From Raineya orbicola (GTDB taxonomy: Bacteria > Bacteroidota > Bacteroidia > Cytophagales > Thermonemataceae), in contig NZ_NKXO01000022.1 in assembly GCF_002843425.1 (NCBI RefSeq), positions 1 through 61,134 of the forward strand: a stretch of 61,134 nt of DNA, given 5' to 3'. Position numbers and translations under genes: made by a program. The notes beneath the pieces are model-generated. The model saw only the letters and a list, made by a program, of their open reading frames with translations. It made no database searches and was not told where the DNA came from. Below are positions 1-61,134 of this stretch, in pieces (position 1 is the stretch's first letter; every line of letters starts with the position of its first letter).

Positions 1-1483
1 TGTCCTAACGGGCGTAGAGAGTTCTCTTTTTTTAGGTATGGTTTCCTGTTTTTGCAATATTGCCTCTTAAATGATACCCAATATCCACAACTTGTAAAAA
101 CTATTCAACTTTTGTCGGAGGACTAAAAAACAAGCTATTACTTTCACACAAAAACTCGCCGAGCAAAAAGCCTTACAAATACTTCTTAATCAAACAAGAG
201 ATAAAAACTCACAGGTTTTTTCGTTCAATCCTGCTGTATTCAACCCTGACCAACACAAACAAGAAACACAAAATACCTACTCCGAAAAAAACACATTAGA
301 GGTAAAAGCTATGCTCTTGGGCAAAATTAAAAAACAAAATTATACATTTTCAATTGGAGTAAACAGAAATACAAGCCCAATTTCTACCAATTTCAAGGCA
401 ATTTTGGAGGATAATTCTTCAAATAGTTTAGGAGAATTTATAAACGATTTTACGTATCAGGCAAACAGATTTTTTAATGAAGCAAGCTATCTGTTTTTTA
501 TTCGTAAATGGCGTTTTATATTGCTTCATTCTATCAGTTTTTTGGAGCAAAAATTAAATAGCGATTTGCAAGAGCAAAGAAAATCAAGAAGTACATTTTT
601 TTTTGAACCTTCTGTAAATGTATTCCGAAAGCTAAATACGATTTCTTCGGTGAGTTTTTCATACAATTATAGCCAAAAACCTTTTTCAGAGGAATACTTT
701 TTCAGAAATCCTATCTTTACATCCATTCGCCAAACAAACAGCAATACCCCTGATTTGCAGTTTTCCAAAATACATTCCACCAGTTTAAACTATGCAATCA
801 ATGATTCGTACAAACAGTTTTTATTCATAATTGGTACAAATTACATTGTTACGCAAGGCAATTATTTCTCAGATTTGAGCATAGAGCCTACCCGAACACA
901 AATCAGTTTTTTCTTTTTGCCACAAAATACCAATGCCTTGAATACTTACCTCAATACCGAGAAGTTTTTTTATAGAGCCCTAATTTTATTGAAATTCAAT
1001 GCTAATTATGGATTTCAAACTTTCAATAACATCATCAATAATTCTGAACTTAGAAGCAACGAAATACAAACATTTTCTTCTAAATTTGAAGTAAAAACAG
1101 CTTTTAAATCAAAAATAAATTTTCAAAATGCGTTCTCGTTTGGTAGAATGGTATCGGGCAGCGTCGGCGGAAGTTCTTTCGTCAATGAAAATCTAAATAA
1201 CTCATTTTCAATTATCTTCAAGAAAAATAAACAAAGTCATATTCTTATTACTGCAGACTGTTTTGTGCCAAACGCCAAAAAAATCAATCAAAATTACTTA
1301 TTTCTTGATGCTCAATACAATCTTGTTTTAAAAAATAATAATTTGAATATAGATTTTGTTGTAAAAAACATTTTGAACGTTTCTAATTTTGAGCAAATTA
1401 GCACTACCGATTATTCGGAAAATATTTTCCGAAGCAATCTTTTACCCCGATACGGAATATTACGGGTTTCTTGTAGTTTTTAG
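1..1483 (+). pseudogene. TonB-dependent receptor-like outer membrane protein, 5' part missing, probable frameshift
   Basis: From the ATG at 311 a 390-residue frame runs to 1483. It stays open upstream to a stop at 95-97, so the ATG is not a convincing start. A second frame is open from base 1 to a stop at 124-126. Skipping one base near 124 would join the two frames, which suggests a single-base frameshift. No signal peptide is visible. The C-terminal half alternates polar and aromatic residues like beta-barrel strands. It has the NILNVSNF-type late-strand motif and ends in a hydrophobic strand with a terminal Phe, as in TonB-dependent receptor barrels. The plug domain and TonB box are not in the window. 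I read it as the 3' remnant of a barrel gene, decayed by frameshift, next to IS debris. Substrate unknown. Confidence 0.5.
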
Positions 1484-1529
1484 TAGCTTTTTTCCTTTGA
1501 TGCTTCGCTAATCTCACGCAGAAGCGATT

Positions 1530-2266
1530 TCACAATCACCCAAAAAATCAGTCAAAGGCAAAGAAAGCCGATAAATAAGTACGCACGATAGCAGGCAGGT
1601 TTGTCAGAGACTTAGAACGTAAGCTATCAAGAGATAACCCCTATCGCAAGGATTTGCAATTGTACAAATAAGTATTAGCCCAAAGCAGAACGAGTACAAA
1701 TAAGATTTATTCACTTCACAAATCGGAATTTTGCTGTATTTCGAAAGGCAAAGAGCATCAGCAATACGAATGTAGCAACAAAGTTTCGGTTGTACGAACC
1801 GATAGCGGTGTGGTAGTGAGAGCTATGAGTTTTCGGAATAAATATGATGGATACACCTCAGCTCCAGCCCTTGCACAAGTACAAAGGTTGGTAGGGAAAA
1901 GTCCCAAACAAGCCAAATTAGATAAAGGTTACAGGAGGCAAAAAGTATTGGTGCTACTCAAATCTTAATCCCAACGAATGCTTCCAAAAACAAGACAGAT
2001 ATCAGACACGAAAACTTAGCCAAGCTCACCGAAAGAGAGCAGGCATAGAGCCTGTAATTGGCATCTCAAAACAAACTACCGATTAAAGAGAAATCTCTAA
2101 AAGGTATCGTAGGCGATAACATCAACGTGATGCTGGCCGCTGCTGCTTTTAACTTCAAGAGGCTGATGAACCGCTACAAGGTTTCTTTTTGCCTATTTTT
2201 GCAAAGGCTGTTTTACTCGCTTCAAAGTTTTCTTTCGGTAAAAAATAAATTTAAATATACTTTTTA
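1530..2266 (+). pseudogene. Degenerate IS5-family transposase remnant
   Basis: Translation in shifting frames gives pieces of a DDE transposase of the IS5 type: AGRFVRDLERKLSRDN near 1590, then an in-frame stop near 1669, NKIYSLHKSEFCCISKGKE near 1705, SFRNKYDGYTSAPAL near 1835, RAGIEPVIG near 2040, and LKGIVGDNINVMLAAAAF with FNFKRLMNRYK near 2100-2180. The frame changes near 1945 and again near 2055, and the N-terminal catalytic part is absent, so the element is dead. A motif GGGACGACTATTTAC just after the coding remnant (about 2268) may be the right inverted repeat, but no left partner was seen. The remnant lies directly downstream of the broken barrel gene, so an insertion followed by decay may explain both. 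Confidence 0.75.
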
Positions 2267-2278
2267 AGGGACGACTAT

Positions 2279-2497
2279 TTACGTGAGGTGAATTCTTTGT
2301 AAAGTACAATCTCGTTGGTCGTTGAATATTCTATTTTTCAATAATTTTTGTTCATTTATTGTCTGTGGTTTAGAATGTATGATAGTCATAATTCCATTGT
2401 TGAAATATAATTTTGATAGCTGCTTCGTGATACTTGTCTTTTTTAGAAAAGCAAGTAGTTTTTCGTACCAAACGCTTATTTCTGGCTCATAAGGCAT
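2279..2497 (-). CDS. Hypothetical 72-residue protein, doubtful
   Basis: A 72-codon frame with ATG start, read away from the phosphatase gene and ending against the IS remnant. The composition looks protein-like (mixed charged helix, then a short strand-like segment KLYFNNGIMTIIHSKP), but no family is recognised. It sits in the decayed region, no Bacteroidota promoter was found upstream, and about 130 bases of apparently empty DNA separate it from the phosphatase promoter. It may be the tail of another broken gene. Confidence 0.25.
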   Translation of the reverse strand: MPYEPEISVWYEKLLAFLKKTSITKQLSKLYFNNGIMTIIHSKPQTINEQKLLKNRIFNDQRDCTLQRIHLT

Positions 2498-2592
2498 TAT
2501 TCAGCCACTCAATATGAAGCGTCAGATGTTTGCCAAATTAAGGGTTTTGCCCTGCCAATATTTCAAGCCCAATAATCCGTAGAACTAAGCAA

Positions 2593-2624
2593 TTTATTCA
2601 AAAAATCATTCTAAATTAACTTTG
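2593..2624 (+). promoter_or_regulatory. Promoter for the PhoD-like gene
   Basis: TTTA at 2593-2596, a 20-base spacer, and TAACTTTG at 2617-2624 match the -33/-7 pattern with one mismatch. A second -7-like box, TATTTTTG, lies at 2641-2648. An in-frame ATG at 2627 falls inside this promoter region, which favours the ATG at 2672 as the true start. Confidence 0.5.
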
Positions 2625-2671
2625 GGTTGATGAGTTTTGCTATTTTTGCAACCAAACAAACAACATATCTT

Positions 2672-4009
2672 ATGTGGAAATACTATCTTACGACTTTATT
2701 ATGTTGCTTAGTGGGGCAAGCGGTTTTTGCCCAAGCTAATCTTTTGCAGTCGGGACCTATGGTTGGCTATTCGGAAATGAAAGAAGTTTTACTATGGGTG
2801 CAAACCAAAAGCAGTGCAAAAGTCAAATTTGCCTATTGGGAAAAAGGTAATGCCGCTCAAAAGAAATTTACAGAGGAAGTAAATACCAAAGCTGATGAGG
2901 CTTTTACAGCTCGGCTGATTGCCAACCAAGTAGAGCCGGGCAAACGTTATGAGTACGAACTTTATATCAATAATCAAAAAATAACGCGTTCTTATCCGTT
3001 GGAATTTCAGACGCAGGTTTTGTGGCAATATCGCACCGACCCTCCCAACTTCAAATTTACGACGGGCAGTTGTTTGTACATCAACGATACCCCCTACGAC
3101 CGCCCAGGCAAACCTTATGGAAGTAATTACGAAATCCTAACACGTATGTATGAGCAAAAACCCGATTTTATGCTTTGGCTCGGTGATAATATTTATTTGC
3201 GTGAAGTAGATTGGGGAACGAAAACTGGCATTTTTTATCGTAATACGCATACACGCTCAATACCCGAATTGCAAGCTCTTTTAGGTTCGGTGCATCATTA
3301 TGCAATTTGGGACGACCACGACTATGGACCCAATGACTCCGACAAAAGCTATCCACACAAAGACTTAACTTTGGAGGCTTTTAAGCTATTCTGGGGCAAT
3401 CCGAATTACGGAGTAGCCAACCCACAAGGCAAAGGCATTACAGGGACTTTTGTTTGGGGAGATGTGCAATTTTTCTTGCTAGACGACCGCTATTTCCGTA
3501 CTGCCAACAACAATTTCGCAGGAAATAGATGTATCCTCTGCGAGGAGCAAGTAGAATGGCTTATCAATGCTTTGGCTTCCAGTCAGGCTTCTTTCAAGAT
3601 AATTGCAGTGGGTAGCCAGTTTTTGAGCTTATCCAAAACCAAAGAAAACTTTATCAATTTCCCCGAAGAACGTCAGAAAATTCTTGATGCAATCGTAAAA
3701 AACAAAATTTCGGGAGTTATTTTCCTGACTGGCGACCGCCATTTCACAGAACTTTCCAAAACAAATACCAATCCGCCTATTTATGATTTAACCGTTTCAC
3801 CGCTTACTTCGGGAACTTTCAACCCCGAAAAAGAACAAAACGAATTGCGTGTTCCAAATACTTTGGTTACAGAACACAATTTTGCTTTGATAGAAGTAAC
3901 AGGCAAACGCAAAGAACGTGTAATGAGTATCAAAATATTCAACAAAGACGGCAAGGAACTTTGGAAACAAGAAATCCAAGAAAAAGACTTGCAGTATCCA
4001 AGAAATTGA
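2672..4009 (+). CDS. PhoD-like alkaline phosphatase, exported
   Basis: A 445-residue metallophosphatase of the alkaline phosphatase D family, expected to hydrolyse phosphate mono- or diesters outside the cytoplasm. The start at 2672 begins a clean signal peptide (MWKYYLTTLLCC...FAQA); the in-frame ATG 45 bases upstream overlaps the promoter. Family features in order are an N-terminal fibronectin-like domain, a GSC motif, the metal-binding WLGDNIY and WDDHDYGPND motifs, and GDRHFTE near the C-terminus, which together supply the active-site Asp, Asn and His residues. Monocistronic: own promoter upstream and a hairpin terminator downstream. The substrate cannot be told from sequence. Confidence 0.88.
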   Translation: MWKYYLTTLLCCLVGQAVFAQANLLQSGPMVGYSEMKEVLLWVQTKSSAKVKFAYWEKGNAAQKKFTEEVNTKADEAFTARLIANQVEPGKRYEYELYINNQKITRSYPLEFQTQVLWQYRTDPPNFKFTTGSCLYINDTPYDRPGKPYGSNYEILTRMYEQKPDFMLWLGDNIYLREVDWGTKTGIFYRNTHTRSIPELQALLGSVHHYAIWDDHDYGPNDSDKSYPHKDLTLEAFKLFWGNPNYGVANPQGKGITGTFVWGDVQFFLLDDRYFRTANNNFAGNRCILCEEQVEWLINALASSQASFKIIAVGSQFLSLSKTKENFINFPEERQKILDAIVKNKISGVIFLTGDRHFTELSKTNTNPPIYDLTVSPLTSGTFNPEKEQNELRVPNTLVTEHNFALIEVTGKRKERVMSIKIFNKDGKELWKQEIQEKDLQYPRN

Positions 4010-4030
4010 TTTATAGCTAATAGCTCACAA

Positions 4031-4066
4031 AAAAGCCCTTATTCTTGTTGATAAGGGCTTTTTTTG
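4031..4066. terminator. Bidirectional hairpin terminator
   Basis: AAGCCCTTAT and ATAAGGGCTT arms around an 8-base loop are followed by T-runs on both strands. It lies between the convergent PhoD-like gene and the thioredoxin-domain gene and can end both. Confidence 0.85.
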
Positions 4067-4073
4067 TAAAAAA

Positions 4074-5261
4074 TCACTTAGCTGCAAAAACTTCGTTTAG
4101 TGCTTTTTCTAACGCAGGACCTCGGAGGTTTTTAGCTAAAATTCTGCCATCTTTATCTAAAAGAAAATTCATCGGAATAGCATTGATTTCATAAATAGGT
4201 AGAATTGCTGAGTCCCACATTTTAAGGTCAGAAACGTGCGTCCAAGTAAGTTGGTCTTTTTCAATCGCTTTCAGCCACTTTTCTTTGTCATCATCAAGCG
4301 AAACCCCTAAAATATCAAATCCTTTATGCTTAAACTTTTTGTAAGCCGCCACAACATTAGGGTTTTCCATCCGGCAAGGACGACACCAAGCCGCCCAAAA
4401 ATCAATCAGTAACACCTTGCCTCGGAAAGATGCCAAAGAAACAGGTTTGCCTTCGGGAGTGGGTAGCGTAAAATCGGGGGCAATATCGCCAACATTCAAT
4501 CCTATTTTTGCAGGACGCAACTTATCCAATTCAGGCGAATGAACACGACTGATAAACTCAATAAAACGCTCTCCGTGCTTTTCTTCAGGCATTTGTTGAG
4601 CAACTTTATCGGCAAAATCTTTCAAGAAAACATAATCTTTCAATAAATCTAAATGCTCTGCAAAGGCAATAGCAGTGAGTGAGGGCATATTAGCATTAAG
4701 CAAAGGATAATTTTTTTCGCTTAAATCTTTGTAAATAACCCAATCACGTTGTTGCAAAAGCCCTTTTAGCGAGTCTTTGGCTTTTTCATTGGTTTCTGTT
4801 TGCCAAAGTTTTTCTAAACTTGTGTAGAGGCTATCACTTTTTAGGTTTTGCTTGTAAGTTGTAAAAAAACTCCAAAAGGCTTTGAAAAGCTCTTTCTCCT
4901 TATCATCTACCCCTTCCAAGAGCATTTCAGTAGGTTTTTCGGGGTTGATTTTCTTGATTGTAAGGTTTTTTTCACCTGCTACAATCCACAAAGGGAAATC
5001 TTTACGCTCTGCGAAAAATATTCTATAAATTCTTTTCTCTTTGGGAACTTGAAAACTAAATGTATTATTTTGTTGAATTTCGGTACTATCCAGCAAGATA
5101 GCACTATCCCAGAAGTTTTCTTTGTGTTTTTCAGCATAAGCTAAATACACTTTACCTTTGAGGTTTTCTGTTTCGCCTGAAAGTATGATTTTTTCATTTT
5201 TACAAGCCTGAAAGACTACAGTAAGAGCCGTTAAAAAAATTTTTATGTACCAATGTTTCAT
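4074..5261 (-). CDS. TlpA/ResA-like thiol-disulfide oxidoreductase lipoprotein
   Basis: A 395-residue envelope protein. A hydrophobic N-terminus with a lipobox-like FQAC (Cys20) predicts a lipoprotein. Residues about 25-115 form a beta-rich domain like the DUF4369 domain that often precedes thioredoxin in Bacteroidota. A helical middle region follows, then an AhpC/TlpA-type thioredoxin domain from about 255 with APDFTLP and the redox motif WCRPC at 292-296, and a cis-Pro-type AIPMNFLLD segment near 365. Expected to reduce or exchange disulfides in exported proteins. Stands alone between a shared terminator and tRNA-Lys. One of three thioredoxin-fold envelope proteins in the window. Confidence 0.85.
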   Translation of the reverse strand: MKHWYIKIFLTALTVVFQACKNEKIILSGETENLKGKVYLAYAEKHKENFWDSAILLDSTEIQQNNTFSFQVPKEKRIYRIFFAERKDFPLWIVAGEKNLTIKKINPEKPTEMLLEGVDDKEKELFKAFWSFFTTYKQNLKSDSLYTSLEKLWQTETNEKAKDSLKGLLQQRDWVIYKDLSEKNYPLLNANMPSLTAIAFAEHLDLLKDYVFLKDFADKVAQQMPEEKHGERFIEFISRVHSPELDKLRPAKIGLNVGDIAPDFTLPTPEGKPVSLASFRGKVLLIDFWAAWCRPCRMENPNVVAAYKKFKHKGFDILGVSLDDDKEKWLKAIEKDQLTWTHVSDLKMWDSAILPIYEINAIPMNFLLDKDGRILAKNLRGPALEKALNEVFAAK

Positions 5262-5302
5262 TGTTATATTTTTTCTACAAAATTACATAATTTTCAAAAT
5301 AA

Positions 5303-5331
5303 AAAACAGCCCCCAATGATGAGGACTGTTT
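5303..5331 (-). terminator. Terminator after tRNA-Lys
   Basis: On the minus strand AACAGTCCTC, a 6-base loop and GGGGGCTGTT (two G-T pairs) are followed by a T-run, a few bases past the tRNA 3' end. Confidence 0.75.
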
Positions 5332-5337
5332 TGGAAG

Positions 5338-5410
5338 TGATCCCGCTGGGGTTCGAACCCAGGACCCCATCCTTAAAAGGGATGTGCTCTACCTGCTGAG
5401 CTACGGAATC
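5338..5410 (-). tRNA. tRNA-Lys (anticodon TTT)
   Basis: The minus strand folds into a full cloverleaf of 73 bases. The acceptor stem pairs GATTCCG with CGGGATC (one T-G pair), the D arm carries AGCTCAGCAGGTAGAGC, the anticodon loop is CTTTTAA, and the T arm carries GGTTCGAACCC. CCA is not encoded. It has its own promoter and terminator. Confidence 0.96.
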
Positions 5411-5447
5411 TTTTGCTTTTTAAGAGGGTGTTTCTTAAATTGCAGTG

Positions 5448-5480
5448 CAAAGATAATACAACTTTAACAAATACTCCAAA
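5448..5480 (-). promoter_or_regulatory. Promoter of tRNA-Lys
   Basis: On the minus strand TTTG, 21 bases, then TATCTTTG: a perfect match to the Bacteroidota -33/-7 consensus. The -7 box ends about 37 bases before the tRNA. Confidence 0.75.
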
Positions 5481-5483
5481 TAA

Positions 5484-6215
5484 ATGTTGAAAAAAATTTT
5501 CTTTTTTTTAATCTGTTTTGGCACCATAGTTTCTGAAAATATTTATTGTCAGGATTTTAATAGAAAAAATTTGCTTGCTGATTCACTTTTTGCCGTAGGC
5601 AAATATAGCGAAGCTGAAGCAATATATGGTCAAATTTTAGGAGATGGTATATTTTCGGAGCAAAACATTCTAAAACAGGCTTTCATTGCTTCCCAACAAA
5701 AGAACTATGTAGCTTATTTGCATTATCTCAACTTGCTTTTGCAATACGAACCCAAACTTTCTACTGCCCAAAAAATCTATAACATTGCTACGGCATACGA
5801 ATTAGAAGGCTACGAAGTGGGCGATAGCAAGTGGATTTTACTGCTTTATTATGCCTATCATAAGTGGATTATTTTAGGTCTTTGCTTGCTTTTTCTATTG
5901 TGGGCAATTAGCTTTTTACGTAAAAAACATACAAATTGGGGAGCTTTACAACGAAATGGTATCATTTTGCTTTTAGGTTTGGCTTTTAGCATTTTTTTTA
6001 TCAATTTTATTCCCAACGTCAATGAAGCAATTGTGGCTTACAATCATACTTACTTGATGAAAAGTCCTTCAGCCGCTTCCGAAAAAGTAGTAGTGCTATC
6101 CAAAGGGCAAAAACTCAATGTAATTGGTGAAAAAGATATTTGGTTAGAAGTAATTTGGGGGAAAGAAAAAGCCTTTGTAAGAAAAACACAAGTATATTTT
6201 CACCCATTGTTTTGA
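5484..6215 (+). CDS. BatE-like membrane protein with TPR and SH3-like domains
   Basis: A 243-residue protein with a signal peptide (ends near SENIYCQ), a tetratricopeptide-like helical region at about 30-115 (LFAVGKYSEAEAIYGQIL...), two membrane segments at about 125-145 and 155-178, and a C-terminal SH3-like domain (about 190-240, YLMKSPSAASEKVVVLSKGQKLNVIGEK). This order is that of BatE proteins of the Bacteroidota Bat (aerotolerance) cluster, usually encoded with vWA proteins BatA and BatB. Here it is alone, but a BatA-like gene lies about 2 kb downstream on the other strand. Function of the Bat proteins is poorly defined. The assignment rests on architecture only. Confidence 0.55.
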   Translation: MLKKIFFFLICFGTIVSENIYCQDFNRKNLLADSLFAVGKYSEAEAIYGQILGDGIFSEQNILKQAFIASQQKNYVAYLHYLNLLLQYEPKLSTAQKIYNIATAYELEGYEVGDSKWILLLYYAYHKWIILGLCLLFLLWAISFLRKKHTNWGALQRNGIILLLGLAFSIFFINFIPNVNEAIVAYNHTYLMKSPSAASEKVVVLSKGQKLNVIGEKDIWLEVIWGKEKAFVRKTQVYFHPLF

Positions 6216-6290
6216 TTTTTTCAAAATTTGATTTAACTTGCCATTCACTTTTTGTTCAAATATATTTAATATTAAACAACAAAATAGGAA

Positions 6291-6938
6291 ATGGATACAC
6301 TCGCAATTATTATCGCAGGCATTATGGCTTATTTGGTAGGCTCTATTCCTACGGCAGTGTGGGTAGGAAGGCGTTTTTATGATATTGATGTGCGTGAATA
6401 TGGAAGCAAAAATGCAGGAGCTACCAATACTTTTAGAGTTTTAGGTAAAAAAGCAGGTATTTTTGTACTTGCTGTTGATATTTTGAAAGGCTTTGTAGCA
6501 ACCCATCTTGCTACTTTGCTTTTAGATTTAGACCATATCATCGCCTACGATTTAATTTACTATCAAATTGCTTTTGGTATTTTAGCCGTTATTGGGCATA
6601 TTTTCCCAATTTATGTAAATTTCAAAGGCGGAAAAGGAGTAGCAACTATTCTTGGAATGGTGATAGCTCTACACCCGCAAGTGGCTCTACTTTCTATTTT
6701 GGTATTTCTTTTAGTGCTGATAGCAACGCATTATGTTTCATTAGGCTCTATTATCGCAGGTTTTTCTTTTCCTACTTTTTTGATAACTATACCTGTTTTC
6801 AGGCAAAATAACCCCACTTTGGTAATTTTTAGTAGTATATTAGCATTTTTGTTAATTATCACTCATCGTAAAAATATCAAACGTCTTTTAGCAGGTAGCG
6901 AAAGTAAAATTTATCTATTTAGAAGACGAAAAGTGTAG
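6291..6938 (+). CDS. plsY: Glycerol-3-phosphate acyltransferase PlsY
   Basis: PlsY moves an acyl group from acyl phosphate to glycerol 3-phosphate, the first step of phospholipid synthesis in most bacteria. It is an inner-membrane enzyme of about 200 residues; this one has 215 and several hydrophobic segments. The three family motifs are all present: GSIPTAVWVGR at 17-27, GSKNAGATNTFRVLG at 38-52 and GHIFPIYVNFKGGKGVAT at 102-119. It starts 75 bases after the BatE-like gene and may be co-transcribed with it. Confidence 0.95.
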   Translation: MDTLAIIIAGIMAYLVGSIPTAVWVGRRFYDIDVREYGSKNAGATNTFRVLGKKAGIFVLAVDILKGFVATHLATLLLDLDHIIAYDLIYYQIAFGILAVIGHIFPIYVNFKGGKGVATILGMVIALHPQVALLSILVFLLVLIATHYVSLGSIIAGFSFPTFLITIPVFRQNNPTLVIFSSILAFLLIITHRKNIKRLLAGSESKIYLFRRRKV

Positions 6939-7076
6939 ATGAGGCTTCATCATTTTCCAAAGATTGTAAATTTTCAAGTCTAATTGTAATTTTTATCAGT
7001 TGATAGGAAACATTAGTTTTCTCAAAAACTATCAAATAAAAATTAACTTATTGAAAATCAAAATCTGAATAAAACA

Positions 7077-7109
7077 TTTGCTTTGTATTGTATTTTTGAG
7101 TTAAATTTG
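7077..7109 (+). promoter_or_regulatory. Promoter of the FabG-like gene
   Basis: TTTG at 7077-7080, 21 bases, TAAATTTG at 7102-7109: an exact consensus match. It leaves an untranslated leader of about 60 bases. The remaining 130 bases back to plsY are AT-rich with no gene seen. Confidence 0.75.
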
Positions 7110-7176
7110 CCATTCAATAATGGGGGGTACTTTTGGTTAAAAGTACCTTTTTTTGTGAAACAAAAAATCTGTTTGT

Positions 7177-7923
7177 ATGCGTTTGAAAGATAAAGTTGCA
7201 GTAGTTACAGGAGGAGCAAAAGGTATTGGCAAAGCAATACTCGCCAAATTTTTGCAAGAAGGAGCAAAAGGTGTAATTTGGGACATCAATCCGCTTGCAG
7301 AAAAAACTGCCCAAGAACTCAACGGAACTCCTGAAAAAGTGGTTAAAGCCTTTACAGGTGTGAATGTAAGTGATTTGCAAAGTGTTCAAAAGGCTTGCGA
7401 AGCGACTTTGAAAGAATTTGGCAGAATTGATATTCTCATCAACAATGCGGGTATCATACGCGATAACAGTCTTCGCAAGATGACTGCCGAAGAGTGGCAA
7501 GCCGTGATTGATGTAAATCTAACAGGCGTTTTCAATTGCACACGCATCGTAAGCCCCATAATGATTGAACAGAAATACGGCAAAATTGTAAGTATTTCAT
7601 CTATTGTAGGTTTTACAGGAAATTTTGGTCAAAGCAATTATGTAGCGGCCAAGGCGGCGATTATCGGTCTTACGAAAACTTGGGCAAGAGAATTGGGTAA
7701 ATATCAAATCAATGTAAATGCAGTTGCCCCTGGCGTAATTGATACCGATATGTTTGCCTCCGTAAAAGAAGAGTATCGTCAGGAATTTATCAAAAAAATA
7801 CCTGTGGGTAGAGTAGGCAAACCCGAAGATATTGCTAATGCTTGTGCCTTTCTGGTTTCTGATGAAGCTAATTTCGTTACAGGGCAAACGCTCATTGTAG
7901 ATGGTGGAGGTACTTTGGGTTAA
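7177..7923 (+). CDS. fabG: 3-oxoacyl-ACP reductase-like short-chain dehydrogenase
   Basis: A 248-residue short-chain dehydrogenase. The NAD(P)-binding TGGAKGIGKA motif is at 11-20, NNAG follows near 88, the catalytic Ser-Tyr-Lys set is seen in SSIVGFTGNFGQSNYVAAKA, and the C-terminus has the GQTLIVDGG motif common in FabG enzymes. FabG reduces 3-ketoacyl-ACP in fatty acid elongation. Close paralogues such as acetoacetyl-CoA reductase cannot be excluded by sequence, and no other fab genes are adjacent. It has its own promoter and converges on batA. Confidence 0.75.
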   Translation: MRLKDKVAVVTGGAKGIGKAILAKFLQEGAKGVIWDINPLAEKTAQELNGTPEKVVKAFTGVNVSDLQSVQKACEATLKEFGRIDILINNAGIIRDNSLRKMTAEEWQAVIDVNLTGVFNCTRIVSPIMIEQKYGKIVSISSIVGFTGNFGQSNYVAAKAAIIGLTKTWARELGKYQINVNAVAPGVIDTDMFASVKEEYRQEFIKKIPVGRVGKPEDIANACAFLVSDEANFVTGQTLIVDGGGTLG

Positions 7924-8984
7924 TCTTTCAAAGCATTATTCATAAAAGTAAGTTTCAAAGCAAGCCAAAGAAGCCAAAAAATTACCGCCCAAATTAGATA
8001 AATGCGGTAAAAATCTTTGGCTTGCGAGTAGTGAATTTCTAAAACCTCCGATTTTTCTCTAGCCGAAATTTCATTAAGGGTTTTTTCCAAACTCTGAACG
8101 CTCTCTGCCCTATAAAACTCCCCTTGGGTGATTTGAGCTATTTGTCGCATTATTTGTTCATCAATAGCGTTTTCGTACATTTGTGGCTTTCCGAGTGCAT
8201 CTTTTCCAAAGGGAACTTGCTCTGCATAGCTGGCAGTAATGATAGGATACACTTTAATTTGTTCTTTTTGGGCAATTTGAGCGGCTTCAAGAGGTGCAAT
8301 TTTGCCTGTGTTGCTATCTCCATCACTAATGAGTATGACTACTTTGGATTTGCTTTTGCTTTGCAAAAGACGGTTGGTGCAAACTGCCAAAGCATCGCCG
8401 AGTGCTGTACCTTCGGCGTTAGTCATTTTCCCTTGAATTTCCTGCGATAAAATATTTTCCAAAAGCTCGTAATCAGTAGTAAGTGGGATAAGTGTAAAAG
8501 CCTCTCCTGAAAAAACCACTATGCCGATTCTGTCTTCATACAAGCGACTTTTGATGAAATTTTTGGCTACTTGTAAAGCCGCTTGCAAACGATTGGGGTT
8601 GTAGTCTTCATAAAGCATTGATTCCGAAACGTCAAGAGCAATCATTATATCAATGCCTTCTGAGTAGCGTTGGACTTTTTCATTTACTTTCTGTGGGCGA
8701 GCCAAAGCAAGCATCACCAGCCAAAGCACCATAAGCAAAATAACATCAGGAACAAAACGTAAAAAAGTACCTTTTTGTAACTTTTTGGTATCAGCGGGTA
8801 AAGTTACTACCAATTTTTGCCGAGTAGGCAGTGCCAAAAACCAACGAAGCAAAAAAAGCAGTAAAGCAAAAGGCATAGCATATAGCCAAAACGGATTTTC
8901 CCACACATACTCGCGAAAAGTTTGGGGCAGAAAATGCTCCCAACGATACCAGCCTTCAGTTTCTATGAGAAAAAGAAAATTCAT
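7920..8984 (-). CDS. batA: BatA-like von Willebrand factor A membrane protein
   Basis: A 354-residue protein with membrane segments at about 33-50 and 78-96, a vWA domain from about 112 to 300, and a last membrane helix at about 330-348. The metal-binding (MIDAS) DxSxS motif is DVSES, with Asp118, Ser120 and Ser122. This is the BatA architecture of the Bacteroidota aerotolerance cluster. batB and batC are not neighbours here. Its start overlaps the stop of purN by 4 bases, so both are likely on one transcript. Its 3' end overlaps the convergent fabG-like gene by 4 bases. Confidence 0.75.
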   Translation of the reverse strand: MNFLFLIETEGWYRWEHFLPQTFREYVWENPFWLYAMPFALLLFLLRWFLALPTRQKLVVTLPADTKKLQKGTFLRFVPDVILLMVLWLVMLALARPQKVNEKVQRYSEGIDIMIALDVSESMLYEDYNPNRLQAALQVAKNFIKSRLYEDRIGIVVFSGEAFTLIPLTTDYELLENILSQEIQGKMTNAEGTALGDALAVCTNRLLQSKSKSKVVILISDGDSNTGKIAPLEAAQIAQKEQIKVYPIITASYAEQVPFGKDALGKPQMYENAIDEQIMRQIAQITQGEFYRAESVQSLEKTLNEISAREKSEVLEIHYSQAKDFYRIYLIWAVIFWLLWLALKLTFMNNALKD

Positions 8985-9571
8985 ACGTTTTGGCTTGCCA
9001 AAATGGTTTGTTCTATCACCTTTGGAAAATGCTCGTACTCTAAATAATGTACTTTTTGAGCTATGCTTTCAGGGGTGTCTTCGGGTAGAAGGGCTATTCT
9101 TGCCTGAAAAATAATTTGTCCTTCATCGTAATGAGCATTAGCAAAATGAATAGTTATACCTGTTTCAGTTTCTTTGTTTTCCCAAACTGCCTGATGTACT
9201 CGGTTGCCATACATTCCTTTGCCGCCGTATTTAGGAAGCAATGCAGGGTGAATATTGATGATTTTATTCGGAAAAGCCTGCAAGATATTTTCAGGCACAA
9301 GCCACAAAAAACCCGCAAGTATTATCCACGAAATTTGTTCTTTTTGCAGGATTTCCAAAACCTTATTAGTTTCGTAAAAATCAGTTTTTTGAAAAATGTA
9401 AGTAGGAATGCGGTATTTTTTAGCTCTTTCCAAAACGAAAGCATCAGCTTTATTAGAAAGGACACAGGCTACTTCAATAGTAGCGTGATTTTGAAAATAA
9501 AGAATGACATTTTCGGCATTTGTGCCGTTTCCTGATGCAAAAATCGCTATGCGTTGTTTGGTTGCTTTCAT
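8981..9571 (-). CDS. purN: Phosphoribosylglycinamide formyltransferase PurN
   Basis: PurN transfers a formyl group from 10-formyltetrahydrofolate to GAR in purine synthesis. The protein has 196 residues, a normal length. Family features: the phosphate-binding loop FASGNGTN at 11-18, and the catalytic Asn106 and His108 in NIHPALLPKYGGKGMYG with Asp149 in HYDEGQ. Lies 12 bases downstream of trpS and overlaps batA by 4 bases, so trpS-purN-batA looks like one operon. Confidence 0.95.
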   Translation of the reverse strand: MKATKQRIAIFASGNGTNAENVILYFQNHATIEVACVLSNKADAFVLERAKKYRIPTYIFQKTDFYETNKVLEILQKEQISWIILAGFLWLVPENILQAFPNKIINIHPALLPKYGGKGMYGNRVHQAVWENKETETGITIHFANAHYDEGQIIFQARIALLPEDTPESIAQKVHYLEYEHFPKVIEQTILASQNV

Positions 9572-9583
9572 TTTTGCTTAATT

Positions 9584-10558
9584 TTAGGCAAAACCCATTA
9601 CTTTTCTTACTCTTTGCAACGTCTGATGAGCCACTTCACGAGCTTTGGCTTCACCCTTTTGCAAGGTTTTTTCTAATAGTTCAGGGTTTTGGATAAATTC
9701 GTTAAAACGTTCTCTTTCGTTTTGAAATTTACTTTCAATAAGTTCTTGGAGAGCTTGTTTGGCGTGTCCGTAGCCGTAGCCCCCTTTTAAGTAGTTCTGA
9801 CGCATCTGTTCCATTTCGGCAGGAGAAGCTAACAGACTATAAATTTTGAAAACATTGCAGGTGTCGGGGTTTTTAGGCTCTTCCAAAGGGGTGGCGTCTG
9901 TTACAATTTTAGCAATTTGCTTTTTAAGTTCTTTGCTTGGCAAGAAAATATCAATATAATTGTTATACGATTTGCTCATCTTTCTGCCGTCTGTACCTGG
10001 TATAGTCATTACAGATTCGTTGATTTGAGCTTCGGGAATAACAAAAATCTCTTCTTGATAATGAAAATTAACCTTTTGAGCAATATCGCGAGTAATTTCC
10101 AAATGTTGTTGTTGGTCTTTGCCAACGGGTACAAACTCGGCATCATAGAGTAAAATATCCGCCGCCATTAGTACGGGATAATCAAAAAGACCTGCATTGA
10201 CATCTGCAAGGTTTTCGGATTTATCCTTGAAGGAGTGTGCATTGGCAAGCATAGGGTAAGGGGTGAAGCAATTCAGATACCAAGTCAGTTCGCAAACTTC
10301 GGGAATACGCGATTGTCGGTAGAAATAGTTTTTTTCGGTATCAAAGCCAAAAGCCAGCCAAGCCGCCGCAATAGCTTGCGTATTCTGAATACGCTCTTGG
10401 GCATTTTTGATGGTAGTAAGCGAATGAAAATCTGCAATAAAGAAAAAAGACTCGTTTGCAGGATTTTTGGACATTTCAATAGCAGGCAAAATTGCCCCCA
10501 AGAGATTACCCAAATGCGGTCTGCCTGAACTTTGAATACCTGTAAGAATTCTTGCCAT
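9584..10558 (-). CDS. trpS: Tryptophan-tRNA ligase
   Basis: Class I aminoacyl-tRNA synthetase of 324 residues. The HIGH-type motif is PHLGN at 14-18 and the KMSKS loop is at 193-197 (DGRKMSKSYNN). The segment GKDQQQHLEITRDIA is typical of bacterial TrpS. First gene of the probable trpS-purN-batA operon. The 143-base gap to the divergent thioredoxin-domain gene carries no perfect promoter box. Confidence 0.96.
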   Translation of the reverse strand: MARILTGIQSSGRPHLGNLLGAILPAIEMSKNPANESFFFIADFHSLTTIKNAQERIQNTQAIAAAWLAFGFDTEKNYFYRQSRIPEVCELTWYLNCFTPYPMLANAHSFKDKSENLADVNAGLFDYPVLMAADILLYDAEFVPVGKDQQQHLEITRDIAQKVNFHYQEEIFVIPEAQINESVMTIPGTDGRKMSKSYNNYIDIFLPSKELKKQIAKIVTDATPLEEPKNPDTCNVFKIYSLLASPAEMEQMRQNYLKGGYGYGHAKQALQELIESKFQNERERFNEFIQNPELLEKTLQKGEAKAREVAHQTLQRVRKVMGFA

Positions 10559-10707
10559 AGCCTCAAAAAGTTAAAATGATTGATTTTCGCAAAAAATTCA
10601 ACGTAAAATAAAGTTTTGCAAGTTAGAAAGGCTTTCAGAAAAAACAAAATGCTTTTTTCGGCGTTATGCTATAAATTTTCATAACTTGCCCACAAAATTG
10701 CGTGAAT

Positions 10708-11916
10708 ATGAAGCTCTACACTTTGCTTTTATTTTTACCTTTGACACTTTTTGCCCAAAATTTGCCTACTGGCTCTTGGCGTTTTGTATTAGAAAATGCA
10801 GGAGGAGGTATTCCTTTTAATGCTGAAATTTTACAGAAAAATCAAAAGTTTCTCCTTCGCATACGCAACGCCGAAGAAGTGATTGATTTTGAGGAAGTGG
10901 TTGTTTCCGAAGGGAAAGACTCTATTTTTGTACCAATGAATACTTTTGATGCTTGTTTAGCTCTGCGTTTGGAAGGCAACCAAATGAGCGGAGCTTACAA
11001 ACGTCATTACAACCAGACTTCCCAATCGCTCAAAGCCTATTTTGGTGAAAAATACCGCTTTTTTACAGAAAATAAAGCCTCGCAGGTAGATTTTTCAGGT
11101 AAATGGCAAGTTACTTTCACCAATACCGAAGGCAGAACCTACCCTGCCATAGCTCTTTTCAAGCACGATACCAAAACGGGTAAAATAACAGGTACTTTTC
11201 TCACTACCACAGGCGACTACCGCTTTCTTGAAGGAAATGTAAAAGAAAATGCTTTGTACCTTTCTACTTTTGATGGTGCTTTTGCTTTTCTTTTCAAAGC
11301 AAGTTTTGAAAACAACGAACTGAAAGGTGAATTTTGGTCGGCAATGAATAAACAAGCATCTTGGATAGCCCGCCGAAATGAAAATGCCACCTTGCCCGAT
11401 GCTTCTAAAATTACCTATCTCAAAGAAGGTTACGATAAAATAGAATTTTCTTTCCCCGACCTTTCGGGTAAAAAAGTTTCGTTAGCAGATGAGAAATACA
11501 AAAATAAAGTGGTGATTTTACAAATTTTTGGTTCTTGGTGTCCGAATTGTATGGACGAAACCGCTTTCCTTGCCGAATGGTACAGAAAAAATAAGAAAAA
11601 ACCCGTAGCGATTATTGGCTTGGCTTACGAGAGAAAACCTGATTTTGAGTATGCCAAAAAAATGGTGGAAAAAGTCGTAAAGCGTTTTAATGTAGAATAT
11701 GATTTTCTAATTGCAGGCACAAATGAAAAAGGTGTAGCCGAAAAAACGCTCCCTATGCTGAATGGTATTTTTTCGTACCCTACGACTATTTTTATTGATA
11801 AAAAAGGCAAAGTTCGTAAAATTCACACAGGTTTTGCAGGACCCGGCACAGGCGAATACTACAAAACCTGGCGACAAGAATTCAATGAGTTAATGAATAC
11901 TTTGTTGAAAGAATAA
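10708..11916 (+). CDS. TlpA-family thioredoxin-domain protein, exported
   Basis: A 402-residue protein read from the ATG at 10708; a GTG two codons earlier is possible. The first 17 residues are a signal peptide ending at FAQ. Two beta-rich regions (about 20-120 and 125-225) look like repeats of one fold, each with a GSW or GKW motif and SG-T/GTF turns. A TlpA-type thioredoxin domain follows from about 245, with the redox motif WCPNC at 277-281 and SYPTTIFIDKKGK near 360. Likely a periplasmic thiol-disulfide oxidoreductase. The substrate is unknown. Confidence 0.8.
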   Translation: MKLYTLLLFLPLTLFAQNLPTGSWRFVLENAGGGIPFNAEILQKNQKFLLRIRNAEEVIDFEEVVVSEGKDSIFVPMNTFDACLALRLEGNQMSGAYKRHYNQTSQSLKAYFGEKYRFFTENKASQVDFSGKWQVTFTNTEGRTYPAIALFKHDTKTGKITGTFLTTTGDYRFLEGNVKENALYLSTFDGAFAFLFKASFENNELKGEFWSAMNKQASWIARRNENATLPDASKITYLKEGYDKIEFSFPDLSGKKVSLADEKYKNKVVILQIFGSWCPNCMDETAFLAEWYRKNKKKPVAIIGLAYERKPDFEYAKKMVEKVVKRFNVEYDFLIAGTNEKGVAEKTLPMLNGIFSYPTTIFIDKKGKVRKIHTGFAGPGTGEYYKTWRQEFNELMNTLLKE

Positions 11917-11927
11917 AAATTTTCTAA

Positions 11928-12923
11928 TTAGATTTCTATCACAATTTTTCCTTTGATTTTTCCCATTGCCATATCGTTGAGAGCTTCAATGATAGACCCA
12001 AAAGAACGCACAGAGTCAATGATAGGATAGATTTGATGTTTGCCGATAAATTGCACCATATCAGCAAATTCTTGATCATTACCCATTGTAGAACCCTTGA
12101 TAGTAGCCTGACGGAAAAAAAGGCTCGGTATATCCATTTTGGCTGTGCCAAGCGTTGCTCCATAGGTAACAATTGTCCCCGACATCTTACAAAGTTTAAT
12201 GAGCAGATTAAAATCATTTCCGCCTGCACTATCAATGATTACATCAAAACCTTCTTTTTCGGTAAGTTTGAGTAATTCTTTGTGCCAATCGGTTTGGGTG
12301 TAAAGCACGCCCCCCTTACTGCCTGCTTTTTCTTGAAGCAACCGAATTTGAGCTTCACTGCTGGAAGTTACCCAAACATTTGCTCCTGCGGCACTGGCAA
12401 ATTGCACCGCAAATTGAGCAACTCCGCCTCCTGCTCCTGTTACGAGTACATTTTTGCCTGCTGAAATTTCACCCTTGTAAAAACAGGCTCTATAAGCCGT
12501 AAGAGCCGCAAGTGGTAAAGCCGCCGCCTCGCTATCCGAAAGGTGGGCAGGTTTTTCGTGTAACCTGTGAGCAGGCACGCACACATATTCGGCAAAAGTG
12601 CCGTGCGTAGGCATTCCTAAAATGGTGTAAGAAAGTTGAGGATGGCGAGGGTCATCACCCCAACCAACATTTGGGTTGATAATCACTTTTTTGCCTATCC
12701 AAGTATTATCCACTCCTGCACCAACTTTTTCTACCATACCACAAGCATCAGAGCCTAAAATTGCTCCCTGCTTGATACCGGGATACAAACCCACACGTAT
12801 CCACTGGTCGCGACGATTGAGAGCCGCATACAAAACTTTTACCAAAACCTCTCCTGCTTGGGGTTCGGGTACGGCTACTTCTTGTATTTCTACTTCGTTT
12901 TCGGTGAGAACTAATGCTTTCAT
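11928..12923 (-). CDS. Zinc-less quinone reductase-like alcohol dehydrogenase (MDR superfamily)
   Basis: A 331-residue medium-chain dehydrogenase. The N-terminal GroES-like domain contains LGSDACGMVEKVGAGV, and the NAD(P)-binding domain has VTGAGGGVAQFAVQFA near 160. The catalytic zinc cysteines are not obvious, as in quinone oxidoreductases and crotonyl-CoA reductase-like members. Substrate unknown. The start codon overlaps the end of the LptF/LptG-like gene by 4 bases (ATGA), so the two are translationally coupled. No functional link between them is evident. Confidence 0.8.
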   Translation of the reverse strand: MKALVLTENEVEIQEVAVPEPQAGEVLVKVLYAALNRRDQWIRVGLYPGIKQGAILGSDACGMVEKVGAGVDNTWIGKKVIINPNVGWGDDPRHPQLSYTILGMPTHGTFAEYVCVPAHRLHEKPAHLSDSEAAALPLAALTAYRACFYKGEISAGKNVLVTGAGGGVAQFAVQFASAAGANVWVTSSSEAQIRLLQEKAGSKGGVLYTQTDWHKELLKLTEKEGFDVIIDSAGGNDFNLLIKLCKMSGTIVTYGATLGTAKMDIPSLFFRQATIKGSTMGNDQEFADMVQFIGKHQIYPIIDSVRSFGSIIEALNDMAMGKIKGKIVIEI

Positions 12924-14398
12924 TGTGTTGTATTGATTTTATTTTTCCTAAATTTTTCGGTAAATCTTTCAAACCAAATCCGATACATTTCAAACTCAAA
13001 CAAACGTGAGTCTTTCCGTGCCTGATTAAAAAAGAATAAGCCAAAAATCAAAAAAATGATATTCGGTATCCACATACCCCAATGCTCTATTATTCCTTCT
13101 TTCACCCATTTTTCAAAAAGCATATTGATAACATAGTACAAAATGAAAAAGAATACCGAAACTAAAATAGGAATACCCAAGCCACCTTTTTTGATGATTG
13201 AACCCAAAGGAGCCCCAATCAAAAACATCATAAAACAAGCAAGGGCAAAAGTGAATTTTTTATGCAATTCGGTGTAATGTTCGCGAATGTCGTTAATTTT
13301 GCTATTTAAGTTGCTTTTGCGGAACTCTAAAAAGCCTTTCACAGAACGAGCTTGGTTTAATGCTCTTTGCAAGATAAGTGTGGTAGTAGTGCTATCAAAA
13401 CGTTTTTGCCAAAAAGAGTCTATTTGTTGGGGAGAAAATTGTAGCTTGTAGTTGAAAGTGGCTCGGGAAAAGCTATCTTGTGGCAGAGGTTTCTGATGAT
13501 GAACGTAATAAGTAGCGGCTTCGGTTTTGTTTTTTTCTTTGGTTCTGACCAGCTCTCGCCGAAAGGAATCAATCTCTTTACGGAGTTCTACGACATTTTT
13601 CATAAGCCGATGATAACGAAACAGGGAATCAGAAATATTACTTTTACGAAAAGATGCTAAACTCAAAACCAGTTTAGTTTTTTTGTACTGATTTCGGATA
13701 AATTTAGCACTACTTTGCCCTGTGCCGTCGTTGTGTTCGCTGTAAGCATTGCCATTGAAAAGCTCCATTATCAGATAAGCTCCGTTTAGAATGGTGTACA
13801 TTCTGCCTGAATCGGCGATTACTACATCTTTATTGCCCCTAAAATCTTGATGAGAATAAATCATCACATTTTTCAGACTTTTGCCATCGGGATATTTTTT
13901 GCTGACTTTAATGCTATAATTGGGTATTCCATCGTAAAAAATCCCTTCTTTCAAATCCAGAGTGGCTTTGGTTTGTTTCACATTGTAAAGCGTGCTATAA
14001 GCCTTTACGTTGGCGTAAGGCACTACCTTATTACTAAACCAAAAAGAAACCACTGAAATAAGCAAAGCAAATACGCCAATAGGTCGTAAGGTACGTGTTA
14101 GCGAAACCCCTGCACTTTTGATGGCAGTTAGTTCAAAATGTTCGCCCAAATTGCCGTAAGCCATCAATGTTGAAAGCAAAACGGCGAGGGGTAAAGCCAT
14201 TGGCGTAAGGTTCAAAGAAAAATAGTAAAGCATTTTAGAAAAAGTCCATACCCCTATGTCTTTACCTACAAATTCATCAAGATAGCTCATAATCATTTGT
14301 ATAAGTAGTAAGAATACTACCACAAAATAGGTAAGCAAAAAAGAAGGTACAAACGCCTTTAAGATGAGCCAATCTATTTTCTTAATACGAAAAAACAT
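12920..14398 (-). CDS. LptF/LptG-family lipopolysaccharide export permease
   Basis: A 492-residue YjgP/YjgQ-type permease. Three N-terminal membrane helices (about 10-30, 48-70, 95-115), a large periplasmic domain, and three C-terminal helices (about 385-465) match LptF/LptG, which carry lipopolysaccharide from the inner membrane to the periplasmic bridge together with LptB. LptF and LptG cannot be told apart here. I chose the ATG at 14398 because a GTG at 14416 lies in the -7 box TAAATTTG on the minus strand. Coupled to the downstream reductase by a 4-base overlap. Confidence 0.88.
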   Translation of the reverse strand: MFFRIKKIDWLILKAFVPSFLLTYFVVVFLLLIQMIMSYLDEFVGKDIGVWTFSKMLYYFSLNLTPMALPLAVLLSTLMAYGNLGEHFELTAIKSAGVSLTRTLRPIGVFALLISVVSFWFSNKVVPYANVKAYSTLYNVKQTKATLDLKEGIFYDGIPNYSIKVSKKYPDGKSLKNVMIYSHQDFRGNKDVVIADSGRMYTILNGAYLIMELFNGNAYSEHNDGTGQSSAKFIRNQYKKTKLVLSLASFRKSNISDSLFRYHRLMKNVVELRKEIDSFRRELVRTKEKNKTEAATYYVHHQKPLPQDSFSRATFNYKLQFSPQQIDSFWQKRFDSTTTTLILQRALNQARSVKGFLEFRKSNLNSKINDIREHYTELHKKFTFALACFMMFLIGAPLGSIIKKGGLGIPILVSVFFFILYYVINMLFEKWVKEGIIEHWGMWIPNIIFLIFGLFFFNQARKDSRLFEFEMYRIWFERFTEKFRKNKINTTQ

Positions 14399-14439
14399 TG
14401 AAAGAGATTTTTGCACAAATTTAGAGGAAAAGCCTGAAA

Positions 14440-14829
14440 CTATCCACCTACAATTTCTTTGAGTTTATGAATAAGTCCGTCCCATAGTTCATTTAGCTCT
14501 TCTTCGTCAGTTTCGTCAGAATAATCGGTAATACGAATAAAGGTAGAATTAGTGAGGTCGTTATGGTCTAAACGAAATTCAAGGTAAGAAGGATTTTCAG
14601 GATTGAGGTGTCTATCAAATTCAAACTTAATAGATTTGCCCATTCTTTGTGAAATGATTGTACCGAGGTGGTCTTCGTTATCCCAGTGAAAGAGATAAGT
14701 TTGTGTATCAATACTTTGTACGCGGTCGGCGAACCATTCTTGCAAACCAACTGCCGTAGAAAAATATGGATAAAGCATTTTCACAGATGCCTTTAATTCG
14801 TATTCTTTTACAAATTTATGTTTCTTCAT
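14440..14829 (-). CDS. START-like (SRPBCC) domain protein
   Basis: A 129-residue protein with the alternating pattern of an AHSA1-like/SRPBCC ligand-binding fold: FVKEYELKASVKMLYPYFS at the start, LQEWFADRV, then beta-strand pairs and a C-terminal helix ELNELWDGLIHKLKEIV. Single-domain START-like proteins of this length are common in Bacteroidota, and their ligand is unknown. The ATG at 14829 is preferred over an upstream in-frame TTG. Its promoter is well defined and it lies just upstream of the LPS permease. Confidence 0.7.
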   Translation of the reverse strand: MKKHKFVKEYELKASVKMLYPYFSTAVGLQEWFADRVQSIDTQTYLFHWDNEDHLGTIISQRMGKSIKFEFDRHLNPENPSYLEFRLDHNDLTNSTFIRITDYSDETDEEELNELWDGLIHKLKEIVGG

Positions 14830-14858
14830 AAGCAAAATCTGTACTAATAGCTGAAAAG

Positions 14859-14889
14859 CAAATATAAAGCATTTCTAATTTTTCACAAT
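14859..14889 (-). promoter_or_regulatory. Promoter of the START-like gene
   Basis: On the minus strand ATTG, 19 bases, TATATTTG. The -7 box ends 29 bases before the start codon at 14829. Confidence 0.7.
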
Positions 14890-14896
14890 TTTTTTC

Positions 14897-14928
14897 TATG
14901 TTTTTTATGCGAAAAACATTTATCTTTG
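14897..14928 (+). promoter_or_regulatory. Promoter of the 2OG-Fe(II) oxygenase gene
   Basis: TATG at 14897-14900, 20 bases, TATCTTTG at 14921-14928. The -7 box is perfect and the -33 box has one mismatch. Transcription would begin near 14935, after the in-frame ATG at 14898, so the coding start must be the ATG at 14946. Confidence 0.65.
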
Positions 14929-14945
14929 TAAAAATTTTATTTTCT

Positions 14946-15761
14946 ATGCAAACTACTCTGGTTTCGGTTTTAGATTATTTCAATAACGAATACTTTTCAG
15001 CGGAAAAAATTGCTGAATTGCAAAAATCTTTTCAAAATGCCAAGCCCTACAAGCATTTGGTAATGGATAATTTCCTTAAAGAGGAATTTGCCAATATTCT
15101 TCACGATAATTTTCCGCTTACCGAAAAACTTGCCAAACATTACGACGGCATCAACGAAAACAAATCGGAGGGGGCAAATTTTGATGATTTCCACCCCGCT
15201 TTCAATGAAATTCGCAAGGCATTGATGAGCCAAGAAGTTGCCGAGTGGGTTTCCAAAGTTACAGGCATTGCAGAGGTTTTCATCACCAACGACCATTTGG
15301 GCTGTGGCTTACACGAAGGCAAAAATGGTAGTTTTTTGGATATTCATATTGATTTCAACATTCACCCTTCCAAGAATGTGCATCGTAGGCTCAATATGCT
15401 TATTTATATGAATAAAGACTGGAAGCCTGAATACGGAGGTGATTTGGAAATGTGGAACGCTGATATGACCGCCTGCGAGAAAAAAGTAGCTCCTCTATTC
15501 AATAGGGCTGTTATTTTTGAAACCAACGAAATTTCTTATCACGGGTACAATAAAATCAATGTACCTAATGGAATGACAAGAAAATCCATTTATACCTATT
15601 TTTATACCAAAGAACGTGCTGACGCCGTAAAATATCACGATACGGTATTCAAGCCCCGCCCCGATGATGCTCTTTCTAAAAAAATTGCCACTAACACCAA
15701 AGAAAAAATTAAAAATTTCGTTAAGGCACAATTACGTAAAGTGGGCATCGTCTGGAAATAA
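14946..15761 (+). CDS. 2-oxoglutarate/Fe(II)-dependent oxygenase
   Basis: A 271-residue protein of the 2OG-Fe(II) oxygenase superfamily. The iron ligands are visible as the HxD motif His134-Ile-Asp136 in FLDIHIDFNIHP and the distal His199 in EISYHGY, with Arg212 (TRKSIYTYF) as the 2-oxoglutarate anchor. Such enzymes hydroxylate small molecules, peptides or sugars; the substrate here is unknown. The start at 14946 is set by the promoter just upstream. Monocistronic. Confidence 0.8.
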   Translation: MQTTLVSVLDYFNNEYFSAEKIAELQKSFQNAKPYKHLVMDNFLKEEFANILHDNFPLTEKLAKHYDGINENKSEGANFDDFHPAFNEIRKALMSQEVAEWVSKVTGIAEVFITNDHLGCGLHEGKNGSFLDIHIDFNIHPSKNVHRRLNMLIYMNKDWKPEYGGDLEMWNADMTACEKKVAPLFNRAVIFETNEISYHGYNKINVPNGMTRKSIYTYFYTKERADAVKYHDTVFKPRPDDALSKKIATNTKEKIKNFVKAQLRKVGIVWK

Positions 15762-15791
15762 AATAAACGTAAGTTTCATTAAACTTTTTTA

Positions 15792-15823
15792 CTTGAAATG
15801 TGTCTGTTAGAGTAGTAAATTTG
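15792..15823 (+). promoter_or_regulatory. Promoter of the LolA-like gene
   Basis: CTTG at 15792-15795, 20 bases, TAAATTTG at 15816-15823. Transcription would start around 15830, so the ATG at 15849 may be used rather than the ATG at 15837. Confidence 0.7.
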
Positions 15824-15836
15824 TTAAGATTTTTTA

Positions 15837-16508
15837 ATGAACAAAACAATGAAAAAAACCTTCGCAATAATTGCTTTTTTAGGAATTTGTGAGGCAATCG
15901 CTCAGCCCAAAGTAACACCTCCCGAAGATAGGGCTCGTCAGATATTAGCAGAGGTAGAAAACAAATTTTCATCTGCCAAAGCCTTGCAAGCAGATTTTAC
16001 CTATGAATTTCGTAATGAGGTCAATAAAACCAAAGACGAAGCCAAAGGTACATTTGTAATGAAAAAAAACAAATTCAAACTAAAACTTGCTAACCAAGAA
16101 ATCTATAACAACGGCAAAACCGTTTGGACTTACCTCAAAGATGCCAACGAAGTAAGCATTTCCGATTATACCCCCGACGATGATTCTTTCGTAACTCCTG
16201 AAAAAGTTATCAAACTTTACAAAAAAGATTACAAATACGTTTTCATTCGCGAATTTACCGAAAATGGTAAAGTCTATGAAGAGATAGACCTTCAACCCAC
16301 TGATAGAAGCAAAAAAGTATTCAAAATTCGTTTGGTGGTGAATAAAAAAACCCGAAGTATCAAGAGTTGGGAAATTTTTGAGAAAAACCAAAATCGTTCA
16401 AAATACATCATCAATACCATTGCGTATGATGTGCAAGTTGATGATAACTATTTCAACTTTGACAAACGCAAGTACCCCAATGTCAATGAAGTAGATTTGA
16501 GAGATTAA
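15837..16508 (+). CDS. lolA: LolA-like outer membrane lipoprotein carrier
   Basis: A 223-residue exported protein (219 if the ATG at 15849 is used) with a signal peptide ending near AIAQ. The body has the half-barrel pattern of LolA: AKALQADFTYEF, then KGTFVMKKNKFKLKLANQEI with a following NGKTVWTYL and a run of amphipathic strands. LolA carries lipoproteins across the periplasm to the outer membrane. No LolB gene is nearby, as is usual for Bacteroidota. It ends at a strong terminator. Confidence 0.82.
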   Translation: MNKTMKKTFAIIAFLGICEAIAQPKVTPPEDRARQILAEVENKFSSAKALQADFTYEFRNEVNKTKDEAKGTFVMKKNKFKLKLANQEIYNNGKTVWTYLKDANEVSISDYTPDDDSFVTPEKVIKLYKKDYKYVFIREFTENGKVYEEIDLQPTDRSKKVFKIRLVVNKKTRSIKSWEIFEKNQNRSKYIINTIAYDVQVDDNYFNFDKRKYPNVNEVDLRD

Positions 16509-16524
16509 AAATACATTTTCTTAC

Positions 16525-16562
16525 AAACCTTATAGGCTACTGCAAGCCTGTAAGGTTTTTGT
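16525..16562 (+). terminator. Terminator after lolA
   Basis: 13-base-pair stem (AAACCTTATAGGC with GCCTGTAAGGTTT, one G-T pair), an 8-base or shorter loop, then a T-rich tail. Confidence 0.88.
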
Positions 16563-16584
16563 TTTCTTTTGAAACCTTATCTAT

Positions 16585-17613
16585 ATGCTAAAAAAAACTT
16601 TTTCTGCTTTTTTGTTGCTGATTAGTCTGTGGTCTTGTACTAATACCAACAGCAATACTGAAAATGCTAACGAAAACAACTCAAACAACCCTCCGCAAAA
16701 TACCAAACCATCAGTAAAAGCCCCCGAATTCAATGCTGATAGTGCTTTTGTGTATATTGAAAAACAATTAGCTTTTGGTCCGCGAGTACCTAATTCAGAG
16801 GCTCACCGCCAATGTGCAGATTATTTGGTAAAAACTTTACAGAAATTGGGAGCCACTACCCAAGTTCAAGAATTTCAGGCAACTTCTTTTGATAAAAAAA
16901 CTTGGAATGGCAAAAACATCATTGGCAGTATCAACCCGCAAGCTACCAAACGCATACTGCTGGCGGCTCATTGGGATAGCAGACGCTTTTCGGATAAGGA
17001 AAAAGATACTACTCTTCACAAAAAACCTATTGATGCCGCTGATGATGGTGCCAGTGGCGTTGCAGTAATTTTGGAAATTCTGCGAACAATCCAAAACTCC
17101 CCCGAAAAGCCCCAAATTGGAATAGATGTCCTTTTTTTTGATTTAGAAGATGATGGCACTCCCGAAGGCTACAAGGAAGAAGACCATAGCAACTCTACTT
17201 GGTGCTTGGGTTCGCAACATTGGTCAAAAAACAAACATAATCCTAATTATTCGGCTTATTTTGGCATTTTACTGGATATGGTTGGGGCAAAAGGAGCGAA
17301 ATTTTATCAAGAACCTTTTTCTCTGCAATATGCTGAAAGTATTGTGCAGGAAGTATGGCAAACGGCTCAACGCTTGGGATATGGGAACTTTTTTATCAAC
17401 CAAAAAACTCCTATGCAAGGCGGTATTATGGACGACCACTTCTACGTAAATCGCGATGCCAAAATTCCTATGATTGATATTATTAATTACGAAAACGCTT
17501 TCCCTGCTCATCATCATACGCAAGCAGATAACATTCAAATCATTGATAAAAACACGCTGAAATCCGTAGGACAAACACTTTTACAAGTGTTGTACAATCA
17601 AACTTTGCAGTAA
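16585..17613 (+). CDS. M28-family glutaminyl cyclase-like lipoprotein
   Basis: A 342-residue protein with a lipobox (LWSC, Cys18), an Asn/Thr-rich linker to about 45, and an M28-type zinc hydrolase domain. The metal site is seen in AAHWDSR (129-133), DAADDGASG (about 150-157), FFDLEDDG (185-191) and FPAHHHTQAD near the C-terminus. The single-zinc pattern with WDSR and LEDDG resembles bacterial glutaminyl-peptide cyclotransferases, which form N-terminal pyroglutamate; an aminopeptidase is the alternative. Bacteroidota use such enzymes on exported proteins whose N-terminus is Gln after signal cleavage. Several signal peptides in this window end in Ala-Gln or Gly-Gln, which fits. Confidence 0.78.
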   Translation: MLKKTFSAFLLLISLWSCTNTNSNTENANENNSNNPPQNTKPSVKAPEFNADSAFVYIEKQLAFGPRVPNSEAHRQCADYLVKTLQKLGATTQVQEFQATSFDKKTWNGKNIIGSINPQATKRILLAAHWDSRRFSDKEKDTTLHKKPIDAADDGASGVAVILEILRTIQNSPEKPQIGIDVLFFDLEDDGTPEGYKEEDHSNSTWCLGSQHWSKNKHNPNYSAYFGILLDMVGAKGAKFYQEPFSLQYAESIVQEVWQTAQRLGYGNFFINQKTPMQGGIMDDHFYVNRDAKIPMIDIINYENAFPAHHHTQADNIQIIDKNTLKSVGQTLLQVLYNQTLQ

Positions 17614-17615
17614 AA

Positions 17616-18491
17616 CTAATTTCTTGCGTCCCAACCCCAATTCAGTTTGCTTCGCAAGGTATCTAAAAAATTGGTGTCGTTGGCTTTTACAATTTTTGCC
17701 TTGAATTTTTCTTTACTAATAGCGAGTTGAACCGAAGCATCTATCACACGCGAGCGTGAATCAAGAGAAACGAGAAAATTTTTACTTCTACCTTCTATTT
17801 CAAAAGAAATTACACTTTCATCAGAAATTACCATAGGGCGTACCGTGAGATTATGCGGACTGACAGGCGTAATAACAAAATTGTTGGAACGTGGTAAAAT
17901 CAAAGGACCACCACAACTCAAAGAATACCCCGTAGAACCCGTAGGCGTAGCTATAATCAAGCCGTCAGCCCAATAAGAGTTTAGATATTCGCCGTCTATG
18001 TAAGTATGTACAGTAATCATTGAGGCAGTATCGCGTTTGGTGATAGTGAAATCATTGAGGGCGAAAGGGTAACCTTCAAAAATATCTTTATTGCTTTCCA
18101 AATGCAGAAGTGTTCTTTCTTCAATGCTGTAAAAACCTTCTGTAAGATTTTTCAAAAGATTTTTAATTTGTGAGGGCGAATGAGTAGCCAAAAAACCTAA
18201 TCTGCCTGTATTGATACCCACAATCGGGATTTCTAATGCTCCTACGTGAGTAACCGTCTCCAAAAGCGTTCCATCACCACCCAAACTCAAAAAAAATTGA
18301 CAATTTTTCAGTTCATTCGGCTTTTCATAAATATTTTCAGGAATGTGTTTTATCAGAGATTTTTTCAAAACCTTGTAAAAACTTGCAGAAACACAAGCCT
18401 CAATATTGTGTTTTTTCAGGCAAGTGAATAGGTCTTGAATATACTTACGAATTTCTTTCTGAAAAACTTTTCCGTGAATAGCTATGTGCAT
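17616..18491 (-). CDS. nadK: NAD kinase
   Basis: NadK phosphorylates NAD to NADP. The 291-residue protein from the ATG at 18491 (MHIAIHGK) contains the GGDG motif at 71-74, NTGRLGFLA, and the conserved TPTGSTGYSLSCGGPLI segment. A longer frame reaching 18524 exists, but family alignment favours 18491. Its end lies 2 bases from the end of the convergent peptidase gene. Confidence 0.95.
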   Translation of the reverse strand: MHIAIHGKVFQKEIRKYIQDLFTCLKKHNIEACVSASFYKVLKKSLIKHIPENIYEKPNELKNCQFFLSLGGDGTLLETVTHVGALEIPIVGINTGRLGFLATHSPSQIKNLLKNLTEGFYSIEERTLLHLESNKDIFEGYPFALNDFTITKRDTASMITVHTYIDGEYLNSYWADGLIIATPTGSTGYSLSCGGPLILPRSNNFVITPVSPHNLTVRPMVISDESVISFEIEGRSKNFLVSLDSRSRVIDASVQLAISKEKFKAKIVKANDTNFLDTLRSKLNWGWDARN

Positions 18492-18633
18492 TATTGTAAT
18501 TTTTATACAGAAATTTGTAAGCAAATAAGCAAAAAATTCTTTATTTTAGCACCAAATTTGAATATTTCTTAAAAGAATTAAAGTTTGAAAGAAACTTAAA
18601 GTTTTAATGGTTTCACCTAAAAATCAATAATCT

Positions 18634-19602
18634 TTGATAGAAAAAATTATCACACTGGAAAACATACCTTTGGTAGATTTCTTGGGAGCAGAAAATAGCC
18701 ATATCAAACAAATAGCGGCGGCTTTCCCAACAAGCAAAATTCTTTCACGTGGCAATGAAATTCGCATACAAGGTCAAACCCCTGAAATTCTGAAAATCAA
18801 CGCTATTATCAATGCTCTTCTGACGCACTATCATAAGTTTGGTAAAATCACACCACAAAATATTGAAGAACTTATTGTTCAGAACGATAAAGAACAAAAG
18901 GAAAGCAGTAGCCTTGAAAAAATTCGTGAAGAAGTAATTTTGTACGGAACAAAAGGCTTCGGCATAAAGCCTCGTACGCAAAACCAAGCCCTAATGGTGA
19001 AAGCCTCTATGGAAAACGATTTGGTTTTTGCCTTAGGACCCGCAGGTACGGGGAAAACTTATATTGCAGTAGCTTTGGCGGTACAGGCTCTCAAAAATAA
19101 ACAAGTCAAAAAAATCATCATCACGCGTCCTGCGGTAGAAGCAGGCGAAAATTTAGGCTTTCTGCCCGGCGATTTGAAAGAAAAAGTAGACCCCTACTTG
19201 CGTCCCATTTATGATGCTTTGGACGATATGATACAAGCCGAAAAACTTAAATTTTATCTTGAAAATCGTATCATTGAAATTGCACCGCTTGCATATATGC
19301 GTGGGCGAACCCTTAGTGATGCCTTTATCTTGCTTGATGAAGCACAAAACACTACCCCTATGCAAATGAAAATGTTCCTGACGCGTATGGGGGCTAACTC
19401 CAAAGCCATTGTTACAGGCGACCAATCGCAAATAGATTTGCCCAGCAAACAACGTTCAGGACTTACCGATGCCCTACGAATACTCAAAGATATTGAAGGC
19501 ATTGCAGTTGTAGAACTTGATGCTCGTGATGTGGTTCGCCACCGCCTTGTGAAGGCAATTATTCAAGCATACGATAAAGCTGAAAACAGCAGAGAAAATT
19601 AA
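18634..19602 (+). CDS. phoH: PhoH-family ATPase, TTG start
   Basis: A 322-residue PhoH-like protein, a P-loop NTPase related to helicases and probably acting on RNA. Walker A is GPAGTGKT at 135-142 and Walker B is ILLDEAQN near 230; the N-terminal KH-like region ends near 80. The start is TTG at 18634. A stop codon at 18628-18630 lies two codons upstream in the same frame, and no ATG or GTG occurs before residue 121, which is inside the conserved domain. Family members begin at the same position (MIEK...), so TTG initiation is well supported. Confidence 0.92.
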   Translation: MIEKIITLENIPLVDFLGAENSHIKQIAAAFPTSKILSRGNEIRIQGQTPEILKINAIINALLTHYHKFGKITPQNIEELIVQNDKEQKESSSLEKIREEVILYGTKGFGIKPRTQNQALMVKASMENDLVFALGPAGTGKTYIAVALAVQALKNKQVKKIIITRPAVEAGENLGFLPGDLKEKVDPYLRPIYDALDDMIQAEKLKFYLENRIIEIAPLAYMRGRTLSDAFILLDEAQNTTPMQMKMFLTRMGANSKAIVTGDQSQIDLPSKQRSGLTDALRILKDIEGIAVVELDARDVVRHRLVKAIIQAYDKAENSREN

Positions 19603-20387
19603 GATTTTTGCCTAATGCTTTCTGAAATGATTTCGTAAATTTTCTGCTTGTACGCTTCGTTTTGCAATAGTTGGAGATGCTTTTGAATAATGATTTGGTC
19701 GTTACGGCGAGCGGGTCCTGTTTGTATGGCATAAATATTTTCTGCTTCCATTGCTTTGGCAAAGGTTTCTTGAATAAGCGGTCTGAGTAACTCAAATGAT
19801 AAATTTTCTTTTTGCAGAATTTCCTGTGAAATACCTAACAGATGATTGACAAAATTATTAGCAAATACCGCCGCCAAATGTAATTTGAGCCTTTCTTCTG
19901 AACTAATCAAAAAAACTTTTCTGCTAATTGCTTCTGCTAATGATTTCAAACAAGTGGCAGTTTCAGTAGAATTACCCTCTATACAAAAAGGTACTTCTTG
20001 AATATTCACTTGCTTTGTTTTAGAAAAAGTTTGTAATGGGTAGAAAACTCCAAAATTTGCCTTACAGGGTAAAGCATCAAAAATAGTGATGGGTGTGCTT
20101 CCCGAAGTATGAGCAACAATTTGATTGCTATTAAGTTGCATTTGTGCGATAATCTCGGGCAGAGCATTATCCGAAACTGCAAGCAAAATAATTTCCGCTT
20201 GGCTTTCCTTGAAGTTAAGACTATCCTTAACAAGAGCATTCAGATTGCCCGCAAATTCATTTGTATTCTGAATGTTCCTTCCATATACTTCTACAATTTG
20301 ATGAGCGGTTTGTGTAAAAGCATTGGCTATATGCCAAGCTACATTTCCTGTGCCAATAAGGGCTATTTTTAAAGATTTAGCTTCCAC
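19599..20387 (-). CDS. Rossmann-fold DUF2520 protein
   Basis: A 262-residue protein. The N-terminal NAD(P)-binding fold has LIGTGNVAWHIANAF at 10-24 and ILLAVSDNALPEI; the C-terminal DUF2520-type helical domain contains VFANNFVNHLLGISQEIL. It resembles pyrroline-5-carboxylate reductase or F420-dependent reductases in fold. Biochemical role unknown. Overlaps the 3' end of the convergent phoH gene by 4 bases. Confidence 0.8.
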   Translation of the reverse strand: MEAKSLKIALIGTGNVAWHIANAFTQTAHQIVEVYGRNIQNTNEFAGNLNALVKDSLNFKESQAEIILLAVSDNALPEIIAQMQLNSNQIVAHTSGSTPITIFDALPCKANFGVFYPLQTFSKTKQVNIQEVPFCIEGNSTETATCLKSLAEAISRKVFLISSEERLKLHLAAVFANNFVNHLLGISQEILQKENLSFELLRPLIQETFAKAMEAENIYAIQTGPARRNDQIIIQKHLQLLQNEAYKQKIYEIISESIRQKS

Positions 20388-20483
20388 AAACTTGATAATT
20401 TCAAAAAAATCTCAATTCACTATCACAAAAATACAAAAGATAAGAACAAACTACTTTGGCTTACTCAATTTTGATAAAAATTT

Positions 20484-20512
20484 AAAGACTTTCCTTATTC
20501 AGGAAAGTCTTT
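20484..20512 (-). terminator. Terminator after groEL
   Basis: AAAGACTTTCCT and AGGAAAGTCTTT arms, 5-base loop, about 30 bases past the groEL stop. On the minus strand the tail is AT-rich rather than a pure T-run. Confidence 0.75.
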
Positions 20513-20541
20513 TGTGGGATATAACTGGATTGAAGTAGGGC

Positions 20542-22191
<1,650 letters not shown>

Positions 22192-22224
22192 TTAAAAAAT
22201 GAGAAAAAATTAAAGTGTAAAAAA

Positions 22225-22509
22225 TTAGAGAATTGCGAAAATATCAGATTCACGCATAATAAGGTACTCCTTGCCATCAATAGTGATTTCGGTACCTGCA
22301 TATTTGCCATAAAGCACAGTATCACCTTCTTTTACGGTCATAGGCTCGTCTTTTTTGCCTTTGCCTACGGCAACTACTACGCCTCTTTGGGGTTTTTCTT
22401 TGGCATTGTCAGGAATAATGATACCAGAAGCAGTTTTAGTTTCAGCCTCGGCAGGTTCTACCAGAACTCTGTCGGCAAGCGGAGTAATTTTCAATTTATT
22501 TTTTCCCAT
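22225..22509 (-). CDS. groES: Co-chaperonin GroES
   Basis: A 94-residue co-chaperonin from the ATG at 22509 ([18 protein letters not shown]). The mobile loop [20 protein letters not shown] and the C-terminal [14 protein letters not shown] are typical. A frame extending 39 codons further upstream runs into the promoter region and is not real. First gene of groES-groEL, behind a probable sigma-54 promoter. Confidence 0.98.
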
Positions 22510-22564
22510 ATCAATTATGAATTTTAGGTTTAAGGAAATGCTTTTTGAAAGGTTGCAACCATAG

Positions 22565-22584
22565 CATAGCATTTTATATGCCAA
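22565..22584 (-). promoter_or_regulatory. Probable sigma-54 (-24/-12) promoter of groES-groEL
   Basis: The minus strand reads TTGGCATATAAAATGCTATG. The GG of TTGGCA and the GC of ATGCT are separated by exactly 10 bases, the defining spacing of RpoN promoters (consensus TTGGCAC-N5-TTGCW). Transcription would begin near 22558, about 49 bases before groES. No good TTTG/TAnnTTTG pair was seen for this operon. Upstream TGTCAG repeats could be the activator site. Confidence 0.6.
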
Positions 22585-22703
22585 TGTAATTTTTACGGAC
22601 AAATAGACGCAAAGTAAAAACTCCAAAATTCTACAAAATCGTTATTTTCAAAGATTTTTAGCTTATTATCCGTACAAACATATTTGAATTTGCCAAAATG
22701 ATA

Positions 22704-22741
22704 TGTCAGAAAAACTGACATTTTTTCAGTCTTTTTGTCAG
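22704..22741. promoter_or_regulatory. TGTCAG/CTGACA repeat cluster, possible activator site
   Basis: TGTCAG at 22704-22709, CTGACA at 22715-22720 and TGTCAG at 22736-22741 form two overlapping inverted repeats within 38 bases. They lie about 120-160 bases upstream of the -24 box of the groES promoter, a usual distance for a sigma-54 enhancer. They also lie about 75 bases upstream of the divergent barrel gene, so control of that gene is possible. The rest of the 305-base gap between the two genes shows no coding frame. Confidence 0.5.
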
Positions 22742-22814
22742 ATTACAAAATATTTTTTTTACAACCGAAACAAATTGCATTTTCCTAACGTAATACAAAT
22801 AAAGACTTATTCGT

Positions 22815-23684
22815 ATGCGAACACTTTTGCATATTTTTTTGGGAATTTTCTTTTGTGCCATTTCAGTAGAAAGTATTGCTCAAAGACGAACATACAAGCC
22901 CGCTAAAAAAGACTATCTCGGCAGTTTTGATGACTCTCAATGGTGGATTGGCATTCACGCAGGCGTAAATTTAGGCAAAGCCTTACCCCTAAAACGCTAC
23001 GATATTTTAGAATTTACCAACGGCAATAGTGTAAATAAAGAATATGATGGTTTTCGGAAGTTGGGAGTGCAAACTGGTGCCAGAGTAGATTTTAATTTCC
23101 TGACAAACCTCTCCGTCAGTTTCCAACCTACCTATAACAATATGAATGTAGGTTACGAGGTTGCTTATCAGTGGCAAGGGCAAGATAATAATTCTCTCAA
23201 CTTGCGTTATCATCATCGTATTCGGCTCAATTATTTAGAATTGCCCTTGATGATACGTTTTGACGTTCTTCGTCAAGCATTTAAGCCCTATGTTCAAGGT
23301 GGATTGGGCTATGGTATGCTCATCAAGGCAGATAAATACATTGAAATAGAGAGCTTTGATAGAGCTTCGGGGGCAAATAATCCTATACAAAACGAATCGC
23401 CTGTAATTGGTGCCAAAAATTTATTTATTACCTCACAATGGATTTGGTACTTAGGCGGAGGTTTAAGTACCGAACTCGGTAATGTGCGTTTAGGTGCAGA
23501 ACTCAATTACAAACAGGGTTTGAATAATGTTACTAATCGTCTCAATCGCTATTCTGACCAACGAATGATAGGTGTTTTAGATGCTCTTGATGATATGACC
23601 TTGCAAAATATACAAATAGAATTTTATTGCGTTTTCCCTATGAAATTTTTGCAAATTTCCTCTTTCAGAAGAGTAAGACCCTAA
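22815..23684 (+). CDS. Outer membrane beta-barrel protein (porin family)
   Basis: A 289-residue protein with a signal peptide ending near SIAQ. The mature part alternates hydrophobic and polar residues as in small 8-stranded barrels (IGIHAGVNLGKAL, GVQTGARVDFNFLTNLSVSFQPTY, YLELPLMIRFDV, PYVQGGLGYGML, WYLGGGLSTELGNVRLGAELNY). The YLELP...PYVQGGLG pattern is that of the Bacteroidota PorT-like/outer-membrane-barrel families. Role unknown. The next gene starts 20 bases downstream, probably in the same operon. Confidence 0.78.
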   Translation: MRTLLHIFLGIFFCAISVESIAQRRTYKPAKKDYLGSFDDSQWWIGIHAGVNLGKALPLKRYDILEFTNGNSVNKEYDGFRKLGVQTGARVDFNFLTNLSVSFQPTYNNMNVGYEVAYQWQGQDNNSLNLRYHHRIRLNYLELPLMIRFDVLRQAFKPYVQGGLGYGMLIKADKYIEIESFDRASGANNPIQNESPVIGAKNLFITSQWIWYLGGGLSTELGNVRLGAELNYKQGLNNVTNRLNRYSDQRMIGVLDALDDMTLQNIQIEFYCVFPMKFLQISSFRRVRP

Positions 23685-23704
23685 CAAACAAAATATTGAA
23701 ACGT

Positions 23705-24910
23705 ATGAAAAAATTTTTTATCATAATACTTGCTACTTTTGTTTTTGGAGCTTGCGACATTTCTAAAAACAAGGAAATTAAGCCAGAGGAGGTTTTTGTA
23801 AAAATTTACGAAAATAACAATTTTGATCAAAATTTTACCCCATTAGATATTAAACAAACTGCCGACGGTGGCTATCTGATTTTAGGCGAATATACAAACA
23901 ATGGCTTCTCCCCTTTCCCTGCGGTGTATCTAATGAAAGTACAACCTGATGGCAAATTTGAATGGGAATATTTGGCAAGAGAAAACTATGTTACTCCCAT
24001 TTCTGAGCTTTTGCCCACTACTGATGGTAATTTTGAGTTTTTTTGTTCCGCCCAAAGCGATAGTTTGAAGCCCGTAAGGCTTTCAGCTACCCAAAGCCCC
24101 CAAGAGCTTGCCAAGTATAACCTCATACGTGGTTTAGTAGCCAACACTTTGCCTGACGGCAACTATGGTTTTGTATCTTACCCCCAAAATTCTCAAAATA
24201 CGATAGTTTCTATTGGCTCGCCTAATGGCACTATTTTGCGAAGCAAGCAATACTACAACCAAGATAATACCTTCATTGAAGAACGTATAGATAGACATTT
24301 GCGTAGAGTACGCACACCTTTGCCTATGCTTATGGGCAGTAGAGGGGGAAACGATTTGTTTTTCACTGCTTTCCGCCTTTCCAATATTGCCGTAATGAGT
24401 GATGATTTAGCCTCCGCAGGAAGTGAACCCAAAGGCATCATTAATGGAAATAGCTACGATTCTGCTATCAGTGCTATGATACAAATTAGTGGCAATACCT
24501 TTGCTATGGCTCGCTACAATGCCGATGGCGAAACAGTGTTTATCCCAAGAGCCGAAGTAGCCGCCAGTAGTATTTACACCAATACAAGTTTCAGGGGAAA
24601 TGTTTTGCCCGAAATATCCAAGTTTGCTCGTGTTGTGATTCGGAGAGCAACTATTGCCCAAAAAAATGTGCTTTTATACCTTACAGATACCAAAAATGGT
24701 CAGATTGTTCTTTTTATTTATGACGAAGCCACTGGTAACCTAATACGCACGCAATACTTTGGCTCCTCAAATACTTTCCAAATAGGGAGCCTTACCCTTA
24801 CAGCTGACGGCGGCATAGCCATCGTGGGAAAAACCTTTGTAGCAGGACGCTTCGGCAGAATTTGTCTGTTCAAACTTTCGCCACAAGAAGTTGAAAAATG
24901 GGTAAAATAA
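23705..24910 (+). CDS. Lipoprotein with repeated beta-propeller-like DGG motifs
   Basis: A 401-residue protein from the ATG at 23705, with a lipobox-like FGAC near residue 18. Segments such as QTADGGYLILGEY near 50, and LTADGGIAIVGKTF near the C-terminus, are the TxDGGYxxxG repeats seen in Bacteroidota surface proteins with a predicted beta-propeller. Function unrecognised. A longer frame starting at 23627 overlaps the barrel gene and lacks a signal peptide at its start, so it was rejected. Confidence 0.7.
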   Translation: MKKFFIIILATFVFGACDISKNKEIKPEEVFVKIYENNNFDQNFTPLDIKQTADGGYLILGEYTNNGFSPFPAVYLMKVQPDGKFEWEYLARENYVTPISELLPTTDGNFEFFCSAQSDSLKPVRLSATQSPQELAKYNLIRGLVANTLPDGNYGFVSYPQNSQNTIVSIGSPNGTILRSKQYYNQDNTFIEERIDRHLRRVRTPLPMLMGSRGGNDLFFTAFRLSNIAVMSDDLASAGSEPKGIINGNSYDSAISAMIQISGNTFAMARYNADGETVFIPRAEVAASSIYTNTSFRGNVLPEISKFARVVIRRATIAQKNVLLYLTDTKNGQIVLFIYDEATGNLIRTQYFGSSNTFQIGSLTLTADGGIAIVGKTFVAGRFGRICLFKLSPQEVEKWVK

Positions 24911-24922
24911 AAAGCTAAACAT

Positions 24923-25441
24923 TTAGCGATTAGCCAAAAATCTTTCCTTAACCTTGGCAAGTTCTTTTTCCGTGATTTTAGTAGTCCGTTTCAGTTTTTC
25001 TACAAATGCTTCTACTTCCTCGGGCTGAGCAGGACAGCCTATATTTTCTCCATTGCTCATTCTAGAGTCTTCAAGCAAATTGCCCTTGCTATCTAAAATA
25101 ACCCAATAAGGAATACCCTGATTTTTACCACCCCATTTTTCTAAATACGCTTCTGCACCCTGATTTTCCAGACTTTTCCTCTCCCCAAACTCATTTACTA
25201 CCATAGAAACCATTACAAAGTTACTTTGAAAAAAATCTTTACAACTCTCATCGGCAAGAGCTTTTTGCATTTTTTTGCACCAGCCGCACCAAGACGCTTC
25301 AAAAATGATAAAAATTTTTTTCTTTTGTTTTTGAGCGGTAGTTGTTGCTTCTTTCAAGATTTTTTCAGCCGAAGGCACATTTTGGGCAACACTGAAAAAA
25401 CTCATTGATACGAGAAATAACAACAAAAAAAGTTTTCTCAT
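24923..25441 (-). CDS. Exported thioredoxin-fold protein (WCGWC)
   Basis: A 172-residue protein with a signal peptide (MRKLFLLLFLVSMSFFSVAQ) and one thioredoxin-like domain. The redox motif WCGWC lies near residue 51 in FEASWCGWCKKMQKAL, and IPYWVILDSKGNLL near 111 supplies the cis-Pro loop. The fold resembles the thioredoxin_7/DUF255 group. Last gene of a tight four-gene minus-strand cluster (gap of 7 bases), whose other members include an exported caspase. Confidence 0.8.
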   Translation of the reverse strand: MRKLFLLLFLVSMSFFSVAQNVPSAEKILKEATTTAQKQKKKIFIIFEASWCGWCKKMQKALADESCKDFFQSNFVMVSMVVNEFGERKSLENQGAEAYLEKWGGKNQGIPYWVILDSKGNLLEDSRMSNGENIGCPAQPEEVEAFVEKLKRTTKITEKELAKVKERFLANR

Positions 25442-25448
25442 AAATTTT

Positions 25449-25907
25449 TCATTTTTCTATCAAAGGATAAAGAGAATTTGGCGTTTTGAAATCGTGATAA
25501 TGCTTGTTGATGTCTTTTTCTGATGAAAAGATAATCATCTTTTCGCAAGTATTCTCTGAAATAATCAGCGTAATGTAATGCCTCTTTTTTGAAAATTTCA
25601 AAGCATACTTAGCCTGCATCGGACAAGTTTTCTTTTCGCTGATGTAATTGTTAGTATCTAAGACCGCCTTTTTCAGATTTTCGGCATTTTCAGCAGAAAT
25701 TTCTACTTTTTTAAGCATCTCGTAATCGCCTAAATACACTTTATCTTTTTCTTGATCTTTGGAGGCTATGGGCGTAGCTTTCACTTCATACAAAGCCACT
25801 TCGGTAGCTTCCTCAATAATATCTTTGTGTTTGTGAAAAATCGGGTGTTTTTCTTTATCAGGAAGCATACCCAAACTCATTAGAAAAATAAACCAAAATA
25901 CTTTCAT
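25449..25907 (-). CDS. Exported protein of unknown function
   Basis: A 152-residue protein with a short hydrophobic N-terminus (MKVFWFIFLMSLGML) that may be a signal peptide. Visible features: KVYLGDYEMLKK near 77, KAVLDTNNYISEKKTCPMQAKYALKF around 95-120 and a later Cys in SENTCEKMIIFSS. The two Cys could form a disulfide, perhaps a target for the adjacent WCGWC thioredoxin (inference). No family recognised. It lies between the caspase and thioredoxin genes with gaps of 6 and 7 bases. Confidence 0.65.
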   Translation of the reverse strand: MKVFWFIFLMSLGMLPDKEKHPIFHKHKDIIEEATEVALYEVKATPIASKDQEKDKVYLGDYEMLKKVEISAENAENLKKAVLDTNNYISEKKTCPMQAKYALKFSKKRHYITLIISENTCEKMIIFSSEKDINKHYHDFKTPNSLYPLIEK

Positions 25908-25913
25908 ACAATT

Positions 25914-27269
25914 TTACCTTTGAGAAACACGAACCGCAGAAACAGGATTTTGAGGCTTACAACCATTGCAATTTTTAGCTTTGTATTGGGTGCTTCTTAC
26001 TGCATTTTCAGCAATATGCTCCCACGAAGGTGCTCCTGTACGCATATAGCCAATCTCTTCTTTGAGAGCCTGAATAAAACTCAGCGTAAAAAAGCCTCCA
26101 TTGATGTTGCACCACGAATATTCACCAGGAGAGCTACCAGTAATCATAATGCTTCCACGAGAATCTATAAACAGCTTTTTTAGTTTTTGAATCTCCGCCC
26201 CCTGAAAGCTGCGGCTTGCCATAAAAGTAGTAGAAGTCATTTGATTTCTGCCAATATCTGAATTGCAACAATCGCTCAAAATAATATTGAGTCTGCCTCC
26301 TTTATCAGTAATAGCCTTGGCAGCAGCCGAGAGAGGTAAGGAAGTTTTTTCGGTAAGAGGAGTGTATTCCGAATAACGCATATCTAATTGTGGATACTTA
26401 TCAGTTTGGTTAGACCAACGAAAGCCGTGTCCGCTGTAATAGAAAATTACCACATCATTATTACCAACCTGCATACTTTTAATAGTCCTTTCTACATTAT
26501 CGCGAGTAAATTTTTCTCCGTTAATAATGTATTTTTCAAAAGGCATACCCACCGCTTTGGCAATTTCTCTAAATTCTACCTCCATAGCTTTTTGGTCTAC
26601 GGCACAACTTTGCCCAATATCGCCAATATCTGTATTGATAACAAGCAGTAAGTGCATCTTAGATTTTCCGCTCCCTGTATTGTTATTATTATTGTTGCTA
26701 CTACTACCACTATTGCTATTATTATCACTGGTATTGTAGTTTATTGCCCCTGCTGATGCATCTCTCATTTTACGCAAGGCTTGATATTCGGGCTCATCAG
26801 TACGGAAAAATTGACGCAAGTAGCTATCTGTCATAGTTTTGGGGTCTATTTCTATGTAAGATTTGCATTGAATCAGATGAGAAGCATCAAAATTAGGGTC
26901 ATCAGTAACGTAGGGGAGTTGATTGGGGTTTTGGTCATTCCATACCCAAATAAAATGGTCTGGGTTGTAGGATTGCCCTTTTTCTTGATTGGTAATAAAG
27001 CGAGGATTGCTACCAACCATTACCAAATAATTATAACCATCTTCTTGTCCTGTTACAGATTGATACTTGACATCAACCACGTTGTACTTACCCTTATAGG
27101 TATATCCTATACGCATATAGGCATCTTGCTCGTTGAAATACACCAAAAAAGCCTTGTAGGTAATATCGGAAGCCTCAAAGACGATTTCATACAGCGATTG
27201 CCCTTTGGCATTAGCAAAAGCGAACAGAAAAAATAGCAGTCCAATTCGCCGAAGGAGTTGTTTTTTCAT
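25914..27269 (-). CDS. Exported caspase-like protease (peptidase family C14)
   Basis: A 451-residue protein: signal peptide (cleavage near AKGQ, residue 24), an unknown beta-rich N-terminal domain (25-165), a Ser/Asn-rich linker (about 177-203) and a caspase-like domain (204-451). The catalytic dyad is visible as His281 in FYYSGHGF and Cys335 in LSDCCNSD. The specificity is unknown; the pocket residues do not show the caspase or metacaspase type. An exported caspase could process surface or periplasmic proteins. It is the second gene of a cluster with gaps of only 6-12 bases. Confidence 0.85.
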   Translation of the reverse strand: MKKQLLRRIGLLFFLFAFANAKGQSLYEIVFEASDITYKAFLVYFNEQDAYMRIGYTYKGKYNVVDVKYQSVTGQEDGYNYLVMVGSNPRFITNQEKGQSYNPDHFIWVWNDQNPNQLPYVTDDPNFDASHLIQCKSYIEIDPKTMTDSYLRQFFRTDEPEYQALRKMRDASAGAINYNTSDNNSNSGSSSNNNNNNTGSGKSKMHLLLVINTDIGDIGQSCAVDQKAMEVEFREIAKAVGMPFEKYIINGEKFTRDNVERTIKSMQVGNNDVVIFYYSGHGFRWSNQTDKYPQLDMRYSEYTPLTEKTSLPLSAAAKAITDKGGRLNIILSDCCNSDIGRNQMTSTTFMASRSFQGAEIQKLKKLFIDSRGSIMITGSSPGEYSWCNINGGFFTLSFIQALKEEIGYMRTGAPSWEHIAENAVRSTQYKAKNCNGCKPQNPVSAVRVSQR

Positions 27270-27281
27270 AAGTTCTGCATT

Positions 27282-27854
27282 TTAGGGTGAGTTTTCAAAA
27301 ACCTCCAAAATCATTTGGTTGCGTTCATTAAGAGCCTCTGTTTTTTGCAAAATATTTACAATGACGGCAAGTTCTTCTTCCGAAACACGTTCTTTTTTAT
27401 CTAACACATCTTCTAAAACCAAATCTAACACTTTTTTTGAAAATTTCAAATGATTTTCTGAATTTCCATACAAAGTTTTAGTTTGCCAAGGTTCATAGCT
27501 TACTTTGGCGGCATTAAGCATATTATCCATAAGGGCATTTTGCCAACCTTTGGATTTTACCAAAATTTTCAAGGCACTGATAAAAAGATTTTCAAGCAAA
27601 CGTATGTTTTCGGCAATGTATTTGGCTTCTCTTTTAAGCACGCTGATTTGCAAATGTTCTTCTTGGTGTGCTTTTTTTTCAAGTTGTTCTAAGTAAAAGT
27701 TTCTTTCTGCTCCATCAATGTTATTATCCGCCGAAAGCACCGCTAAAATAGGATAAAACCATACAAGTTCCTGAAAAGTATCAAAATCAATGGGTTCTAA
27801 ACGATTGAAATTGTACTCTTCCCAAAGTGTTTTGAGTTCATCAAGTTCGCTCAT
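27282..27854 (-). CDS. Helical protein, weakly TerB-like, unknown function
   Basis: A 190-residue, mostly helical cytoplasmic protein with no signal peptide. The N-terminal part, PILAVLSADNNIDGAERNFYLEQL, recalls the acidic helices of TerB-like domains, and a long charged helix follows. I am not confident of the family. It is the first gene of the caspase cluster, so a regulatory or partner role is possible (inference only). It lies 77 bases downstream of murE. Confidence 0.6.
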   Translation of the reverse strand: MSELDELKTLWEEYNFNRLEPIDFDTFQELVWFYPILAVLSADNNIDGAERNFYLEQLEKKAHQEEHLQISVLKREAKYIAENIRLLENLFISALKILVKSKGWQNALMDNMLNAAKVSYEPWQTKTLYGNSENHLKFSKKVLDLVLEDVLDKKERVSEEELAVIVNILQKTEALNERNQMILEVFENSP

Positions 27855-27931
27855 AATGCCAAGAGTTTTGGTTCAGAAAGATACCAAATCTGTGCCAAAA
27901 AATTTTGTAACAGCTTTCTATTCAAACTTTT

Positions 27932-29383
27932 TCAGCTATTCATCATTTCCGTTAGAATTTTTTTATCGTCAAATTCGTATTTTACTCCCTGAATTTCTTG
28001 ATAAGTTTCGTGTCCTTTGCCTGCGAGCAAGATAATATCTTCATTTTGAGCCATTTCACAAGCCTTCGTAATTGCCTCTTTACGATTTTCAATCACTAAT
28101 ACTTTTTTTCGTTGCGTAATAGGCACTCCTTTTTGCATATCGGCAAGAATAGCGATAGGGTCTTCAAAACGTGGATTATCAGAAGTAAGCACAACACTAT
28201 CAGAATATTTGCAAGCAATTTGAGCCATCGCAGGGCGTTTGGTAGCATCACGATTGCCCCCAGCCCCCACAATGGTAATTACCTTTTGATGAGGCTTTCG
28301 CAAATCTTGAATAGTTTTGAGTACATTCTCCAACGCATCAGGCGTGTGAGCGTAATCTACAATCCCTACCCTACCGAACTTATCCGTAATTTGCTCAAAT
28401 CTGCCTTTGGCGGCATAAAGTTCAGAAAGTACAGGTAAAATTCGTTCTTTTTCCTCACCTAAAAGAATAGCCGTAGCATAGACACTCAAAAGATTATAGG
28501 CGTTAAATTCGCCTATAAGCCTACACCACACTTGCGTACCTTCAAAATCCATTAGTAAGCCTTGCAAGGTATTATCTAAAATTTTCGCCTTGAAATCCGC
28601 AGGATATTTGAGAGCGAAGCTATATTTGCGTGCTTGGGTATTTTGAAGCATAATGCTTCCTCTTTTATCGTCAAAATTACTTAAGGCAAAGGCAGAAGCG
28701 GGCAGATCGTCAAAGAGTTTCTTTTTGGCTTTTATGTAGTTCTCAAAGGTTTTGTGAAAATCTAAATGATCGTGGGAAATATTCGTAAAAACCGCTCCCG
28801 TGTAGTGCAAACCCGCTATGCGTCTTTGCACAATGGCGTGAGAACTAGCTTCCATAAAGGCAAATTGAGAGCTTTCTTGTACCATTTGAGCAAGCAAAGC
28901 ATTCAGTTGTAAGGCATCGGGGGTGGTGTGTGTGGCAGGTAAAACTTTATCATTGATGAGATTTTCTACCGTAGAGAGCATACCAACACGATAGCCCAAA
29001 CCTCTGAACAATTTGTACAAAAGCGTTACGTTAGTAGTTTTGCCATTAGTGCCTGTTACGCCTACCAAACGCAATTTTCGTGAAGGATTATCGTAAAAAT
29101 TACTTGCCATAATCCCCAAAGCCTCAGCACTATCGGGCGTATGTAGGTAAGTGATATGTGCAAGTAAATTTTCAGGCAGTTTTTCGCAAACAATGGCTTT
29201 TGCCCCTGCTTCAATGGCTTTTTCAATAAAAGTATGCCCATCTACTTGCGTTCCTTGCGTAGCCACAAATACATCACCTTCTCTGACTTGCCGAGAATCA
29301 AATTGAATGGTATTTATTTCGGTATTTTCGTTGCCATAAATGGCAATAAGCGGAATTTGTGAAATAAGTTTTTGTAGGTTCAT
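27932..29383 (-). CDS. murE: UDP-MurNAc-tripeptide synthetase MurE
   Basis: MurE adds the third amino acid to the peptidoglycan stem peptide in the cytoplasm. The 483-residue protein has the ATP-binding VGVTGTNGKTTN at about 107-118, an ASSHAIVQRR segment, and the TSDNPRFEDP motif whose DNPR signature marks enzymes using meso-diaminopimelate rather than lysine. Its start overlaps the ruvC stop by 4 bases, so both come from the ruvC promoter. Confidence 0.97.
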   Translation of the reverse strand: MNLQKLISQIPLIAIYGNENTEINTIQFDSRQVREGDVFVATQGTQVDGHTFIEKAIEAGAKAIVCEKLPENLLAHITYLHTPDSAEALGIMASNFYDNPSRKLRLVGVTGTNGKTTNVTLLYKLFRGLGYRVGMLSTVENLINDKVLPATHTTPDALQLNALLAQMVQESSQFAFMEASSHAIVQRRIAGLHYTGAVFTNISHDHLDFHKTFENYIKAKKKLFDDLPASAFALSNFDDKRGSIMLQNTQARKYSFALKYPADFKAKILDNTLQGLLMDFEGTQVWCRLIGEFNAYNLLSVYATAILLGEEKERILPVLSELYAAKGRFEQITDKFGRVGIVDYAHTPDALENVLKTIQDLRKPHQKVITIVGAGGNRDATKRPAMAQIACKYSDSVVLTSDNPRFEDPIAILADMQKGVPITQRKKVLVIENRKEAITKACEMAQNEDIILLAGKGHETYQEIQGVKYEFDDKKILTEMMNS

Positions 29384-29949
29384 TTCTTTATGAGGTGAGC
29401 ATTTTCTTTAACAAAATCAGACCAGCCTTTATGTTTGGTAGTTTTTACTCCGTTTTGATAGTGATGACACAAAGCCACTCCCAAAGCGTCAGAGGCATCT
29501 AAAAGGGTATCATCAGCAAATTGAATTTTCAAAATTTTTTCCAGCATAAGAGCAAGTTCCTGTTTAGTAGCTCGCCCTTTACCTGTTACTGCTTGTTTGA
29601 CTTTCAAGGGGGCATATTCGGTAATAGGAATTTCTCGCATTAGAGCCGCTGTCATTGCAACACCTTGGGCTCTGCCCAATTTAAGCATAGATTGTACATT
29701 TTTTCCGTAGAAAGGGGCTTCTAAGGCGACTTCATCAGGCAAAAACTCTTCTACAAGTTGCGTTACTCTTTCGTAAATTTTTTTGAGTTTAAGAGCCTGA
29801 CTATCATATTTTTCCAATTGAATTACACCATATTGCAAAACCTCTATTTTTTTACCCAAAATTTTCAGCACACCATAGCCCATAATTCGGGTGCCAGGGT
29901 CTATGCCTAAAATAATCTTCTCAGTTTCGGGTAAAGGTGTTTTTTTCAT
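29380..29949 (-). CDS. ruvC: Holliday junction endonuclease RuvC
   Basis: RuvC cuts Holliday junctions with RuvAB. The 189-residue protein from ATG 29949 carries the first catalytic Asp in ILGIDPGTR (Asp17), a Glu in VALEAPFYGKN, and the C-terminal acidic pair in DDTLLDASDALGVALCHH. The ATG at 29949 is preferred over an upstream TTG because the latter overlaps the -7 promoter box. Overlaps murE by 4 bases. Confidence 0.95.
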   Translation of the reverse strand: MKKTPLPETEKIILGIDPGTRIMGYGVLKILGKKIEVLQYGVIQLEKYDSQALKLKKIYERVTQLVEEFLPDEVALEAPFYGKNVQSMLKLGRAQGVAMTAALMREIPITEYAPLKVKQAVTGKGRATKQELALMLEKILKIQFADDTLLDASDALGVALCHHYQNGVKTTKHKGWSDFVKENAHLIKK

Positions 29950-29961
29950 AAAAGTTTTTGC

Positions 29962-29993
29962 CAAAGTTAAAGAAAACTACGCAGATTTTCAAA
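29962..29993 (-). promoter_or_regulatory. Promoter of ruvC-murE
   Basis: On the minus strand TTTG, 20 bases, TAACTTTG: a perfect consensus match. It also fixes the ruvC start at 29949. Confidence 0.8.
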
Positions 29994-30045
29994 AAATCGC
30001 TAATTTTCCTGTTTTTTTGTATATTTGCCTAAAAAGTAATAAGCT

Positions 30046-30417
30046 ATGCGTATGTTTCTTTGGATTTTGGGGGTTATGTTGCTGAGTGCCTGCCAAAAAA
30101 CAGAAGTTAAGTTAGCGAATTTTGATAAAAACCTGTGGCAAAGCGATAGTAAAGGTTGTAAAAACACTCGTTTGCAGATGCTTATCTCTCTGGAAAAACA
30201 AAAAGAAAAACTTTTAGGGCTTTCCCAAGAAAAGGTAACAGAGATTTTAGGCAAACCCGATAGGCAAGACCTACAAAAACGCAATGCCAAGCGTTTTGTG
30301 TATTACGTTTCCGAAGGTTTGCAGTGTGGAAAAGGCACAAACGAGGGAATTGCTCTTATTTTGCAATTTGGAGCATTGAATTATGTAAGTGAAATTTACC
30401 GAAACCGATACGAATAA
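30046..30417 (+). CDS. Small lipoprotein, possibly BamE/SmpA-like
   Basis: A 123-residue protein with a lipobox LLSAC (Cys16). The mature part contains LLGLSQEKVTEILGKPDRQDL followed by RFVYYVSEG, which resembles the short helix-strand motif of BamE/SmpA-type domains (GMSxxxVxxLLGxP). The match is weak, and the role in outer membrane assembly is only a guess. A TATATTTG -7 box at 30020-30027 lies 18 bases upstream. The gene ends in a hairpin shared with convergent msrB. Confidence 0.65.
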   Translation: MRMFLWILGVMLLSACQKTEVKLANFDKNLWQSDSKGCKNTRLQMLISLEKQKEKLLGLSQEKVTEILGKPDRQDLQKRNAKRFVYYVSEGLQCGKGTNEGIALILQFGALNYVSEIYRNRYE

Positions 30418-30444
30418 GGGCAATTCCTAAATTGCCCCTATACT
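30417..30444. terminator. Bidirectional terminator
   Basis: GGGCAATT and AATTGCCC arms around a short loop, between two convergent genes. Only modest T-richness follows. Confidence 0.65.
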
Positions 30445-30447
30445 TTT

Positions 30448-30942
30448 CTACTGCTTTTTGAAATCTAATGAAATAGAATTAATGCAATACCGCAAGCCTG
30501 TGGGTTTGGGGCCATCATCAAAGACGTGTCCCAAATGTCCTCCACATTTAGCACAAAGTACTTCGGTGCGTATCATTCCGTAGGAGTAATCTTTTTCCAG
30601 CACTACTGCATTAGGAATTACATCAAAATAACTTGGCCAGCCCGTACCCGAATCAAATTTGGTTTCTGATTTGAATAGTTCATTTCCACAGCCCGCACAG
30701 GTGTAAATTCCTTTTTCGTTGTGCTTGTAGAATTTGCCTGTAAAAGCTCTTTCAGTACCTTTCATACGCAAAACCTTGTACTGCTCGGGATTGAGGCAAT
30801 GTTGCCATTCTTCCTCATTTTTTTTGATTTCAAAGTTCTTGTCCATTTTTTTAGCAGTTTGGTTTGATTGTTTTTGTCCGCAAGACTGAAACGCTATCAG
30901 TAGCGAAAATAATGTTCCTAAAATGATGATGTTTCGTTTCAT
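30448..30942 (-). CDS. msrB: Peptide-methionine (R)-S-oxide reductase, lipoprotein
   Basis: MsrB repairs methionine R-sulfoxides in proteins. The 164-residue form from ATG 30942 has a lipobox FQSC (Cys21), so it should act on the periplasmic side of the envelope. The zinc cysteines are CAGC (82, 85) and CAKC (130, 133), and the catalytic cysteine is Cys153 in RYCINS. The GTGWPSYFD and [18 protein letters not shown] motifs are complete. No msrA is adjacent. Confidence 0.95.
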
Positions 30943-31013
30943 ACTTTTTCTTATACAAACGAAACAAATCGCCAAATGGTTTTCGCAATAGCCAAGAGAT
31001 TGCAAAGGATTTT

Positions 31014-31044
31014 CAACAAAAAAACTCGCTCAAAAAGCGAGTTT
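31014..31044 (-). terminator. Terminator closing the atp cluster after atpH
   Basis: On the minus strand AAACTCGCT, a 5-base loop and AGCGAGTTT are followed by a run of T. It stands 5 bases past the atpH stop, so the transcript ends before any atpA or atpG gene. Confidence 0.85.
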
Positions 31045-31048
31045 GGGT

Positions 31049-31600
31049 TTAGTACAAGAATTCTTTTTCTAATAATTTCAGTTTTGTTCTGACAGAGGCA
31101 TCTATTTGTTTATCATTAGCAAAAGTTATCGTAAAACCACCAATCAGAGCAGGATTGATTTTTTCTTCTAACTTTACTTTTTTACCAGTTTCTTTTTCTA
31201 CAATTTGAATAGCCTTTTGGCGAATAGCATCTGTTAGAGGCACTGCCGAAGTGAGCGTAACTCTTAAAATACCTTTACGCTCTTCATAAAGGTTTTCAAA
31301 TTCTTTGGCGGCTTGGTATAAAACTTCCTCTCGGTTTTTACGTGTGATAATTTCAAAAAAGTCAAGAGTAACTTTATGAAGTTTATCTGCAAAAAGTTTT
31401 TTTAGAATAGTTAGCTTACGATAGCTATAAATAATAGGATTTCGTGTAACTGCTCTCAGAACGGGATTTTCGTCGAGCGTTTTTACAAAAAATCCCATAT
31501 CCTTATAAACCTGCTCCAATACTCCTTTTTCTTCGGCAAGTTCTAAAATTGCCTTCGCATAGCGAATTGCTACGCGTCTTTCGGTCATACTACTTATCAT
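31049..31600 (-). CDS. atpH: ATP synthase F1 subunit delta
   Basis: Delta (OSCP-type) subunit linking F1 to the b stator, 183 residues. It begins with the RRVAIRYAKAILELAEE motif and ends with the GFTITFANDKQIDASVRTKL segment typical of AtpH. Family alignment would also fit the ATG at 31588. It is the last atp gene here; atpA and atpG normally follow, but a terminator and msrB follow instead. Confidence 0.93.
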   Translation of the reverse strand: MISSMTERRVAIRYAKAILELAEEKGVLEQVYKDMGFFVKTLDENPVLRAVTRNPIIYSYRKLTILKKLFADKLHKVTLDFFEIITRKNREEVLYQAAKEFENLYEERKGILRVTLTSAVPLTDAIRQKAIQIVEKETGKKVKLEEKINPALIGGFTITFANDKQIDASVRTKLKLLEKEFLY

Positions 31601-31612
31601 ACAACACTCTTA

Positions 31613-32113
31613 TTAGTTAGCAGAAATTTCGTTGATTAGTTTTTCAGCAAGTTTTTTTTGTCCTTCATCGTTGGCAAGTTCTTTACGCAAAATACGTTCG
31701 GCTACTTGCAAAGAAAGTTTAGCAACTTCTTTTTTCATTTCAGCCATAAAGGCTTTTCTTTCACTTTCAATAAGATTACGAGCTTCGTTAATAATTTTAT
31801 CTGCTTCTTTTTTAGCATTTTCTTTGGCTTCATCAACAAGCTCACGAGCAGTTTGTTGAGCTTTTTTGAGGATTTCATCTTTTTCGGCACGAGCTTGTTG
31901 GAGCAGTTTTTCGTTATCGGCAGAAATTTTAGCCATTTCTGCTTTTGCCTTTTCAGCAGAAGCCAACGCTTCTTCAATAGACTTTTCACGCTCTTTTAGA
32001 GCATTCATTATAGGTTTCCAAGCAAATTTTCCTAATACAAAAAGCAGTACAAGAAAAACAATCAACTGCCAAACAATCAGACCAAGTTCAGGAGTAATGA
32101 GGTTGAGTAGCAT
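31613..32113 (-). CDS. atpF: ATP synthase F0 subunit b
   Basis: Stator subunit b of 166 residues: one N-terminal membrane helix (about 8-28, LGLIVWQLIVFLVLLFVLGKF), the KPIMNALKERE motif and a long charged coiled coil. The frame on the opposite strand is open here too, a shadow of the Lys/Glu-rich coil. A strong hairpin lies in the 133-base gap between atpE and atpF. Confidence 0.95.
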   Translation of the reverse strand: MLLNLITPELGLIVWQLIVFLVLLFVLGKFAWKPIMNALKEREKSIEEALASAEKAKAEMAKISADNEKLLQQARAEKDEILKKAQQTARELVDEAKENAKKEADKIINEARNLIESERKAFMAEMKKEVAKLSLQVAERILRKELANDEGQKKLAEKLINEISAN

Positions 32114-32183
32114 ATTTTTGAATTTTAGAAATCTGTTGTTAGATATTATTTTAGAAAGTAAGCAGAAGGTAGATTTTTAGGCA

Positions 32184-32217
32184 ACTTCTGCCCAAGCCCA
32201 CCGCTTGTGGCAGAAGT
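32184..32217 (-). promoter_or_regulatory. Stable stem-loop between atpE and atpF
   Basis: The arms ACTTCTGCC and GGCAGAAGT, and inner arms CAAGC and GCTTG around a 5-base loop, form a stem of 14 pairs with one bulged base. It begins about 30 bases after the atpE stop and lacks a T-run on the minus strand, so it is not a plain terminator. It could protect the 3' end of an atpE-containing processed mRNA and so raise the yield of subunit c, which is needed in many copies (inference). Confidence 0.6.
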
Positions 32218-32246
32218 AAAGCCGAATTTTGTGCTTGATGTAGTAA

Positions 32247-32507
<261 letters not shown>

Positions 32508-32525
32508 TTAGGGTTAAAATTGAAA

Positions 32526-32930
32526 CTATTTATTTTCACTTTCATTTGAAAGTCTTACAAAATTTATGGGTTGTAGCAAAATTAAGGGAATACCCGCTTT
32601 GAGAGATAGATTTGCCAATTGCTCCCTGATAAATGGGAAAATTATAGCGGGGGCATTGACTTTGGCAAACTCCTCTACTTTTACACTTGTTTTATCATTG
32701 TATCTAAAAACTCCAACCATTTTTATTTTTGCCTCTATTTCTACTAGTTGAGTATTTTTATTTTTCTCTTCCCAAGAAGTCTCAATTACCACATTCAATA
32801 AATTACTCTTTTGCGAATAACCCATATTAAAAGAGAGGTTTTTAACCAAGTTTTCAAAACTTACCAAGGGTTCTCTCCTAAAATTACTCTCTAAAAGCAG
32901 AATATTTACTATTTCAAAACCTGTTTCCAT
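32526..32930 (-). CDS. SecB-like chaperone
   Basis: A 134-residue protein whose second half matches SecB: strands around VEIEAKIKMVGVFRYND, then NAPAIIFPFIREQLANLSLKAG and IPLILLQPINFVRL. These correspond to the LFPYARE...G-FPxLxLxPINF signature. Classical SecB is rare in Bacteroidota, whereas solitary SecB-like proteins often serve toxin-antitoxin systems. It is the third gene of a tight unit (HEPN, unknown, SecB-like) lying between atpB and atpE; the gap to the unknown gene is 6 bases. General export chaperone is the alternative reading. Confidence 0.75.
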   Translation of the reverse strand: METGFEIVNILLLESNFRREPLVSFENLVKNLSFNMGYSQKSNLLNVVIETSWEEKNKNTQLVEIEAKIKMVGVFRYNDKTSVKVEEFAKVNAPAIIFPFIREQLANLSLKAGIPLILLQPINFVRLSNESENK

Positions 32931-32936
32931 TCTAAA

Positions 32937-33320
32937 CTATGCGGCAAAAAAACTTAAAATATTTGTTTCAATGGTTTGAGATTGTAAAGAGTGTATGTCG
33001 TAGTTATAGCTAGCCTGACTTGCATTTAAATTCAAACTTTCTTCAGATAATTTTTGTAAAGGCTGAAACACGAAATTCGGATTTTCTATTTGTATAAGGC
33101 TACGTTTATCAACAAAAATAATATTTTCACAGGGGAATTTCTCTACAAAAACACGAACTAGCTCTATTTTTAGTTGCATAAGGTTTTCTTCGCCGCTAAC
33201 TTGTTTCAGTGAAATTAGGTGACTCTTATCTAATTCGTCAAATTCATATTGAATTTGCAAGAAAGGATATTCTATACCCATTCGAAGCAAATAACCTATA
33301 ACAAAATTTTGAGAACTCAT
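32937..33320 (-). CDS. Unknown protein between a HEPN gene and a SecB-like gene
   Basis: A 127-residue protein without signal peptide or membrane helix and with no family I recognise. It has a beta-strand-rich first half (FLQIQYEFDELDKSHLISL, QLKIELVRVFVEKF) and a segment IIFVDKRSLIQIENPNFVF. The C-terminal 30 residues are uncharged and end in a hydrophobic tail (NILSFFAA). In SecB-controlled toxin-antitoxin systems the antitoxin carries a C-terminal chaperone-dependent extension, so this protein could be the antitoxin (inference). Its start overlaps the HEPN stop by 4 bases and its stop is 6 bases before the SecB-like gene. Confidence 0.65.
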   Translation of the reverse strand: MSSQNFVIGYLLRMGIEYPFLQIQYEFDELDKSHLISLKQVSGEENLMQLKIELVRVFVEKFPCENIIFVDKRSLIQIENPNFVFQPLQKLSEESLNLNASQASYNYDIHSLQSQTIETNILSFFAA

Positions 33321-33733
33321 ACATCAAAGTTGTTTTTTAGAGTTTCTATAATGTAAAATGCCCTTTCTTTTACTTGTCCTGCTATTTTAGTTTCCACCTT
33401 AAATTCTTTATAATCTGCTTTTACTCTTATATTTTTTAGTTCCCCTATCCACTGATAAAATTCCATTGCAGCTTGAGTATTTTTGGGTATCAACAAAGTA
33501 GCAAATTTATTGATAATCCAGCCGTGAAAGCCTGATGCTATCTCGTTAGAAGTTTCCTTCTGATTTTTGTTCAACTCATTTTTATCTATCTTTTCAACAT
33601 AATACAATATATGAAGCATCAATTGTATGCAGGCATAATAGAAACAATGTACACTGGCATTGTAAAACTCTTTTTGAATAAGTAAAGTTCCTGATTTGAG
33701 ATTCTCTTCGTATTTACTTTTGAAAGTGCTCAT
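33317..33733 (-). CDS. HEPN-domain protein
   Basis: A 138-residue all-helical protein. The first helices show the HEPN pattern YNASVHCFYYACIQLMLHILYY (24-45). The third-fourth helix region has LKNIRVKADYKEF (99-111) with Arg103, Asp107 and Tyr108 in the R-x3-D-Y version of the HEPN motif. HEPN proteins are often RNases acting as toxins; this version lacks a clear R-x4-6-H, so catalysis is uncertain. Its ATG directly abuts the atpB stop (TAAATG), so it is translated with the ATP synthase a-subunit message. Confidence 0.7.
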   Translation of the reverse strand: MSTFKSKYEENLKSGTLLIQKEFYNASVHCFYYACIQLMLHILYYVEKIDKNELNKNQKETSNEIASGFHGWIINKFATLLIPKNTQAAMEFYQWIGELKNIRVKADYKEFKVETKIAGQVKERAFYIIETLKNNFDV

Positions 33734-34819
33734 TTATGCGTGATGAACTTCGTGTTTTTCGTCGTGATGCTCGTGATGATGCTCCTCTACTGCTCCGCCA
33801 AAATACATTGCCGAAAGCAAAGTAAATACATAAGCCTGCAAAATTGCTACAAATAGCTCAAGCATATTCATTACTACCGCAAAAGCAACACTCACGGGAG
33901 CTACTGCATAACTTTTGAATAAAAATATGAGTGAAAGCAAGCTCAAAATAATGATATGACCTGCGGTAATATTGGCAAACAAACGCACCATTAGTGAAAA
34001 GGGCTTTGTAAAAATTCCTATAATTTCAACGATAGGCATTATAGGCACAAGAAATTTTAGCCACCAAGGCACACCCGGCGTGTTGAGAATATGTTGCCAA
34101 TAATATTTATTAGAACTAAACAACGTAATAACAAGCGTAAGCAAAGCCAGAGTCATTGTTACAGCAATATTTCCCGTAACATTTGCTCCACCGGGCATTA
34201 GCCCAAGCAAATTATTGAACCATATAAAAAAGAACACCGTAAGCAAATAAGGCATAAAGCGTTCGTATTTTTCGCCAATATTGGGTTTGGCAATATCATC
34301 ACGAATAAATACAACAATAGGTTCAAAGAATGATTGCAAACCTTTGGGGGCTTTACCAGCATTGTTTTTATAGCTTTTAGCCACACTAAAAAATACGACT
34401 ATCAATAGAACTGCACTCAAAAGTAAAGATGCAACATTTTTTGTGATTGAAAAGTCATAAAGTGTCCCTCCACCTTCAAACGAAATATGGTCGTGGCTCA
34501 TAATATATGTATTACCATTAGGGCGTTTTAAGACAAGTTGATGCTCTTTTTCACCTTTTTCGTTGGTTATTTCTCTTTTTTCGGCGTGATGAAACTCCGA
34601 AGACATAAAAATATCTAATCCTTTATCGGTATAAAGAATGACAGGTAATGGAATTGTAACGTGTGTTTCGCCAATTGTAGCAAAATGCCACTCGTGAGAA
34701 TCCGCAATGTGATGCAGAATCAAATCACCTGCGTTAAACTCCTTCTCTTCGTGCTGGGCAAAAGTAAAAAAAGGAAGGACGAGCAAGAAAGTTACCCAAA
34801 AATTAGTCAACTTGTTCAT
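33734..34819 (-). CDS. atpB: ATP synthase F0 subunit a
   Basis: Subunit a of 361 residues from ATG 34819, with a signal peptide (ending FTFAQ) and an N-terminal extra domain of about 110 residues, a form common in Bacteroidota. The essential Arg is in FSLMVRLFANITAGHIIIL. The C-terminus is a His/Glu-rich tail (HHEHHDEKHEVHHA). An in-frame start 11 codons earlier has no signal peptide at its N-terminus. Followed at once by the HEPN gene. Confidence 0.96.
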   Translation of the reverse strand: MNKLTNFWVTFLLVLPFFTFAQHEEKEFNAGDLILHHIADSHEWHFATIGETHVTIPLPVILYTDKGLDIFMSSEFHHAEKREITNEKGEKEHQLVLKRPNGNTYIMSHDHISFEGGGTLYDFSITKNVASLLLSAVLLIVVFFSVAKSYKNNAGKAPKGLQSFFEPIVVFIRDDIAKPNIGEKYERFMPYLLTVFFFIWFNNLLGLMPGGANVTGNIAVTMTLALLTLVITLFSSNKYYWQHILNTPGVPWWLKFLVPIMPIVEIIGIFTKPFSLMVRLFANITAGHIIILSLLSLIFLFKSYAVAPVSVAFAVVMNMLELFVAILQAYVFTLLSAMYFGGAVEEHHHEHHDEKHEVHHA

Positions 34820-34856
34820 AAAATTAAATTTATTAGACTTTTTCAAACACACTACG

Positions 34857-34888
34857 CTAAAATACTTCCGTTAAACCCACAAAACAAT
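34857..34888 (-). promoter_or_regulatory. Possible promoter of atpB
   Basis: On the minus strand ATTG, 20 bases, TATTTTAG, with one mismatch in the -7 box. It would let atpB be expressed independently of the upstream MntA-HepT pair. Confidence 0.4.
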
Positions 34889-34935
34889 TCATCATAAGCA
34901 TTTTAAGCCACTTATTCTAAAAAATAGTTGAATTT

Positions 34936-35011
34936 TTAGGTAGTGTTATCTGATTTGGCTCGCAAGTTATACAATAAACCATAAATCTCAAAACTTACAA
35001 AGCAAAAATAT
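34936..35011 (-). pseudogene. Detached 3' end of the atpI-like gene
   Basis: The first 39 bases on the minus strand (35011-34973) are identical to bases 35715-35677 inside the atpI-like gene and are in the same reading frame (YFCFVSFEIYGL...). After the repeat the frame continues YNLRAKSDNTT and stops at 34936-34938. The intact gene instead reads VKLRLKNTAED after the repeat. The two tails share an L-R at the same position and about half their bases, so this looks like the original, or a homologous, 3' end displaced by the inserted MntA-HepT cassette. Confidence 0.7.
34973..35011. repeat. 39-bp direct repeat, copy A
   Basis: Perfect 39-base copy of 35677-35715, in the same orientation. It touches the last base of the hepT stop codon. 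Together with copy B it brackets the MntA-HepT pair; the repeat period is 704 bases. Confidence 0.95.
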
Positions 35012-35349
35012 TATTGAAAAAAACTTCTAACCTCTTCTAATAAAGTAGCTAAATGATTTTGAACTATCCCCCAAATAATCACATCATCAACATTATTGTA
35101 GCTATGCACAACGTAATTTCGTGTAGCAATAATTTGTTTGGCTGATGAAAAAGGTAGATTAGGAACAATTTTAGAAAGTTTATTCACAGCTTCGCCTATA
35201 ATTGCAATTTCACGTTCTACGGCTCTTCTTACTAATTTACTAGCTTGATAGTCGTTCCAAGTCAGGTTTTGTGTAAATTCTTGTACAGAAAGAATAGAGT
35301 TTTCAATATCCAAGAGATATTTTTTTATCAAAATCTCATTCGCTTCCAT
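35011..35349 (-). CDS. hepT: HepT-like HEPN toxin (type VII toxin-antitoxin)
   Basis: A 112-residue DUF86/HepT protein. The RNase motif R-x4-H-x-Y is complete: Arg77, His82 and Tyr84 in TRNYVVHSYNN. The helix REIAIIGEAVNKLSK is typical of the family. HepT toxins cut RNA and are silenced by AMP transfer from the MntA antitoxin to the Tyr of the motif. Its start overlaps mntA by 14 bases. The stop codon touches the 39-bp repeat. It lies within the atp cluster, in the same direction. Confidence 0.9.
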   Translation of the reverse strand: MEANEILIKKYLLDIENSILSVQEFTQNLTWNDYQASKLVRRAVEREIAIIGEAVNKLSKIVPNLPFSSAKQIIATRNYVVHSYNNVDDVIIWGIVQNHLATLLEEVRSFFQ

Positions 35350-35644
35350 AAATCATTTTTTTTGAAGCATTGATACTCTCAATGAGGTAGGGGTTTCGAA
35401 GCGATTTCTCTGTGATTAAATCAATTTTTCTATGAAAAAGATTGGATAATTCTTCTTGTAATAGAAAGAAATTGTTTGCATAAGTAGCAAAATCTAATTT
35501 ATCATCAAAATCTATCAAAAAATCCAAATCACTCTCTTGTGTAAATAAAGGTGTTGTAACTGAACCAAAAACATACATTCGCTTAACACTATACTTCTGA
35601 CAGAGCCTTTCAAGTGTTTTCGTATGAATGTTGATTATTTCCAT
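35336..35644 (-). CDS. mntA: MntA-like nucleotidyltransferase antitoxin
   Basis: A 102-residue minimal nucleotidyltransferase. The active-site signature is GS at 27-28 with DLD at 39-41 (FGSVTTPLFTQESDLDFLIDF region), and a third acidic residue probably in KIDLIT. Such proteins neutralise HepT by AMPylation. The ATG at 35644 lies inside the last codons of the atpI-like gene (35 bases of overlap), so translation may be coupled. mntA before hepT is the usual order. Confidence 0.9.
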   Translation of the reverse strand: MEIINIHTKTLERLCQKYSVKRMYVFGSVTTPLFTQESDLDFLIDFDDKLDFATYANNFFLLQEELSNLFHRKIDLITEKSLRNPYLIESINASKKMIYGSE

Positions 35645-36035
35645 CTTCGGCGGTATTTTTTAAGCGTAATTTAACTAATAAACCATAAATCTCAAAACTT
35701 ACAAAGCAAAAATATAAAACGAAAAAAGTTACCACAAACCAAAGTGGATAAATAACTCCCTGATAAACAACATAAAAAACAACTCCAATACTCAAAAACA
35801 TTCGCAAAAGCATAGAGCCAAAGAAAAAACCTTGAAAAACTCTGACATCTCTATTCAAACCCTGTGATACAATGTAGGTTGTGAGTAACGATTGAAGGGC
35901 AAAAAATAAAAGCAAGTACCATTTATATTCGTGTAAAATTTTATTGAATAGCAAAAATTCATCAATAGCCAAAAATGATGCCAAAATTAGTGTAAAGATG
36001 AGTAAATGATAAACCCCAAATTTTTTATTTTTCAC
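35610..36035 (-). CDS. AtpI-like four-helix membrane protein, 3' end replaced
   Basis: A 141-residue protein with four predicted membrane helices (about 8-28, 36-56, 70-92 and 95-118), located just before atpB, where Bacteroidota carry an AtpI-like or unnamed four-helix protein. The start is GTG at 36035: no ATG occurs in the first 70 codons, and it overlaps the preceding gene by 11 bases. Residues 108-119 are encoded by copy B of the 39-bp repeat. Beyond it the C-terminal tail of about 21 residues seems to belong to the inserted cassette; the probable native tail lies at 34936-34972. Confidence 0.75.
   Translation of the reverse strand: MKNKKFGVYHLLIFTLILASFLAIDEFLLFNKILHEYKWYLLLFFALQSLLTTYIVSQGLNRDVRVFQGFFFGSMLLRMFLSIGVVFYVVYQGVIYPLWFVVTFFVLYFCFVSFEIYGLLVKLRLKNTAEDGNNQHSYENT
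35677..35715. repeat. 39-bp direct repeat, copy B
   Basis: Perfect 39-base copy of 34973-35011, here in the coding sequence of the last membrane helix and its edge in the atpI-like gene. Identity breaks sharply on both sides. Confidence 0.95.
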
Positions 36036-36234
36036 TTTTTTTAGATTTAGACTTCAAATGGCGAAGTTTCTTATCATCAACGTGTTTATCTAAAAACTCG
36101 TTGATTTTTTCAATATCCAATGTAGAAACAATTTCTCCAAAAGCATTGATACGAATATCAAAACCTTCCAATTCTTTATGCACACGAGGTTTAGAGGTTT
36201 CTTTTTCTGTATCATTTTTTTTCTTGCGAGGCAT
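36025..36234 (-). CDS. Small charged protein of unknown function
   Basis: A 69-residue soluble protein with Lys-rich ends and a core ELEGFDIRINAFGEIVSTLDIEKINEFLDKHVDDKKL. I recall similar short proteins next to atp genes in Cytophagales, but no function is known to me. It is 26 bases downstream of scpB and overlaps the atpI-like gene by 11 bases, so it is likely translated in coupling with it. Confidence 0.7.
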   Translation of the reverse strand: MPRKKKNDTEKETSKPRVHKELEGFDIRINAFGEIVSTLDIEKINEFLDKHVDDKKLRHLKSKSKKSEK

Positions 36235-36260
36235 ACAAGTATTTGCAAGTTAAAGTAAAA

Positions 36261-36821
36261 CTATTCTGAAACTTCACCAATAATGTTTTCATCAGGGTTT
36301 ATATCTTTCGGTTGGGGTAGGTCTTTAAGGCTGTTGATACCGAAATAATCCATAAATTTATCGCTTGTGCCATATAATAGAGGTCTTCCCAGAGCGTCAG
36401 ATTTTCCTTTGATAACCAAAAGTTCTTTTTCTAAAAGTTTTTGGATAGCATAATCACTATTTACTCCCCTGATTTGCTCAATTTCAGTTTTAGTAATGGG
36501 CTGTTTGTAAGCTACAATAGCAAGCGTTTCTAATGCAGCGTTTGAAAGACGTTTTTTAGATTTTTGCTTTAATAATATGCTGATGCTTGATTGATAGGCA
36601 GGCTTGGTAAGAAACTGATACCCACCACCCATTTGATAAATCTGAAAAGCGTAAATATCCTCTTCGTACTTTCGTTGCAATTTTTCTATGGCTTCCAAGA
36701 TATTCTCTTCGGGAATATCTGCTTCAAACATCTCTACAAGGCAGTTTTGTATCTCTTTGGCAGAAATAGGTTCTGCGGATACAAAAATAAGTGCCTCAAT
36801 ATGGTTTTGCAGAAAATCCAC
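36261..36821 (-). CDS. scpB: Segregation and condensation protein ScpB
   Basis: ScpB forms the Smc-ScpAB condensin. The 186-residue protein has the two winged-helix domains of the family: HIEALIFVSAEPISAKEIQ at the start and AALETLAIVAYKQPITKTEIEQIRGVNSDYAIQKLLEKEL in the middle, followed by GRPLLYGTSDKFMDYFGI. scpA is not adjacent. It follows the DksA-like gene by 38 bases and leads into the atp cluster. Confidence 0.95.
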   Translation of the reverse strand: MDFLQNHIEALIFVSAEPISAKEIQNCLVEMFEADIPEENILEAIEKLQRKYEEDIYAFQIYQMGGGYQFLTKPAYQSSISILLKQKSKKRLSNAALETLAIVAYKQPITKTEIEQIRGVNSDYAIQKLLEKELLVIKGKSDALGRPLLYGTSDKFMDYFGINSLKDLPQPKDINPDENIIGEVSE

Positions 36822-36859
36822 CTTAGCTTCAATATTTGGGCTTTTCTAAAAAGTAAGTA

Positions 36860-37285
36860 TTATTTTTTTGCCATTTTGGCTTCAATAGAGTGTTGTGTAT
36901 GTGGCACAATCAGAAGTCTCTCACGAGGAATAAGTTTCCCTGTATCTACGCAGATGCCGTATGTACCATTCTTGATACGAATAAGTGCCATTTCCAACTG
37001 CTGAATAAATTTCTGCTGACGAGCCGCCAGTTGTGTCAGATTCTCTTTTTCCAAAGTATCCGAACCATCTTCCATAAGTTTGGAATTGCCCGCAGTGGCA
37101 TCAGTACCTGGGTCATTTTTGCGAGTAAGCGATTCTTTTAGCTCTGCTAATTCTTGTTTGGCTTGCTCTAATTTCTTTAATATCAATTCTTCAAACTCTC
37201 TGAGTTCCTCTTCGGTATAGCGGGTCTTTTCTACTACTTCGGTAGTTTTTCCGTTGTTGTTTTTAGTAGTTTTGCTCTTGCTCAT
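36860..37285 (-). CDS. DksA/TraR-type protein without zinc cysteines
   Basis: A 141-residue protein with a long N-terminal charged coiled coil (about 22-90) and a C-terminal DksA-type finger region KNGTYGICVDTGKLIPRERLLIVPHTQHSIEAK. In classical DksA four Cys bind zinc; here only the one in GIC remains. This loss is usual in Bacteroidota members. DksA-type factors enter the RNA polymerase secondary channel; whether this one responds to ppGpp is unknown. Its promoter is clear, and scpB and the atp cluster may be read from it. Confidence 0.8.
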   Translation of the reverse strand: MSKSKTTKNNNGKTTEVVEKTRYTEEELREFEELILKKLEQAKQELAELKESLTRKNDPGTDATAGNSKLMEDGSDTLEKENLTQLAARQQKFIQQLEMALIRIKNGTYGICVDTGKLIPRERLLIVPHTQHSIEAKMAKK

Positions 37286-37312
37286 AAGAAAGGAGGCTTA
37301 AAAATTTTGGTG

Positions 37313-37344
37313 CAAAATTAGAAATTTTCTTACAACGGAACAAT
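37313..37344 (-). promoter_or_regulatory. Promoter of the DksA-like gene
   Basis: On the minus strand ATTG, 20 bases, TAATTTTG. The -7 box ends 27 bases before the start codon. Confidence 0.7.
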
Positions 37345-37352
37345 AAAACCGA

Positions 37353-37385
37353 ATTGTTTTTTCGCTTGTTTTGTAGTTATATTTG
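37353..37385 (+). promoter_or_regulatory. Promoter of mfd
   Basis: ATTG at 37353-37356, 21 bases, TATATTTG at 37378-37385. It is divergent from the DksA-like gene promoter with 8 bases between their -33 boxes. Confidence 0.75.
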
Positions 37386-37399
37386 TAAAATTTTTATCA

Positions 37400-40300
37400 A
37401 TGAAAACCTCCGATTTTCTACAACTCTATCAGAACGAGCCTCTTTTTCAGACTTTTATACATCATTTACAAAATCATAAACGCTTGCAGATTAGAAATTT
37501 GCAAGGAAGCATAGATGCAGTAATAGCATCAGTATGTGCATTAGCTTTACCTAAAAAAAATCATTTGTTTATTCTGCAAGATAGAGAGGAAGCCTCTTAT
37601 TTCATCACAGACCTTCAAAATTTAATCGCCTCCCAAAATGATATTCTTTTCTTTCCCACCTCTTACAAAAAACCTTATCACTACGAGGAAATAGAAAACG
37701 CCAATGTGTTAGAGCGTTCGGAGGTACTTAATGCTTTTTCGCAACAAATCAAAGAAAATTCACCTTTACAGCCTAAAAACAATTCGGTTTCCAAAGGTAT
37801 CCTTGTTGTTACCTACCCCGAAGCTCTTTCCGAAAAGGTGGTCAATCGGAAAACTCTCTTGGAACATACCTTTTCAGCAAAGGTAGGGGATAAACTGGAT
37901 TTAGATTTTTTAACCGAAATTTTAGTTGAATACAATTTTGAAAGAACTGATTTTGTTTATGAAGCAGGGCAATTTGCTATTCGTGGGGGTATTGTAGATG
38001 TTTTTTCTTTTGCAAGTGAATTGCCTTATCGTATAGAACTTTCAGGAGATACGATTGAAAGCATTCGCTTTTTTAACCCCGAAACACAACTTTCCGAGCA
38101 AAATTGTGAGCAGTGTGTCATTGTTCCCGATACGCAAACCAAACTTTTGCATACTACTCGTGAAAGCTTTTTGGAATTTATCCCTTCCGAAAATACAATC
38201 ATATGGCTTAAAAATACAGTGCTTTGCCTAGAAGTAATTGAAAAGTGCTTTCAAAAAGTGCAAGCCAATTTTGAGTTTATTCTGAATAGTACGCACCAAA
38301 CCCAAGTGATTGCCAGCCCCGAAGTTCTTTTTGAAACCAGAAATAGCTTTTTAGAAAAATTGCAAAACTTCGCTTGTGTAGAGTTTGGTAGGAATTTTTA
38401 CTTTCCAAATGCTCAAAGTTTTGAATACAAAACGCAAAGTCAGCCTTCTTTCAACAAAGATTTTCAACTCCTTGCCGATACGCTTGAAAAGTATCAGTTC
38501 AAGGGTTTTACGAGTATCATTGCTTCGGATAGTATCAAGCAAACGGAACGCTTGCGAAGTATTTTTGAGGAAATCAAGCCTAATTTGAAGTTTCAAAACT
38601 TACCTGTTGCTTTGCGAGAAGGCTTTATAGATGAAAACAACCGCATAGTTTGCTTCACCGACCACCAAATTTTTGAACGATTTTACCGCTACAAGCTAAA
38701 AACCCATTTTTCTAAATCTAAATCCCTGACTTTAAGAGAGCTACAAACACTCAAACCCGGTGATTACGTGGTACATATCAATTATGGTGTGGGGCGTTTT
38801 GCAGGGCTTGTCAAGCAAGAAGTAAATGGTAATATTCAGGAGGCTGTTCGGATAGTGTATCGGGACAATGATATTTTGTATGTAAATGTGCATTCTTTGC
38901 ATAAAATTTCACGTTACACGGCTTCGGAAGGCAAAGAACCGACTTTGAGCAAACTCGGTAGCCCCGAATGGGAAAATAAAAAAGCCAAAGTCAAAAAGAA
39001 AGTTAAAGATATAGCCAAAGAACTTATCAGTTTGTATGCCAAACGCAAAATTTCACAGGGTTTTGCTTTTGGTAAAGACGATTTCTTGCAGGCAGAACTA
39101 GAAAGCTCGTTTATTTACGAAGATACTCCCGACCAAGCCCGAGCCACTGCCGAAGTAAAAGCAGATATGGAAACCCCCAACCCAATGGATAGGCTCGTTT
39201 GTGGAGATGTGGGTTTTGGGAAAACAGAAATAGCTATTCGTGCCGCCTTCAAGGCAGTGTGTAATGGCAAGCAAGTAGCGGTTTTAGTGCCTACTACTAT
39301 TTTAGCAATGCAACATTTTCGCACTTTTTCGGAGCGTTTGCTCAAATTTCCCTGTCGTGTAGAATACATCAATCGGTTTAGAAGTCAGAAAGAAATTAAG
39401 GAAATTTTGCAAGAAGTAGCCGAGGGCAAAATAGATATTCTCATAGGTACGCATCGCATTCTTAATGATGATGTAAAATTCAAAGATTTAGGGCTTTTTA
39501 TCATTGATGAAGAGCAAAAATTTGGCGTAAAAGACAAAGAAAAACTACGTGAAAAACGCTTCAATATTGATACGCTCACCCTTACGGCAACGCCTATTCC
39601 CCGAACTTTACATTTTTCATTGATGGGGGCAAGGGATTTATCGGTTATCAACACACCTCCGCCCAATCGTCAGCCTGTGAGTACGCAAGTTGTTGTATTT
39701 AAGGAATATTTAATTCGTGATGCCATTCATACCGAGTTACGTAGAGGCGGGCAAGTATTTTTTGTACATAATCGGGTGCAAGATATTGAAAGTATCGGTA
39801 ACTTAATTCTAAAACTTGTTCCTGATGCCCGCATAGGCATTGCTCACGGACAAATGGAAGGCTCTCTTTTGGAAAAAACAATGCTTCGCTTTATTGAGGG
39901 AGATTATGATATTTTGCTTTCTACGAATATCATTGAATCGGGTTTGGATATTCCTAATGCTAACACTATCATCATCAACAATGCTCACACTTTCGGGCTT
40001 TCAGATTTACACCAAATGCGAGGACGTGTAGGACGCTCCAATAAAAAAGCCTTTTGCTACCTTGTTATTCCTTCGATGCTTTCGCTTACCAAAGATGCCC
40101 AAAAACGCCTCAAAACATTAGAGGAGTTTTCAGAATTGGGTGATGGCTTCAAGGTAGCTATGCGAGATTTAGATATCAGAGGGGCAGGTAATCTTTTAGG
40201 AGCAGAACAAAGCGGCTTTATCAATGATTTAGGTTTTGAGGCTTATCATAAAATTTTGGACGAAGCTATCCAAGAACTCAAAGAAAGTGAATTCAAAGAG

Positions 40301-40783
40301 CTTTTTTTCAAAGAAATTTCCACCAAAGAACTGCTCACCGATTGCGTAATAGAAACAGACCTTTCGCTACGTATCCCTGATGATTATGTACAAAGTATTA
40401 CCGAAAGACTTTCTCTTTACAACGAACTAGATAATGTAAAAGATGAAAACGAGTTGCAAAAATTTGCCGAAAAATTACAAGACCGCTTTGGCAAAATTCC
40501 TGTGGAAGTAGAAGACCTGATGCAAAGTGTGCGTTTGCGTTGGCTTGCCGAAAAAATTGGTTTTGAAAAACTTTCGCTGAAATCAAACACATTGAAAGGG
40601 CAATTTCCTTCGGCAGAAAAGCAAGAATATTATCAGTCGGATAGGTTTGGTAAAGTGCTTGAATATTTGCAAAAAAATCCTAAATCTTTTCGCCTCAAAG
40701 AAATAAACCATAAACAACTACTCATTGCCGAAAATATAAGCACCATACAACAAGCCATAGAACTGCTCAAAAATCTTTGCTGA
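37400..40783 (+). CDS. mfd: Transcription-repair coupling factor Mfd
   Basis: Mfd removes RNA polymerase stalled at DNA damage and recruits UvrA. The 1127-residue length is normal. In order: a UvrB-like N-terminal region (to about 340), an RNA polymerase-interaction domain (LKPGDYVVHINYGVGRFAGL near 455), and a RecG-like translocase with Walker A GDVGFGKTEIA near 603, DEEQKFGV and TATPIPRTL, then QMRGRVGRS. A C-terminal TRCF domain closes it. Its promoter is 14 bases upstream. mreD follows after 44 bases. Confidence 0.98.
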   Translation: MKTSDFLQLYQNEPLFQTFIHHLQNHKRLQIRNLQGSIDAVIASVCALALPKKNHLFILQDREEASYFITDLQNLIASQNDILFFPTSYKKPYHYEEIENANVLERSEVLNAFSQQIKENSPLQPKNNSVSKGILVVTYPEALSEKVVNRKTLLEHTFSAKVGDKLDLDFLTEILVEYNFERTDFVYEAGQFAIRGGIVDVFSFASELPYRIELSGDTIESIRFFNPETQLSEQNCEQCVIVPDTQTKLLHTTRESFLEFIPSENTIIWLKNTVLCLEVIEKCFQKVQANFEFILNSTHQTQVIASPEVLFETRNSFLEKLQNFACVEFGRNFYFPNAQSFEYKTQSQPSFNKDFQLLADTLEKYQFKGFTSIIASDSIKQTERLRSIFEEIKPNLKFQNLPVALREGFIDENNRIVCFTDHQIFERFYRYKLKTHFSKSKSLTLRELQTLKPGDYVVHINYGVGRFAGLVKQEVNGNIQEAVRIVYRDNDILYVNVHSLHKISRYTASEGKEPTLSKLGSPEWENKKAKVKKKVKDIAKELISLYAKRKISQGFAFGKDDFLQAELESSFIYEDTPDQARATAEVKADMETPNPMDRLVCGDVGFGKTEIAIRAAFKAVCNGKQVAVLVPTTILAMQHFRTFSERLLKFPCRVEYINRFRSQKEIKEILQEVAEGKIDILIGTHRILNDDVKFKDLGLFIIDEEQKFGVKDKEKLREKRFNIDTLTLTATPIPRTLHFSLMGARDLSVINTPPPNRQPVSTQVVVFKEYLIRDAIHTELRRGGQVFFVHNRVQDIESIGNLILKLVPDARIGIAHGQMEGSLLEKTMLRFIEGDYDILLSTNIIESGLDIPNANTIIINNAHTFGLSDLHQMRGRVGRSNKKAFCYLVIPSMLSLTKDAQKRLKTLEEFSELGDGFKVAMRDLDIRGAGNLLGAEQSGFINDLGFEAYHKILDEAIQELKESEFKELFFKEISTKELLTDCVIETDLSLRIPDDYVQSITERLSLYNELDNVKDENELQKFAEKLQDRFGKIPVEVEDLMQSVRLRWLAEKIGFEKLSLKSNTLKGQFPSAEKQEYYQSDRFGKVLEYLQKNPKSFRLKEINHKQLLIAENISTIQQAIELLKNLC

Positions 40784-40827
40784 AAAGGCTTTTTTGTGTA
40801 AGTTTGCAAACCTCTTTGTAAAAATCA

Positions 40828-41346
40828 ATGAATAAAAATCTCATCAATTCCATTGTAGCCTTTATAGGTTATTTTTTGTTTCACGTATTTGTGGCACGCA
40901 AAATGTATTTAGGAGGCGTGGCTTTCAATTATGTGTATGTGGGCTATTTGCTTACGCTCAATCCGTCTATTACCAAAAGTCAGTCTTTGTTAGTAGCATT
41001 TGCAATGGGCTTACTCATAGATTGGTTTGAATACTCTCCGGGCATACACGCTTCGGCTTGTGTGTTTTTAGCTTTTGTGCGTCCTTACTTGATAGGTTTG
41101 CTTGCGGCACGCACTCGCGTAGATGTAGAAGAAATTCGTGAAATTTCTATTCGTGAAGTAGATTTCATAAATTTTACGCTCTATGCAGGAATGCTTATAC
41201 TTTTTCATCATTTTATTGTATTTTCTTTGGAGGCTTGGACGAGCAAACTTTTATGGCTTACCTTGCAGAAAACCTTTTTTAGCACTATTTTTACTTTAAT
41301 TTCTGTGATTTTGGTGCAGTATTTATTCTTTTCAAGCAAACGGTAA
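40828..41346 (+). CDS. mreD: Rod shape-determining protein MreD
   Basis: A 172-residue inner-membrane protein with about five hydrophobic helices, typical of MreD of the cell-elongation machinery. The YLLTLNPSITKSQSLLVAFAMGLLIDWFEYSPGIHASACVFLAFVRP region matches the family's LxxGxxxDxxxxxxGxHA pattern. Its last base is the first base of the PBP2 start codon. mreB and mreC, usually just upstream, are replaced here by mfd. Confidence 0.85.
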   Translation: MNKNLINSIVAFIGYFLFHVFVARKMYLGGVAFNYVYVGYLLTLNPSITKSQSLLVAFAMGLLIDWFEYSPGIHASACVFLAFVRPYLIGLLAARTRVDVEEIREISIREVDFINFTLYAGMLILFHHFIVFSLEAWTSKLLWLTLQKTFFSTIFTLISVILVQYLFFSSKR

Positions 41347-43313
41347 TGGAAGGGGAAAGAGGTTCAGAAAAGAGATTTGTTTTTTATGCCATTTTTGGCT
41401 TTGTAGGGCTTATTTTGCTTATCAGGCTTTTTATTATGCAGGTTTTAGAAGATAAGTATCAGGAGTCTGCCGAAGCAAATGCTATTCAGAAGCAAACGGT
41501 TTATCCTGATAGAGGCTTAATTTTTGACCGCAATGGCAAACTCATTGTCTATAACGAACCTGTGTATGATTTGATGGTTATCCCTCGTGAGGCTCGTTTG
41601 CCCGATACGATGGCATTTTGCAAGCTTTTTGGCATTAGCAAACAAGAGTTTATTGAAAAAATCAAAGCTATTCGTGCTGTTGCCCCCGAAGGTGTATTTT
41701 TTTCTCAACTTTCCAAAGTAGATTTTGCAAAGGTTCAAGAAAAATTAAGCGACTTCCCTGGTTTTTATGTTTCTCGCCGTACCGTAAGGGTCTATACCAG
41801 CGAAGCTATGGCCAATGCTTTGGGTTATATTGCAGAAATTAGTCCCGAAGAACTTAAAAAAGATAGCACACAATATTACCGACCTGGCGATTATATTGGC
41901 AAAAGTGGCATTGAAGCAAGCTATGAGTATTATTTGAGAGGAGAAAAAGGAATAAAATATCAGCTCAAAAACCGCTTTAACCAAGTAGTAGGAAGCTATC
42001 AAGACGGAAAATTAGATAAACCCGCCATTGCAGGCGAAAATTTGATTAGTAGTGTAGATATTGAACTGCAAAAATATGGCGAGATGCTAATGCAAAACAA
42101 AACAGGTGCTATTGTAGCCATTGAACCCAAAACAGGCGAGATTTTAACGCTTATTACTTCACCTTCATACAATCCAAATTTGCTTGTAGGAGCAGAGTTT
42201 AAAAAAAATTATGCTTCTATTAGTCGTAATCCCGATTTACTTTTATTCAACAGAGCTACGCAATCGGCTTATCCGCCCGGTTCTACGTTTAAGACTATTC
42301 AAGCTCTTATCGGCTTACAAAACGGCGTTTTGAACGATACGCTACAATTGCCTTGCAACTGGTCTTTGGTAAAATGCCACCCTCACCCCTATTGGACAAC
42401 CCCACAAACTTCTATTCAGTATTCTTGCAATCCCTTTTATTATCAGGCTTTTCGCCGAATTGTTCATCAGAAAGGAGAAAGTTTTGAAGCCCTGCAAGAA
42501 GGCTACAAACAATGGCGAGAGCAAGTTTTGAAATTTGGCTTTGGGAGAAAATTAGGCGTAGATATTGCTGATGAAGGTTCGGGTAGTATCCCACAAGTAG
42601 AACGCTTCAACAAAATCTATAAAAATAACTGGAATTTTTCAAATATTTATTCTTTGAGCATTGGGCAAGGTGAAATGGGCGTAACCTTGCTACAAATGGC
42701 AAATTTAGCCTGCATTATTGCTAACAAGGGGTATTATTACACACCTCATTTAGTTAAAAGTATTGGTAAATCGGGTAAGCCTTTACCTCAATACCAAGTA
42801 AAACATAGTATAGGCATTGATGAAAAATACTTTGAGCCTATTATTAAAGGAATGAATGGAGCATTTAAGGCAGGCACCGTGGGACCAATGGCACAAGTCG
42901 TAAATTTGTATGCAGGTGATATTTGTGCCAAAACAGGAACCGTACAGAACCCTCACGGCGAAGATCATTCTACTTTTATTGCCTTTGCCCCTTGCGATAA
43001 TCCCCAAATTGCTATTGCCGTTTATGTAGAAAATGCTGGTTTTGGTGGAATCTGGGCGGCAACAATTGCCTCATTAATGATGCAGAAATATCTCAAAGAC
43101 ACTACGCGTGTCAAGATTCAGCCTTGGCAGGTTGGTAGAATAGAATCTACTGAAAAAATGGTCATCGAAAAAGTTTTCAATCGTAGGGAACTGATGCGTT
43201 TGGATAGCATTCGCAAAGCCGAAAAACGCAAACAAGATAGCATCAAGGCTATTCTACGTAAAAAAGAACAAGAGGAGGAAATTTATGATGATAATCAGCT
43301 CAACCCGCAATAG
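41346..43313 (+). CDS. mrdA: Penicillin-binding protein 2 (peptidoglycan transpeptidase)
   Basis: A class B PBP of 655 residues that cross-links peptidoglycan during elongation with RodA. One N-terminal membrane helix (about 12-31), a PBP dimerisation domain, then the transpeptidase domain with SxxK at Ser313-Lys316 (PPGSTFKTIQ), SCN near 355 (IQYSCNPFYY) and KTG (CAKTGTVQN) near 535. The C-terminal 50 residues are a charged tail. It overlaps mreD by 1 base and rodA by 29 bases. Confidence 0.95.
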   Translation: MEGERGSEKRFVFYAIFGFVGLILLIRLFIMQVLEDKYQESAEANAIQKQTVYPDRGLIFDRNGKLIVYNEPVYDLMVIPREARLPDTMAFCKLFGISKQEFIEKIKAIRAVAPEGVFFSQLSKVDFAKVQEKLSDFPGFYVSRRTVRVYTSEAMANALGYIAEISPEELKKDSTQYYRPGDYIGKSGIEASYEYYLRGEKGIKYQLKNRFNQVVGSYQDGKLDKPAIAGENLISSVDIELQKYGEMLMQNKTGAIVAIEPKTGEILTLITSPSYNPNLLVGAEFKKNYASISRNPDLLLFNRATQSAYPPGSTFKTIQALIGLQNGVLNDTLQLPCNWSLVKCHPHPYWTTPQTSIQYSCNPFYYQAFRRIVHQKGESFEALQEGYKQWREQVLKFGFGRKLGVDIADEGSGSIPQVERFNKIYKNNWNFSNIYSLSIGQGEMGVTLLQMANLACIIANKGYYYTPHLVKSIGKSGKPLPQYQVKHSIGIDEKYFEPIIKGMNGAFKAGTVGPMAQVVNLYAGDICAKTGTVQNPHGEDHSTFIAFAPCDNPQIAIAVYVENAGFGGIWAATIASLMMQKYLKDTTRVKIQPWQVGRIESTEKMVIEKVFNRRELMRLDSIRKAEKRKQDSIKAILRKKEQEEEIYDDNQLNPQ

Positions 43314-44592
43314 CAGGAGCCCTTTCAATAATTTGGATACACTTTCTGTATTTGTGTATGTTGTATTAGTGATTTGGGGAATAATGAGTATTTATTCTGC
43401 TTCCTACAATGTAGAAAACCCCAAACCTTTTTGGGATTTTAGCACCTTTGCAGGCAAGCAGTTTGTTTTTGCAATGGCGGCAGTAGGATTGATTATTTTA
43501 GTGTTTCTGCTGGATTATCGTTTATTTGAGGATTTTGCCTATATCTTTTACATTCTTTCTATTTTTTTGCTTATTGCAGTAGTGCTTTTTGGGAAGGTTG
43601 TCAAAGGGCAACAAAATTGGATACAGATTGGTCCTATCAGTATGCAACCTACCGAATTTGCCAAATTAGGCGTTTCTTTGGCATTGGCAAGATTTTTGGG
43701 AGCACCAGGCTCAAAACTGACCGATAGAAAAATTTGGTTGGGCATAGGTATCATATGTATTATTCCAGCACTACTTATTCTCAAACAAGGCGATTATGGC
43801 TCGCTAATGGTATTTGTACTTTTAGAACTTGCTTTATACCGCGAAGGTATGCCTTTTTGGGTAATTGGCTTGCAAGTGTTAGTAGCTGTGCTTTTTATAC
43901 TATCTCTGCTTATCAAGCCTGTATATTTAGCTTTTGGATTGTTTTTCCTGTTTTCTTTCATAGCGGGCATATTATTGCTGACAAGGCGTAAAATGGAGCG
44001 TTGGGACTGGATAGTGATGATAGCTAGTTTGGTTTTTGCAATGGCTTTTGTAATTTCTGTTCCCAAGATTTTTACCAAACTTAAAAAGTATCACCAAGAA
44101 CGTATAATGGTTTTGCTTGATGAAGAAGCAGTTGATAAAAAAGGAGGAGCTTATTACAACTTACAACAATCTAAAATTGCCATAGGTTCGGGAGGTTTTT
44201 CGGGAAAAGGGTACTTGGAGGGAACGCAAACTAAATATGATTTCGTACCTGAACAACATAGCGATTTTATTTTTTGTACCGTTGGCGAAGAATTTGGCTG
44301 GGTGGGGAGTTTTTTGGTGGTACTGCTTTTTATGATACTGCTTTTTCGCATTGTTATCATTGCCGAAAGGCAGAAAAATCGCTTTGCTCGGATTTATGGC
44401 TATTGTGTAGCTTCTATTTTTTTTGCTCACTTCACCTTTAATCTTTCTATGACCGTCGGGCTTTTTCCTACTATTGGCGTACCCTTGCCTTTTATGAGTT
44501 ATGGAGGTTCTTCTTTGTGGAGTTTTACGCTAATGCTTTTTATCTTGCTCAAATTGGATATGCACCGCAATAGGCTTTTCGCAAGAGATTAG
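43285..44592 (+). CDS. rodA: Peptidoglycan glycosyltransferase RodA
   Basis: A SEDS-family membrane glycosyltransferase of 435 residues with about ten membrane helices. Family motifs seen: GKVVKGQQNWIQIGPISMQPTEFAKLGV, QGDYGSLMVF, GSGGFSGKGYLEGTQTKYDFVPEQHSDFIFCTVGEEFGW and PLPFMSYGGSSLW. Works with PBP2 encoded upstream, with which it overlaps by 29 bases. Confidence 0.96.
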   Translation: MMIISSTRNSRSPFNNLDTLSVFVYVVLVIWGIMSIYSASYNVENPKPFWDFSTFAGKQFVFAMAAVGLIILVFLLDYRLFEDFAYIFYILSIFLLIAVVLFGKVVKGQQNWIQIGPISMQPTEFAKLGVSLALARFLGAPGSKLTDRKIWLGIGIICIIPALLILKQGDYGSLMVFVLLELALYREGMPFWVIGLQVLVAVLFILSLLIKPVYLAFGLFFLFSFIAGILLLTRRKMERWDWIVMIASLVFAMAFVISVPKIFTKLKKYHQERIMVLLDEEAVDKKGGAYYNLQQSKIAIGSGGFSGKGYLEGTQTKYDFVPEQHSDFIFCTVGEEFGWVGSFLVVLLFMILLFRIVIIAERQKNRFARIYGYCVASIFFAHFTFNLSMTVGLFPTIGVPLPFMSYGGSSLWSFTLMLFILLKLDMHRNRLFARD

Positions 44593-44593
44593 C

Positions 44594-45466
44594 TTATACT
44601 AGTCTTTGCTGTAAAATATTGAGCAAATACTGCCCATAACCGCTTTTTGTAAGAGGTTCTGCAATTTTTCGTAATTGATTTTCATCAATAAAACCCATTC
44701 GGTAGGCAATTTCCTCAATACAACCAATTTTCAAGCCCTGACGCTCTTCTATTACCTGCACAAATTGCCCTGCTTGCATAAGCGAAGCGAACGTTCCCGT
44801 ATCCAGCCACGCCGTTCCACGATTTAGAATTTCAACTTTGAGCTTGCCTCTGCGTAAGTATTCTTTATTCACATCAGTGATTTCGTACTCACCTCTTGCA
44901 GAAGGTTGAAGGTTTTTAGCAATCTCAATCACAGAATTATCGTAAAAATATAGCCCAGGCACGGCAAAATTAGATTTGGGTTGTTTGGGTTTTTCTTCAA
45001 TAGAAATGACCTTTTTGTTTTCATCAAACTCTACTACGCCATATCTTTCGGGGTCTTGCACGTGATAGGCAAATACAATACCCCCTTCGGGATTATTGCA
45101 GTTTTGTAAAGTTTTGGAAAGACCCGCCCCGTAGAAAATATTATCTCCCAAAATAAGAGCTACTTTTTCGTTTCCGATAAATTTTTCACCTATCACAAAA
45201 GCCTGAGCCAAGCCATTAGGCACTTCCTGAACAGCATAAGAAAAACTACAACCGATTTGCGAACCATTACCCAAAAGTCGCTGAAAAAGAGGCAAATCGT
45301 GGGGGGTGGAAATAATCAGTATTTCACGGATATTTGCCATCATCAGCACCGAAAGCGGGTAGTAAATCATTGGCTTATCATACACAGGCATAAGTTGCTT
45401 ACTAATTGCGAGTGTAAGCGGGTGCAAACGCGTCCCTGAACCTCCTGCTAAAATAATGCCTTTCAT
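44594..45466 (-). CDS. rmlA: Glucose-1-phosphate thymidylyltransferase
   Basis: RmlA makes dTDP-glucose, the first step to dTDP-rhamnose and related surface sugars. The 290-residue protein from ATG 45466 has the nucleotide-binding [11 protein letters not shown] near residue 8, [23 protein letters not shown] and GRGTAW-type [13 protein letters not shown]. Other rml genes are not adjacent. It follows the nucleoside transporter gene by 28 bases and may share its transcript. Confidence 0.95.
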
Positions 45467-45494
45467 AGAAATCAAGTTGTTTTTTAGATGTAAT

Positions 45495-46781
45495 TTACCC
45501 TATCAATGCTCCTGCAATGGTAGCACTCATAAATGTTGCCAAACTACCTCCCAGCAAAGCTCGCAAACCTAATCGCGAAATGTCTGACTGACGATTAGGA
45601 GCCATTCCGCCGATACCACCAATTTGGATAGCAATAGAGGAGAAATTAGCAAAACCACAAAGAGCAAAAGTAGCAATGACGATGGCTTTTGTGTCTAAAA
45701 GTCCTTCTATTTGCTTAAATTTAGCAAGTTGGTCGTAGGCGATATACTCGTTAATGGCAGTTTTTTGACCAATAAGACTGCCCACTACCAAAGATTTATC
45801 CCAATCTGTTCCCATCAGCCAAGCCACAGGTTGCCCAAGCAGTCCGAAAAGATATTGCAAAGATAATTCTTTGAACACGCCATTTGTACTTGTAGCTACC
45901 CAAAAGTTTAAATCGGTAATTTTACCAATCCAGCCCAAAAATCCATTGAGCAAAGCTACAATAGCAATAAAAGCAATAAGCATACCTCCTACATTCAAGG
46001 CAAGTTTTAAGCCATCGGCGGCACCTGTGGCTATGGCATCAATAATATTTACTCCCAAACTTTCTTTGGAGACTTGCAGGCGAGTATCAATCTCTTCGGT
46101 TTCGGGGTAAAGGATTTTAGACATTACCAAAGCCGCAGGAGCGTTCATAATAGAGGCTGTAAGAAAATAAGAAGCGAACTGAGCTTCTACTTCGGGATTT
46201 CCACCACCAAGCATACTGATATACGAAGCCATCACACTGCCCGCAAGTGTTGCCATTCCGCCTGTCATTAGGCAATTGAGTTCAGATTTTGTCATATTCG
46301 CAACAAAGGGCTTTACAAGCAATGGGGCTTCTGTTTGTCCTAAAAAAATATTTCCCGCCGCCGAAAGACTTTCCGCACCTGAAAGCCTCATAGTTTTAGA
46401 CATTACCCAAGCAATTGCATACACTACTTTTTGCAAAATACCCAAATAATAAAGCCCCGCCGTTACCGCCGAAAAAAATACAATGATAGGTAGCACCTGA
46501 AAGGCAAACACAAAACCAATCGGCTCGGTAATTAAACCTAATTTTCCAAACAAAAATTGCGTTCCTTCGCGTGTGTAACTGATAAAAATGGTAAAACCCA
46601 CACCAATACTTTTGAAAATATCGGCAAACCAAGATACTTTAAGCACTAATACGCCAATAATTAGCTGTAAAACAATGCCTGTAAGCACTAATTTTTTATC
46701 TATTGCTTTACGATTTTTGGAAAGAAGCCAAGCAACCCCCACAAAAATGGTAATGCCTAAAATAGCTCGCAGATATTCCAT
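45495..46781 (-). CDS. Concentrative nucleoside transporter (NupC family)
   Basis: A 428-residue cation-coupled nucleoside symporter with about ten membrane helices. Signature segments: [21 protein letters not shown] with [19 protein letters not shown], and [31 protein letters not shown] chose ATG 46781 ([10 protein letters not shown]). A longer frame reaching 47144 would add 121 residues that are the antisense of the tmRNA gene and are not real. It probably brings in nucleosides for salvage. Confidence 0.93.
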
Positions 46782-46902
46782 TGTGCAGATTTTTGTTTGC
46801 CCAAAGGTAAGCAAGAAAATGCAAATGCAAAAATTTTGAAAAAATTTTAGCTTAAATGAACTTTTCTTTTCTGAAAATAGTTCTGCGTTTAGAACATAAT
46901 CT

Positions 46903-47268
46903 GGGGATGACCGGTCTTGACAGGCTGAGTTGCCGGGTTGTGTAAGCACGCCGAGAAATGGAAGTGTTCTCGTCAAAACTCCTTCCGAACAATAACTGGC
47001 GAATCTAACTTCGCTCTTGCTGCTTAATCTGGATAGATAAGTAGCTTGCACCCCTGCCGCAATTGGCTCTGCTTTGTGGCGTATAGGGGTGTCGAAATCG
47101 CAGAGCTGGTGTGTGTAAGCTACGATACACATACGAGACTCCAAGTAGCTAAGATGCAGGCATAGGTTTGTGTTGTACCTACCTGCCTCCGAAAATCAAA
47201 CAACACTAAGCGTGTAGAAGACAACCGAGAACCTTCTCTGGACGAGGGTTCAAATCCCTCCATCTCCA
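46903..47268 (+). ncRNA. ssrA: Transfer-messenger RNA (tmRNA)
   Basis: 366 bases. The ends GGGGATG (46903-46909) and CATCTCC (47261-47267) pair as the tRNA-like acceptor stem with A as discriminator, and GGTTCAAATCCC near 47250 is the T arm. The tag frame at 46998-47027 reads GGC GAA TCT AAC TTC GCT CTT GCT GCT TAA, giving the degradation tag GESNFALAA. With SmpB it rescues stalled ribosomes and marks the nascent chain for proteolysis. CCA is not encoded. Confidence 0.95.
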
Positions 47269-47270
47269 CT

Positions 47271-47306
47271 AAAAGCCTCAAAAATAACAAATTTGAGGCT
47301 TTTTTA
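47271..47306 (+). terminator. Terminator after tmRNA
   Basis: AAAAGCCTCAAA and TTTGAGGCTTTT arms with a T-run, starting 2 bases after tmRNA. Its tail touches the possible truB start at 47306, which favours the truB ATG at 47321. Confidence 0.88.
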
Positions 47307-47320
47307 TGAAAAAAGAAAAT

Positions 47321-47995
47321 ATGGAACAGAATCAAATAATTCTGATAGATAAACCTTACGGATGGACTTCCTTTCAAACCCTTAAAAAAGTAAAATATCT
47401 CTTAAAAGTTGCTAAAATAGGACACGCTGGCACATTAGACCCCCTTGCTACGGGTTTGCTCATACTTTGTACAGGTCAAAAAACGAAAGAAATATCCTTG
47501 TACCAAGCCCAAGAAAAAGAATATACAGGAACACTCGTTTTGGGTAAAACCACCCCTTCCATAGATTTAGAAACAGAGTTTGATTCTGAAAAAGATACAA
47601 GCCGTCTGAAAGCCCAAGATGTAGAGGATATTTTGCCCAAATTTTTGGGCGAAATAGAACAAGTACCTCCTATCTATTCAGCAGTAAAAAAAGATGGTAA
47701 GCGTTTGTATGAACTTGCTCGTAAAGGGAAAACCACCGAAATTGAACCCAAAAAAATTCATATTTACGAATTGGAAATAACTAACCTTCAAAATTTCCCT
47801 GAAATAGATTTTCGGGTAGTTTGCTCAAAAGGGACGTATATTCGCAGTTTAGTAAGAGATATCGGTGAAAGTTTAGGAGTGGGAGCTTATCTAAAAAGTC
47901 TTTGCCGCACGCGTATAGGGGGATTTCGTTTAGAAAATGCTTGGAAAATTTCTGATTTAGAAACTCATTACAGAATGAACAAAAAAGGCGAATAA
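47321..47995 (+). CDS. truB: tRNA pseudouridine-55 synthase TruB
   Basis: TruB makes pseudouridine at position 55 of the tRNA T loop. The 224-residue protein starts IILIDKPYGWTSF, and its active-site Asp lies in GHAGTLDPLATGLLILCTG. The KxRRLYELAR-type motif reads KKDGKRLYELARKG and the C-terminal VCSKGTYIRSLVRDIG segment is complete. An ATG at 47306 would lie at the end of the tmRNA terminator, so 47321 is chosen. Confidence 0.94.
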   Translation: MEQNQIILIDKPYGWTSFQTLKKVKYLLKVAKIGHAGTLDPLATGLLILCTGQKTKEISLYQAQEKEYTGTLVLGKTTPSIDLETEFDSEKDTSRLKAQDVEDILPKFLGEIEQVPPIYSAVKKDGKRLYELARKGKTTEIEPKKIHIYELEITNLQNFPEIDFRVVCSKGTYIRSLVRDIGESLGVGAYLKSLCRTRIGGFRLENAWKISDLETHYRMNKKGE

Positions 47996-48014
47996 ATATT
48001 AGCCTTTCAGCGTT

Positions 48015-48038
48015 TATAGTTAAGCATATTTAACTATA
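48015..48038 (+). terminator. Possible terminator after truB
   Basis: TATAGTTAA and TTAACTATA arms with a 6-base loop, 20 bases past the truB stop, but no good T-run. Confidence 0.45.
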
Positions 48039-48149
48039 ACTAAAAAGTTGAAAACTTGCATCAATAAGAGCAGTTTAATGGCATTTTTTTTTGGTGGGAA
48101 ATTATGCTTTGGAGAATTTTTTCTATCTTGAAGGCACAAAATCAAAAAA

Positions 48150-49520
48150 ATGAGAATACTCTGTGCTTTTACTTATACGCTGACCTTATTTCCCCTTCTG
48201 CTCTCTGCCCAAAATCGTATGGGTTGCAAAATAGATACTGCCTTGTACTACCAAAATGTACTGCCTGCTTACAATATTCTGCGAGGAGATGAAAACTTGC
48301 CTAAAAGTATCAGTCTGAAAAACTTTTGTCCTACCCCTCGCAATCAGGGCGAATATGGTACTTGTGTCGCTTGGACAAGTGCCTATTATGCCCGAACTAT
48401 TATGCTGGCTCAAAATTATGAGTGGAACAAAAAAGAAATAGAGAGCAAAGCGGGTTCACCTTTTTTTGTATATGAACATATCAAATCTTACAGCGACAAA
48501 AAGTGCCAAGAAGGTACAGGACTGATTATAGCATTAGAAGGACTCAAACAATATGGAACATTGCCTTTTGAAGAGTTTTCTCAGAAATGTGGTCAGAAAA
48601 TCCTTGCAGAACACTATCCCAAAGCAGAATTTTACAAAATAGGCGAATACAGAAGGCTTTTTTTGGCAAACAGCAAAGATAAAATTTTGCCTATCAAGAA
48701 AGCCTTATCACAAAAAAAGCCTGTTGTTATTGGTTTATATTGCTATTTCAAGAGTTTTATCCACACCAAAGATAGCCTTTGGAAACCTACTGAATCAGAA
48801 CTCAATACTTTGGATTTTAACGAAAATGGACACGCCCTATGTTTGGTAGGTTACAATGATGAAATTCAAGCCTTTGAAGCTGTTAATAGTTGGGGCGAAA
48901 AATGGGCAAATAAAGGATTTATTTGGATACCCTACAAAGTTCTTGAAAAAGTATGCTTTGAGGCTTACGAAATGTACGAAAATAATGACCCAAAAACACA
49001 CATCGCAGGCGAAATCAAATTGCAACTTGCCATAGGGCAGGAAATTCCTGTTCGCCTGAAAGATGGTTTTTACGAAAGCAATCAAATTTTTCAGACAGGT
49101 ACTTTGCTCAAACTTTCGGTAGCCAACCAAGAACCTGTTTTTTTGTATGCTTTCAGTGTAGATAATCGGGGCAATCTGACACGAATTTTTCCAACAGATT
49201 TCGCAAGTTCGCCCCTGCTTTTTCCTTTTGGGCATTTGAGCCTTCCTGATGAGAAGCACTATTTACAGCTCTCTTCACAATCGGCTACGGATTACATTTG
49301 CGTACTTTACAGCAAAGAAAAACTCCATTGGCAATCTTTCATTGAACAATTTACGGCATTAAAAGGAAACTTGCTTGAACGCCTGCAAAAAATTTTAGCA
49401 GGAAAGCTAATTCCTTTTCAAGAAATCAATTTTCAAGATATTGAAAAAATTAAATTCGGAGCCAAAACCCTGAAAGGCACGATATTACCTATTATCATTG
49501 CTATCCCAAAGAAAACTTAG
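48150..49520 (+). CDS. Exported papain-like cysteine protease (C1) with DUF4384-like C-terminus
   Basis: A 456-residue protein with a signal peptide ending at LLSAQ. The peptidase domain spans about 50-275: the Gln of the oxyanion hole and catalytic Cys72 in RNQGEYGTCVAWTSAYY, His228 in NENGHALCLVGYN and Asn246 in AVNSWGE. Residues about 285-456 look like a DUF4384-type beta domain (VFLYAFSVDNRGNLTRIFP). No propeptide is obvious between the signal and the protease domain. Target unknown. The last 20 bases overlap the convergent purK gene. Confidence 0.85.
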   Translation: MRILCAFTYTLTLFPLLLSAQNRMGCKIDTALYYQNVLPAYNILRGDENLPKSISLKNFCPTPRNQGEYGTCVAWTSAYYARTIMLAQNYEWNKKEIESKAGSPFFVYEHIKSYSDKKCQEGTGLIIALEGLKQYGTLPFEEFSQKCGQKILAEHYPKAEFYKIGEYRRLFLANSKDKILPIKKALSQKKPVVIGLYCYFKSFIHTKDSLWKPTESELNTLDFNENGHALCLVGYNDEIQAFEAVNSWGEKWANKGFIWIPYKVLEKVCFEAYEMYENNDPKTHIAGEIKLQLAIGQEIPVRLKDGFYESNQIFQTGTLLKLSVANQEPVFLYAFSVDNRGNLTRIFPTDFASSPLLFPFGHLSLPDEKHYLQLSSQSATDYICVLYSKEKLHWQSFIEQFTALKGNLLERLQKILAGKLIPFQEINFQDIEKIKFGAKTLKGTILPIIIAIPKKT

Positions 49521-50640
49521 TACCTTTTACCTTAAATTTCTGTTTGAGCAGGGCTATTTTTTCTTCAATTTCTTCAAAGTTTTCACCCAAAATAGTGAAA
49601 TGTCCCATTTTTCTACCTGCTTTGGTAAGCCTTTTGTTGTAAAGATGTAAATATACCTTTGGTACTGCCAAAATGTCCGATAAACCCTCGTAAATAGCTT
49701 CTCCTTCGTAGCCCTTTTCTCCTAAAATATTGAGCATACCTGCTCTGGTATGCAACTGCGGATTTCCCAAAGGTAGCCCTGAAATGGATCTGAGATGTTG
49801 GTCGTATTGAGAGCAAAAGGCCGCTTCAATAGTATGATGACCACTATTATGAGGGCGTGGGGCAAGTTCATTGATAAGCAAATTATTGTTTTCGTCCAAA
49901 AACATTTCTACTGCCAAAATGCCTGTCATTTGTAATTTTTCAATTACTTTATGAGCTAAATCTTGGGCTTCTTGGGCTTTCTGTTTGCTTATACGAGCAG
50001 GGGCGAGCAGATAATCCACTAAGTTGAGCTTTTTATCAAAAACCATTTCAACAGGCTCATACACGGCTATTCCTGTGTGGTTACGAGCGACAATTACTGA
50101 AATTTCCTTTTGTACCGAAACTTTTTTTTCCAACAGACTTTTTGCCGTAAAAGCCTTATTTAAATCTTTTTCATTTTCAAGCAATTGTACGCCTCTGCCA
50201 TCGTACCCTCCTTTGGCAAGTTTCTGAAAGGCAGGCAGAAAATCTGCATATTTATACAAATCTTGGTGATTTTCTACAATTACAAAATCAGCAGTGGGTA
50301 AATGGTTTTCTTTGAAAAATTGCTTTTGCAAGCATTTGTCGGCAATGAGTTCTAAAACACGAGGTTCAGGAAAAACTCTAATTCCTTCCTTTTCCAATAC
50401 TTTCAAGGCATCAATATTCACATTTTCAATTTCTACGCTTACAATATTCATTTCTTTTCCAAAATCATAGACCGCCTGAAAATCCCGAATATCCCCCTGA
50501 TGAAAAAAAGGAGTAACTTTCGCACAAGAGGCAGAAACATCTTTTTCTAAAATATGCACCTCAAAAGGATAAGAAAAAGCATTTTGCAAAAACATTTGCC
50601 CCAACTGCCCCCCACCCAATATACCAATACGTAAATTCAT
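49501..50640 (-). CDS. purK: N5-carboxyaminoimidazole ribonucleotide synthase PurK
   Basis: An ATP-grasp enzyme of 379 residues that carboxylates AIR in purine synthesis. It starts with RIGILGGGQLGQMF, has the GYDGRGVQLL motif near 151-160 and NELAPRPHNSGHHTIEA near 265. purE is not adjacent. Its 3' end overlaps the convergent cysteine protease gene by 20 bases. Confidence 0.96.
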   Translation of the reverse strand: MNLRIGILGGGQLGQMFLQNAFSYPFEVHILEKDVSASCAKVTPFFHQGDIRDFQAVYDFGKEMNIVSVEIENVNIDALKVLEKEGIRVFPEPRVLELIADKCLQKQFFKENHLPTADFVIVENHQDLYKYADFLPAFQKLAKGGYDGRGVQLLENEKDLNKAFTAKSLLEKKVSVQKEISVIVARNHTGIAVYEPVEMVFDKKLNLVDYLLAPARISKQKAQEAQDLAHKVIEKLQMTGILAVEMFLDENNNLLINELAPRPHNSGHHTIEAAFCSQYDQHLRSISGLPLGNPQLHTRAGMLNILGEKGYEGEAIYEGLSDILAVPKVYLHLYNKRLTKAGRKMGHFTILGENFEEIEEKIALLKQKFKVKGTKFSLG

Positions 50641-50761
50641 ATATTTTTTTTGAGGACAAAAGTATAAAAATTATGTACTGAAAGGCTATTTCTGAAAAAA
50701 ATCTGAAAAAAGTTTGGTAGTTTTTGAGAAAAAAATTACATTACGCAAAAAATCTAATGTT

Positions 50762-51157
50762 ATGGATATTGCCAAAACCCTCCAAAAAATTGCAGATGAA
50801 CTCGGCGGCAGTTTTACCGAGTATTCGGATAACAACCTTATCGTAACCGTTCCTACCAGTGATGGCAGGTTTCAGGGCATTACGACCTATATCCTTGAAC
50901 ACGAAGGCAAAAAGGTACTTGAAATTGCTTCAAGAGTTTGCGATGAAAACCACGAAGGTATTGATTACAAAAAACTCTTGAAAATGAACCAAGACCTTAC
51001 TTACTCTAAAATTGTAATTTTTGATGGCTACATTCAACTTGCCGCAGAAGTTTTGGTAGAACACACTAACGAAGTAATTCTCAAAGATATAGTGGAAGAG
51101 GTCGGACATACCGCCGATAAAATTGAATTTGAACTAACAGGTAAGGATATTCATTGA
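50762..51157 (+). CDS. YbjN/CesT-fold protein
   Basis: A 131-residue protein from ATG 50762 (MDIAKTLQKIADELGGSF). The helix-strand-strand-helix pattern (ADELGGSFTEYSDNNLIVTVPT, KKVLEIASRVCDE, LLKMNQDLTYSKIVIFDGYIQLAAEVL) resembles the YbjN or type III chaperone-like fold. Role unknown. A frame starting at 50714 lacks conserved features upstream. Followed by a strong hairpin. Confidence 0.65.
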   Translation: MDIAKTLQKIADELGGSFTEYSDNNLIVTVPTSDGRFQGITTYILEHEGKKVLEIASRVCDENHEGIDYKKLLKMNQDLTYSKIVIFDGYIQLAAEVLVEHTNEVILKDIVEEVGHTADKIEFELTGKDIH

Positions 51158-51178
51158 AAAAATATCTTTTTGACTTAC

Positions 51179-51218
51179 AAAAAGCCTTTCACCGAGCTTG
51201 TGAAAGGCTTTTTGTTTG
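51179..51218 (+). terminator. Terminator after the YbjN-like gene
   Basis: 14-base-pair perfect stem AAAAAGCCTTTCAC with GTGAAAGGCTTTTT, 7-base loop, followed by GTTTGATTTTTT. Confidence 0.9.
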
Positions 51219-51348
51219 ATTTTTTATGCAAAAAGTTAAACAAAAAATTTTTTATCAGGTTTAATAGCTACCAAAAGTAAATTTTTAGCACGCTTTTTGA
51301 AAGATTTTGGTCAAAAATTTGTTATTCTTTTGTCGAATTTTTTGAAAA

Positions 51349-51756
51349 ATGAAAATTAAAGTTTGTCGGAAAGAGCATTTCAACGCCGCACATCGCTTGC
51401 ATAACCCCGCTTGGGACGAAACCACCAACCAAAAAGTTTTTGGAAAGTGTAACAACCCATATTTTCACGGACACAACTACGAGCTAATTGTTGAAGTAGT
51501 TGGTGAAATCAACCCTGAAACAGGCTACGTAATGGATATGAAAGAACTTTCCGATATTATCAAAACCCACGTAACCGAACGTTTTGACCACAAAAACCTA
51601 AATCTTGAAATAGATGAATTCCGTAACCTTAACCCAACCGCAGAAAATATTGCTGTGGTTATTTGGAATATTTTAAGAAAACAAATCAACTCCCAATACG
51701 AACTCAAAATTAAGCTGTATGAAACCGAACGAAACTTCGTTGAATACCCTGCCTAA
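51349..51756 (+). CDS. 6-pyruvoyl-tetrahydropterin synthase homologue, copy 1
   Basis: A 135-residue PTPS/QueD-family enzyme. Zinc ligands are His15 (HFNAAHRLHN) and His40/His42 (FHGHNY); the catalytic Cys34 lies in FGKCNNPYFHGH. The CNNPxxHGHNY spacing is that of eukaryotic-type PTPS, whereas QueD of queuosine synthesis has CxxxHGH. It therefore probably makes 6-pyruvoyl-tetrahydropterin from the product of GTP cyclohydrolase I (inference). Its stop lies 38 bases inside the folE frame, so the genes are coupled. Confidence 0.85.
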   Translation: MKIKVCRKEHFNAAHRLHNPAWDETTNQKVFGKCNNPYFHGHNYELIVEVVGEINPETGYVMDMKELSDIIKTHVTERFDHKNLNLEIDEFRNLNPTAENIAVVIWNILRKQINSQYELKIKLYETERNFVEYPA

Positions 51757-52426
51757 TGCTTGGCAAATGATAGAAGAAATAGGTGAAAACCATTTTTCAA
51801 GCAATCTGGATACCCCACTGCGTGATGATGCTTTTGAAATAGACGATGATTTGAAAATTGAACTCATTGAAAAGCATTTCCGAGAAATTATGCACATTTT
51901 AGGTTTAGACCTTACAGATGATAGTCTGAAAGGTACGCCCCATAGGGTTGCTAAAATGTATGTCAAAGAAATTTTCAGCGGTCTTAATCCAGCTAATAAG
52001 CCCAAAATTTCGCTTTTTGAAAATAAATATGAGTATAATCAAATGCTTGTAGAAAAAGATATTATTGTGTATTCGTATTGTGAGCATCATTTTGTACCTA
52101 TTGTAGGCAAGGCTCACGTAGCATACATTTCCAAAGGGCAAGTGATAGGTCTTTCCAAACTCAATCGGATAGTGCAATATTACGCCCGCCGTCCGCAGGT
52201 ACAAGAACGTATGACTATGCAGATTGGTAAAGAGTTGCAAGAAGTTCTGCAAACCGAAGATGTTGCCATAGTTGTTGATGCCAAGCACCTGTGCGTTTCT
52301 TCAAGAGGGGTTCAAGATGTTTGTAGTTCAACTATTACTGCTTTTTACGAAGGAAAATTCAGGGAAGAGGCTACTAAAAATGAATTTCTGAAATACCTCT
52401 CACTTTCTACGGAATATGGCATTTAA
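51719..52426 (+). CDS. folE: GTP cyclohydrolase I
   Basis: FolE makes 7,8-dihydroneopterin triphosphate from GTP, the entry to folate and biopterin. The 235-residue protein has GTPHRVAKMYVKEIFSGL, the zinc-binding SYCEHHFVPIVGKAHVAYI and KHLCVSSRGVQDV, with the usual C-terminal catalytic core. The N-terminal 45 residues are less conserved. It overlaps the first PTPS gene by 38 bases and is followed by a second PTPS gene 131 bases later. Confidence 0.95.
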   Translation: MKPNETSLNTLPNAWQMIEEIGENHFSSNLDTPLRDDAFEIDDDLKIELIEKHFREIMHILGLDLTDDSLKGTPHRVAKMYVKEIFSGLNPANKPKISLFENKYEYNQMLVEKDIIVYSYCEHHFVPIVGKAHVAYISKGQVIGLSKLNRIVQYYARRPQVQERMTMQIGKELQEVLQTEDVAIVVDAKHLCVSSRGVQDVCSSTITAFYEGKFREEATKNEFLKYLSLSTEYGI

Positions 52427-52557
52427 TCTTAACCCCTGATTTTTCAGGGGTTTTGCTTTTCCATAAAATTATTCGTATCTTTGCACCGCTTTTGCGTTTC
52501 AGTTTGCAAGCACTAACCTGTACGCAAAAGTTTTGTTTCACCACAAAACTTGCAAAA

Positions 52558-52986
52558 ATGGTATTTGTTTGTAGAAAAGAACATTTCAACGCCGCTCACA
52601 GGCTTTTCAATCCTTCTTGGAGCAAGGAAAAAAACGAGGAGGTCTTTGGTATTTGTGCCAATGAACATTACCACGGACATAATTTTGAGCTTATTGTGAT
52701 TGTAAAAGGCACTCCTGATGAGGATACAGGTTGCGTTATTGACCTCAAAAAGCTCTCTAAACTTATCCATAGTGAAGTTATTGAAAAATTAGACCACAAA
52801 AATATTAACTTGGAAGTAGATTTTATGCAGGGAAAAATTCCCAGTTGCGAAAATTTGGTAGTTGCTATTTGGGAAATTCTTGCCCCCAAAATTGCAGATA
52901 TTGCCTACGACCCGCACGCCCGTTTGCACTGCATTCGCTTGTTTGAAACACAAAATAATTTCGTGGAATATTACGGCGAATGGTAG
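52558..52986 (+). CDS. 6-pyruvoyl-tetrahydropterin synthase homologue, copy 2
   Basis: A 142-residue paralogue of copy 1, about half identical by eye. Zinc ligands are His14, His39 and His41 and the catalytic Cys33 lies in FGICANEHYHGHNFE. ATG 52558 aligns with the start of copy 1; a frame from 52453 adds 35 unrelated residues. The C-terminus, LHCIRLFETQNNFVEYYG, matches LYETERNFVEY of copy 1. Overlaps the convergent kinase gene by 16 bases. Confidence 0.85.
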   Translation: MVFVCRKEHFNAAHRLFNPSWSKEKNEEVFGICANEHYHGHNFELIVIVKGTPDEDTGCVIDLKKLSKLIHSEVIEKLDHKNINLEVDFMQGKIPSCENLVVAIWEILAPKIADIAYDPHARLHCIRLFETQNNFVEYYGEW

Positions 52987-53831
52987 CCATTGGAAAAATG
53001 ATAATTTATTAAGCCTTCCATAGGGCTTTTGAGAATTCTGCCGAGTTTCCAACCTCGCTTTTGCAGACATTCTTGCAATAAATGCTCAAATACAACCGCA
53101 ATAGAACCTACAAAGTGGATAGGTAATTGCTCTACTTGGGGCAATTTGCCTACGTATTTTATGAGAAACTCCTCAAAACCTTTGTAGAGTAAGTTTTCTA
53201 TAAAAGGGTGTTTGGCATTTTGTAGAGCAAAAGGAGCAAAAGAAGCAAAATAACGATTGGGAAAAGGTTTTTGATAAGCATTTTCTAATATATCTGCCAC
53301 ATCTATTAAGTAGGTTTGTTTCAATTTTTGATATAAATCGGCGGGCATTTCTTGGTGCAAGAAGGCTTTGAGAAGTTTTTTACCGATATATCCTCCGCTA
53401 CCTTCATCACCGAGCCAAAAGCCTAAATTGATTGGTTGAGCTGTAATCTGAAAACCATCAAAGACACAAGCATTTGAGCCTGTGCCTAAAATGCAAGCAA
53501 TCCCTGCATTTCTGCCGCATAAAGCCCTTGCCGCCGCCAAAAGGTCGTGTTCTACAACTATTTGAGCATTTGGAAAAACTTTATGCAAAGCGAAATTTAA
53601 AATTTGTTTTTTTTCATCAGTAGAACAACCTGCCCCATAAAAAAATATTTTAGCAACCTCTTGCTCGCTTACGTGTGGGGCTACATTTGCCCAAATTTCT
53701 TCAATGATTTGCTCGGCTGTCCAAAAATAAGGATTGATACCTATGCTTTGAAATTGCTCTTGAAGTTGGTTTTGGCTCAATATCGCCCAATCGGTTTTAG
53801 ATGAGCCACTATCGGCAATAAGATAAATCAT
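52971..53831 (-). CDS. N-acetylglucosamine kinase-like ATPase (BadF/BadG family)
   Basis: A 286-residue ASKHA-fold kinase. Phosphate-1 motif LIADSGSSKTDWAIL at the N-terminus, phosphate-2 CILGTGSNACVFDG near 115, and WLGDEGSGGYIGKKLL near 143. The family includes GlcNAc kinases and BadF/BcrA-type ATPases; a sugar kinase acting in peptidoglycan recycling is likely. Separated by about 110 bases from the divergent hydroxylase gene. Confidence 0.82.
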   Translation of the reverse strand: MIYLIADSGSSKTDWAILSQNQLQEQFQSIGINPYFWTAEQIIEEIWANVAPHVSEQEVAKIFFYGAGCSTDEKKQILNFALHKVFPNAQIVVEHDLLAAARALCGRNAGIACILGTGSNACVFDGFQITAQPINLGFWLGDEGSGGYIGKKLLKAFLHQEMPADLYQKLKQTYLIDVADILENAYQKPFPNRYFASFAPFALQNAKHPFIENLLYKGFEEFLIKYVGKLPQVEQLPIHFVGSIAVVFEHLLQECLQKRGWKLGRILKSPMEGLINYHFSNGYHSP

Positions 53832-53873
53832 TGTACGTTATGATAAAAATCAGTAGGTTTTTTACCTGAAAAA

Positions 53874-53904
53874 TTTGTATTTTTCCGTGAAAATAGTATA
53901 TTTG
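53874..53904 (+). promoter_or_regulatory. Promoter of the aromatic hydroxylase gene
   Basis: TTTG at 53874-53877, 19 bases, TATATTTG at 53897-53904: an exact match, 42 bases before the start codon. Confidence 0.8.
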
Positions 53905-53945
53905 TAGTTCCGAAACAACGTTCATCATTAAAATTTTATACAAGT

Positions 53946-54701
53946 ATGCTTCCCAAAATGCGTCAGGAATACGAAAAATACACCGAAGAAGATTTTGAGG
54001 TGTGGAAAATCCTTTTTGAAAGGCAAATGAAAAACTTGCCGGGCAAAGCTACCCAAGAATATTTAGACGGCATAGAGCGTGTAGGCTTTGTAGCAGACCG
54101 TATCCCCAACTTTGATGAAGTAAATGAACGGCTCAAAAAGTACACAGGCTGGCGAATTTATGTAGTACCTGGGCTTCTGCCCAATAAAGAATTTTTCGAA
54201 CTGATGAAGGACGGCAATTTTTGTGCTACCACTTGGTTACGCAAAAAAAGCCAATTAGATTACCTTCAAGAGCCTGATATGTTTCACGACGTATTTGGGC
54301 ACGTGCCACTGCTTACCAACCAAGACTTATGCAATTTTTTGGTAGATTTGAGCAAAATCGCCTTGCAATACATTGAAAGTGAAATTGCCATTGAACTCAT
54401 TGCTCGCTTGTATTGGTACACCGTAGAGTTTGGTCTTATCAATGAGCCGCAAGGTTTGCGAATTTACGGAGCAGGGATTCTTTCATCAAGCGGCGAATCG
54501 GATTATTCCTTATTTAGCGATATACCGCAACGTGTTCCATTTAATGTTGCCGAAATTTTAGACACTCCCTACATCAAAGACCGCTATCAGTCCAAATACT
54601 TCGTGATAGATTCTTTTGAGCAATTGTATTCATCGGTGCCTGAGATAGCTCGTTTGGTAGGGAAAGCTGTTGCCGAAAACTGGGAAGTAGTGATTTCCTA
54701 A
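53946..54701 (+). CDS. phhA: Phenylalanine 4-monooxygenase-type aromatic amino acid hydroxylase
   Basis: A 251-residue pterin-dependent, non-heme iron hydroxylase converting Phe to Tyr (other aromatic substrates are possible). The iron ligands are His114 and His119 in MFHDVFGHVP and Glu161 in YWYTVEFGL; GLRIYGAGILSS follows. Only the catalytic domain is present, as in bacterial enzymes. The pterin synthesis genes folE and two PTPS copies are within 3 kb, which suggests a supply of tetrahydropterin cofactor. Confidence 0.93.
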   Translation: MLPKMRQEYEKYTEEDFEVWKILFERQMKNLPGKATQEYLDGIERVGFVADRIPNFDEVNERLKKYTGWRIYVVPGLLPNKEFFELMKDGNFCATTWLRKKSQLDYLQEPDMFHDVFGHVPLLTNQDLCNFLVDLSKIALQYIESEIAIELIARLYWYTVEFGLINEPQGLRIYGAGILSSSGESDYSLFSDIPQRVPFNVAEILDTPYIKDRYQSKYFVIDSFEQLYSSVPEIARLVGKAVAENWEVVIS

Positions 54702-54723
54702 ACATTAGCCTTGCAGGCAAAGT

Positions 54724-54755
54724 TTTGCACCTTCGGATTTTCCGTTGTATATTTG
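54724..54755 (+). promoter_or_regulatory. Promoter of the M16 peptidase operon
   Basis: TTTG at 54724-54727, 20 bases, TATATTTG at 54748-54755: an exact match. It sets the peptidase start at 54774, because the in-frame start at 54711 is upstream of it. Confidence 0.8.
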
Positions 54756-54773
54756 CAGAAAGAATGCAAATCA

Positions 54774-56012
54774 ATGGAGAATTGTCAGGTCTTTGAGTTT
54801 GCGAATGGTATTCGCTTCGTTCATAAACAAGTGCCTTATATCCGAGCCAGTTACGTAGGCTTTGTTTTAGATGTCGGTAGCCGTAATGAAACAGCCAAAC
54901 AAGCAGGTTTGGCTCATTTTTGGGAGCATTTGGCTTTCAAAGGCACACGCAGACGCTCTGCAAGGCAAATAATCAATACACTGGAAAACGTAGGCGGCGA
55001 ACTAAATGCCTATACCACCAAAGAAAAAATCTGCTTTTACGCCGCCTCCCTTGATAAACATTACGAAAAGGCAATCAATTTGCTGACAGATATTACTTTT
55101 AACTCTATTTTTCCCGAAAGGCAAATTGAAGTAGAGCGTGGCGTGATTTTAGAAGAAATCGCTATGTACAAAGATTCTCCTGATGAGTCTTTGCAAGATG
55201 ATTTTGATGCTATTCTTTTTGGCTCTCACCCCTTGGGACACAATATTTTAGGCGAACCTGAAACCGTTGCTCATTTCCACAAGCAAGATTTTGAGGAGTT
55301 TTTCCGTAGCAATGCCGATACCTCTAAAATAGTGCTTTCTTCTATCAGTAATTTGCCTTTTAATAAAGCACTTGCCATAGCCGAAAAATATCTAAAAGCA
55401 ATTCCTACGCTCAAAGCCACTCACAAGAGAGTGCATTTCAAGCATTACAAGCCTTCGCAGAAAACCATTTACAAGCCTATTTCGCAAGCACATCACGCTA
55501 TCGGCTGTACGGCATATTCGCTCAACGACAAAAAAAGAGTGCCTTTTTTTATGCTCAATAACATTCTGGGCGGTCCTTCTATGAATACACGCCTTAATAT
55601 GGCTTTGCGAGAAAAAAACGGCTTGGTATATGGTATTGAAGCCTCTTACATTCCCTACACCGATACAGGCGAATGGGGCATTTATTTCGCTACCGACCTG
55701 AAAAACCTTGCCAAAGCTCAAACGCTCATTTACAAGGAAATCCGAAAACTCAAAGAGCAGAAATTAAGCCACTTACAACTGCATACCGCCAAACAGCAAC
55801 TTATGGGGCAAATTGCCCTTGCCGAAGAAAATTTTATGAACCTGATGCTGGTGCTTGGCAAAAGCCTTTTGGATACAAGAAAAATTGAAAGTTTGCAAGA
55901 GATTTTCAAAAAAATAGAAGCAATTTCCGCCGAAGATATTTGGGAAGTCGCCAACGAAATTTTTGATGAAAGCCAGTTTTCTACGCTTACCTATTTGCCC
56001 GAAGGTGAATGA
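54774..56012 (+). CDS. M16-family zinc peptidase
   Basis: A 412-residue processing-peptidase-like protein. The inverted zinc motif HxxEH is His48-x2-Glu51-His52 in LAHFWEHLAFKGT, and the third ligand is Glu128, 76 residues after His52 in EVERGVILEEIAM, the normal spacing. No signal peptide, so it is cytoplasmic or non-classically exported. The second M16 domain is single-length, and the partner half is not in the window. The next gene overlaps its stop by 4 bases. Confidence 0.92.
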   Translation: MENCQVFEFANGIRFVHKQVPYIRASYVGFVLDVGSRNETAKQAGLAHFWEHLAFKGTRRRSARQIINTLENVGGELNAYTTKEKICFYAASLDKHYEKAINLLTDITFNSIFPERQIEVERGVILEEIAMYKDSPDESLQDDFDAILFGSHPLGHNILGEPETVAHFHKQDFEEFFRSNADTSKIVLSSISNLPFNKALAIAEKYLKAIPTLKATHKRVHFKHYKPSQKTIYKPISQAHHAIGCTAYSLNDKKRVPFFMLNNILGGPSMNTRLNMALREKNGLVYGIEASYIPYTDTGEWGIYFATDLKNLAKAQTLIYKEIRKLKEQKLSHLQLHTAKQQLMGQIALAEENFMNLMLVLGKSLLDTRKIESLQEIFKKIEAISAEDIWEVANEIFDESQFSTLTYLPEGE

Positions 56013-56398
56013 AAAAAGTCATTTTCATAACACTTCTGCTTGTGTGGCTTCCGTTTTTGTTGCTTACGGATATTTTCCCTTTTTTGCGTTTTGGAATGTT
56101 TGCTGAACCTGTACATTCTGTCAGGCAAGAATTCTTTGAAATTTATACCCTTGAAAATGGCAAACTTCGTAAATTCAATACCTACCTTTGGGGTATTGAT
56201 GAAGGTGTTTTTCATTATCTTGTTCGTAAATATTACTACCAAAACCGAATGAATGAGTTTTGGGAAAAAATTTGCCTCACACACCGAAAGCTCTACCCCG
56301 ATAATTTACCTCAAACTTGGCAACTTTACCAAATTACTCTCTTAAATGGAACAAAAGAAAAAAAACGAATAGCTACGTATGCCGAATGTAAGCCCTAA
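56009..56398 (+). CDS. Small membrane-anchored protein of unknown function
   Basis: A 129-residue protein with one N-terminal membrane helix (about 3-22) and a soluble part beginning FPFLRFGMFAEPVHSVRQ. No catalytic motif seen. It overlaps the peptidase gene by 4 bases and the next, HTTM-like gene by 20 bases. Small proteins with an RFGMFA motif beside HTTM genes are familiar to me in Bacteroidota, but their function is unknown to me. Confidence 0.75.
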   Translation: MKKVIFITLLLVWLPFLLLTDIFPFLRFGMFAEPVHSVRQEFFEIYTLENGKLRKFNTYLWGIDEGVFHYLVRKYYYQNRMNEFWEKICLTHRKLYPDNLPQTWQLYQITLLNGTKEKKRIATYAECKP

Positions 56399-57464
56399 AT
56401 GGAAATTGCTTGTGGCAGTATTTCTCATAGAAATTGTAGCGGTAGCTATTTTTTATGGTTATTTTCGCAACGAAATTATTGCTCTCTATCAGGGTAAAGA
56501 AAGCATTTGGGCAGGTGTAGTAGAAACTCTATATCCTCGTTTTTTTACTGAAAAATATCGCTTTTCCGTAGATTTTTTCCTGCAAAAAAGCGAACAGGTT
56601 TTATGGCGTGTAGTGGCTATCAGTTGGATAGCCATAGGAATATACTTTTGGGCGAAAATAAAAGGTTTTTATGAAAAATTTTGGCAAACAAATACTACAT
56701 ATCATAGAGTAAAATTTTTACAGATTTTTTTGCTTTTAGGTTGGCTCTACGAAAGTATGACTTGGTATAAAAGTTTGCTTCGGCTTTCGCAGGCAAGTGT
56801 TTTTTATGAACCTCACTTACTTTTCAGATATTTGCCCTTTCCTTCGCAAGAAATTATCTTCTATGTTTTTGCTTTGTTGTATGCTTTGAGTTTATTGAGC
56901 TTTTTACCAAAGTATGGCTATATTTTTTGGTTTTTAACAAGCATTCAAATTATCGTTTTTCAATCTTTTTTATATGGTTTTGGCAAATTAGACCATACCT
57001 ACGCTACTTGGACGTATGTAAGCGTTTTGTTCGGCTTTCTTTTGCGAGAGGCAGAAAAAGTGAAAAAAGGAGATTTTGTAAATGCTTGGGCTTTAAGACT
57101 TATGCAAGTAGTGGTGGCATCGGTATATTTGCAAGTTGCTTTGGAAAAATTACTTATTTCAGGTTGGCAATGGTTTATGCCTGAAACAATGCAAACACAC
57201 TTATTTTCTCACCCCACTCCTTTGGGGCTATGGATAGCTCAATATCCGATTTTGTGTACTTCTTTGAGTATGCTTGCTGTATTGTGGCAACTTTCTTTTG
57301 CTCTGATTTTGTTCTTTCCTTCTCTGAAAGTTCCTATTCTGCTTGGAGGAGTGCTTTTTCACACATTTACTTTTATTCTGATGAATGTAGGAGGTTTCCC
57401 TTCCTATTGGTTTTTGGTGTATGTAATTTGGTTTTTAGAAATAAAAAAACTTCCCGAAAATTGA
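56379..57464 (+). CDS. HTTM (gamma-carboxylase-like) membrane protein
   Basis: A 361-residue protein with about eight membrane helices. The helix-rich pattern with YEPHLLFRYLPFPSQEIIF in the middle and LGGVLFHTFTFILMNVGGFPSYW near the C-terminus resembles the HTTM domain related to vitamin K-dependent gamma-carboxylase. No carboxylase activity can be inferred. It overlaps the preceding small membrane gene by 20 bases, so the two probably form one functional pair. Ends in a terminator shared with katG. Confidence 0.65.
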   Translation: MPNVSPKWKLLVAVFLIEIVAVAIFYGYFRNEIIALYQGKESIWAGVVETLYPRFFTEKYRFSVDFFLQKSEQVLWRVVAISWIAIGIYFWAKIKGFYEKFWQTNTTYHRVKFLQIFLLLGWLYESMTWYKSLLRLSQASVFYEPHLLFRYLPFPSQEIIFYVFALLYALSLLSFLPKYGYIFWFLTSIQIIVFQSFLYGFGKLDHTYATWTYVSVLFGFLLREAEKVKKGDFVNAWALRLMQVVVASVYLQVALEKLLISGWQWFMPETMQTHLFSHPTPLGLWIAQYPILCTSLSMLAVLWQLSFALILFFPSLKVPILLGGVLFHTFTFILMNVGGFPSYWFLVYVIWFLEIKKLPEN

Positions 57465-57475
57465 TTTTCGGGAAG
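57450..57475. terminator. Bidirectional terminator between the HTTM gene and katG
   Basis: CTTCCCGAAAA and TTTTCGGGAAG arms around 4 bases. On the minus strand a run of 7 T follows, so it is a strong terminator for katG. Its left arm lies in the last codons of the HTTM gene. Confidence 0.88.
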
Positions 57476-57487
57476 TTGGGTGATAGC

Positions 57488-59737
<2,250 letters not shown>

Positions 59738-59759
59738 TTATTAAGCAAAACGATAGTTT

Positions 59760-59774
59760 CTATAAAAGTTATAG
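59760..59774. promoter_or_regulatory. Palindrome upstream of katG, PerR/Fur-like
   Basis: CTATAAAAGTTATAG is a 15-base inverted repeat in 7-1-7 layout with one imperfect position. It is close to the PerR box TTATAATNATTATAA; the halves also read CTAT-N7-ATAG as in the centre of OxyR sites. Another ATAG lies 6 bases to the left. It stands about 62 bases before the katG start. Confidence 0.5.
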
Positions 59775-59799
59775 AAAAAAATTATATCAATTACAGAAT

Positions 59800-60900
59800 T
59801 CATAGATGAATTGTTGGTAATTTTTGTAGTTCTTTTCCTCTGTTTCCATTGATTTTCCCTATCCATTGCCTTATGCCTTTATAGCCATTGCTTTCAAAAA
59901 GCAGTTCTTGCGAAAAAGGCAAAGCAAAAGTTTCAGGCAAAGTATTCACGCCACCTGCGGGAATTTTGGCTTTGTGCAAAGCATCTAATAGTTTTTCTTT
60001 TTGCCATTCGGCGATTTTTTCTTGCAGAATAGGAAGCAGTTTTTCTGCATTTTTTACCCGTTGGGCGTTAGTGGCAAAATTTTCATTTTCAGCCATTTCA
60101 GGAATTCCTAAAATGCTACAAAGTTGGGCAAATTGTTTATCTGTCCCCACTGCAAGTGTGATAAGTTTTTGGTCTTGGGTAGTAAAAATAGTGCCATACG
60201 GCACAATATTAGGGTGCTGACTGCCCATTCTTTGAGGAATATGCCCTGCATTAAGCCAATTACTTGCCTGATTGACCAGTGCCGAAACTGCCGAGTCAAA
60301 TAAACTTACTTCCACATAGCTTCCTCTACCTGTACGCTCACGCTGTAAAAGAGCGAGCAAAATTCCTTGTTTAAGCTGATGACCCGCAAGTACATCAATT
60401 AGGGCTACAGGCATTTTGGTAGGGGGGCTATCGGGTTCGCCATTCATATACATAAAACCCGCCTCCGCCTGAATTATGGCATCATAGCCTACTTTATCAT
60501 AGGCATTGCCATAACCTGTAATATGTCCGTAAATAATTGCAGGATTTATTTTTTGCAAATCGGTATAAGAAACCTTTAACTTTTCGGCATCGCCGGGCTT
60601 ATAGCTTGCAATTACAATATCTGCTTGTTTTACCAAATCGTATAACTGATTAAAGTCAGAGGGGTTTTGTAAATTCCAAAATACGCTGGTTTTGCCCCAA
60701 TTCACCGAAGCAAAATACGCCGAAATACCATTTTGCACTTGCTCACCTTTTATTTGCCAAGAACGAGTAACATCTCCTTGCGTGGCAGGGTTTTCTACCT
60801 TGATAACTTCAGCTCCTAATTCTGCCAAAAATTGCCCCACGCTGGGTCCTGCGAGTACCGAAGCCAGTTCAATCACTTTACAATTTTCCAATAAAAGCAT
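59800..60900 (-). CDS. Class III CoA-transferase (CaiB/BaiF family)
   Basis: A 366-residue protein of the CaiB/BaiF family from ATG 60900 (MLLLENCKVIELASVLAGPSVGQFL). It has LGAEVIKVENP, the SYKPGDAEKL segment, and GYDAIIQAEAGFMYMNGEPDSPP, where the catalytic Asp of the family lies. Members transfer CoA between carboxylic acids such as carnitine, formate or mesaconate; the substrate here cannot be told. A 14-codon longer frame upstream has no support. Confidence 0.85.
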   Translation of the reverse strand: MLLLENCKVIELASVLAGPSVGQFLAELGAEVIKVENPATQGDVTRSWQIKGEQVQNGISAYFASVNWGKTSVFWNLQNPSDFNQLYDLVKQADIVIASYKPGDAEKLKVSYTDLQKINPAIIYGHITGYGNAYDKVGYDAIIQAEAGFMYMNGEPDSPPTKMPVALIDVLAGHQLKQGILLALLQRERTGRGSYVEVSLFDSAVSALVNQASNWLNAGHIPQRMGSQHPNIVPYGTIFTTQDQKLITLAVGTDKQFAQLCSILGIPEMAENENFATNAQRVKNAEKLLPILQEKIAEWQKEKLLDALHKAKIPAGGVNTLPETFALPFSQELLFESNGYKGIRQWIGKINGNRGKELQKLPTIHL

Positions 60901-61117
60901 TTTTTTAATTTTTAGGGGATAAAAATAAAGTTTTAGCCTCAAAACTTTGGATTTTTCTTGTAAAAACCTTTTCTTACTTGCTCAAAAATCCCAAAATTAT
61001 GCAAATTAACGTGAATTATAAGTCTAACTTATTGTTTTCAAGGGATTTAAATAAAAAAACTTAGGGTAATTGAAAAAATGATTAACTTTGAGTTGTACTT
61101 TTTAAATATTTAATCAT
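60901..61117 (+). other. Divergent intergenic region
   Basis: About 217 bases without a coding frame, between the CoA-transferase gene and the start of the next gene. It has a TAACTTTG -7 box at 61083-61090, with only a weak -33 box (CTTA at 61060-61063). Confidence 0.45.
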
Positions 61118-61134
61118 ATGAGTCAATTACCTCT
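61118..61134 (+). CDS. Start of a gene cut by the window end
   Basis: ATG at 61118 followed by the codons for SQLP, 27 bases after a TAACTTTG promoter box, a distance seen at several promoters of this window. Too short to identify. Confidence 0.35.

Follow-up and report, generated by a model that had tools for sequence, protein, structure and literature searches.

A putative sigma-54 promoter with an upstream TGTCA cluster at groES–groEL of Raineya orbicola, and a candidate receiver-less activator of chaperone genes

The chaperonin operon of Raineya orbicola raises the question of which sigma factor transcribes it and which regulator switches it on. The window (the whole stretch of DNA analysed, 61,134 nucleotides) carries groES (94 aa, Cpn10; 22225..22509, minus strand; PF00166, E 8.8e-36) and groEL (542 aa, Cpn60; 20542..22170, minus strand; PF00118, E 1.6e-78), both taken from the list of open reading frames (ORFs). 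A first-pass annotation had proposed that sigma-54 control replaces the sigma-32 or CIRCE/HrcA schemes at this operon. The HrcA/CIRCE part of this proposal, which is the part covered by the following searches, agrees with the results: HrcA was found in none of the 59 genomes compared (the same search was positive in seven of 14 control genomes), and no CIRCE element with up to three mismatches was found in the window. For P. gingivalis, the accessible part of one report describes that no CIRCE was found and that a different control of the chaperones was assumed; the regulator RprY of this bacterium binds the groES, dnaK, and clpB promoters, so that other regulators act at such genes (PMC3646045).

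A groESL operon with a sigma-54 promoter has a precedent in F. psychrophilum, where, in the available portion of the study, mapped transcription starts lie behind -24/-12 elements at groES–groEL, lon, dnaK, grpE–dnaJ, htpG, clpB, and skp (PMC9723704). The SM4 promoters of that species, with -24/-12 elements at groES–groEL and dnaK and a regulator gene together with lptE near groES, resemble the case of R. orbicola; however, it is another bacterium of the phylum, and in the same portion of the study its chaperone promoters carry no assigned activator or enhancer (PMC9723704). Chaperone genes are also enriched among predicted sigma-54 targets of Bacteroidota, including Cytophagia, but those regulons were predicted by scoring matrices and, in the accessible text, comprise no activator or enhancer for the groES cluster; the statement made there on GroES of B. 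thetaiotaomicron rests on reference 80, which is a Blattabacterium paper (PMC12316311). In a literature search that reached mostly papers outside subscription, no publication was found on an activator or a TGTCA enhancer for chaperones. What appears to be new here, as a candidate, is one activator together with its sites, which is conserved throughout the order and also occurs in other Bacteroidota classes. In Bradyrhizobium japonicum, one groESL copy is controlled by NifA and sigma-54; this operon likewise lies behind a sigma-54 promoter, but it is one extra copy, under nitrogen-fixation control and without a chaperone regulon.

The putative sigma-54 promoter of the window, TTGGCATATAAAATGCT (22568..22584, minus strand), is recognised from its sequence and from its conservation in groES upstream regions. 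It comprises the -24 box TTGGCA (22584-22579, minus strand) and the -12 element TGC (22571-22569, minus strand) at the GG-N10-GC spacing. From the position of the -12 element, transcription is predicted to start at 22557..22558 (minus strand), 48–49 bases 5′ of the groES ATG at 22509. The RpoN-type TTGGCA/TGCT pair with GG-N10-GC spacing that the annotation had described on this strand is therefore present, and its coordinates, including the distance of about 49 bases to groES, are right to about one base. Nowhere in the window is the strict consensus YTGGCAYN5YTGCW matched; it fails at groES because an A precedes the TGC. The relaxed pattern TGGCAYN6TGC has 60 matches in the 3.07 Mb genome (25 when the pattern is reversed), and ORFs of at least 90 aa contain 50 of these 60. 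A single -24/-12 match is thus weak evidence, such matches being common inside genes, and it is the conservation in relatives that lifts the groES promoter above chance. Among the 60 matches, the groES site is the only one with at least two TGTCA/TGACA sequences within 220 bases upstream. As a finder of regulon members in this genome, the TGGCAYN6TGC scan was discarded, with its 50 of 60 matches in ORFs and several half-sites at groES only; TTGGCAN6TTG was likewise dropped as unspecific (200 matches, 30 of them examined; nine for the reversed pattern). In the alignment of three groES upstream regions of the same genus (R. orbicola, G001, and G002), TGGCA and AAAATGC are invariant, and the TAnnTTGY-like sequence TACTTTGC at 22616-22609 is absent from G001 and G002. 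Rfam gave no match at 20400-23000. Elsewhere in the window, a separate gene (25914-27269, minus strand) encodes a 451-aa protein with a caspase domain (Peptidase_C14, E 3.8e-13).

Upstream of this promoter lies a cluster of half-sites, read on the minus strand as CTGACA (22741-22736), TGTCAG (22720-22715), and CTGACA (22709-22704). They are located 120–157 bases upstream of the -24 box, where the annotation had placed three such motifs at 120–160 bases. The two inner half-sites form a perfect dyad, TGTCAG-N5-CTGACA (22704..22720), detected by dyad search and regarded, given the half-site enrichment described below, as a putative activator (enhancer) site. The outer CTGACA (22736..22741) is also found in G001, and a TGGCA at 22691..22695 (minus strand) may be a fourth half-site, since G001 reads TGTCA there. 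The dyad has a single zero-mismatch match in the window, and 17 with up to three mismatches versus 15.5 expected. The palindromic N5 spacing was rejected as the general form of the enhancer: a spacing of eight bases is the commonest at dnaK, grpE, and hsp20, the spacing among groES upstream regions is variable, and the 8-base spacing that characterises dnaK and grpE is absent from the cluster of the window. The observation of a promoter with an upstream TGTCAG cluster is confirmed, and its interpretation as sigma-54 control of groESL is supported.

Sigma-54 itself, on which this interpretation depends, is encoded by one rpoN gene in the genome (E 1.3e-57). In keeping with the enhancer-binding activator that the annotation had postulated, three genes encode a strong sigma-54 interaction domain, and six weaker matches resemble other AAA+ proteins. 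According to the domain search, the first of the three (L002, G000:C20:28304-29059) has a receiver and an AAA+ domain with no HTH match, a type which we take to work without DNA binding, and the second (L003) has a receiver, an AAA+ domain, and HTH_8. The third (L004/L120, G000:C5:42705-43985, plus strand) is a receiver-less NtrC-type protein of 427 aa with AAA+ and HTH_8 domains. It belongs to the bEBP family (PF00158, E 1.1e-67; PF02954, E 1.7e-13; no receiver), and consists of an AAA+ domain from about residue 16, a variable linker with one conserved helix, and a Fis-type HTH. All of the 21 aligned orthologs contain GAFTGA or GSFTGA, and the HTH is nearly invariant in these members of the order, with the core ISERTLYRK fully so. 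For the Dyadobacter ortholog, the AlphaFold2 model (mean pLDDT 83.9, pTM 0.62) starts straight in a confident AAA+ domain, followed by a low-confidence linker with a better-predicted helix at 288–315 and a confident C-terminal HTH at 387–426. Among solved structures, the R. orbicola protein matches the AAA+ portions of NtrC-type activators, including PspF.

The PspF protein of enterobacteria is an AAA+ activator that has no N-terminal sensor domain, carries a C-terminal Fis-type HTH, and governs a stress regulon. The receiver-less activator shares this architecture (TIGR02974, PDB 2bjw), but it scores 261.9 bits against the TIGR02974 cut-off of 443.55, so that it is PspF-like in architecture only; it is also longer (427 aa versus the 336 positions of the PspF model), and its proposed targets are cytoplasmic chaperones. 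Among the 25 NCBIfam families examined (26 matched), it is over the cut-off of none. Directly after its stop codon, a TTGGCA-N6-TTG sequence (G000:C5:43990-44004, plus strand) precedes a gene for an outer-membrane beta-barrel protein.

Orthologs of the receiver-less activator were found in 56 of the 59 genomes at E <= 1.2e-107, the next match being at 4.6e-71. They are missing from G014, G018, and G039, and a clear groES is likewise missing from G014 and G039. G018 (88% complete) carries ATGGCACAATTTATG and a TGACA before groES, yet no close ortholog was found, and it does not fit the activator reading unless the gene falls in a gap of the assembly. Of the 54 genomes that have both genes, 18 (counted by eye) have the activator 1.5–3.8 kb before groES in the same orientation; in R. 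orbicola it is on contig C5 and groES on C22, so that the two are not adjoining. Among the best 80 loci of named GTDB genomes, close relatives are found in Tenacibaculum, Phocaeicola, Pedobacter, Flavihumibacter, Dyadobacter, and others, which we take to represent five classes of Bacteroidota, and groES follows the activator in 16 of the 80. One of these loci (L153) reads miaB, activator, lptE, a gene with no Pfam match, secG, groES, and groEL; on reading, L150, L178, and L159 resemble it, with an extra gene in L150 and no miaB in L159. In F. psychrophilum, a "probable sigma-54-dependent transcriptional regulator" together with lptE (THC0290_0733-0732) is encoded at a distance of four tags from groES (0729); its promoter is of another type according to the available part of the source (PMC9723704), and from its position it is very likely the ortholog of the receiver-less activator.

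It might still be that groESL depends on sigma-54 while the TGTCA sites are bound by one or more other activators, for example the receiver-type L003, which has the domains needed; the accessible part of the F. psychrophilum study also notes that its three PF00158 proteins might be separate activators, each for its own cluster of sigma-54 promoters (PMC9723704). We consider this rather unlikely, given the near-universal presence of the receiver-less ortholog, its position beside groES in a third of the genomes with both genes, its nearly invariant HTH, and the missing HTH match in L002.

The assignment of the cluster to groES was examined in 49 upstream regions from R. orbicola and relatives of the same genus, family, and order. 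They derive from 50 of 56 clear places (G047, G051, G036, G019, G034, and G049 were left out), less L059/G016, whose start was not recognised, and include the region of the window and two copies from G025. Dinucleotide-preserving shuffles served as the background (200 for half-site counts, 100 for promoter cores and sigma-A boxes). In total, 136 TGTCA/TGACA half-sites were counted versus 31 ± 5 in shuffles; at least two are present in 38 of the 49 regions (six in shuffles), and fewer than two in the other 11. An unguided count of pentamers ranked CTGAC, TGCCA, and TGACA first. In the 16 named-genome loci where groES follows the activator, TGGCAY and at least one TGTCA/TGACA precede groES without exception, although some of the TGGCAT sequences are part of a terminator-like hairpin; TG stands at the -12 place in nine, the other seven reading otherwise, and a TGWCA pair at spacing 8 is present in six. 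The cluster of the window is also situated 74–111 bases before the ATG of a divergent outer-membrane-protein gene at 22815 (plus strand), and could be the operator of that gene rather than of groES. Nevertheless, the half-sites are retained before groES while the upstream sequences diverge widely outside the motifs, and in the four named-genome loci read the upstream gene is secG or another, which makes this explanation very improbable.

The same 49 regions bear on the promoter. The core [CT]TGGCA-N7-TG is present in 34 (shuffled mean 0.5, maximum 3) and missing in 15, and the looser TGG[CT]A-N7-TG is present in 44 (shuffled mean 1.4, maximum 5). Sigma-A boxes are at or below chance: the Bacteroidota -7 box TAnnTTTG occurs in eight regions (shuffled mean 8.1), and no -33/-7 pair was found in any of the 49 (shuffled mean 1.4), so that the annotation was fair in seeing no standard Bacteroidota promoter. 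That groESL is transcribed mainly by a housekeeping sigma factor, with an incidental -24/-12 match of the kind frequent inside genes, is hardly credible against these counts and the starts mapped at the sigma-54 motifs of groESL in F. psychrophilum, as given in the available part of that study (PMC9723704).

Other heat-shock genes were examined with a fixed test, [CT]TGG[CT]A-N7-TG with TGTCA or TGACA within 160 bases upstream. The upstream regions of groES pass in 30 of 49 cases, those of dnaK in 14 of 18 (from 19 genomes, the partial one of G018 being left out), those of grpE in eight of 17 (clear places, one weak place being left out), and those of hsp20 in seven of 27 (from 35 places); the background was two of 159 R. 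orbicola ORFs of at least 150 aa, a value biased upward since these ORFs come from 89 loci picked for -24/-12-like matches. The annotation had pointed to other heat-shock genes as places where the paired motifs should recur, and this holds for only part of them in R. orbicola: dnaK passes, with TGTCA 40, 24, and 16 bases before TTGGCATATTCATTG; grpE has TTGGCAAAGAAATTG with TGCCA/TGGCA in place of TGTCA, and fails; and both hsp20 genes fail. At dnaK and grpE, most half-site pairs have the form TGNCA-N3-TGNCA. TGWCA-N3-TGNCA pairs are found in 12 of 18 dnaK, nine of 17 grpE, and three of 27 hsp20 regions, versus 0.04 in shuffles that keep base composition only; in these counts, the TGGCA of a -24 box may serve as one member of a pair, and the dnaK regions were cut at the outermost ATG, incorrectly in a few cases. 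Recurring GACA..TGTC dyads such as GACAATTTGTC were noticed by eye in hsp20 upstream regions that fail the TGTCA test (L300, L303, and L314), and represent either a variant of the enhancer or the site of another regulator.

In eight whole genomes, the composite pattern TGTCA-N5..35-TTGGCA-N7-TG has 56 matches, versus three when reversed. The 50 loci examined cover 51 of these matches, and three of the other five were assigned by coordinate. Thirty-four of the 50 loci are inside other ORFs. The pattern marks dnaK in six of the eight genomes, grpE in four, and groES in one (two dnaK and one grpE by coordinate), and four further places, of which one is at a gene for an outer-membrane barrel, two are at other genes, and one has no gene. 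In R. orbicola it matches dnaK and one intragenic place only. The dnaK sites of R. orbicola and G003 were counted as such despite overlap with a longer ORF; in both, the overlap is due to an in-frame ATG located 87 bases upstream of the protein start MGKIIGIDLG.

Some single sites deserve mention in their own right. A gene for a DegQ/HtrA-like protease (trypsin and PDZ domains), which is possibly a further member of the regulon, is preceded by TTGGCACTAATTTTG and, 68 bases upstream, by a TGACA (L397, G000:C5:24275-24289, minus strand). A beta-barrel gene (L417, G004:C27) has TTGGCACAGCCTTTG with a TGTCA 34 bases upstream, and a gene with a Clp_N domain (L439, G003:C295) starts 128 bases after TGTCA..TTGGCAATAAATTTG, a site that lies within the upstream ORF.

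Three small genomes of the order (G029, G044, and G058; 1.1–1.2 Mb) were also examined. In each of them the receiver-less activator is the sole match at E <= 1e-60, a reading that is insecure since this cut is near the scores of receiver-type activators. TTGGCAYN6TG sites (70 of 75 examined, 58 of the 70 inside ORFs) are located just upstream of groES in all three; before dnaK in G044, with TGTCA 36 bases and TGACA 28 bases upstream of the -24 box; before lon in G044 and G058, a promoter seen in small relatives only; and before an RNase R-like gene (G044) and one other gene (G058). Four of the 12 extragenic sites have no gene just downstream. In G044, neither lon nor the RNase R-like gene has a half-site within 220 bases. 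An initial view, in which sigma-54 served groES alone in these genomes, was dropped once the dnaK and lon sites appeared.

Taken together, it is likely that groESL is transcribed from a sigma-54 promoter under a receiver-less activator acting at the TGTCA cluster, a control shared with dnaK, grpE–dnaJ, and some hsp20 and lon genes. A polymerase containing sigma-54 forms a closed complex, which a bound activator opens by looping over and spending ATP. Accordingly worded for this locus, RNA polymerase with sigma-54 (RpoN) would transcribe groES–groEL from 22584-22568 (minus strand); being unable to open the DNA alone, it would need an AAA+ activator, which would sit at the TGTCA/TGACA cluster 120–157 bases upstream, loop over, and open the promoter with ATP. 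This activator is most likely the receiver-less protein of contig C5, as deduced from conservation, and through TGNCA-N3-TGNCA sites it would also switch dnaK and grpE–dnaJ, as well as hsp20 and lon in some lineages. The outcome would be a sigma-54 heat-shock (protein quality) regulon. PspF is restrained by PspA; on an activator that likewise has no sensor domain, a partner probably exerts a similar restraint. That a chaperone provides the signal by acting on the conserved linker helix of the activator is a guess, and a doubtful one. The binding of TGTCA sites, the activation, the response to folding stress, and the restraining partner are all what we infer from the patterns described above.

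We lean, with some reserve, towards a broader view, in which a dedicated receiver-less activator with TGNCA-N3-TGNCA enhancers would, as an ancestral trait of Bacteroidota, be the master regulator of their cytoplasmic heat-shock genes (groESL, dnaK, grpE–dnaJ, lon, and others), working through sigma-54, retained in relatives of 1.1–1.2 Mb, and sensing stress without a classical sensor domain. Such wiring of groESL is unlike the textbook schemes based on sigma-32 or HrcA, and for the control of chaperones in Bacteroidota without HrcA one candidate activator that is open to testing can now be named, together with its sites. These findings also suggest why sigma-54 control might persist in genomes of 1.1–1.2 Mb.
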